From Bryobacterales bacterium (GTDB lineage: Bacteria > Acidobacteriota > Terriglobia > Bryobacterales > Bryobacteraceae): 35,546 bases of DNA. The DNA lies in the NCBI GenBank assembly GCA_003163855.1, contig PLRJ01000089.1, forward strand, positions 1 through 35,546. The letters are read 5' to 3'. Under the pieces are notes generated by a model that searched no databases, was not told the origin of the DNA, and saw nothing but the letters and a program-made list of their open reading frames with translations. Shown one piece after another: positions 1-35,546 of this stretch; the first letter of the stretch is position 1; every line of letters starts with the position of its first letter. A program made the position numbers and the translations under genes.

Positions 1-290
1 TTCCCGATTCACCACCCAAGTCCCACCCGCAGGAGTGTCCCCTACCGCAACACCCCTGACCACCTGACTCCTTTTCTCCCCGCCACCCAAAAGCCTCTCG
101 GGGACATTCCGGGCTGGTTCCCGATTCACCACCCAAGTCCAACCCGCAGGAGTGTCCCCTACCGCAACACCCCTGACCACCTGACTCCTCTTCTCCCCGC
201 CACCCAAAAGCCTCTCGGGGACATTCCGGGCTGGTTCCCGACTCACCACCCAAGTCCAACCCGCAGGCGTGTCCCCTACCGCCAAGCCCC
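1..290. repeat. 117-bp direct tandem repeats, two full copies and one partial
   Basis: Copy 1 is 1-117, copy 2 is 118-234, and a decaying third copy runs from 235 to about 290, where it merges into the region before coaE. Copies 1 and 2 differ at two positions (c/a at unit position 24, t/c at about 75). The array probably continues left of the window. Each unit holds an 11-base inverted pair, GGAGTGTCCCC (32-42) and GGGGACATTCC (100-110), pairing fully with one G-U; it recurs at 149-159 and 217-227. The unit is 39 codons long, and one frame on each strand has no stop. On the minus strand it reads ...VGDTPAGWTWVVNRE..., with a possible TTG start at 285. It could be a structured intergenic repeat or the 5' end of a repeat protein running leftwards. 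I cannot decide which. Confidence 0.9.
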
Positions 291-322
291 TAAGTCGCCT
301 TTTTCTCGCGCCCGGACGCCAG

Positions 323-940
323 ATGCTTAAAGTCGGCCTCACCGGCGGATACGCCACCGGCAAGTCATTCGTAGCCAGACAACTCGAATCCCTCGGCTGC
401 TTCGTCGTTTACGCCGATAAGCTCGGCCACCAGGTCCTCTATCCCGACGGCGCGGCCTTCCAACCCACTTTGGCTTTGTTCGGTAAAACCATACTTGCCG
501 CCGACGGAACCATCGACCGCAAGAAACTCGGCGCCATCGTGTTCTCCTCGCCCCCTCTTCTTCAGCAACTGAACGATATCGTCCACCCCGCCGTCTTCGA
601 ACTCGAAACCGAGGCCATCAATGGCTTTGAATCGCAAAATCCCCACGGCATCGCTGTCGTCGAGGCCGCCATTCTCATCGAAACCGGCCGCTACCGCCAC
701 TACGACAAGCTGATCGTGACCACCTGTGAACCCGCCACCCAAATCGCGCGCGGTATCCAGCGCGACCACTTATCCGAAGCGGAAGTAATTCTCCGCCTTT
801 CGAAACAACTTTCCGCCGCCGACCGGATTCGTTTCGCAGATTACGTCATCTCGACCGAACGTCCCCAAGACGAAACGCTCGCCGACTTGCATCGCATCCA
901 CGCGGAACTGCGACAATTAGGAGAGGCTTCCCCTTCTTGA
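323..940 (+). CDS. coaE: Dephospho-CoA kinase
   Basis: Catalyses the last step of coenzyme A synthesis in the cytoplasm, phosphorylating the ribose 3'-hydroxyl of dephospho-CoA with ATP. The 205-residue protein starts MLKVGLTGGYATGKS, the P-loop typical of CoaE (residues 7-14), followed by the family's YADKLGHQVL region and the HPAVFELE segment in the CoA domain. Length matches the family (about 200). The frame is open further up to a GTG at 269, but that start would add 18 residues encoded partly by the tandem repeat, so the ATG at 323 next to the P-loop is preferred; no clear Shine-Dalgarno sequence precedes it. The stop overlaps the start of the protease gene by 4 bases (TTGA), so the two are likely co-transcribed and translationally coupled. 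Confidence 0.95.
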   Translation: MLKVGLTGGYATGKSFVARQLESLGCFVVYADKLGHQVLYPDGAAFQPTLALFGKTILAADGTIDRKKLGAIVFSSPPLLQQLNDIVHPAVFELETEAINGFESQNPHGIAVVEAAILIETGRYRHYDKLIVTTCEPATQIARGIQRDHLSEAEVILRLSKQLSAADRIRFADYVISTERPQDETLADLHRIHAELRQLGEASPS

Positions 941-2073
941 GATCGCGCATTTTCCTCTGGACCCTGGCCCTGACAGCGGCCTTTGTTTGGCTGACGCACG
1001 CCAATTGGAATCTTCGCAGCGTCGCCGCGCCCCTGTCTCGAGCCGGCTTCAACTGGTCGAACCCGCAACCCGTTCACGGCGCCGGACTCACGCCCGACGA
1101 ACAGAACAACATCGATATCTATAAGGCGTCCCAAGCCGCTACGGTGTACATCACCAGCACCACCGTCCGCCGCGACTTCTTCGGCCCCGTCGCCTCCAAA
1201 AACCTCGGCTCCGGCTTCCTCATCAACGACGAAGGCTTTATACTCACCAACTTCCACGTCGTCTCCGGCAGCAGCAAAATTCAGGTCACCCTCTCCGACC
1301 AGAGCCAGTACTTTGGCACCGCCATCGACACCGACCGCTCCGACGATCTCGCGCTCATCAAGATCGCTCCCAAGAAACACCTCACCTTCCTCAAGCTGGG
1401 CGATTCCGACCATCTGCAAGTCGGCCAAAAAGTGCTGGCCATCGGAGATCCCTTCGGCCTTGAAGGCACACTGACAACCGGCGTCGTCAGTTCCATCGGC
1501 CGTTCCATAGAAGGGGAGAATGAGCAGAGGATGGAAGGCATGATCCAAACCGATGCTGCTATCAATAGCGGCAACAGCGGCGGCCCGCTGCTCGATTCCA
1601 GCGGCACCGTCATCGGCATCAACACCGCCATCCTGGGCCAGGCCAATTTAGGAATCGGCTTCGCCCTGCCTATCAACCGCGCCAAAGCACTGCTCAGCGA
1701 TTATCAGGCCGGCCGCATCACCGAACGTCCCAAGGTAGGCATCACCACCGAATGGGTTGCGGGCGACTTGGCCGAAGCGCTCGAACTCCCCCGCCGCGGC
1801 GGCTTGCTGGTGCAAAGCGTAGTCAGCGGTTCCTCCGAAGATGCCGCAGGACTACGCGGCGCCCGCCAGATCGTCGCCATCGGCAACGTCGAACTCGGCA
1901 TCGGCGGCGATCTGATTATTGCCATCGAAGGCAAACCCATCGACCGCGAAGACGCCTGGGTGCGCGCCGTCTCCCAGAAACGCGTCGGCGACGTCATCAA
2001 CATCACGATAGTCCGAAACGCCAAAACCTTCAGCGCCGCCATCAAACTGCTCCGCCCCACCGCCGATCTATAA
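937..2073 (+). CDS. HtrA/DegP-family trypsin-like serine protease with one PDZ domain
   Basis: Predicted envelope quality-control protease. Residues 1-20 form an N-terminal hydrophobic segment with an Arg before it, either a signal peptide or a membrane anchor as in DegS. The protease domain spans about residues 60-250 and holds the full triad: His107 in TNFHVV, Asp137 in SDDLAL, Ser214 in SGNSGGPL. A single PDZ domain follows (about 260-370). At 378 residues with one PDZ it resembles DegS or other single-PDZ HtrA proteins more than DegP, which has two. The start is TTG at 937, supported by AGGAGAGG at 919-926, ten bases upstream; TTG overlaps the coaE stop. Substrate unknown. Confidence 0.93.
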   Translation: MRSRIFLWTLALTAAFVWLTHANWNLRSVAAPLSRAGFNWSNPQPVHGAGLTPDEQNNIDIYKASQAATVYITSTTVRRDFFGPVASKNLGSGFLINDEGFILTNFHVVSGSSKIQVTLSDQSQYFGTAIDTDRSDDLALIKIAPKKHLTFLKLGDSDHLQVGQKVLAIGDPFGLEGTLTTGVVSSIGRSIEGENEQRMEGMIQTDAAINSGNSGGPLLDSSGTVIGINTAILGQANLGIGFALPINRAKALLSDYQAGRITERPKVGITTEWVAGDLAEALELPRRGGLLVQSVVSGSSEDAAGLRGARQIVAIGNVELGIGGDLIIAIEGKPIDREDAWVRAVSQKRVGDVINITIVRNAKTFSAAIKLLRPTADL

Positions 2074-2353
2074 CGCCAAAAAGCGCGCCAAAAAGCGGAC
2101 GGAGGTAGTTTTTGTCTGACCCGGCCTAGTCCGCCTCGGATTAATCAGCGTCTATCGGCGGCCGATTATCTTGCCGACCCTTGATAGCAACCCTGCTGGT
2201 GACACGCCGCCCAAATAAATCTCCTCCCACCAAATCAACCACATAACCCTGTTTCCCACCGTCCGCCGAACAACCCATCCGCAACGATCAAAGCCGAAAG
2301 GATCTCTCTTTGTGGCACCCGAGAAGAAAATCTCCAGGCGCGCGGCGCAAAAA
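2074..2353. other. Convergent intergenic region with a short palindrome
   Basis: Lies between the ends of the protease gene (plus) and yhhQ (minus). I see no convincing gene. It holds a short palindrome, ATCGGCGGCCGAT (2154-2166), and an inverted pair GCGGAC/GTCCGC about 30 bases apart just after the protease stop. Neither is followed by a T-run, so neither is a standard intrinsic terminator. An open frame on the minus strand (2152-2415) overlaps yhhQ and shows no family features. Confidence 0.5.
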
Positions 2354-3079
2354 CTACTCTTCCACCTTCGTGGCGAACGGGCTGAAATTCGTGCTGTAGT
2401 CGAAGTAATCCACACCTTCCGTCCGCTTCAGGAAGTTGACCACAGCGTAAGTAACGGGCGTCATCAGAGTTTCGTAGACAACTTTGATCACGTATCCCGA
2501 AACAATCAAGCGAAACATCGTCCCCACCGTGGCCGTTCCCCAGAAAATGAAGAGAATCACAATCGTCGTATCCACTGCCTGGCCGACAACAGTAGATCCA
2601 ATCGTGCGCGTCCACAAATAGCGTCCTTTCGTCACCACCTTTAGCTTGGCAAGTGTGAAAGAGTTCGCAAATTCCCCGCACCAGAACGCAACCAGGCTGC
2701 CCGCCACCACCCGGCCCACCGGTTTGAAGATCGTCTCAAAAGCGGCTTGATTCATGTACTCAGGCGCAGGCGGAATGACTACGCAAATATAGGTCAGCAA
2801 CGCCAGAATGGCGGACGCAAAAAACCCAAACCAGATTGCCCGCCGGGAAGCTGAATAGCCATACACCTCGGTAAAGATGTCTCCAAAAATGTAGGTGATC
2901 GGGAACAGAATTTGCGCAGCGCTGATGCGCAGCCAGCCAATGGCCCAGAACTTCGGCGCCACAATATTCGAGATGAGGAGAACGGTGACGAACAAAGTAA
3001 TAAAGGAGTCCAGGTACTTGTATCTTTTGTCGCTCTCGAAGAGCGAACTCAGGCTTTGCTTTTCCGATGTCGTTTCCAT
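2354..3079 (-). CDS. yhhQ: Queuosine-precursor transporter, YhhQ/VUT family
   Basis: Integral inner-membrane protein that imports a queuosine precursor (preQ0 or preQ1) for tRNA modification. The 241-residue sequence has about six hydrophobic helices and characteristic family stretches: LLISNIVAPKF near residue 35, FPITYIFGDIFTEVYGY at about 59-75, and FWCGEFANSF at about 132-141. Start is ATG at 3079. A TATAAT box on the minus strand (3098-3093) lies 13 bases upstream, giving a very short leader, so there is no room for a preQ1 riboswitch. No queuosine synthesis genes are in the window. The charged C-terminal tail (THR-rich to KVEE) is cytoplasmic by inference. Confidence 0.92.
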   Translation of the reverse strand: METTSEKQSLSSLFESDKRYKYLDSFITLFVTVLLISNIVAPKFWAIGWLRISAAQILFPITYIFGDIFTEVYGYSASRRAIWFGFFASAILALLTYICVVIPPAPEYMNQAAFETIFKPVGRVVAGSLVAFWCGEFANSFTLAKLKVVTKGRYLWTRTIGSTVVGQAVDTTIVILFIFWGTATVGTMFRLIVSGYVIKVVYETLMTPVTYAVVNFLKRTEGVDYFDYSTNFSPFATKVEE

Positions 3080-3092
3080 GTGGTGTTTCCCG

Positions 3093-3123
3093 ATTATAGA
3101 GTTATGCCGTCTATCCGAACCAA
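3093..3123 (-). promoter_or_regulatory. Candidate yhhQ promoter
   Basis: On the minus strand a perfect -10 box TATAAT occupies 3098-3093. A weak -35 candidate TTGGTT is at 3123-3118, with a 19-base spacer, longer than ideal. It sits face to face with the plus-strand TATAAT at 3129-3134. Confidence 0.4.
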
Positions 3124-3128
3124 CTGGC

Positions 3129-3134
3129 TATAAT
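3129..3134 (+). promoter_or_regulatory. Candidate -10 box for a leaderless lipoprotein transcript
   Basis: Perfect TATAAT ending 3 bases before the ATG at 3138 and 6 bases before the in-frame GTG at 3141. Transcription would be expected to begin at about 3141, so the mRNA would start at, or just inside, the start codon. No good -35 box is visible. Confidence 0.4.
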
Positions 3135-3137
3135 CAG

Positions 3138-3545
3138 ATGGTGTTACGGCTTTTAGGCGTGGTTGCTCTGATTGCGCTCCTTTTCACGGCATCGTGCCAA
3201 AGTGAGCAGCAAAAAAAAGAAAAGATACAGCAAGCGATACTGGACCGCCTCAGCGCGCATTCCGGTCTGGACTTGAAGGCTTTAGATGTAACCACAACCG
3301 CGGTAAGCTTTGAAAAAAATAAGGCGTTCGCGACGGTTTCTTTTCATCCCAAAGGCGATCCTTCAGTGACCAGCGGCATGGTGATGAAATACACATTGGA
3401 AGAACGCGATGGCAAGTGGCAGGTGACAAATGTCGGCAGCGCGCAAGGCTCTGGTTCGGCCCATCCCTTGCCAAGCCAGCCCGGAACCTCGGGCGGCGAT
3501 TCAACCCTTCCGCCGGGGCATCCTTCTTTAGGACCCGGTCGATGA
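3138..3545 (+). CDS. Small predicted lipoprotein of unknown function
   Basis: Predicted 135-residue exported lipoprotein. Residues 1-19 are a hydrophobic signal (MVLRLLGVVALIALLFTAS), and Cys20 sits in an acceptable lipobox (TASC). The mature part has a charged linker (QQKKEKIQQ), then a compact alpha/beta stretch ending in ...EERDGKWQVTNVGSA, resembling small domains whose residues are read out by a GKWxV strand. The tail is Gly/Pro/Ser rich and probably disordered. Start is ATG at 3138 or the next codon, GTG at 3141, which would suit a leaderless transcript from the TATAAT just upstream. The frame stays open further up, but that part lies antisense to yhhQ and lacks a signal. The stop overlaps the next start (ATGA), implying coupling to the flavoprotein. 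Function not recognised. Confidence 0.75.
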   Translation: MVLRLLGVVALIALLFTASCQSEQQKKEKIQQAILDRLSAHSGLDLKALDVTTTAVSFEKNKAFATVSFHPKGDPSVTSGMVMKYTLEERDGKWQVTNVGSAQGSGSAHPLPSQPGTSGGDSTLPPGHPSLGPGR

Positions 3546-4735
3546 AAACGGTTGCCGTACTTGGCGGCGGCCCGGCAGGCGCAACCGCGGCGGAGCGGCT
3601 GGCTCGCTCAGGTCTGCGGACAATCATTCTCGACGAGAAACTGGCGTGGGAAAAACCTTGCGGTGGCGGCATCACCTACAAAGCCTATTCGCAATATCCA
3701 TACCTCTTTGATAACGACACTCCCAAGAAGGTCGTCACCGACACCTTTCTTGCCGCTCCCAAATCCGGCGCATTCAAAATGCAATTGGCTCGCCCCCTGT
3801 TGATTTACTCGCGCATCGACCTGAACGGCATGCTGCTGCGACGCGCCGAAGCCGCGGGCGCTGAAATTGAGAAAGAACGCGTACTCAGCCTGGAACGTAG
3901 TGATGAAAAATGGCAGATCAAAACCAAGTCGGGCAGGATTGATGCCGATTATTGCGTCGTCGCCACCGGAGCACGCAATCCGCTGCGCAATGTAGGAACG
4001 CAGTACACGGCGCAGGACACAATGTATGCCCTCGGTTATTGGGTGCCTAGCGACCAGGCGCATATCGACATTCAGTTTCTGCCGAACCTGGAGGGTTACA
4101 TCTGGGTATTTCCGCGCGCCGGGCACCTGTCGGTAGGAATTTGCGGCAAGGGTGAATCGTCGCAGTGCCTGCGCACGCGCCTGGAACGCTACATGGAAGA
4201 ACGCAGCATTTCGCGTAAAGATGCCAAGTTCTATGGTCATATGCTTCCCGCGCTCGAGCGCGGTTCGTGGCGCAACAATCGCGTCGCCGGCGACGGTTGG
4301 ATCGCGGTGGGCGACGCCGCCGGCTTGGTCGATCCGATTACGGGCGAAGGTCTTTACTATGCGATTCGATCGGGCGACCTGGCTAGCAAAGTTCTGCTGG
4401 AAGACAATTCATGGGACCGAAAAGCGGACTTGTATCGCCAGGTGATTTCGCGCGATTTCGGTCTTGATCTGACTTACGGCGCCGGTTTGGCAAAGCGCCT
4501 GTTCTGCGGCGCGCTCTTCTTCGGCGCGGTTCCCACGCGCATGATCGACTTCATGAAGCGCAGTCCTAAATTCTGCGAAATCATTCAGGATCTGTTCGCC
4601 GGCACCCAGCCTTACCTGGAACTGAAGACGCGCCTGCTGCGCAACGTTAACACCACGCTGCATGAAATCTTCATGAGTTTCTTGTTTCGCAAGCTAATTC
4701 TGTCCGAAACCCAGTATGAACGTTCCACTGTCTGA
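3542..4735 (+). CDS. Geranylgeranyl-reductase-family FAD-dependent oxidoreductase
   Basis: Flavoprotein of the ChlP/BchP/GGR type, a family that reduces isoprenoid double bonds in tetrapyrrole side chains, quinones or lipids using NADPH. The 397-residue protein has a Rossmann FAD site at the N-terminus ([14 protein letters not shown], residues 8-21), the family motif EKPCGGGI (37-44), an ATGARN motif (141-146), and the second FAD motif [15 protein letters not shown] (257-271). The start ATG at 3542 overlaps the lipoprotein stop and directly precedes the FAD fold; a longer reading to 3416 would overlap the lipoprotein gene. The neighbouring hemL suggests a tetrapyrrole or quinone link, but substrate is not fixed by sequence. 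Menaquinone or isoprenoid lipid reduction is equally possible. Confidence 0.85.
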
Positions 4736-5969
4736 CGCTCTTTTTGCCAGGGCAAAGCAGTCTATCCCCGGCGGCGTCAACTCTCCGGTGCGCGCATTTC
4801 GCGGGGTAGGCGGCACACCGCGCTTCATTGCCCGTGGCGAAGGCTCCCACTTCTATGATGTCGATGGCAACGATTACATCGACTATATCGGCTCATGGGG
4901 ACCTCTCATTATGGGCCACCGGCCGCCTTTCGTCATCGAAGCTTTGAAGTCGGTGCTGGAACTCGGCACCAGTTTCGGCGCGCCGACCGGGCGCGAAGTG
5001 GAACTGGCTGAATTGATCATCGACGCCGTCCCATCGGTCGAAATGGTGCGCCTGGTGAACTCAGGCACCGAAGCTTGCATGAGCGCCATTCGTCTGGCCC
5101 GCGGTTTCACGGGGCGCGATCTTACGGTGAAGTTTGAAGGCTGCTATCACGGCCACGTGGATTCGCTGCTGGTGAAAGCCGGCTCAGGCGTTGCGACGCT
5201 GAGCCTTCCCGATACCGCCGGCGTGCCGCGCGCTTTTTCAGACACCACGCTCGCGCTGCCGTTCAACGATCTGGAGTCAGTGGAAGCAGCCTTTAAATCT
5301 CAGGGCGATCGCATTGCTAGCGTTATCGTCGAACCCGTTGCGGGCAATATGGGCTGCATACCGCCTGCCCCCGGATTTCTGGAAGGTTTGCGGCGGATAA
5401 CCGAGAAGTATGGCGCGCTGCTGATCTTCGACGAAGTGATGACGGGTTTTCGCCTCAGCCGCGGCGGTGCGCAGAAGATTTATGGCGTCACGCCTGATTT
5501 AACGACGCTGGGAAAGATTATTGGCGGCGGCCTGCCGCTGGCGGCTTATGGCGGCCGCAAGGACGTGATGAGCTGCGTTGCGCCGGTAGGTCCGGTTTAC
5601 CAGGCGGGAACGCTTTCCGGTAATCCATTGGCGGTGACTGCGGGTATTGCCATGCTTCGCTACCTGGAGGATCATCCCGAGACCTACGACATCCTGGAAA
5701 GAAACGGCGCCGAGTTGGCCGCGCATGTTCCTGCTGGCATGACGGTCAATAGGGTCGGTTCCATGGTCACTTTCTTTTTCAATGCGGGTCCGGTTCAAAA
5801 CTACGAAGATGCAAAGCGCAGCGATACGGCGAAGTTCGCCAGGCTTTTCCATTTTCTATTGGAAAAGGGCATTTACTTCCCGCCATCGCAGTATGAAGCG
5901 CTGTTTATTTCAGCCGTTCACACACCGGCTGAGATAGCGCAGACGGCGCGCGCGATATGCGCGTTCTGA
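4716..5969 (+). CDS. hemL: Glutamate-1-semialdehyde 2,1-aminomutase
   Basis: PLP enzyme that converts glutamate-1-semialdehyde to 5-aminolevulinate in the C5 route to haem. The 417 residues match the family length. Visible landmarks are the N-terminal [13 protein letters not shown] (16-28), NSGTEA phosphate-binding loop (115-120), [10 protein letters not shown] (141-150), the cofactor aspartate in IFDEV (237-241), and the Schiff-base lysine Lys267 in [21 protein letters not shown] also fits. The ATG at 4716 lies 20 bases inside the flavoprotein gene, and no clear Shine-Dalgarno sequence is visible, so translation is probably coupled. The use of the C5 pathway fits Acidobacteriota. The end overlaps the next gene by 13 bases. 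Confidence 0.96.
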
Positions 5970-6658
5970 TAACAGGAGCCGCCAAGCGCATCGGTCGTGT
6001 AATCGCGATTGAACTGGCCAAACGCGGCTTTGAAGTGGCTATTCATTACAACCAGTCGCGCGCCGAGGCCGAACACGTTTCCCAGGCATGCAATGGCGCA
6101 CCGATTTTTCAGGCGGATCTGTCGAAGGTTGAAGAAATTCGCCGGCTGTTCAGCGATGTCCGCCAACGCTTTGGACCCGTCGAGGCACTGGTGAACAACG
6201 CGGCGCGATTCACGCGCTTCGATCCTTTGCAAATCACCGAAGCCGACTGGGACTTCATTCACTCCGTCAATCTGAAAGCGACCTTTTTCTGCTGCCAGGA
6301 GGGCGCCCGCCAGATGCAGGAAGCAGGCGCGGGACGTATTGTGAACATTAGCAGCTTAGGCGGAATCCGGCCCTGGGCGGAACATGCGCATTACTGCGCC
6401 TCAAAAGCCGGTGTCATCATGCTGACGAAAGCTCTGGCAAAGGCTTTCGCACCGGTTATTACGGTGAACTCGGTGGCTCCAGGTGTGATCTCGTTCAATG
6501 ATGTGGATGCGCGGACGCAAGCCATGATTGACGCCACACCCATGCACCGGTCCGGCAAGCCGGAAGAGATTGCCGAGGCGGTGCATTTCTTTCTAACCGC
6601 GCCCGATTTCATCACCGGACAGATTCTGACGGTTGACGGCGGCCTGAGCGAGCGCTAA
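5957..6658 (+). CDS. Short-chain dehydrogenase/reductase, pteridine-reductase-like
   Basis: Classical SDR of 233 residues, NADPH-preferring by motif. The dinucleotide motif is TGAAKRIG (residues 6-13), a TGxxxRxG form seen in pteridine reductases and FolM rather than the TGxxxGIG of most SDRs. NNA is at 80-82. The catalytic set is Ser133 (NISS), Tyr146 and Lys150 (YCASK). The C-terminus is LTVDGG, as usual. It may reduce dihydrobiopterin, dihydrofolate or another carbonyl; the substrate is not set by sequence. It overlaps hemL by 13 bases at the start, and its stop overlaps yraN by 4 bases tail to tail, leaving no room for an intergenic terminator. Confidence 0.87.
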
Positions 6659-7128
6659 CGCACGCGGTCATGGAAAAACGCGTCTTCGTAATGTTTTATC
6701 GACGGCGGCGAGGTCATAACGATGGAGATAATGTCGAAACGAACGCAGGACCAGTCGATGCCGGCGCGGGTGGTATAAGCGCGGGCGGCACGAATTATAT
6801 GGCGTTCTTTTTCTTCGTCGACGGCCCTTTCAGGAGCGCTGTATTCAGAAGATGTGCGGGTTTTCACCTCGACGAAGACAGCCAAATCGCCCTGCCGCGC
6901 AACAATGTCGATTTCTGAATCGGCTCCCGGCTTGTAGTTGCGTGCGACGACTTGAAAGCCCGCATTCTGCAAATAGCGATGCGCCAGGTCTTCGCCGCGC
7001 TTTCCCAATGCGTGATCGGCCGTCAGCAGACGCTTCTGCCGAAATTGACGCACGGCGTCGCCAAGTTTCCAAAGCTGTTGGGTGGGACTCAGCGTCCAGG
7101 TTCGGGCTTGACTGCCTCTAGTTCCCAT
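6655..7128 (-). CDS. yraN: YraN family protein (UPF0102), restriction-endonuclease fold
   Basis: Small protein with the YraN/UPF0102 signature: GKRGEDLAHRYLQNAGF, then SEIDIVARQGDLAVFVEVKTR, which supplies the acidic D...ExK nuclease-like residues. Family function is unsettled; the fold is related to Holliday-junction and restriction nucleases. The N-terminal extension before LWKLGDAVRQFR is variable, so the start is uncertain. I chose ATG at 7128 because GGA lies about ten bases upstream; ATG at 7173 is also possible. Either start overlaps the end of the methyltransferase gene. It is the last gene of the minus-strand chemosensory unit and converges with the SDR gene. Confidence 0.85.
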   Translation of the reverse strand: MGTRGSQARTWTLSPTQQLWKLGDAVRQFRQKRLLTADHALGKRGEDLAHRYLQNAGFQVVARNYKPGADSEIDIVARQGDLAVFVEVKTRTSSEYSAPERAVDEEKERHIIRAARAYTTRAGIDWSCVRFDIISIVMTSPPSIKHYEDAFFHDRVR

Positions 7129-7667
7129 TCGATGACTTTTCCTCGAATGATGTAGCAAAGATAAAACTCCCAAAAGCGCCGAAAACGGCGAAAGCGATTG
7201 ACAAGAAATTCAAATCCGAGGTATCTCCACAGTGCAAGTAGCCGGACGTGGGTGGAAATCTCACGGAATCGGGCGCGCGAATAGTAGCCGTAGCCGGCAT
7301 TGTCGTCACCGAAGTAACGCAGGGAAAAACTGTTCAGGTGCCAGCGATGTGTGGGATCGCAGAAGCTGCTGAAATCGGTGTAATGAGGAGTGGCAATCAC
7401 CAGCCGTCCTGAAGGGGCCAGCAAACGGTGAAACTCCTCTATAGTTCGTATGACATCGGCCACGTGCTCAATCAAATGAATGGCGCGCACCTGGCGGAAC
7501 GAATTATCGGCGAACGGGAAAGGAAACTGGTCGAGGTCGGCTACTACATCGGCGTGCGTGTTCGGATTGCGATCCAGGCCGATCGCTCCCAGGTATTTGT
7601 TAATGCCGCAGCCAACGTCCAGAACAGGCAGTTGGCGCGCTGCTACTGTTCCAATTGACGCAGACAC
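7089..7667 (-). CDS. Class I SAM-dependent methyltransferase (type 11)
   Basis: A 192-residue methyltransferase. Motif I is VLDVGCGIN (about residues 15-23), followed by GLDRNPNTHADVVADLDQFPF with the ribose-binding acidic residue, then the FPFADNSFRQVRAIHLIEHV motif II/III stretch, and LAPSGRLVIATPH. The basic RFRRFRRFWEFY region near the C-terminus could sit at a membrane or bind nucleic acid, but this is inference. Start is GTG at 7667; GGAG precedes it closely. It lies 34 bases after cheB in the same direction. Substrate unknown. It is not CheR, which is encoded separately, and nothing here ties it to receptor methylation. Confidence 0.82.
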   Translation of the reverse strand: MSASIGTVAARQLPVLDVGCGINKYLGAIGLDRNPNTHADVVADLDQFPFPFADNSFRQVRAIHLIEHVADVIRTIEEFHRLLAPSGRLVIATPHYTDFSSFCDPTHRWHLNSFSLRYFGDDNAGYGYYSRARFREISTHVRLLALWRYLGFEFLVNRFRRFRRFWEFYLCYIIRGKVIEWELEAVKPEPGR

Positions 7668-7701
7668 TGCTCCAGTGTATCGAGCGCGAATGTGAGTGAA
7701 G

Positions 7702-8784
7702 TTACCGGCAGATACGGATGACTTCAGCGGCCAGGCGGCTCAACGGCATAACGCGGTCAACGCCGCCGAGCTTAATAGCTTCCGCGGGCATACCGAAGAC
7801 GACACTAGATTCTTCGTCCTGCGCGAGGTTGAAAGCGCCGGCTTCTTTCATCTCGAGCATGCCCCTGGAGCCATCGTCACCCATCCCAGTCATGATTACG
7901 CCGACACTGTTTTTTCCGGCGTAGCGCGCCGCCGACCGAAATAGAACATCGACACTAGGACGGTGCCGACTTACCAGAGGACCGTCTTTCAACTCCACGT
8001 AGTAACGGGCGCCGCTTCGCTTCAAAAGCAGATGTTTATTTCCCGGCGCTATCAGGGCCTGTCCACGGAGAACCGTATCGCCATTAGCAGCCTCCTGTAC
8101 AGTCACCCGGCAGATGCCGTTGAGGCGTTCGGCGAAGCGTGCAGTGAATGTTTCCGGCATATGTTGGACGATAACAATGCCGGGGCAGTTCAATGGCATC
8201 GACTCAAGGAACTCACGCAAAGCCTCTGTCCCGCCAGTCGAAGCTCCAACGACTACCACCTTCTCTGTAGTCTGGATCATAGCTTCGCCCTGAGGCTGTC
8301 TGCTCAGGACAGCGTCCGCTGTGAGCTTAGGGGCAACCGTGGGAACGCGGTTCACACGCAATTTTCTTAGCCTGGCGGAGGCCGCGGATTTAACGATATC
8401 GCAGATGTGGATTCGCGATTCTTCAAAGAATTCTTTGGTGCCGAGCTTCGGCTTGGTGATGATATCGACAGCACCCTTCTCGAGGGCATGAAGAGCAACC
8501 TCGGACCCGGCCTCGGTCAGGGTTGAGCAAATTACCGTCGGTATAGGATGCTGGCTCATGATCTTTTCGAGGAAAGTCAAGCCATCCATACGCGGCATCT
8601 CGACATCCAGCGTGATGACATCGGGATTAGTAGACTTAATCCGCTCGACGGCGATGTACGGATCGGATGCCGTAGCAACGACCTCAATTTCAGGATCGGA
8701 CTCGAGCACTTGAGTCATCATCTGACGCACTGAGGCCGAGTCGTCTACGATTAGGACGCGAATCTTGCGACGTAAAGGAGACAC
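7702..8784 (-). CDS. cheB: Chemotaxis protein-glutamate methylesterase CheB
   Basis: Response regulator fused to a receptor methylesterase, which removes methyl groups from MCP glutamates for adaptation. The 360-residue protein has an N-terminal receiver domain (about 7-125) with acidic pocket DD (14-15), phosphorylation site Asp60 in [11 protein letters not shown], and Lys111 (TKP). The C-terminal esterase (about 175-355) carries the triad Ser182 (GASTGG), His208 (VQHMP) and Asp304 (GMGDDG). The start is GTG at 8784: a perfect AGGAGG (8797-8792) lies 7 bases upstream, and the GTG shares one base with the cheR TAG. An upstream ATG at 8811 would place coding over that ribosome site and is less likely. 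Confidence 0.95.
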
Positions 8785-9665
8785 TATAGACCCTCCTGTT
8801 TTTGAAAACACGATGCCCCAACCGAAGTAAGCGGCAAATTCAAGCCCGAAAGCGACTCCGAGTGGCTAATGAAGAGGTAGCCACCCTGCACCAGATTGCG
8901 GCAAATTTTACCTATAACTGACTCCTGTGTGGCTCGATCGAAATAGATGAGTACATTACGGCAGAAGACGATATCGAAAATCTGTTTGACACGGTAGTCT
9001 TCATCCATGAAGTTCAACTGATGAAAGCTGACACGTCTTCGCAACTCAGGCCTAACGCGCACCAGAGACCGGTACTCTCCCTTTCCGTTTAGCAAATATC
9101 TGCGCCGCAATTCTCGTGGTACAGGCTCGATCTGATGCCGTGAGTAAATTCCGTCTTTTGCAGTGAGCAGGACGCGGGTGGAGATATCGGTTGAAAGAAT
9201 CTGAAAGTCAAATTGCGGGCGGGTAAGAGCATACTCGCTCATAATCATGGCGAGAGTATAGGGCTCTTCTCCGGTCGAGCAGGCTGCGGACCAGACGGTT
9301 ATCTTCTTCTTGAGTTTATGCACGGCAGTGCCTTCCAATTCGGGCAGAACTTTTTGTGTTAGGTAATCGAAGTGCTTCGGTTCACGAAAAAAGTCGGTCT
9401 TATTCGTGGTCATCGCATCGATGAAATGAACGCGCTCGTCCGCCGAATGCGGAGGCGAGAATAGATACTCGCAGTACTCGTCAAGCGATTGCATGCCCAG
9501 CTCGCGCACGCGCCGCAGGAGACGGCTCTGGACCATGGACTTCTTAGATGCGGGCATTTTTATGCCGAGTTCGCGCGTAACAAACTCCGCCATCTTTTCG
9601 TAATTCTGCTGGGAGAGGCGAATGGCCGGCTCCAGGATATCGGCACTTGGCGAGTTACCAGGCAT
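8784..9665 (-). CDS. cheR: Chemotaxis receptor methyltransferase CheR
   Basis: SAM-dependent enzyme that methylates glutamates on MCPs. The N-terminal helical domain ([17 protein letters not shown]...) leads to the [10 protein letters not shown] motif, then the SAM site [23 protein letters not shown], and the [14 protein letters not shown] and [11 protein letters not shown] strands. I chose the ATG at 9665 (293 residues), close to the family length of 270-290. An in-frame ATG at 9725 would add a 20-residue stretch unlike CheR N-termini, and neither start has a good ribosome site. It lies between cheW and cheB; with cheB it supplies the adaptation arm of this cluster. Confidence 0.93.
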
Positions 9666-9769
9666 ACGATGTGCCCACAGGCGAAACGCCATTGGCAGGC
9701 GGGGCAGCCAAGCGCTGGAAGCCATCGATGATGAAAAATCTACCCATGTCGCGCACCTCTTCTTGCGAA

Positions 9770-10285
9770 CTAGGTTGGTAGCAGCAACTCGGGCTGCGAA
9801 CTGGAAGCGTTATCTATCAGTTCTAATTCCTCGGAAGCAAAGACTGCATTGACGTCCAGGATAATGATGAAGTCGTCCCCACGCCTGCCCATGCCGTGAA
9901 TAAACTCGGTGCGCCAGCGCATCGCGATGCGCGGCGGGGGATTAACGGCGGAAGGATTTAGTTCGATAACTTCATGAACGCTGTCGGCGAGGCCGCCCAA
10001 GACAGCATCTTCTCCCTCAATCTGGAGCTCCATCACAATAATCCGGGTATTGTGTGTCTCAATCGCAGCGGGAAGGCCGAAGCGTTGACGCAGATCCGCC
10101 ACTGGTATGGCCTTACCCCGGACATTAACAACTCCGCGCAGGTATTCCGGCGCATTAGGGACCCGAGTTATGGCGGGCACTTCGATCACTTCGCGCACTT
10201 GAGCAACGTTTATAGCAAAGAGTTCGTTCCCTAGCTTGAACGTCATGTACTGCGTAACTTCCGCGGAACTGACGGTCTCCGTCAT
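9770..10285 (-). CDS. cheW: CheW coupling protein, copy 1 (after cheA)
   Basis: Scaffold linking MCPs to CheA. The 171-residue protein opens TQYMTFKLGNELFAINVAQVREVIE and contains the CheW-domain landmarks RVPNAPEYLRGVVNVRGKAIPVADLR. It continues VLGGLADSVHEVIEL and GRRGDDFIIILDVNAVF, covering the full domain of about 140 residues. It is a close paralogue of the cheW at 12797-13354; most residues match between VTQYMTF and the FIIILDV strand, while the tails differ. The 79 bases before it, after the cheA stop, hold no gene. Confidence 0.94.
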   Translation of the reverse strand: MTETVSSAEVTQYMTFKLGNELFAINVAQVREVIEVPAITRVPNAPEYLRGVVNVRGKAIPVADLRQRFGLPAAIETHNTRIIVMELQIEGEDAVLGGLADSVHEVIELNPSAVNPPPRIAMRWRTEFIHGMGRRGDDFIIILDVNAVFASEELELIDNASSSQPELLLPT

Positions 10286-10364
10286 TTACCGGCACCCATG
10301 CTAATCCATCTTTCTGCTTTGTAATTCCTCATATGGGTAAACCTTTCTTTTCCCGAAGCATTTC

Positions 10365-12410
10365 CTACGCGGCTGCTTGAGGCAATCCCCTGTTGCTATC
10401 CTTGACGCCGGCAAGATGGACGATTCCGGGTACATCGAGGATGAGAGCCACGCGTCCGTCTCCCATGACGGTGGACCCCGAAACTACGTCGATCTTACGG
10501 AAAAAGCGGCCCAGCGCCTGAATTACGGTTTGATGAGTCCCCATCACCCGGTCCACCACTAAACCGACCCGGTGGTCTTCGTAGCGGACCAGCACGATTT
10601 TAGAGATGGCTGGACTTTTGCCGGCCATATGGAAAAGATCACGCAGGTCGATATACGGAATGAGTTCGCCCCGAACCGCAATTACATTGCGCCCGTTATT
10701 GCGTTCACGCTCAACGAAAGGAAGATCGACATTTTCGGTCACCATAGGCATTGGAATGATGTACTGGCTCTCGCCAGCCTGCACCAATAGACCGTCAATA
10801 ATGGCCAACGTCAGGGGAAGCGTTAAGGAGACACTGGAACCGCGGCCCGGCTTACTCGCAAGGCTCAGGGTGCCGCGCAGGGAATCGATTTGACGCTTCA
10901 CAACGTCCATACCCACTCCGCGTCCGGAGATGCTGGTTACCGATTGCGCCGTGGAGAAGCCCGGCAGCAAGATCAGGTTGAATATCTCCTTATCGGTCAA
11001 GGTTGCATCGGCTGAAATTAAGTTCTTGGCGATCGCTTTAGCTCGAATCGCTTCGCGATCAAGTCCCTTGCCGTCATCTTCAATGCTCACCACGACGTCA
11101 GAGCCGCGATGCGAAGCAATCAGGCGAATGGTTCCCTGCCGAGGCTTGCCCTGAGCTAAACGGTCGGCAACCTTCTCGATTCCGTGATCAATGCTGTTGC
11201 GCAGCAGATGAACGAGAGGTTCACCAAGCTGATCGAGAATACTCTTATCCAGTTCAGTCTCTTCGCCCTCGGTAACAAGCTCTATTTCCTTGTCGAGTTG
11301 ACGCGAGAGATCGTGAACCAAGCGACGGAAACGGCCGAAAATGGTGCCAATAGGCATCATACGAATCTGCAAGACGTCGTCACGCAGTTCCGAAACCAGA
11401 CGCTCGATTTCTTCGACAGGTTCGGCCAGTTCGGATGAATCGAGGCGGGAGGCCGCCGTAACCAGCCGCGAATGGTTCATCACAAGCTCACCGACCAGAT
11501 TCACCAATCGATCGAGCCGAGCGGCCGGCACCCTGACGATAGCCTCCTTGGCCACGGAGTGAGCGGCGGAGCTGCTATTTTCAATTTGTTCGGACGGAGT
11601 GTTGCCTGCATTTGCAGGCATCACTTGAGGAGGTTCGGCAAGGGCCGGTTCTGGAGCGGCCGAGACGCTGATCGCAGCCGGGAGGGCCGATTCCGATGCT
11701 GGGTCTATGCGCAAATCGCTGCCATCCTCCACAAATAGAAACACGTCTCGAATAGCAGCAAGGTTAGTGTCGCCGCTTAGCCGAATGGTCCACGAAAGGT
11801 AACAGGCTTCCGCGTCCATTACGGCAAGCAGCGGAACGCGATCTATATTGGCAACAATACTGCAAACACCTAACTGCTTGAGGTCTCTGAAGAGGAGGAG
11901 CGGGCTTGTGCCCCGCGACAGAATGGCGGGATCAGGCCGGAAGTGAATATTCCAGACTGACAGCGCCGTCTCAGACGTGTCGGCGGAGGATTTCGGGGCA
12001 ATGATAGGCGAGCCGCTGGAAGGCGCCGACAAACGCCGCACCCTTTCCAACAAAGCCGTCTGCAGAGATGGGTCAGCGGCCTTGCCTGCCTGTGCTGTGC
12101 TAAGAAGTAACCGGATCTGGTCGGTCGCGCCGAGAATTACGTTTGAAAGCTCATCCGAGACCGTTACCAGGCCTCCTCGAACAAGGTCGAGAAGTGTCTC
12201 AACATGGTGTGTAAAGGAAGCTACATCAGCAAAGCCGAACATTGAGCCGGAGCCCTTGATGGTATGAAAAGCGCGGAAAATACGATTGACAGTTTCCGGA
12301 TCGGCCGAATCCTCGGAAAGGGTGAGGGCCGAGGATTCGATTTCAGCCAGCAAGTCGTCAGCTTCCTGCAGGTATGTATCTACCGGATTCGGGTGATTCT
12401 TTTTTGCCAT
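10365..12410 (-). CDS. cheA: Chemotaxis histidine kinase CheA
   Basis: Receptor-coupled kinase of 681 residues that phosphorylates a response regulator. Domains in order: Hpt (about 8-110) with phosphorylated His49 in RAFHTIKGSGSMFGF; a middle segment (about 150-235, beginning VWNIHFRPDP) like the regulator-binding domain of many CheA proteins; an Ala/Pro-rich linker; a dimerisation region (about 290-365, VRVPAARLDRLVNLVGELVM); an ATPase with N-box HLLRNSIDHGIE (401-412), DDGKGL (445-450) and GRGVGMDVVK (496-505); and a C-terminal CheW-like domain (about 535-670). ATG at 12410 is chosen because MAKKNHPNPVDTYLQEADD leads into Hpt; a longer reading to 12518 overlaps the STAS gene. No cheY lies nearby, so CheB's receiver is the only regulator encoded here. 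Confidence 0.95.
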   Translation of the reverse strand: MAKKNHPNPVDTYLQEADDLLAEIESSALTLSEDSADPETVNRIFRAFHTIKGSGSMFGFADVASFTHHVETLLDLVRGGLVTVSDELSNVILGATDQIRLLLSTAQAGKAADPSLQTALLERVRRLSAPSSGSPIIAPKSSADTSETALSVWNIHFRPDPAILSRGTSPLLLFRDLKQLGVCSIVANIDRVPLLAVMDAEACYLSWTIRLSGDTNLAAIRDVFLFVEDGSDLRIDPASESALPAAISVSAAPEPALAEPPQVMPANAGNTPSEQIENSSSAAHSVAKEAIVRVPAARLDRLVNLVGELVMNHSRLVTAASRLDSSELAEPVEEIERLVSELRDDVLQIRMMPIGTIFGRFRRLVHDLSRQLDKEIELVTEGEETELDKSILDQLGEPLVHLLRNSIDHGIEKVADRLAQGKPRQGTIRLIASHRGSDVVVSIEDDGKGLDREAIRAKAIAKNLISADATLTDKEIFNLILLPGFSTAQSVTSISGRGVGMDVVKRQIDSLRGTLSLASKPGRGSSVSLTLPLTLAIIDGLLVQAGESQYIIPMPMVTENVDLPFVERERNNGRNVIAVRGELIPYIDLRDLFHMAGKSPAISKIVLVRYEDHRVGLVVDRVMGTHQTVIQALGRFFRKIDVVSGSTVMGDGRVALILDVPGIVHLAGVKDSNRGLPQAAA

Positions 12411-12417
12411 GGCTAAG

Positions 12418-12708
12418 CTAAACCAATCCCTCCAGCGATAGGCCGAGGGCCGCTGCCGGTTCGGTGACAGCGGGAGGCACCCCCAGAATGCGAAATGGTT
12501 TGCCAGCAGCCAACGCACTTTTTTGCCCGGCTAGGAGAATCTGCAGTCCGGTAACGTCGCACTTGTCCACGGAACTGAGATCCAACATGATTTCCGACTG
12601 TTGAGAGAGGCAAACGAGCAGCGCCTGGCGCAATTCATTTGCCGCTTCAATGTCGAGCGATCCTGAGACAGCTAATACCCCTGGTGATTCGCCTTGTCTA
12701 AGTTTCAT
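12418..12708 (-). CDS. STAS-domain protein
   Basis: A 96-residue single STAS domain, the fold of anti-sigma-factor antagonists such as SpoIIAA. The order VLAVSGSLDIEAANELRQAL ... EIMLDLSSVDKCDVTGLQILLAGQKSA fits. In SpoIIAA-type proteins a Ser lies in a D-S-xG motif; here the spot reads CDVTGLQ, with Thr as the candidate phosphoacceptor. It sits between cheW copy 2 and cheA, 7 bases before cheA, so it is probably part of the signalling unit, perhaps as a CheA or receptor partner. That role is inference from position. No anti-sigma kinase or sigma factor is nearby. Confidence 0.85.
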   Translation of the reverse strand: MKLRQGESPGVLAVSGSLDIEAANELRQALLVCLSQQSEIMLDLSSVDKCDVTGLQILLAGQKSALAAGKPFRILGVPPAVTEPAAALGLSLEGLV

Positions 12709-12758
12709 ACCTTAATCCCGCTCTAAACGCGGTGAGCTTTTCAGTCATAGTCTTTATC

Positions 12759-12780
12759 GCCGCTAGCGGCCTTTTTCTTT
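12759..12780 (+). terminator. Palindrome plus T-run, reads as a terminator on the plus strand
   Basis: Perfect palindrome GCCGCTAGCGGC (12759-12770) followed on the plus strand by CTTTTTCTTT. It would terminate plus-strand (antisense) transcription. On the minus strand, the direction of the che operon, no T-run follows. It lies in the 88-base gap between the STAS gene and cheW copy 2. Confidence 0.35.
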
Positions 12781-12796
12781 ATCCTCAACTGAGATA

Positions 12797-13354
12797 CTAG
12801 GTGCCAATTGCTCCGGTAAAGGCGGGCATTGCACCACGCAGCGACTCCGCGTCTGCGGCGGCAGACGAACCAAACTCGGCCAGGCTCTTAGTCTCTTCAG
12901 TCACTTGAGTCACCAACGCCACCTCGTCGGAGGCGAACACCGCGTCCACGTCCAGGATAATGATGAAATCGTCGCCCCGCCGTGCCATTCCGGAGATAAA
13001 ATCGCTGCGCCAGCGCGACGCGATGTTTGGAGGAGGATTGATGTTCGCGAGATCGAGTTCGATTACCTCATGCACGCTGTCGGCAATGCCGCCGAGAACA
13101 GTAGTCTCGCCATCAATCAGCAGTTCCATGACGACAATGCGCGTGTTCACGGTCTCGACGGCGGGCGTCAATCCGAAGCGAATGCGCAGATCAACCACCG
13201 GAACAGCCTTTCCGCGCACGTTCACCACGCCACGCATATAAGGGGGTGCGGAGGGAACCCTGGTGACGGACGAAATCTCAAGCACTTCGCGCACTTGCGC
13301 GACGCTTATGGCAAACAATTCGTCGCCAAGTCTAAAGGTCATGTATTGTGTCAT
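12797..13354 (-). CDS. cheW: CheW coupling protein, copy 2 (before the STAS gene)
   Basis: Second CheW-domain protein, 185 residues from the ATG at 13354 (MTQYMTFRLGDELFAISVAQVREVLE). Landmarks are RVPSAPPYMRGVVNVRGKAVPVVDLR, VLGGIADSVHEVIEL and RRGDDFIIILDVDAVF. It has a 40-residue Ala/Ser-rich C-terminal extension (from EVALVTQVTEE on) that copy 1 lacks. AGAAG lies a few bases upstream; an in-frame GTG at 13375 is an alternative. It lies next to the MCP gene, so it may couple this receptor, while copy 1 serves the same or other receptors. That division is inference. Confidence 0.94.
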   Translation of the reverse strand: MTQYMTFRLGDELFAISVAQVREVLEISSVTRVPSAPPYMRGVVNVRGKAVPVVDLRIRFGLTPAVETVNTRIVVMELLIDGETTVLGGIADSVHEVIELDLANINPPPNIASRWRSDFISGMARRGDDFIIILDVDAVFASDEVALVTQVTEETKSLAEFGSSAAADAESLRGAMPAFTGAIGT

Positions 13355-13384
13355 GGCTTCTTCTGAATTCAGCACAGTTCACTA

Positions 13385-15091
13385 CTAGTCCTGATAGGCG
13401 GTAAAATCCCGGTCGCGGGAATCGACGTCGCCGGTATTAGAGTCAAGCTCAATGCCGGGACCGGTGACAGCGCGATGCATGTTGGCAAGCCCCAAGGTTG
13501 ACGGCATCACGCGGCTTTTCCGGGGAGCAACAAGAGTCTTCCGCGGAGAGGCTTTTGTTAAGCGCGGAGATGGGCCTCGTGAATCGTCACTTAGCTTGAA
13601 GAAGGAAATAGCGGACTGAAGCACTTCCGCTTGACTAGCGAGTTCCTGGGCCGTACTTGCCATCTCCTGAGAGGCCGAAGCGTTCTGCTGAATGACCTGG
13701 TCGAGCTGTTGAATAGCTTTGTTCACCTGGGCAGCGCCTGTACTTTGTTCCGCGCTGGCGGCGGCAATCTCGCGCACCAACTCGGCCGTTCTGCGAATAT
13801 CGGGGACCAGTTTAGTGATTAATTGTCCGGCCCCTTCCGCCGTCTTAACACCGTCACTACTCAGATGGCTAATTTCGGCGGCTGCCGTCTGGCTGCGCTC
13901 GGCCAGCTTGCGAACTTCAGAGGCCACCACCGCAAATCCTTTACCATGCTCTCCGGCTCGGGCAGCCTCTACTGCGGCATTCAGAGCCAGCAGATCGGTT
14001 TTCCGGGCTATCTCTTCGATAATGTTTATCTTTTCCGCCACTTCCTTCATGGCGCTGACAGTTCGCGAAACGGCATCACCGCTCAGCTTGCCATCCTCGG
14101 CCGCGCTTGAGGCAATCTTGTCCGTTTGGCGGGCGTTTTCCGAATTCTGCTGGACACTAGCGGCCATCTGCTCCATAGCAGAGGTACTTTCTTCGGCCGC
14201 AGCGGCCTGCTCGCTAGACCCCTGCGAAAGTTGATCGGCAGTGCTGCTCATGCCTTCACTGCCTTCGGCCACGTTCTTGGCAGCCTCCGTTACCTCGGTC
14301 ATCGTGCGGCGCAGATTATCGACCATCAGGTTGAGGGCGTTTAGCATCTGGCCAAGCTCATCTTTTGAAGTCACCTCGATGTTGTGACTCAGATCGCCTT
14401 TAGAAATGGCATCGACGAATCCGGCGGCCACGGCCAGTGGTGAAGTAATTGCTCGAACAATGAAGAGGGTAATGAACACGGCAATGATTACGGCAACGAC
14501 GATCCCGATCAATATCCCCGTTCTAGCCGACGAGACGTCGCCTTGAACTTCAAGGGATTCTTTTTCACCGCTGCTCTTCTTAAAGTTCACCAAGTTTTCG
14601 GAGTCTTCGACTACTTTCCGGAAGATCGGGTTCAAGCGCTGCCGCAGCGTTTCGGCGGCTTCTTTATTGCCGGCATCAGTTCCCAGGCGGCTCGCCCGGA
14701 GTATTTCATCCGTAGTGGCGGCGAACGACTGCCGGCTCGACTTGAGCGACTCAAGTAGTACACGGCCCTGCTCCGTCAGAATCAGCTTGTCAACCGCGGC
14801 AAGTACGTCCGAGTTTTTTGTGCGCGTGGACAAAATCTGGCTTTCCAATTCTTCCTTCTCCGGCTTTCCGGCGGCTTGTACGTGCTGGCTGACCAGGATG
14901 TAATTCATTGACACACCGCTCTTTAATTCGCCCACCAAGTACGTGGATGGCAGTGAGTTCTGGGCGATTTGATTGGCACTCTTCTCGATGTTGCCAACCT
15001 TAAAGTAAGCGAATAGCCCTAGCGCAATGACAATCGCGATAACAACGCCAAAGCCAGATCCTATGCGCGTTCCGATTTTCCAGTTGTTCAT
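13385..15091 (-). CDS. Methyl-accepting chemotaxis protein
   Basis: Membrane chemoreceptor of 568 residues. From the N-terminus: TM1 (about 11-33), a periplasmic region of about 155 residues with a four-helix-bundle look ([20 protein letters not shown]...), TM2 (about 191-212), HAMP (about 213-265), then the coiled-coil signalling domain. Its conserved tip reads [20 protein letters not shown] (362-381), followed by [18 protein letters not shown]. Gln/Ala/Ser/Glu-rich stretches such as [19 protein letters not shown] look like methylation helices. The C-terminus ([11 protein letters not shown]) lacks a CheR-tethering xWxxF pentapeptide. ATG at 15091 is chosen since it directly precedes TM1; the open frame runs to 15211. 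It is the first gene of the che operon. Ligand unknown. Confidence 0.94.
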
Positions 15092-15144
15092 AAACTTCTT
15101 TTTGAGAAGCTCCTTCGTTCCAACTGAAAAGTGGATAGGGAACC

Positions 15145-15172
15145 CGTATATTCTCTGGTAAGAGCTTGTAAA
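15145..15172 (-). promoter_or_regulatory. Candidate sigma70-type promoter for the MCP-che operon
   Basis: Minus strand: -35 TTTACA (15172-15167), 16-base spacer, -10 TATACG (15150-15145). Transcription would start about 48 bases before the MCP ATG. It lies in the 131-base divergent gap between the MCP gene and the TPR gene (15092-15222); I found no equally good plus-strand promoter there. Confidence 0.4.
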
Positions 15173-15222
15173 ACTTGCGCCAACGCCAAACGCCGACGAG
15201 CCGCTATGCAATACTCCCTCTC

Positions 15223-16113
15223 ATGATGCGTTTTCCGACCCTAGTCCTAGCAGCCGTAGTTGTATTGCCATTCGTTCAAAGAGGATTAGCGAATGACCAC
15301 CCGGCAAACGACGGGCCTTTTGAGGCAACTTCACGACTGGGTAGAAAACTCTATGCGCTTCCAGATTCTGACGGCGCCATTGGAGCGGCGAAGAAAGAAC
15401 TGGCCGCTGACCCCAAAAATAGCGCCCTGGTCCTCAAGCTTTCTAAAGCGCAGGCCGCGAAGCGGCAGTACCGTGAGGCCATAATGACTTGTACAGAGGG
15501 CCTGAAAGCATCGCCCAAAGATGCGCAGTTGTATCTGGAACGAGGCCATCGCGAACTTGGGCTACGGGATTTCAAGGTTGCGCTGGCAGATCTGAACCGG
15601 GCTGCGGAATTGGATCCTACGCTGCTGGACGCGCAGTATCACCTGGGAATGGCCCACTACTTTCTGGGCGAGTTCGACCTGGCAGCTAAAGGATTTGGGC
15701 GCGGGCTGGAACTGGCAAAAAACAACGACAGCGTCATTGATTGTTCCAATTGGCTGTACGTATCGCTTCGTCGCGCCGGAAAAACGGAGGCGGCGGCCAA
15801 CGTTCTAAAGCGGATTACGCCGGACGTGAAGAATACTGAGCCGCATCTTTATTTTTATCTACAACTGCTACATTTCTACCAAGGCAAAATCACTGAAAAG
15901 GATTTGCTACCGCCTGCACCCAAAGGACCGGCTGACATAGAAGGAGAACTGTCTTTCAACACCATCAACTATGGCGACGGCAACTGGTATCTCTACACGA
16001 ATAACGATCCGGCACGAGCGCCTGAATTTTTCCGCCGGGTGGTAAAAGGCTCGGCATGGAACTCCTGGGGTTTCATCGGCTCGGAGTTAGAACTGGCTAA
16101 GAGCAAAAAGTGA
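15223..16113 (+). CDS. Secreted TPR-repeat protein
   Basis: Predicted exported protein of 296 residues. The first 22 residues are a signal peptide (MMRFPTLVLAAVVVLPFVQRGLA), with cleavage likely after GLA. The mature part contains at least three TPR-like helix pairs from about residue 50 to 190, for example NSALVLKLSKAQAAKRQYREA, AQLYLERGHRELGLRDFKVALADLNRAAELDP and LDAQYHLGMAHYFLGEFDLAAKGFGRGLELA. The last 100 residues (LSFNTINYGDGNWYLYTNNDPARAPEFFRRVV...) look like further degenerate helices. TPR domains bind protein partners. Start ATG 15223 or the next codon, ATG 15226. It lies 18 bases before the BNR gene, so the two are probably co-transcribed. Partner unknown. Confidence 0.85.
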   Translation: MMRFPTLVLAAVVVLPFVQRGLANDHPANDGPFEATSRLGRKLYALPDSDGAIGAAKKELAADPKNSALVLKLSKAQAAKRQYREAIMTCTEGLKASPKDAQLYLERGHRELGLRDFKVALADLNRAAELDPTLLDAQYHLGMAHYFLGEFDLAAKGFGRGLELAKNNDSVIDCSNWLYVSLRRAGKTEAAANVLKRITPDVKNTEPHLYFYLQLLHFYQGKITEKDLLPPAPKGPADIEGELSFNTINYGDGNWYLYTNNDPARAPEFFRRVVKGSAWNSWGFIGSELELAKSKK

Positions 16114-16131
16114 GTTGAGGTCGGCTTACAC

Positions 16132-19100
16132 TTGTTTCTAATGTGTTTAAGCCAACTTTATAAACTTGTTCTTTTCCTGGAATTGGCCGGAGTGGCAGGA
16201 GCCGCGTCCGTCAATGCTGATTTATTTGAACGCTTGCAGCCGCGCAATATTGGACCGGCCATCATGGGCGGGCGCATCGCCGACATTGAAGGTGTTCCGG
16301 GCAATCCTTCTTTGGTTTACGTGGCCAGCGCTTCCGGAGGCCTCTGGAAAACGACGAATCAAGGGATAACCTGGACGGCGATTTTCGACGATCAGCCGGT
16401 GATTTCGATTGGCGCGCTGGCGCTTGATCCGCGAAATCCTGACGTGATATGGGTTGGAACAGGCGAAGCATCGGCACGTAACAGTGTGTCTTTCGGCGAT
16501 GGTGTTTATAAATCGCTGGATGGTGGTAAGACGTGGCGGAATTTGGGCCTTCACGATTCGCATAGCATTTCCCGCATTGTTGTCAATCCGATTAATCCAG
16601 AGATCGTTTATGTTGCGGTGCTTGGACATAACAGCGGACCGAATGAAGAACGCGGCGTCTTCATGACAAGCGATGGCGGCGAGCACTGGAAGAAAGTGCT
16701 GTATATCGACGCGGAACACGGCGCTGCCGACATGGACATTAACCCAACGAACCCCAATATTGTGCTCGCCACGATGTGGCGCTTTGACCGCAAGCCATGG
16801 AGATTCATCAGCGGCGGAGAAAAAGGAGGGTTATTCCGTTCTGTGGACGGCGGCCTCACCTGGAAGAAAGTCACAGACGGTATACCGAAAACTTTTGGGC
16901 GCATGGGCGTGAAGGTTGCGGCGGGAGACCCAAAGGTTGTTTACGCGATTGGAGAGTCCGACGAGGGGACGCTGTTCCGTTCGGATGACTCCGGTGAGCA
17001 TTTCAAAATGATCTCGAAGGATCCAGCGCTGGTTGGACGCGGACTCTACTATAGCCAGATGCGCGTTGATCCAAACGATGAGAACCGTATTTACAGTATC
17101 GGCATGAGTGTCTCGACGTCAATTGATGGCGGCAAAACGATTCATCGCATCGCTAACAAGACGCACAGTGACTATCACACGATATGGATTGATCCTAAGA
17201 ACTCCAGCCACATGTGGATGGGAGATGACGGCGGCATTGCCACCACCTGGGACAAGGGTGAAAATTGGGAGTTTGTCGGGAACATCGCGTTGGGTCAGTT
17301 TTATCAGGTGACGGCGGACAACCGCGCGCCGTTTTATAACGTTTATGGCGGTCTGCAGGATAACGGCACCTATGCGGGTCCAAGCCGGAAGAGACAACCG
17401 GAGGGCATTCTGAATGATGACTGGCAGATGGTCAGCTTCGGAGATGGCTTTCACGTTGTTGTGAATCAGGACGACCCTGATCTGGTTTTGTCGGAGAACC
17501 AGGGAGGTGGTATTGTCCTGACGGATTTGCACACCCTTGAACAGCATGACGTGAGCCCGCAACCGCGCCGCAATGATGGAGGTCCTGTGAACGAGTTGAA
17601 ATACCGTTTCAATTGGAACACTCCTATTGTCGCGTCACCAAATGACAAGAACACGGTGTACTTTGGCGGCAATGTGATTTTCAAGTCGACGGACTTTGGC
17701 AAAACATGGAGCCCGATGAGCCCGGATTTGACCACCAACGATCCTGAAAAGCTGAAGAGCGTCGGCACCATCTGGACCGAGAATACGACAGCCGAGTACC
17801 ACTGCACTGTGATCCGGATAGCTGAGTCGCCAGTTAAAGCTGGAATGGTTTGGGCTGGCACAGATGATGGAAACCTGCAGATGACCTCCGACGGCGGAAA
17901 GAATTGGAGCAACCTGACAGGCAATTTCAAAGGTGTGCCAAAGTTCTCGGAGATTGCTTCCATAGAACCGTCGCGCACGGCAGCCGGCACGGCCTATGTG
18001 GCGTTCGAAAATCACTGGTTCGATGATTTGCATCCGTATATTTTCAAAACCACGGACGACGGCAAAAGCTGGACCAACATTACGAGCAATTTGCCCGCGA
18101 ACGCTTATGTGTGGGTGGTGAAGCAAGACCCCAAGAACCCGCGCCTGCTTTACGCCGGAACGGAACTTGGATTATTTGTCTCCTTCAATGAGGGTGGCGA
18201 TTGGATGCGTCTGAAGATGAAAGGGTTTCCGCCGGCTGAGGCTGTCCGAGACCTGATGATCCACCCCAAAGAGAATGATTTGATCATTGGAACGCACGGC
18301 AGAAGCGTATGGATTTTAGACGACATCACACCTTTGCAGCAAGCCAGTGAGACCTTGAATGGGCAGGCGTCCGTCTTGTTTGCGCCTCGCAACACCACGC
18401 GATTCGACTCACGATTCACGCGCTATGGAATCGGAAATAAGCCTTTTGCCGGACCAAACCCTCCCTATGGAGCACCAATCACTTATTATCTGGAATCTCC
18501 AAAGACGGTTAAAATCGAGATCTTGGATAAGAACAAGAAGGTGATAAGGGAGTTAACACAAGTGCCCAAAGAGAAGGGATTGAATCGCACAACATGGGAT
18601 TTGCGCTATCAAGGCCCTGATCCGAGACGGTTGAAGGCGGAAGATGTGGATCCCGAAGAAGAATTCAGTGGACCGCGTGGGGGCCCGCAAGCTTTACCGG
18701 GCGACTACGTGGTACGTCTGACGGCGGATGGTGAGGTGCTGGAGAAACCGCTCACGATTTATGCAGATCCCACCGTTAAGGCGACTCCCGCCGAACTCCA
18801 GACGGCTTTCGACTATGGAATCAAGTTGCGGGACCTGCAAACGTCGACCAATCTGGCGTTGCGGGCAGTGGATTCGCTACGCGACCAGTTACAGCAGGTT
18901 GAGAAAAGCATGACCGCGCTTAACAGCAAACCGCCGGCGGATCTTATGAACTCGCTCTCAGAACGCTTGCAGCAACTGCACTCTATGGAATTGCAGCTTG
19001 CCCGGCCGCGCGACATTCCCGGTTACAGCATGGGTCCGCGGTTGATTGATCGGCTAGGCGGGCTGGGTTCCGAGCTTGACCACGTATTGGCAGCGCCGAC

Positions 19101-19287
19101 GCAATATCAGCGTGAATACTACAACGAATTGCAACAGGAGTTCATATCGGACGTTGGCCGGGTGAATACGTTTATCAGCAAAGGTGTGCCAGAGGTGAAC
19201 GACGCCCTAACCAGGCAGAACGGTCCCACTTTGATGGGTGGGAAGCCGGTTAAGCTTCCCGATTGGCTCCCGAGAGACGGCAAGTGA
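16132..19287 (+). CDS. Large secreted sortilin/VPS10-like BNR beta-propeller protein
   Basis: 1051 residues. After an N-terminal hydrophobic signal (about 1-25) come two propeller-like regions rich in Asp-box motifs (S-x-D-x-G-x-T-W type). I count about eleven: TTNQGITW, SLDGGKTW, TSDGGEHW, SVDGGLTW, SDDSGEHF, SIDGGKT, TWDKGENW, STDFGKTW, TSDGGKNW, TTDDGKSW and SFNEGGDW, up to about residue 700. A small Ig-like segment follows (IEILDKNKKVIREL ... NRTTWDLR, about 785-850), like FlgD/T9SS-type beta domains. The last 150 residues are helical. Such proteins are abundant in Acidobacteriota. Catalysis is not shown; Asp boxes are structural. Start TTG 16132 has GAGG 11 bases upstream; ATG 16141 is the alternative. 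It overlaps amidohydrolase 1 by 4 bases. Confidence 0.88.
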   Translation: MFLMCLSQLYKLVLFLELAGVAGAASVNADLFERLQPRNIGPAIMGGRIADIEGVPGNPSLVYVASASGGLWKTTNQGITWTAIFDDQPVISIGALALDPRNPDVIWVGTGEASARNSVSFGDGVYKSLDGGKTWRNLGLHDSHSISRIVVNPINPEIVYVAVLGHNSGPNEERGVFMTSDGGEHWKKVLYIDAEHGAADMDINPTNPNIVLATMWRFDRKPWRFISGGEKGGLFRSVDGGLTWKKVTDGIPKTFGRMGVKVAAGDPKVVYAIGESDEGTLFRSDDSGEHFKMISKDPALVGRGLYYSQMRVDPNDENRIYSIGMSVSTSIDGGKTIHRIANKTHSDYHTIWIDPKNSSHMWMGDDGGIATTWDKGENWEFVGNIALGQFYQVTADNRAPFYNVYGGLQDNGTYAGPSRKRQPEGILNDDWQMVSFGDGFHVVVNQDDPDLVLSENQGGGIVLTDLHTLEQHDVSPQPRRNDGGPVNELKYRFNWNTPIVASPNDKNTVYFGGNVIFKSTDFGKTWSPMSPDLTTNDPEKLKSVGTIWTENTTAEYHCTVIRIAESPVKAGMVWAGTDDGNLQMTSDGGKNWSNLTGNFKGVPKFSEIASIEPSRTAAGTAYVAFENHWFDDLHPYIFKTTDDGKSWTNITSNLPANAYVWVVKQDPKNPRLLYAGTELGLFVSFNEGGDWMRLKMKGFPPAEAVRDLMIHPKENDLIIGTHGRSVWILDDITPLQQASETLNGQASVLFAPRNTTRFDSRFTRYGIGNKPFAGPNPPYGAPITYYLESPKTVKIEILDKNKKVIRELTQVPKEKGLNRTTWDLRYQGPDPRRLKAEDVDPEEEFSGPRGGPQALPGDYVVRLTADGEVLEKPLTIYADPTVKATPAELQTAFDYGIKLRDLQTSTNLALRAVDSLRDQLQQVEKSMTALNSKPPADLMNSLSERLQQLHSMELQLARPRDIPGYSMGPRLIDRLGGLGSELDHVLAAPTQYQREYYNELQQEFISDVGRVNTFISKGVPEVNDALTRQNGPTLMGGKPVKLPDWLPRDGK

Positions 19288-20474
19288 GAGGGCTGATTGG
19301 GTCTATCGTTCTCAGTGTTCTAGCTGTTCTGTCGGTTTCCGCGCAAACATTGGTTATCAGCGCCGGGACTGTCCTTGACGGCAAAGGAGGTGTTCTAAAG
19401 AACCAATTGATAAAGATTTCGGGCGGACGCATTGTGAGCGTAGAGCCTGGAAATACGACCGGCGACATCGATCTCCGCCGTTTTACTGTAATGCCCGGCT
19501 GGATTGATACACATGTTCATCTGGATTGGCACTTTGGCAAGGACGGCAAGCTGGCCAGAGCCGCAGGTGAAAAGCCGGAGGAGGTTGTTCTTTACGACGC
19601 GGAGAACGCGTGGCTGACTTTGCAAGGTGGGTTTACAACCGTGCAGAGTGTCGGGTCACAGAATGATGTGCCGGTGCGGGATCGAATAAACTCGGGGAGT
19701 TTGCCGGGACCTCGGATCCTGACCTCAGTCAAGCAACTGACGAAGGATTCGGGCGATCCCGAGGCTCTCCGAGCGCTGGTTCGACAACTGAAGGCGGATG
19801 GCGCTAACGAGATCAAGCTTTTTGCCACAGCAGGGCTTGGTTCAGGCGGTGCACAGACGATGACCGACACTCAGATTCAGGCAACCTGCAGCGAGGCAAA
19901 AGCGCAGGGGCTGCGTTCCGTGGTTCACGCGATCAGCGACCAGGGCGTGCGCGCGTCCGTGCTTGCCGGATGCACCTCCATTGAGCATGGAATCTTTACG
20001 AGTGACGCCACATTGGAACTTATGGCCGAGCATGGCACATACTTTGATCCGAATTTTCTGGTTTTACACAACTATCTGGAGCGTTTGCCGAACTTCAACT
20101 TCACTCCAGCGGTTGCCGCCAGTCTAGAGAAGGGTCTGCCACCGACTGCCGATGTGCTTCGGCGTGCACGCAAATATAACGTAAAGGTCGTGCTTGGAAC
20201 CGATGCCGTGGCTGGAGCGCACGGCCGCAACGCCGAGGAATTTATTTATCGAGTTAAAGACGGCGGCGACACGCCAATGCAGGCGCTGTTGAGTTCCGCC
20301 TCAGTCGCGGCGGAAGCGCTAGGTTTGGGCAGAACAATAGGAACTGTAGCGCCTGGTTTTGACGCAGACCTTGTTGCGGTAGAGGGCAATCCGCTGGATG
20401 ACATCACAGCCGTGCGCCGAGTGATCTTCGTGATGAAAGGCGGAAAGGTTTATAGAGGACCTGGACCTTTGTAG
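19284..20474 (+). CDS. Secreted metal-dependent amidohydrolase 1
   Basis: Amidohydrolase-superfamily enzyme with a signal peptide (VRGLIGSIVLSVLAVLSVSA, then Q). The 396-residue protein has the binuclear-type metal ligands in order: His77 and His79 (DTHVHLDWH), Lys178 (EIKLF), His215 (VVHAIS), His235 (SIEHGI) and Asp307 (GTDAVAGAHG), the layout of imidazolonepropionase/prolidase-like enzymes that hydrolyse cyclic amides or dipeptides. Start GTG 19284 overlaps the BNR stop (GTGA), with GAGAG about 7 bases upstream; a longer in-frame TTG start at 19263 lies wholly in the BNR gene. The last 25 bases overlap amidohydrolase 2 on the other strand. It is a paralogue of amidohydrolase 2, about half identical by eye. 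Substrate unknown. Confidence 0.87.
   Translation: MRGLIGSIVLSVLAVLSVSAQTLVISAGTVLDGKGGVLKNQLIKISGGRIVSVEPGNTTGDIDLRRFTVMPGWIDTHVHLDWHFGKDGKLARAAGEKPEEVVLYDAENAWLTLQGGFTTVQSVGSQNDVPVRDRINSGSLPGPRILTSVKQLTKDSGDPEALRALVRQLKADGANEIKLFATAGLGSGGAQTMTDTQIQATCSEAKAQGLRSVVHAISDQGVRASVLAGCTSIEHGIFTSDATLELMAEHGTYFDPNFLVLHNYLERLPNFNFTPAVAASLEKGLPPTADVLRRARKYNVKVVLGTDAVAGAHGRNAEEFIYRVKDGGDTPMQALLSSASVAAEALGLGRTIGTVAPGFDADLVAVEGNPLDDITAVRRVIFVMKGGKVYRGPGPL
20450..20474. repeat. Near-palindromic shared tail of two convergent paralogues
   Basis: Within 20451-20473, 16 of 23 positions match the reverse complement. Plus reads Y R G P G P L stop; minus reads Y K G P G P L stop. Most mismatches fall at synonymous or conservative codon positions. 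No T-run flanks it, so it is not an obvious terminator. Confidence 0.85.
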
Positions 20475-21670
20475 ATCTTGCCGCCCTTCATGACAAAAAC
20501 GACCCTACGAAGAGCGGTGATGTCTGTGATGGGATCGCCGTCGACGGCAATTAAATCCGCCTGCATACCGGCAGCCAAAGTACCAACTCGGTCGGACAGA
20601 TTGAGGGACTCGGCGGACAAGGAAGTTGCGGAGGTGATGGCATCCGTGGGATTTTGGCCGCCCTGTTGAACGCGATAGATCAATTCCTCGACATTGTGGC
20701 CATGGGCGCCAGCCACTGCGTCGGTACCGTAGATGATCTTCAGCTTCGGTGTCTGCAGCGCCTGTTTGAAAACGCTTAGAGAAAGAGGAATGGATCGCTG
20801 CATGGCAGCCATGCCTTCCTCCGTGTAGTTGCCGATACCAAGATAGTTCTGTCTATGGGCCAAGTAGTTTTGAGCAACCAATCCGATGTTGGGATCGAAG
20901 TAGGTGCCGCGCTCCGCCAGGAATTTCAGCGCCTCAGGGGTTATCAGCGTTCCATGCTCCACAGAATTGCAGCCTGCTTCGGAAACAAGCTTAATTGTGT
21001 CGGGACCATAGACGTGAACAATCGCTCGCAGGTGCTGGGCTTTAGCTTCGCCACAGGCAGCATCGATCTGTTCCTTCGCGAGAGTCTGGCCGCCACCATC
21101 GCGAAAGCTTTTGGAGGCGAAAATCTTAATCAGATCTGCACCGTCAGCCGAAAATTTCTTGACGGCTGCGTGGATCTGCTCAACAGACAAGGAAGGATCG
21201 CTGATGGCGCCTAGCGAGGTCAGTACTCGAGGGCCGGGTAGAATACCTCGATTTATAGCTGCGCGGAGTTCGCCGTCGATAGGAGCACCTACACTTTGCA
21301 CAGTGGTGAAACCGCCCATTAAGGTCAGGTAGGCATTCTCCACGGCATATCCAAGCGCCGAGGCCTGTGACGTTTCACGCTGTTGGTAGCGTCCATCAGT
21401 CCCGAAGTGCCAGCCTATGTGGACGTGAGTATCGATCATTCCCGGAAGCACGGTGAATTTTCTGAGATCGACAACTTTGCCCTTCTCACCCGATCCGATT
21501 TTCGAAATTTGCGAACCCGTTACCACGACATCCACGTTGTGCCGAGTTCCGCCCTTGCCGTCGAGAAGGGTTCCCACCCGGAGAACCACAGCGTCCTGCG
21601 CGCCCGCGAGTTGCGCGAGCAACAAGAAAATTACCGGATATCCGGTTCGTCTAAGTGGGGCACTTATCAT
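20450..21670 (-). CDS. Secreted metal-dependent amidohydrolase 2
   Basis: 406-residue paralogue of amidohydrolase 1, in the opposite direction. Signal peptide MISAPLRRTGYPVIFLLLAQLAGA, then Q. Metal ligands are His82 and His84 (DTHVHIGWH), Lys in LIKIFASKSF, His in AIVHVYG, His in SVEHGT, and Asp in YGTDAVAGAHG. Both proteins end FVMKGGK(V/I)Y(R/K)GPGPL, and the DNA for that ending is partly shared, the genes overlapping tail to tail by 25 bases. The start is only 11 bases from the start of the M20 gene on the plus strand. Likely acts on peptides or cyclic amides in the periplasm or outside; the substrate is not set by sequence. Confidence 0.87.
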   Translation of the reverse strand: MISAPLRRTGYPVIFLLLAQLAGAQDAVVLRVGTLLDGKGGTRHNVDVVVTGSQISKIGSGEKGKVVDLRKFTVLPGMIDTHVHIGWHFGTDGRYQQRETSQASALGYAVENAYLTLMGGFTTVQSVGAPIDGELRAAINRGILPGPRVLTSLGAISDPSLSVEQIHAAVKKFSADGADLIKIFASKSFRDGGGQTLAKEQIDAACGEAKAQHLRAIVHVYGPDTIKLVSEAGCNSVEHGTLITPEALKFLAERGTYFDPNIGLVAQNYLAHRQNYLGIGNYTEEGMAAMQRSIPLSLSVFKQALQTPKLKIIYGTDAVAGAHGHNVEELIYRVQQGGQNPTDAITSATSLSAESLNLSDRVGTLAAGMQADLIAVDGDPITDITALRRVVFVMKGGKIYKGPGPL

Positions 21671-21681
21671 AAGAACTTAGT

Positions 21682-22980
21682 ATGAATCACAAGCGTATTC
21701 TTTTGACGACAATTTTGTTCACGCTAACTCAAGGCGCTGCACTCCATGCCCTTACCGTCGAACAGCAGAAGATCATTGCGTCCGTAAAAGCCAATGAAAC
21801 GTATTCAACTGCTCTATTGAAGGAGCTTGTCGATATCAACAGCGGCACCCTGAATCCCGCAGGCGTCCGCAAGGTTGCAGATGTCTTGCGGCCGCAATTT
21901 GAGTCTCTGGGATTTGCCTGCCGGTGGCTTCCGATGGAGGAGGTTCACAGGGCGGGGCATCTGGTCTGTTCCAGAGAGGGCAAGACGGGCAAGCGAGTTC
22001 TTCTTATCGGACATATGGACACGGTTTTCGAGTCTGATAGTCCGTTTCAGAAGTTTGAGGAAAAGGATGGCAAAACGGTGGGTCCGGGCTCCGCCGACAT
22101 GAAAGGCGGTTTGGTTATTATGCTCAGCGCACTCAAAGCTTTGAATGAAAACCACGACCTGGACGCAACCAGCATCACCGCATTTCTTACCGGCGACGAA
22201 GAACGTCCGGGTGAACCGCTATCGATTGCACGGCGCGATCTGATAGCAGCCGGTAAGGCGAGTGATGCGGCTTTGGAGTTTGAAGGTGGCGTGCAAAACG
22301 GCGGACAGGACGCGGCAAGTATCGCCAGGCGAAGTGCCTACACTTGGATTTTGACGACGACAGGAAAGACGGCGCATTCGAGTGGTGTCTTCGGCAAAGG
22401 TGTAGGAGATGGCGCCATCTATGAAATGTCTCGGATTCTTTATCGTTTTGATCAGGAGTTGCATGATCCGGGACTCACCTACAACGTCGGTTTGCTTGTT
22501 GGCGGCACACAGGCGTCTTATGATCCTTCAACAGCCACGGCGTCGGCCTCAGGCAAAGTGAATGTGGTGCCGGCTAAGGCTCAAGCTGTCGGAGACATGC
22601 GCACTGTCACCGATGAACAGTACAAAAGAACACAGGAGAAGATGCTGAAGATCATAAGTGAGCATCTGCCAGGGACCTCCGCTGAAATCGAATTCAAAGA
22701 TGGATACCCATCGATGCCGGAGACTGAAGGAAACAGGGCTTTGCTGAAGGAGTTGAACAAGGTAAACCGCGAGCTTGGTATGAACATTATGGAACCGCTG
22801 GATCCGAGCCGGCGCGGAGCGGGCGATCTGTCTTTTGTTGCTCCCTATGTGGCGAGCATCTCTGGTTTAGGTGCTTATGGCGCCGGAGCGCACGCACCCG
22901 GAGAGAGCATCAACATGGCGCGGCAACCAGAACAGACGCGTCGCGTTGCGCTCTATCTTTACGAGTTGACACACAACTAG
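21682..22980 (+). CDS. Secreted M20-family metallopeptidase (glutamate-carboxypeptidase-like)
   Basis: Zinc exopeptidase of 432 residues with a signal peptide (MNHKRILLTTILFTLTQGAALHA). M20 landmarks: His111 and catalytic Asp113 in LLIGHMDTVF; bridging Asp139 in GPGSADMKGG; Glu173-Glu174 in TGDEERPGE, the general base and a ligand; and a late His in GAYGAGAHAPGES. The middle domain (about 215-335), from SAYTWILTTTGKTAHSSG, is the usual dimerisation insert. It resembles carboxypeptidase G2-type enzymes that remove C-terminal glutamate, though substrate choice is inference. No Shine-Dalgarno is visible; a TATCAT box at 21665-21670 may be its -10. It lies 38 bases before the small membrane gene. 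Confidence 0.92.
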   Translation: MNHKRILLTTILFTLTQGAALHALTVEQQKIIASVKANETYSTALLKELVDINSGTLNPAGVRKVADVLRPQFESLGFACRWLPMEEVHRAGHLVCSREGKTGKRVLLIGHMDTVFESDSPFQKFEEKDGKTVGPGSADMKGGLVIMLSALKALNENHDLDATSITAFLTGDEERPGEPLSIARRDLIAAGKASDAALEFEGGVQNGGQDAASIARRSAYTWILTTTGKTAHSSGVFGKGVGDGAIYEMSRILYRFDQELHDPGLTYNVGLLVGGTQASYDPSTATASASGKVNVVPAKAQAVGDMRTVTDEQYKRTQEKMLKIISEHLPGTSAEIEFKDGYPSMPETEGNRALLKELNKVNRELGMNIMEPLDPSRRGAGDLSFVAPYVASISGLGAYGAGAHAPGESINMARQPEQTRRVALYLYELTHN

Positions 22981-23018
22981 CCGCGGTTTTGGTAGGCTAA
23001 AGACGAAGCGAGGACATC

Positions 23019-23168
23019 ATGCCGGATTGGGCTATCTTGTTACTGGGAATTGCCGGATACGTGGTTCTGATGAAGGTCATTCTGCCGCGCTTTGGGATGC
23101 CCACTTGAATGTCCAGCCAATGTGACGCCGGGTCTCGGCGTGAGAAAAAGATAACTTCCGAGAAGTGA
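23019..23168 (+). CDS. Candidate membrane-anchored selenoprotein, UGA-Sec readthrough (49 residues)
   Basis: ATG at 23019 is preceded by GAGG at good spacing. Residues 1-29 form one hydrophobic helix (MPDWAILLLGIAGYVVLMK) and a turn, ILPRFGMPT. The next codon is TGA (23106-23108). If it is a stop, the product has 29 residues. Read as selenocysteine (Sec30), the frame continues MSSQCDAGSRREKKITSEK to a TGA at 23166-23168, five bases before the end of amidohydrolase 3. This gives a redox-like Sec-x4-Cys pair (Sec30, Cys35) with a basic tail after the helix. A SECIS-like hairpin follows the UGA. Length and layout suggest a bitopic membrane protein; family and function are not known to me. No selA, selB or selC is in the window, so host capacity is untested. 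Sec reading is inference; the 29-codon ORF is certain. Confidence 0.65.
23125..23141 (+). promoter_or_regulatory. SECIS-like hairpin after the in-frame UGA
   Basis: Stem ACGCCG (23125-23130), loop GGTCT (23131-23135), stem CGGCGT (23136-23141); all six pairs are Watson-Crick. The loop starts 22 bases after the TGA, inside the coding frame, as bacterial SECIS elements are. From memory, E. coli fdhF has the same GGUCU loop about 18 bases after its UGA. No T-run follows, so it is not an obvious terminator. Confidence 0.65.
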
Positions 23169-23173
23169 CTTGT

Positions 23174-24421
23174 TTACTGCTTGTAAACAGTGCCGCCCTT
23201 CATTACGAACTTTACCTGTTCGATGACGGAGATGTCTTTTAGTGGATCGCCGTCTACCGCGATTAAATCGGCAAGCATGCCTGGCTTTACCGAACCAATC
23301 TCCATGTGAAGAACTCGGCCTGCGACCGAGGTTGCTGACTTCAGAACTTCAACGGGTGCCATTCCATAATCGACCATACGCTCTAACTCGCGGGCGTTTT
23401 CACCATGTGGGAACGTTCCGACGTCGCTGCCGCTCAAAATGGTCACTCCGGAGTCGAGGGCGGCTTTGAAACTGGCTCGCTTGCGTATTGTGGCGGGCGA
23501 CTCCGGTTGGTCCTTCCTGGGTTTAGCGACACTTCCGGCGGTAAGCGTGGGGCAAAATGCCACGTGGTGCTCGGCCATCAGCTTGAAAATCTCTGGTGTT
23601 CCCTCGTTACCGTGCTCAATCGTTTCGGCGCCAGCTAGAGTGGCCCGGCGCATACCTTCTACAGTGCTGGTGTGGACAGCTACGGGCACACCGGCGCTTT
23701 TTGCCGTCTCAACGGCCAGTTTCATCTCCTCGAGCGAAAATGTTGGGTGAGAACCGGGATTGGGCCCCCAACGATAGTCTCCGTATAACTTGATCCAGTC
23801 TGCACCGCGGCCGATTTGGTCCCTCACGGTGCGAATTAGACTGTCAACGCCGTCCGCTTCTTCGGCTCCTTGTGGAATGTGCCACTCCAGAACAAAACCT
23901 TTCGGAGCGTAGCTGCCGGTGGCGACAATGGCGCGAGTAGAGACTAACATCCGAGGCCCCGGAATGATGCCTTGATTCACCGCTTGCTTAAGCTCGACAT
24001 CCGAATACCCTGCACCCTCGGTACCGAGATCGCGGATGGTGGTAAAGCCGGCCATCAGTGTCGCACGTAAGTGGTTGGTAGCACGCGCCACTCTTAGCGC
24101 CAGGCCTTCGTGCGCCACTTGATCGTTCCAGGAAGTCTCGCTGTAAGCATGCAGCAGGACGTGGGAATGTCCTTCCACAAGTCCAGGCATGAGAGTTAGC
24201 CCCGGCAACTCAATAATCTTGGCCCCCGTTGTATCCATGTTTGCCGCCGGAGAGACCGCATCGATTCGGTCGCCTTTCACTTTGACGGCCCAGCCTTCAT
24301 GCATGACCTCTCCATCGAAGGTGAGCTTTGGTTTCAGCACATAGACTGTGGCCTGCGCGTACAGGATGCTTTGCAGGAGGCACGTAAGCAGAAGTGTCGC
24401 GTTGAGGCAACTGATTCGCAT
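23174..24421 (-). CDS. Secreted metal-dependent amidohydrolase 3
   Basis: Amidohydrolase of 415 residues from the ATG at 24421, more distant from the other two. Signal peptide MRISCLNATLLLTCLLQSILYA, then Q. Ligands: His85 and His87 (EGHSHVLLHAY), Lys in DWIKLYGDYRWG, His in VAVHTSTVEG, His in TIEHGNEG, and Asp in GSDVGTFPHGENARELE. It is of the imidazolonepropionase/Xaa-Pro-dipeptidase type by motif order. The C-terminus (GMLADLIAVDGDPLKDI...VMKGGTVYKQ) is the usual beta-sandwich closing. A TTG at 24427 is in frame and would add two residues, but it overlaps a TATAAT box, so ATG 24421 with a near-leaderless transcript is preferred. It converges with the candidate selenoprotein gene, ending 5 bases from it. 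Confidence 0.88.
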   Translation of the reverse strand: MRISCLNATLLLTCLLQSILYAQATVYVLKPKLTFDGEVMHEGWAVKVKGDRIDAVSPAANMDTTGAKIIELPGLTLMPGLVEGHSHVLLHAYSETSWNDQVAHEGLALRVARATNHLRATLMAGFTTIRDLGTEGAGYSDVELKQAVNQGIIPGPRMLVSTRAIVATGSYAPKGFVLEWHIPQGAEEADGVDSLIRTVRDQIGRGADWIKLYGDYRWGPNPGSHPTFSLEEMKLAVETAKSAGVPVAVHTSTVEGMRRATLAGAETIEHGNEGTPEIFKLMAEHHVAFCPTLTAGSVAKPRKDQPESPATIRKRASFKAALDSGVTILSGSDVGTFPHGENARELERMVDYGMAPVEVLKSATSVAGRVLHMEIGSVKPGMLADLIAVDGDPLKDISVIEQVKFVMKGGTVYKQ

Positions 24422-24426
24422 ACGCA

Positions 24427-24432
24427 ATTATA
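24427..24432 (-). promoter_or_regulatory. -10 box for near-leaderless amidohydrolase 3 transcript
   Basis: Perfect TATAAT on the minus strand, with 5 bases between it and the ATG at 24421. Transcription would start at about the first coding base. No clear -35 box at the usual spacing. Confidence 0.4.
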
Positions 24433-24457
24433 GATTGCGGTAGCATTCGATAATACT

Positions 24458-26506
24458 GTGAAAATCCTCCTTCTCTTACTGCCAGCCCTTGCGCTTGCAG
24501 CAGACACAGAGTGGCCCGTCAACGGCGGCCCAAACAACATTCGCTATTCGACATTGAACCAAATCAATCGTGAGAATGTCACGCGCCTGCAGGTCGCATG
24601 GACGTACGACGCGCATGATGCGTTCAAGGATTCCGAGATGCAGAGCAATCCGATTGTTGTAGACGGCATGCTGTATGCGACGACTCCCAAGATGCGAGTT
24701 ATAGCGCTAAGCGCTACAACCGGGCGTGAGATTTGGAGTTTCGATCCGAGCGGAGGCGCGAAAATCACCCGCCGTTTCCGGCAGCGCGGAGTAACCGTTT
24801 ATCAAGACCGTTTGTTTGTTACCTACCGCAACTTTCTCTATTGCCTGGATCGAAAAACCGGAACGCCAGTACAATCCTTCGGCGACAACGGTCGAATCGA
24901 TTTGAGGAATGGATTGGGGCGGCCGCCCGAAACGATGACCGTGAGTGCCAGTTCACCAGGGGTGATTTTTGAGGACATGATCATTATGGGCAGCACTGTG
25001 CCCGAGACATTGCCAGGATCGCCCGGACACATTCGCGCATTCGACGTCCATACGGGCGCCCAGCGCTGGATCTTTCACACAATCCCCCATCCGGGAGAAT
25101 TCGGATACGATACCTGGCCGCCAGAAGCCTATAAGATCAACGGCGGAGCTAATGCCTGGGCGGGCCTTACTATCGACACTAAGTTGGGAATGGTGTTTGC
25201 GGCGACTGGATCCGCGTCGTTCGACTTCTATGGTTCAAACCGTATCGGAGATAATCTGTTTGCCGATTGCGTACTGGCGCTGGACGCGCACACAGGCAAG
25301 CGAATCTGGCATTTTCAGGGAGTCCATCACGACGTCTGGGATCTCGATTTTCCGGCCGCTCCCAGTCTGGTTACGGTAACCAGAGACGGAAAAAAGGTGG
25401 AAGCGGTGGCTCAGATAGCCAAGACAGGCTATGTTTTCGTACTCGACAGGATGACGGGAAAACCGCTTTTCCCCGTATCTTCCCGCAAAGTTCTGCCGTC
25501 GACCTTGGAGGGGGAAAAACTCTCGGAAACTCAGCCCTACCCGCTGAAGCCTCCGCCCTTCACCAGACAAGCCTTCACTCCAGCTATGGTGACGAATCTC
25601 ACGCCGGAGGCGCATGCCGCCGTGCTGGCAGCGCTCAAGACGTTTGATTCCAACGGCATGTTCACACCGCCAAGTTTGCGCGGCACTATGCTTATGCCTG
25701 GAACCGATGGCGGCGCTGAATGGGGCGGCGCAGCTTTCGATCCGGATACGGCCCTGCTTTATGTAAACGCCAATGAGCAGCCTTGGGCCATTCGCATGGT
25801 GACACACGACACGACATCCCTTTACAACAACAACTGTGCAAGCTGCCATCGTTCCGATCGGACTGGTTCTCCGCCGACTTTTCCATCCCTCATCGACATT
25901 GGAAAACGTCGCTCCAGAACGGAAATCGCGAGCATTATCAGAGAAGGCACGGGGCGGATGCCGGGATTCGATTACCTGGAGAAAGGGATCGACCAGATTG
26001 TCGATTTTCTGGTAACGGGGAAGGACACAGCGGCGGTAGACCCTGAAGCCGCCAAAAAAGACCCGAACTGGCAGAAATATCGCAATGAGGGCTACATTCT
26101 GTTTCGAGATCCTAACGGCTATCCACCCCTGACTCCGCCTTGGGGAACGCTTAATGCTATCGATCTAAACAAGGGTGAGATCAGGTGGCAAATACCGCTG
26201 GGAGAGTATCCGGAGCTGGTGGCGAAAGGCATCAAGAATACGGGCAGTGACAATTACGGAGGCCCGGTGGTGACAGCAAGCGGCCTGCTATTTATCGGCG
26301 CCACCAATTTCGACAAAAAGTTTCGGGCTTTTGACAAGTTGACCGGCAAAATGCTTTGGGAAACCGAACTGCCCGCGGCTGGCAACGCAACTCCGTCGAT
26401 TTATGAAATTGACGGGCGCGAGTATGTAGCCATTGTGTGTGGAGGTGGAAAAAATGGCGCACCTTCCGGTAGCAGCATTGTCGCCTTTGCACTTCCGCAG
26501 AGTTAG
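24458..26506 (+). CDS. PQQ-dependent dehydrogenase with embedded cytochrome c domain
   Basis: Periplasmic quinoprotein of 682 residues that oxidises a sugar or alcohol and passes electrons to a haem c. Residues 1-14 (MKILLLLLPALALA) are a signal peptide, cleaved before ADTEWP. The eight-bladed propeller shows repeats such as VIALSATTGREIWSFD, AFDVHTGAQRWIFHTIPHPGEFGYDTW and ALDAHTGKRIWHFQGVHHDVWDLDFPA, plus DKLTGKMLWETELP near the C-terminus. Within it, at about residues 455-535, lies a haem c site, CASCH (460-464), with Met501 in GRMPGF as likely axial ligand. This inserted cytochrome is typical of a quinoprotein glucose dehydrogenase-like group common in Acidobacteriota. Start is GTG at 24458, without a clear ribosome site. 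Substrate not set by sequence. Confidence 0.92.
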   Translation: MKILLLLLPALALAADTEWPVNGGPNNIRYSTLNQINRENVTRLQVAWTYDAHDAFKDSEMQSNPIVVDGMLYATTPKMRVIALSATTGREIWSFDPSGGAKITRRFRQRGVTVYQDRLFVTYRNFLYCLDRKTGTPVQSFGDNGRIDLRNGLGRPPETMTVSASSPGVIFEDMIIMGSTVPETLPGSPGHIRAFDVHTGAQRWIFHTIPHPGEFGYDTWPPEAYKINGGANAWAGLTIDTKLGMVFAATGSASFDFYGSNRIGDNLFADCVLALDAHTGKRIWHFQGVHHDVWDLDFPAAPSLVTVTRDGKKVEAVAQIAKTGYVFVLDRMTGKPLFPVSSRKVLPSTLEGEKLSETQPYPLKPPPFTRQAFTPAMVTNLTPEAHAAVLAALKTFDSNGMFTPPSLRGTMLMPGTDGGAEWGGAAFDPDTALLYVNANEQPWAIRMVTHDTTSLYNNNCASCHRSDRTGSPPTFPSLIDIGKRRSRTEIASIIREGTGRMPGFDYLEKGIDQIVDFLVTGKDTAAVDPEAAKKDPNWQKYRNEGYILFRDPNGYPPLTPPWGTLNAIDLNKGEIRWQIPLGEYPELVAKGIKNTGSDNYGGPVVTASGLLFIGATNFDKKFRAFDKLTGKMLWETELPAAGNATPSIYEIDGREYVAIVCGGGKNGAPSGSSIVAFALPQS

Positions 26507-26540
26507 TGTGAGACTAGTAGTGCGGGCAGGAGCGAATCAC

Positions 26541-27665
26541 TTGAAATTTCCAGCTATATTAATTGGTCTTGCTATTTGGACTGTCTGTTGCTTATCGGCC
26601 TTGGCAGCGGATAAGGTGGATGCAACCATGAACATTGACTCTGCCGCGATGTGGAGTCCGACAGCCGCCGCCAAGTACATGGATACGCGAGAGGCCTGGT
26701 GGCAGAAGTGGCCTAACTCCAAGCGCGATCACGAGACGGTATGTATTTCCTGCCACTCGGCGCTGCCCTATGCGCTGGCGAGACCGTCACTTCGAAAAGA
26801 ATTGAAAGAGGACGGTCCGTCGCCTACTGAGCAGTTCCTTTTGGCTGGCGTGACAAAGCGGGTGAGTCTATGGAACGAGGTTGAACCTTTTTATAGTGAC
26901 GACAAACAGGGGGCGCCGAAGTCGGCGGAAGCTCGGGGTACTGAATCGGTTCTAAATGCCTTGATTCTCGCCAGCGACGATGCAAGGCGCGGACACCTTT
27001 CGGATGTCACAAGCACCGCTTTGGATAATTTGTGGGCGCTTCAGTTGAAGAACGGAGAGAAAGCTGGGGCGTGGACCTGGCTCAATTTTCACTTGGCGCC
27101 TTGGGAGACAGTGGAAGGTCAGTATTATGGAGCCGCTATGGCCGCGCTGGCAGTGGGAACGGCTCCCGATCGTTATGCTTCGTCGCCAGCTATACAAGAA
27201 AACTTGTCGCTCCTGAAGAATTACCTGCAGCGTAACTTCGCTCAGCAGCCTTTACTGAACCAGGTTGCGGCTCTGTGGGCATCCAGCAAGCTGCCTGGCT
27301 TAGTCAGCGCCGAACAGCGCAGCGGGTTGATAGATGCGATATTTCTCAAGCAACAAAAAGATGGAGGCTGGAGCCTGACTAATCTGGGTGACTTCAAGCG
27401 GAAAGACAACAGCGAGCTATCGAAAGCCAGTGATGGATATGCGACCGGATTGATTGTTCTGGCGCTGGAGAATGCCGGGGTTACACAAAACTCGGAGTAT
27501 CTAGGAAAGGGTGTCGCCTGGCTGCAGCACAATCAGAACAAAGCGGAAGGGTTCTGGCCCGCTTCCTCGCTGAATAAGGAGCGCGACCCGGCAAGCGAGA
27601 GAGGCCGGTTCATGAGCGATGCTGCCACGGCATTTTCTGTGCTCGCGCTGGAAGAAGCGCACTAA
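26541..27665 (+). CDS. Secreted squalene-cyclase-like toroid protein with a haem c motif
   Basis: A 374-residue protein with a signal peptide (MKFPAILIGLAIWTVCCLSALAA). Residues 68-72 are CISCH, a haem c binding motif, just after the signal. The rest shows repeated alpha-hairpin motifs of the prenyltransferase/terpenoid-cyclase toroid fold, for example GAWTWLNFHLAPWETVEGQYYGAAMAALAVG, KDGGWSLTNLGDF and SDGYATGLIVLALENAGV. It lacks the acidic motif (DxDD) of squalene-hopene cyclases, so it is probably not a terpene cyclase. The TTG start at 26541 has AGGAG (26528-26532) 8 bases upstream; longer in-frame readings overlap the dehydrogenase. It follows the PQQ gene by 34 bases and may be its electron-transfer partner, which is inference. 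Confidence 0.82.
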   Translation: MKFPAILIGLAIWTVCCLSALAADKVDATMNIDSAAMWSPTAAAKYMDTREAWWQKWPNSKRDHETVCISCHSALPYALARPSLRKELKEDGPSPTEQFLLAGVTKRVSLWNEVEPFYSDDKQGAPKSAEARGTESVLNALILASDDARRGHLSDVTSTALDNLWALQLKNGEKAGAWTWLNFHLAPWETVEGQYYGAAMAALAVGTAPDRYASSPAIQENLSLLKNYLQRNFAQQPLLNQVAALWASSKLPGLVSAEQRSGLIDAIFLKQQKDGGWSLTNLGDFKRKDNSELSKASDGYATGLIVLALENAGVTQNSEYLGKGVAWLQHNQNKAEGFWPASSLNKERDPASERGRFMSDAATAFSVLALEEAH

Positions 27666-28852
27666 TGGCCGCAAATCTCTGAATACAGTGCGGCGAGTTT
27701 GTTTCCCAGCTCTGCCCAATCATATTTCGATCGAACAAGCTCTCGTCCGGCTTCGGCAAGGCTTATTCTTAGCTCTTTGTCGCTAACGACTTGTTGAACG
27801 GCATTCTGGATGTCGAGTGAAGAATCTGCCAGCAGGATGTCTTTGCCGTCCCTTACGTCCAGACCCTCTGCGCCGAGGCGCGTCGCGATCACCGGCACTC
27901 CTGCGGCCATTGCTTCCAGGATCTTAAGCCGGGTTCCACCACCGACCCTAAGCGGCACGATAACTGCGGCAGCCGTCTCGTAGCAGGGGCGGACATCGTC
28001 CACTGTCCCCGTCACTATGACCCGCTCGCAAGAAATCGCTTTCGCCGCCGCAGAGGGGTTTCGGCCCGCGATAACGAAATGCAACCGGGGCATATCAGCG
28101 GAAAGCTTTGGCCATACCTCGTGGAAAAACCAAAGCACAGCTTCCTCATTTGCGTGGTAATCCATCGATCCGACGAACAGTAGGGAATTACGTTCGCGAT
28201 TCTGAGTTTCGCCCTGAAAGAAAGCGGTATCAACTCCGTTGGGGATTACTTTTATAGAGGCTGAGGGACAATGACTGATCAATTTTTCCTTTTCGCGTTC
28301 ACTCACAACGGTATGCGCATCACAATTGCTTAGCGCTTCCAATTCGACCTTGGCCAGTAGGTTGGCGGTACGATTGGCCACAATTCGCTTGGCAGGGTTC
28401 TTTGTGGAGCGTGCATAGCGCTCCATCAGTTCGGATTCGATATTGTGCCAGTCAAGCAGGATCTTCGTTCTTGAGGCCATTGATCGAATGGTTTTCAGAT
28501 AGCTAATAAGATGAATGCTTTCCAACTGGATGAGGTCAAAATTGCCTGTTTGCAGAATCCCTTTCAAATAGCCCTCAACCGACGCAGCGGTGTAGTTCAA
28601 CACTGTGACAGGCAAAGGCCCAACCATGCCTCGGAGCACCTTGCCATAGGTATAGCTGCGACTCTTCTCCACCGACAGAACGCGCTCGAAATTGTTAGGA
28701 GGTGGCGTCACCACCGCTTCGCCCGGCTGCAGGATCTGCAAGAAAGTGACCGACGCCCTGGTTCCGACTGCATTCGCCAGGTGGAAATTTCTTAAGCGAG
28801 CCCCGGTGTTCATGGGCCAGACTTGATGAGGACAAAAGAAGAGGACCCTCAA
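27662..28852 (-). CDS. GT4-family glycosyltransferase
   Basis: A 396-residue GT-B glycosyltransferase of the kind that builds surface polysaccharides from nucleotide sugars. The N-terminal Rossmann half opens RVLFFCPHQVWPMNTGARLRN. The C-terminal half has VIPNGVDTAFF (about 202-212), LLFVGSMDYHANEEAVLWF (about 224-242), and the sugar-nucleotide motif ILEAMAAGVPVIATRLGAEGL (about 311-331, Glu313 in EAMAAG). The stop overlaps that of the toroid gene by 4 bases tail to tail. It is 11 bases after the membrane glycosyltransferase gene on the same strand, so the two are likely one operon. Sugar donor and acceptor unknown. Confidence 0.88.
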   Translation of the reverse strand: MRVLFFCPHQVWPMNTGARLRNFHLANAVGTRASVTFLQILQPGEAVVTPPPNNFERVLSVEKSRSYTYGKVLRGMVGPLPVTVLNYTAASVEGYLKGILQTGNFDLIQLESIHLISYLKTIRSMASRTKILLDWHNIESELMERYARSTKNPAKRIVANRTANLLAKVELEALSNCDAHTVVSEREKEKLISHCPSASIKVIPNGVDTAFFQGETQNRERNSLLFVGSMDYHANEEAVLWFFHEVWPKLSADMPRLHFVIAGRNPSAAAKAISCERVIVTGTVDDVRPCYETAAAVIVPLRVGGGTRLKILEAMAAGVPVIATRLGAEGLDVRDGKDILLADSSLDIQNAVQQVVSDKELRISLAEAGRELVRSKYDWAELGNKLAALYSEICGH

Positions 28853-28863
28853 TCTGCCACCGC

Positions 28864-30768
28864 CTACTCACCCACTATGAAGCCCAATCCGATTGTCAAG
28901 GGTAAAGAAGCAAGGCTCGATCCGCCTGTGGACCGGACCTCCAGGATTAATTTGTGACCATGCGATGCGCGAATGACGGCGCGCGTGATGTGGCCAGAAG
29001 CGCCCGGCGGCATAATGCCTGCATCTTGCACTTCAACTAGATAGCGGTCTTGGTCAAAGTTGGGGAACCAAAGGTGAAGGACAAGGCCGTCTTCTGCCGG
29101 GGTAGAGATCTGTAGGGTTGCAGGAAGGGCTGTTCCAGAGGGAATCTTAAACTGCCCTTCCCAGGACTTTGTCAATGGATTGATAGGAGCGATTTGTATG
29201 GGCTTCTGATCAAGAGTGAGGGTGAGCGACCTTGGATCGACAAGCCAATACGACTTCAACATGCGACACGTTAGGAACAGTGCAGTAGAAAAGGCTAGCC
29301 AACAGCAAACCAGCGCCAAATTGCCGCCTAGAATTGGCTTGATCGAAGCTTGGGCGGTTCTAATCCCATTGCGGCTTAAGCCCAGTGCGCCGTAAGAAGC
29401 AAAGAAAAGGATGGCAAAGTGAAAAGGATGCCCGTATCGGGGCGAAGTTTCCCACAGAAGCACGATACCAGCGCAACTGAATGCAATCAGGATTGCAGGG
29501 AGCATGAGTCTTAGCAGGGTTTTTGGACGTTTAAAGGACAGCAACAGACCATAAATGGCAAGTGCGAGGATGACTGGCGCGTAAACCGAACGTAAGCTTT
29601 TATAAACCTCGGCTGCCGACAAGTAGCCGCCTCGTTCCAGCCCAATCTCAGCGGTTGAGGCAAAGCCAATTGCGAAAAGCTTTGCAGTTTTAATGATCGG
29701 CAGGTATATCAGTGCGCGAACAGGCTCTTTCGCAAACTCGGTAACAAGAATAGCCTCTAAGAGGTGCTTTTTCTCTGACGGAGGACTAACTACGTCCAAC
29801 TGTTCGTAAAGAGGCAGATACTCTCCGCTCGTCTCGAAATTCCATCCGCGGGTCATGAATCCCAGAGCGTGCGTTCGAAGATGATAGGAATCATGTGACC
29901 CAATCCAGTAGTCGAAAGCCATGCGGCACGGAAGCCAGACGAAGCCTACCGCGCAAGCAATCGCCACTACGCTGCGGCGATTCACTCTAAGCAGACCCGT
30001 AACGACAATCATGACGGCTATTAGAAGCAGGTCGATGCCTCCGCGCTGGATGCCCGCGAAAAGCAGCGAGATGGCCAGTAAAAAGCCCGATAATGCCAGC
30101 GCGGCCGTCGTCCGGTGCAGCGGCTTAATCAACTTAAGAAAAACGAGAATGGCAAGCAGAAGGAAAAATGTTCCGGCAACTTGCGGATCGTAGCTCAAGA
30201 CGTTCACGCAATGGTAAGGAAAGATGAGGAGTAAGAGACATGTCAGCTTGGCGACCTTTGACCCGGCTAACATCTGTGCAATAAAAAACAAAATTACAAC
30301 CTGAGCGGCGCCCAGCAACACATTCATGTATCGTGCAGCCATTGCGTCATGCGAACCAAAAGCAAATGCAAGCGGCAGATAGAGTGGAAAGGCTCGGGAC
30401 AGCCAGACAGGGTAGTCATAAATGTTGCTGAGAGCCGCGATGTTCCCGCTTAGCAGGGCGGTGTGTAACTTCGCTACAAAAACGTGAAAGTATTGCTCGT
30501 CCCCGGTCAGCACGTATTTTGGGAATAACAAGACTATCGCGACCCTTAAAGACACCCAAGTCGAGATTAACGCGGCGAGGAACCTTGTATTTGAACCAAT
30601 ATTCATGACGGCCCAAACCAGAGCCGCCAAGAAAAGAGAGCCCGCCCCCATCGTCAGGAGCCCCGGCGCGGTTCCGCCAGCAACGAATTTCGCCAGCGTG
30701 AAGGTTACAGCTGCCAGCCCTATAGACATCGAAAGAAAAGCGGCGGTAAAGCAGAATTGAACTAGCAA
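28864..30768 (-). CDS. GT-C membrane glycosyltransferase (GT39/ArnT-like)
   Basis: Polytopic membrane protein of 634 residues with about 11-12 hydrophobic helices. The motif TGDEQYFHVF, with Asp90-Glu91 after the first helices, matches the catalytic acidic loop of GT-C enzymes that use polyprenyl-phosphate sugars. A later loop, GIQRGGIDLL, and a long periplasmic stretch (SHDSYHLRTHALGF...) follow. The last 110 residues after the final helix are soluble beta-rich (LTLTLDQKPIQIAP...). The start is uncertain: the frame runs upstream into the deacetylase gene on the other strand, so I take the TTG at 30768 that opens helix 1; ATG 30729 is the other choice. Substrate unknown; the context is surface polysaccharide assembly. 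Confidence 0.8.
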   Translation of the reverse strand: MLVQFCFTAAFLSMSIGLAAVTFTLAKFVAGGTAPGLLTMGAGSLFLAALVWAVMNIGSNTRFLAALISTWVSLRVAIVLLFPKYVLTGDEQYFHVFVAKLHTALLSGNIAALSNIYDYPVWLSRAFPLYLPLAFAFGSHDAMAARYMNVLLGAAQVVILFFIAQMLAGSKVAKLTCLLLLIFPYHCVNVLSYDPQVAGTFFLLLAILVFLKLIKPLHRTTAALALSGFLLAISLLFAGIQRGGIDLLLIAVMIVVTGLLRVNRRSVVAIACAVGFVWLPCRMAFDYWIGSHDSYHLRTHALGFMTRGWNFETSGEYLPLYEQLDVVSPPSEKKHLLEAILVTEFAKEPVRALIYLPIIKTAKLFAIGFASTAEIGLERGGYLSAAEVYKSLRSVYAPVILALAIYGLLLSFKRPKTLLRLMLPAILIAFSCAGIVLLWETSPRYGHPFHFAILFFASYGALGLSRNGIRTAQASIKPILGGNLALVCCWLAFSTALFLTCRMLKSYWLVDPRSLTLTLDQKPIQIAPINPLTKSWEGQFKIPSGTALPATLQISTPAEDGLVLHLWFPNFDQDRYLVEVQDAGIMPPGASGHITRAVIRASHGHKLILEVRSTGGSSLASLPLTIGLGFIVGE

Positions 30769-30808
30769 TGTAGCTATGCTGAATTTCGCCGTGGCAGGCG
30801 CATTCAGC

Positions 30809-30837
30809 TTGATACTGTTAGTGAGTACTCCGATAGT
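30809..30837 (+). promoter_or_regulatory. Candidate promoter for the deacetylase-flippase unit
   Basis: -35 TTGATA (30809-30814), 17-base spacer, -10 GATAGT (30832-30837). The -10 ends 2 bases before the ATG at 30840, so the transcript would begin within the first codons, again near-leaderless. Confidence 0.35.
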
Positions 30838-30839
30838 TA

Positions 30840-31862
30840 ATGATAGCCAGTGACAAGCTGAAGCGAACCGCGAACTCTGCGCTGCTGAGCACATTGAAGA
30901 AAGCGGGCATTTTTTCTCTCGCCGGGCAATCGGCGCAGCGGCGCGCAAGCCTGCTGATTTTGTGTTATCACGGCCTCTCTCTGGACGATGAAGACAGGTG
31001 GTTGCCGAATCTTTTCATAACACCGGAAGCTTTTCGGCAGCGGCTGCAATCTTTGCGCGACATGAAAGCTTCGGTGCTCCCTCTGGGAGAAGCGATTGCA
31101 CATTTGCAAAGCGGCACATTGCCGCCGAAGAGCGTTGCCATCACTTTTGACGACGGCTTTTACGACTTCTACCGCTTCGGCGCCCCTTTGCTTAAGAAGT
31201 TCGCCATGCCTGCAACTCTTTATCTGACCAGTTACTATTGCGATTACCGCCTGCCAATAGTCAACCTTGCTTTGGACTACATACTTTGGAAGTCGGGACG
31301 GATGCAGGTTGAGTTCCCGGAGTATGGGATTTGTGCTCCGCTTGCTATCGGCACCTATTCCGAAAGGCAAGCCGTCGTTTGGAAAGTACTCAGTTGGGCC
31401 GAGAAACAGCAACTGGGAACTCAGGGAAAGGATGATTTGGCACGTTCTGTTGCTGTGAAGTTAAAGATGAATTACGACAGCATTGTCACAAAGCGGATGA
31501 TCCAGATCATGAGCCCGGAGGAAGCTCGCGAAATCGCGGCCTCGGGCATTGATCTTCAACTCCACACGCATCGCCACCGAACTCCGCGCAATTCCGAACT
31601 TTTTGCGCGAGAGATCCGCGATAACCGGAACTACATTTATGATCTGTCCGGGCAGGAGCCGGTTCATTTCTGTTACCCGAGTGGAGATTATGCACCAGAG
31701 TTTTTACCGTGGCTTTCCGACCTCGGCGTCCAATCTGCTACTACGTGCGAGCGCGGACTTGCGCGGCTCAACTCGAACCCCTTACTACTTCCGCGCGTGC
31801 TGGACGACAGCACGATGAACCTACTGCGTTTCGAAAGCTTCGTATCCGGCCTTTTCAGCTAA
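30840..31862 (+). CDS. Polysaccharide deacetylase (NodB/CE4 domain)
   Basis: A 340-residue carbohydrate-esterase family 4 protein that removes N- or O-acetyl groups from surface sugars. The NodB motifs are visible: ILCYHGL (40-46), then ITFDDGFYDF (101-110), whose aspartates include the catalytic base and a metal ligand, and the second metal motif HTHRH (242-246). FCYPSGDY (277-284) matches a later conserved motif. There is no signal peptide; it may act in the cytoplasm on precursors or at the membrane. No Shine-Dalgarno sequence precedes the ATG at 30840; a promoter-like pair overlaps the start. It is 12 bases before the flippase gene. Confidence 0.9.
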   Translation: MIASDKLKRTANSALLSTLKKAGIFSLAGQSAQRRASLLILCYHGLSLDDEDRWLPNLFITPEAFRQRLQSLRDMKASVLPLGEAIAHLQSGTLPPKSVAITFDDGFYDFYRFGAPLLKKFAMPATLYLTSYYCDYRLPIVNLALDYILWKSGRMQVEFPEYGICAPLAIGTYSERQAVVWKVLSWAEKQQLGTQGKDDLARSVAVKLKMNYDSIVTKRMIQIMSPEEAREIAASGIDLQLHTHRHRTPRNSELFAREIRDNRNYIYDLSGQEPVHFCYPSGDYAPEFLPWLSDLGVQSATTCERGLARLNSNPLLLPRVLDDSTMNLLRFESFVSGLFS

Positions 31863-31874
31863 CGTAAGTTTAGG

Positions 31875-33404
31875 ATGAGTGATCCTGTACAAGCGGACGA
31901 AACGAAACCCGCCAGCCTCTCGCAGAAAGCGATGTCCGGCACAGCGTGGTCCATGTTATCGACCGTATCGCGGCAAGTTCTCTCGATTGCATCGGTCGCC
32001 ACAGTCGCAAGAATGTTGGGCCCCGGAGCTTACGGCATTATGGGCATGGCCAACATATTGCTTGGCTTCATTGTTAACTTTCGCGATTTGGGCACCGGCA
32101 CAGCCATTGTTCAGCGAATTTCAGTTTCGCAACAACTTTTAGCTAGTTTGTTTTGGCTGAATTGCGGTCTCGGACTGGTGTTGGCTTTGGTTGTGGCCGG
32201 AGCGAGCGCCTTTATGGCGAGCTTTTTCCATACTCCTGAGCTCACTTCCATTTTGTGCGCAATTGCTTTCTCGTTTATCTTCAGTTCTGCGGGAATAGTT
32301 CACAATTCCCTATTGATGCGCGAGATGAGGTTCAAGTCTCTTGCAATTATCGACGTGAGTTCGGCGTTGCTCTCCTATTTTGTAGCGCTGGCTTGTGCCT
32401 TTAGCGGGCTGGGCGTTTGGAGCTTGGTCTGGGCCAATCTCGCCAACTCCATTGGTGGGACAGCAATGTACTGGATAGCATCGTCGTGGCGTCCCATTTT
32501 CAAGGTCGACCGAGCTGAAGTCGCTTCCGTAATGAACTTCAGCTTGAATCTTTCTGGATTCGGCCTGGTGAACTATGCTTGCCGCAACGCCGACAATGTA
32601 GTAGTCGGGCGCATGCTGGGGCAAGCCGATCTAGGCGTTTACCAAATGGCTTACAACCTGATGATCACGCCGATCCAAAGCATCAGTTCGGTTATTGGCC
32701 AGGTCACCTTGCCCGCCTTTTCACAGATTCAAAACGACGATCAGCGATTTGCCGCTGCTTTCGTGCGCAGTTCGTGCATTGTTGCCCTAATTTCCTTCCC
32801 TGTGATGGCAGGTTTGGGCGTTGTTGCTGACCCTATGATCCGCGCCCTGCTAGGGCAGAAGTGGATTGCGGCGATTCCTATTTTTCAAATCCTGGCGCCG
32901 GTGGGAGTGGTGCAATCGGTGCAAACACTAGTCGGCCTTATTTATGTCGCAAAAGGCCGAACCGACTGGATGTTCTGGTTTGGCGCCCTTTCACTTGCCG
33001 TTCTGATTCCTGCCTTCGTAATAGGAGGGCATTACGGGGTGGCTGGCGTCGCAAAGGCTTACTTTGCCGTCTACTTCGGAATCATGCTCTTTCCCGGGTT
33101 TGCGGTTCCCCTCCATTTGATTGGTCTTAAAGTAAGTCATTTAGCAAAAGCGCTGCTGCCTCAGCTACTGGTAACAATAGTTATGTCGTTGGCATGCTTG
33201 GCTTGGCTGCAAATGCTGGTTCACTTTTCCATTTCAAATAATTGGTTGAGACTGATTTCCACTTGCGTTATCGGCGGTATTACGTATTTGGCTGGTTTGC
33301 GAGTCGCCAAACCTCCTACCATCGGCTATCTTCAGGATGTTATGCGCGAATCAGAGAATCCAATGTTTCGCAGAGGTGTCAAATTTGTGCAGCTAATTGT
33401 ATGA
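31875..33404 (+). CDS. Wzx-type polysaccharide flippase (MOP superfamily)
   Basis: Inner-membrane protein of 509 residues with about 12-14 hydrophobic helices, predicted to flip lipid-linked oligosaccharides. The N-terminal GTAWSMLSTVSRQVLSIASVATVARMLGPGAYGIMGMANIL and the later ADLGVYQMAYNLMITPIQSISSVIGQVTLPAFSQIQ are typical of the WzxC/RfbX-type polysaccharide exporters. Start ATG at 31875, 12 bases after the deacetylase stop. The stop overlaps the ATG of the following surface protein (ATGA), implying coupling. Together with the two glycosyltransferases and the deacetylase it forms a small exopolysaccharide or glycan region. No polymerase or chain-length regulator is seen in this window. 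Confidence 0.9.
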   Translation: MSDPVQADETKPASLSQKAMSGTAWSMLSTVSRQVLSIASVATVARMLGPGAYGIMGMANILLGFIVNFRDLGTGTAIVQRISVSQQLLASLFWLNCGLGLVLALVVAGASAFMASFFHTPELTSILCAIAFSFIFSSAGIVHNSLLMREMRFKSLAIIDVSSALLSYFVALACAFSGLGVWSLVWANLANSIGGTAMYWIASSWRPIFKVDRAEVASVMNFSLNLSGFGLVNYACRNADNVVVGRMLGQADLGVYQMAYNLMITPIQSISSVIGQVTLPAFSQIQNDDQRFAAAFVRSSCIVALISFPVMAGLGVVADPMIRALLGQKWIAAIPIFQILAPVGVVQSVQTLVGLIYVAKGRTDWMFWFGALSLAVLIPAFVIGGHYGVAGVAKAYFAVYFGIMLFPGFAVPLHLIGLKVSHLAKALLPQLLVTIVMSLACLAWLQMLVHFSISNNWLRLISTCVIGGITYLAGLRVAKPPTIGYLQDVMRESENPMFRRGVKFVQLIV

Positions 33405-35546
33405 AAAGCGCGGTTGCTTTTCTGTTGTGTGCTTTAAGCCTTCGCGCGGAACTTGTCATCACACCTTCCAAGCAGGTAACTGCAACTGGCGGAAGCACCG
33501 TCCACTTTAAGGCAAATGCGCCAGTTGTCTGGTCATTACTGCCCGGCAGCGCAGGCAGCATCGATCAAAATGGCGACTACCATGCGCCTGCCAGCATCGA
33601 AGCAAACGACAACCTTGGCGGCTGCCAACTTCTTCCGAACGACCATGTGTTGAACAGTCGAATCGACTCGTTACCGGTCAGCGCTAAATCCGCTGACTGG
33701 ATGGCCCGAATGCCTGCTGGTCCCTTGCGTTTCAGCCCATCATGGGGAATCAATATCGGCGATAACGCGACGCCGGTGCACTCCATGCATTTTCTCTACA
33801 CGCCCGACTACGATGGCAAGTATCAAATTCCAGCGTGGCCAAACTTAAAGCGTGAGAGCGGGGTCTTCAGCGATCCTCTATCAGGCGCCGACCGGCACGT
33901 CGTCACCATCAATCACGAGACTTGTACGGTCTCTGAAATCTACAACAACTACGATCCTGGAGTGAACCCCCAATGTCCTACCTGCAATGCACAAAGCGGT
34001 GTCAGGTATGGCAGCATGAGCTATACGCTGCCAGGTGCTTCGACTGATGCCGCCGGTCTGTTTCTGGCCCCGCTGACACTGCGCCTGGATGAGATCCAAT
34101 CTGGAGCTATCAAACATGCGCTGAGAGTAACGCTGAGAAACAATTTTATAAGTCCTACTTCCGCGTGGCCGAGCAACGCGCATGCCGGCGCCTGGGGATT
34201 TATTCCTTATGGGTCTCGCTTCCGCCTGAAAGCGAGCTACGACATTTCGCACTTTAGCCCCTTGGCGAAGGTGCTGCTGACCCAGTTGAAGCAGTACGGG
34301 TTGCTAATCGCAGACGGCGGGCTCGATTGGGACATTCAGGCTTCGACTGACGTTTCGAAAGACTATGACGTGCAGATGGCGCTGGACGAATTGGCATCGT
34401 CGGGTCCGCGTTCGAATGAGCTGGAGGCGGTAGATGAATCGCCGCTTATGACTTCGACTTCATCGGGAAGAATTAATCCCCGAAATAAATTCGCGAAACC
34501 AGGAATGTTTGCCGTCGTGGTGGCTACAGATTCCAGGGATGCATCCAAGTTCGCGGAAGTGCCTATTGCACTCCAGGCAATTACGGTAGGCGTTCCGGAA
34601 GCTGCGCTTTGGATTCAGAGCAACGTTAAGAAACAACTGGTTGCCTGGGTGAATGGCACGTCGAATAAGGTTCTGCGGTGGAGTTTGAGCCCACAGTTAG
34701 GTGAGATCACGCCTGAAGGCGTCTTTACCGCTCCAAAAGTTGACCATCCCACTACGGGAACCATAACGGTTATGAGTGCGGCTGATCCGAACTCGAGGAC
34801 CTCAATTGCGGTAACGGTTATGCCAGAAGGTCCCATTCGGATAGACGTTGGCAGCGCGCCGCAGATGCCCGGAACGCCCAATATACATGCACCGGATTAC
34901 GGGCCCGACGCTGAAGGTCACATGTGGTGGCGGGATCAGGCGGCTGAAAGTAGCGGCGGAGCCAAACTGGAATTTTCTTCTGGAAGCGGATGGCCGAAGA
35001 AGCAGGATATCGGACTCTATTACACCGCCCGCTACGCCTTCGGCGATATGACTTACAGGTTCTTAGTGCCAAACGGGAATTACAAGATAACTTTAATGAT
35101 GGCCAAACCAGATTGCACCGGTCCTTATGATCCTGCGCTTCTTGCACCAGTCTATTTGGAATCTCAAGGTCAGCTTATCCTTCGTAATTTCGACTTTGGC
35201 GACTCTATCAACCATCAATGCCTAACGCCAACGGAAGAATATCTACCGGCCGCCGTCACTGACAACGGGCTCACTTTTTCGCTGCGCTCAGGCATCGACA
35301 AAACTCATCGAGGAATAACCCTTCTCAACGCATTCGTGGTGGCTCCGGATGGCGACCCGCCGCATTTGAGTGTGATGCCGGCGACGAGTTCGCTTGTTAC
35401 TGGCGAACAACGACAGTTTTATGCGGTTCGTTGGTTTGCGAAGGGTGACATCCAGTGGTCTCTATCCGGGCCGGGATCACTGAGTCCTGAGGGGCTCTAC
35501 AAGTCGCCATCAACACCCGGGCTGCGCGATGAAAGCGTACGAGTAG
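33401..35546 (+). CDS. Large secreted Ig-like/malectin-like surface protein, 3' end cut by the window
   Basis: Open from the ATG at 33401 to the window edge, at least 715 codons with no stop. Signal peptide MKSAVAFLLCALSLRA, then ELVITPSKQVTATGG. A first Ig-like domain contains VVWSLLPGSAGSIDQNGDY. A central domain (about residues 75-390) is unrecognised; it includes a CPTC pair (about 191-194). A second Ig-like unit reads LRWSLSPQLGEITPEGVF (about 425-442). A malectin-like domain (about 480-650) follows, with IRIDVGSAP, the YYTARYAFGDMTYRF core and VPNGNYKITLMMAKP. A third Ig-like unit (IQWSLSGPGSLSPEGLY) starts at about 685. It probably binds sugars or matrix at the cell surface. Its coupling to the flippase fits a glycan role. 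The full length is unknown. Confidence 0.85.
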   Translation, partial: MKSAVAFLLCALSLRAELVITPSKQVTATGGSTVHFKANAPVVWSLLPGSAGSIDQNGDYHAPASIEANDNLGGCQLLPNDHVLNSRIDSLPVSAKSADWMARMPAGPLRFSPSWGINIGDNATPVHSMHFLYTPDYDGKYQIPAWPNLKRESGVFSDPLSGADRHVVTINHETCTVSEIYNNYDPGVNPQCPTCNAQSGVRYGSMSYTLPGASTDAAGLFLAPLTLRLDEIQSGAIKHALRVTLRNNFISPTSAWPSNAHAGAWGFIPYGSRFRLKASYDISHFSPLAKVLLTQLKQYGLLIADGGLDWDIQASTDVSKDYDVQMALDELASSGPRSNELEAVDESPLMTSTSSGRINPRNKFAKPGMFAVVVATDSRDASKFAEVPIALQAITVGVPEAALWIQSNVKKQLVAWVNGTSNKVLRWSLSPQLGEITPEGVFTAPKVDHPTTGTITVMSAADPNSRTSIAVTVMPEGPIRIDVGSAPQMPGTPNIHAPDYGPDAEGHMWWRDQAAESSGGAKLEFSSGSGWPKKQDIGLYYTARYAFGDMTYRFLVPNGNYKITLMMAKPDCTGPYDPALLAPVYLESQGQLILRNFDFGDSINHQCLTPTEEYLPAAVTDNGLTFSLRSGIDKTHRGITLLNAFVVAPDGDPPHLSVMPATSSLVTGEQRQFYAVRWFAKGDIQWSLSGPGSLSPEGLYKSPSTPGLRDESVRV

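Follow-up and report, generated by a model that had tools for sequence, protein, structure and literature searches.

Selenoprotein K has a layout like that of SelS, with one helix and a cytoplasmic tail that carries selenocysteine (Sec). According to the excerpted text of PMC3628699, SelS has one transmembrane helix, a short N-terminus on the far side and Sec in the cytoplasmic tail as the penultimate of 189 residues; its SECIS element lies in the 3'UTR, and a selenosulfide between Sec and a nearby Cys has been proposed. The bacterial family described here is like SelS and selenoprotein K in its predicted layout only and no homology is claimed; its helix is predicted, and its charge bias fits such an arrangement. 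Sulfide detoxification operons of the cst type are comparable to those of the bigR type. The bigR operons, as far as the extract of PMC5823870 describes them, combine an ArsR-type regulator, a dioxygenase with a sulfurtransferase domain and a TauE exporter, and contain no small selenoprotein, whereas several members of the present family have neighbourhoods with the same ArsR, dioxygenase-sulfurtransferase and TauE components. With the SelB-dependent selenoproteins of bacteria, as the excerpted catalogue presents them, the family shares the UGA codon, a hairpin with its loop 16-37 nt further on, homologues with Sec or Cys, and co-occurrence with selB. None of the 119 bacterial selenoprotein families and subfamilies in Table 1 of PMC13188914, a catalogue of 2026, fits it by name and motif, and no small single-helix U-x4-C protein can be recognised there on the same basis.

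The window, a 35,546-nucleotide stretch of a Bryobacterales genome (contig PLRJ01000089.1), very probably contains a real selenoprotein gene in which the UGA at codon 30 is read as Sec, as judged from sequence comparison. The earlier note had proposed this reading, and it is now supported by a TGA shared among relatives, exchange of Sec and Cys, a covarying hairpin and co-occurrence with selB. The coordinates given there, the 19-codon extension, the hairpin and Cys35 all match a direct reading of the sequence (Table 1). The extended frame closes at a second TGA (23166-23168), and the next gene, on the minus strand, ends at 23174. Elsewhere in the window we noticed a PQQ-dependent dehydrogenase-like protein with a CxxCH haem motif (24458-26506), beside two amidohydrolase-like genes (20450-21670 and 23174-24427), all named by eye.

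Table 1. Features of the candidate selenoprotein gene, in window coordinates.
Feature	Position	Strand	Basis and remarks
Complete putative selenoprotein gene	23019..23168	+	ATG start at 23019; 49 residues, translated with TGA=U; homologues over full length
Predicted product			MPDWAILLLGIAGYVVLMKVILPRFGMPTUMSSQCDAGSRREKKITSEK
Probable Sec codon UGA, residue 30	23106..23108	+	Aligned TGA in 82/86 distinct members, Cys codon in 4
SECIS-like hairpin	23125..23141	+	By eye; family excess over synonymous recoding, and covariation
Hairpin stem, ACGCCG / CGGCGT	23125-23130 / 23136-23141	+
Hairpin loop, GGTCT	23131-23135	+
Codons of predicted membrane helix, residues 3-24	23025..23090	+	AlphaFold2 model
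Codon of Cys35, possible resolving or partner residue	23121..23123	+	Cys at +5 in 86/102 TGA members
GAGGA, possible ribosome binding site	23010..23014	+	By eye; 4 nt upstream of ATG

Relatives were searched for in 396 genomes of the phylum of the window (Acidobacteriota), using the 49-residue protein with C substituted for Sec as query. Matches were found in 73 genomes, and those in 61 had an internal TGA. In all 54 of these that were read (G056, G079, G104, G161, G239, G242 and G263 being left out), the TGA stood at one site, after PxxGxxT behind a hydrophobic stretch. Of the 12 matches without a stop, that in G187 alone proved to be a genuine Cys form. The remaining 11 (f48/g76 genomes and G238) were set aside, seven of them giving no profile match and four being unread. 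Scanning contigs of named genomes yielded 39 loci (TGA in 35, Cys in four); among the record titles are bins of Planctomycetota, Rokuibacteriota, Verrucomicrobia, Armatimonadetes and Deltaproteobacteria. Profile searches found the family in 26 of 294 Planctomycetota genomes (21 TGA, four Cys, one off-motif) and, in the phylum of the Rokuibacteriota record, in 15 of 95 genomes with a TGA within every match; of 12 loci from the latter phylum, 11 had the TGA at the site and one was missed by the motif. Nine pattern matches on viral contigs included zero confirmed relatives. The off-motif Planctomycetota match (L176, G655:C48), which was excluded from the counts, has its TGA earlier in the motif (PKSGUGTSAC) and may represent a variant with a shifted Sec or else match by chance; its genome has selB. 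One Blastocatellia contig carries two copies of the family gene about 2 kb apart (L058:4001-4204 and L058:5969-6166).

The Acidobacteriota and named-contig sets together comprise 86 distinct proteins, whose alignment shows no variation at Pro23, Gly26, Thr29 or the Sec/Cys column. The frame behind the TGA is open for at least 15 codons in all 102 distinct TGA members, compared with 76 and 56 for the other two frames, and runs for 16-42 codons. The conservation and openness of this tail were partly selected for, because the homologue searches included it. Relatives carry TGA or Cys at the site (61 TGA genomes in the first search and seven distinct Cys forms overall), the pattern that the earlier note had suggested looking for, and an in-frame UGA is followed by conserved coding sequence.

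When the window protein and 28 members were compared with NCBIfam release 20 and Pfam, no fitting family was found. The 28 members, out of 86, matched no selenoprotein family in these collections at E <= 1 and had scattered weak matches to unrelated families (best E 0.0051), and a sequence search of the PDB gave a lone, meaningless match (E 0.54). No such family is named in the titles and abstract openings inspected from full-text literature searches, which did not extend to subscription journals or preprints. The family is apparently undescribed, being set apart from the catalogued ones by name and motif, and we take it to be a new family of a known, SelB-dependent kind of protein with an unusual architecture. 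It occurs in 61 of the 396 sampled Acidobacteriota genomes as well as in Planctomycetota, Rokuibacteriota and others and is unmodelled in Pfam and NCBIfam; gene callers are expected to truncate it at the UGA or discard it as too short.

The 102 TGA members have a median length of 56 residues (45-77, with starts chosen by rule). In agreement with the single membrane helix claimed earlier, AlphaFold2 places one helix at residues 3-24 of the window protein, with pLDDT of 89 for the first block of ten residues and 86 for the second; the mean pLDDT is 68.4 and the tail is of low confidence. Among 86 members, the stretch ahead of the helix has a mean net charge of -0.8 and that around the Sec side one of +2.2, the Sec side being more positive in 85 and equal in one. 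The positive-inside rule predicts a cytoplasmic tail, and the product is modelled as a protein that crosses the inner membrane once, with a short basic Sec tail that would lie at the cytoplasmic face. The earlier idea of a redox-like U-C pair outside the helix holds in so far as a Cys at +5 from Sec is common, but the charge bias predicts Sec on the cytoplasmic side. Conservation of Cys35 was likewise borne out in part: a Cys stands at +5 in 86 of the 102 TGA members but not in the other 16, and when positions +4 to +7 are taken together it is present in 93 and absent in nine. Some members from the Rokuibacteriota phylum lack the Cys partner, so that Sec is the constant feature and a U-C pair is not obligatory; where the partner exists, Sec could be recycled via a U-C selenenylsulfide.

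The genomic context of the relatives was examined in two ways. A Pfam scan of operon neighbours covered 131 of the 153 genes that lie on the same strand, at most two genes away and with gaps of up to 200 nt, taken from the 85 loci other than the window by mechanical longest-ORF gene calls, and recorded 19 rhodanese, 13 DUF302, nine metallo-beta-lactamase and five TauE domains. A tblastn tally with 12 query genes covered 3-kb flanks, some of them shorter, of 106 loci (L071 and L180 are the same gene counted twice, neither copy with a match). A sulfur or DUF302 gene was found within 3 kb in 37 loci and none in 69, including the window, in which none of the 12 queries drawn from the recurrent neighbourhood gave a match. 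Rhodanese-domain matches occurred in 22 of the 106 loci, always on the same strand and within 1.5 kb. The dioxygenase-rhodanese query matched 22 loci and the CoA-disulfide reductase-rhodanese query 20, labels that overlap with each other and with rhodanese because the queries share the rhodanese domain; the nine metallo-beta-lactamase neighbours of the Pfam scan are the cleaner dioxygenase count. DUF302 matches were found in 22 loci (21 on the same strand and near), ArsR-type in 15, TauE in nine, OsmC in four and SQR-like in three. As background, 27 genomes, a biased sample hand-picked partly for their loci and counted per genome, contained 24 DUF302 genes, of which 13 lay no more than 1.2 kb from the family gene, and 0 to 13 rhodanese matches each.

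Two Planctomycetota loci with the Cys form (L184 and L188) have the order TauE, dioxygenase-rhodanese, family gene, SQR-like, and L105, a locus with the Sec form, has ArsR, TauE, dioxygenase-rhodanese, rhodanese, family gene, cytochrome bd, SQR-like. These names are given by domain and analogy, and gene calling is poor in the GC-rich Planctomycetota contigs. Against the type III SQR model (cut-off 525), the SQR-like protein of L184 reached 259 bits. The scores were 55-59 bits for the dioxygenase-rhodanese proteins with the Blh model (cut-off 625) and 245 bits for the cytochrome bd subunit, where the cut-off is 968; the Lactamase_B and rhodanese domains of the dioxygenase-rhodanese proteins exceed the Pfam cut-offs. 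Several rhodanese genes in these genomes themselves have an in-frame TGA (e.g., G157:C19:110930 and G365:C6:585473) and may be selenoproteins, perhaps of a known rhodanese-related kind. In L086 and L089, the family gene adjoins a divergent ArsR-type regulator with a [LM]CxxVC motif, and behind the family gene come genes judged by eye to be outer-membrane-factor-like, membrane-fusion-like and RND-like.

We infer that Sec, or Cys in its place, may serve as a membrane-tethered nucleophile for sulfane sulfur or persulfide, or in membrane thiol redox. Its partners would be proteins of sulfide oxidation and detoxification, i.e., SQR, dioxygenase-rhodanese, rhodanese, CoA-disulfide reductase-rhodanese and the TauE exporter. 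The chances of such a sulfane-sulfur or redox role stand about even. A more specific scheme is tentative and rather unlikely: a membrane-tethered selenol relay would take sulfane sulfur on Sec or Cys at the cytoplasmic face of the inner membrane, for example from sulfide:quinone reductase, and hand it to the persulfide dioxygenase/rhodanese, replacing the low-molecular-weight thiol used elsewhere. The family offers a compact, testable model for Sec proteins of the membrane and would connect selenium with the way environmental bacteria deal with sulfide.

A serious rival to the sulfane-sulfur role, a real possibility though short of probable, is that the protein belongs to general thiol or peroxide defence or to metal(loid) resistance and not to sulfide metabolism as such. 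The ArsR-type and OsmC matches tallied above, RND-like efflux genes named by eye in 12 loci and the DUF302 neighbours all suit a defence function, but the rhodanese matches with their constant strand and close spacing, the two genomes in which SQR-like genes adjoin Cys homologues and the nine loci with TauE point to sulfur. The earlier note had linked the gene to the adjacent secreted metallopeptidase and hydrolases, which would have it acting outside the membrane. The peptidase gene does lie only 38 bp upstream on the same strand, but this link was not upheld and is very unlikely: other neighbourhoods recur among the relatives, namely those with sulfur genes (peptidases were not searched there by name, and the window itself is without the 12 query genes), and the charge bias predicts a cytoplasmic tail.

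In the window, the loop of the hairpin behind the UGA starts 22 nt after this codon, and the hairpin fits the bSECIS criteria (small apical loop 16-37 nt after the UGA, G in one of the first two loop positions) as far as the extracted source states them. The SECIS loop of E. coli fdhF is GGTCT as well. When 23100-23150 was folded, the z-score was -0.52 and 54 of 200 shuffles were as stable, so that the lone hairpin is ordinary, and the bacterial SECIS search that the earlier note had called for, run with Rfam at gathering and relaxed thresholds, gave no match in the window. The case therefore rests on the relatives, whose family-wide excess and covariation back the claim of a SECIS-like element.

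Hairpins were scored with the apical loop starting 14-26 nt after the TGA and G-U pairs allowed, against a null of protein-preserving synonymous recoding with 300 trials each. A stem of at least 6 was found in 64 of 82 TGA members (null means 20.3 and 23.5, maximum 34), and in 44 when only Watson-Crick pairs were accepted (null means 4.1 and 5.1, maximum 13); 18 had no stem of 6 within the tested range. Covariation was measured in those 70 of the 82 sequences that are in register (69 of them distinct), with shuffles that ignore relatedness. The score was 0.442 against 0.199 when shuffled, and double-change cells numbered 76 against 21.9, both reached in 0 of 500 shuffles, and the six stem pairs were formed in 79.2% of cells, compared with 26-47% for slid partners. 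Two measures were weak: pairs having a double change (6 vs. 4.3; 45 of 500 shuffles as high) and extra pair types (16 vs. 13.6; 39 of 500). Alignment columns 19 and 29 pair as T-A in 23, C-G in 19 and T-G in 15 of the 70 sequences; mostly a GTC valine codon faces a CGA arginine codon or a GCC alanine codon faces a CGG arginine codon, a switch that keeps the arginine. Raw counts, taken without a null, gave a stem of at least 6 close behind the TGA in 15 of 21 TGA members from Planctomycetota and in 8 of 11 from the Rokuibacteriota phylum.

Cys occupies the UGA position in seven distinct homologues (L030/L068, L053, L070, L073, L158, L159 and L165), three of them from Planctomycetota, and one Cys-form genome (G187) belongs to the same family as that of the window. 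These seven homologues, which read on with a Cys codon in place of the TGA, bear directly on the plainest alternative, a 29-residue membrane peptide with a genuine stop at the TGA and a continuation due to chance. Such a peptide is what a standard reading of the frame gives, and the ordinary lone hairpin and the lack of an Rfam or Pfam match agree with it, but together with the frequent Cys at +5, the hairpin excess and the covariation, the Cys forms make it extremely improbable.

The genome of the window has selA (476 bits), selB (361 bits), selD (365 bits) and, as selC, a tRNA-Sec (73.6 bits, anticodon tca), so that the absence of this machinery, which the earlier note had named as a refuting observation, is excluded. 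As judged from sequence comparison, SelB and tRNA-Sec would decode the UGA at codon 30, aided by the adjacent hairpin. In Acidobacteriota, selB was above the cut-off in 60 of 61 TGA genomes and in 194 of 335 others (Fisher p 5e-12, uncorrected for relatedness). It was also present in 19 of 20 Planctomycetota TGA genomes and in 10 of 13 hand-picked from the 35 TGA contig loci, giving 89 of 94 overall. The exceptions are G242, in which the family gene is unread, G403, G404, with a partial selB match of 203 bits, G409 and G420, and incomplete or mixed bins may explain them. A different decoding of the UGA, as Trp or Cys or through near-cognate read-through, could draw on these five genomes, one with its partial match, but is scarcely credible in view of the exchange of Sec and Cys, the SECIS-like hairpin, the full selA/B/C/D set of the window's genome and selB in the remaining 89.

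Among the seven Cys-form genomes, selB was missing from five (G187/G397, counted as one genome for their identical protein, G398, G578, G592 and G649) and present in two (G396 and G399). One Cys-form record (L068, CALQCC020000001.1) is titled Bordetella parapertussis; it looks like a misassigned bin, and it matches G187:C1, which is in the family of the window's genome.
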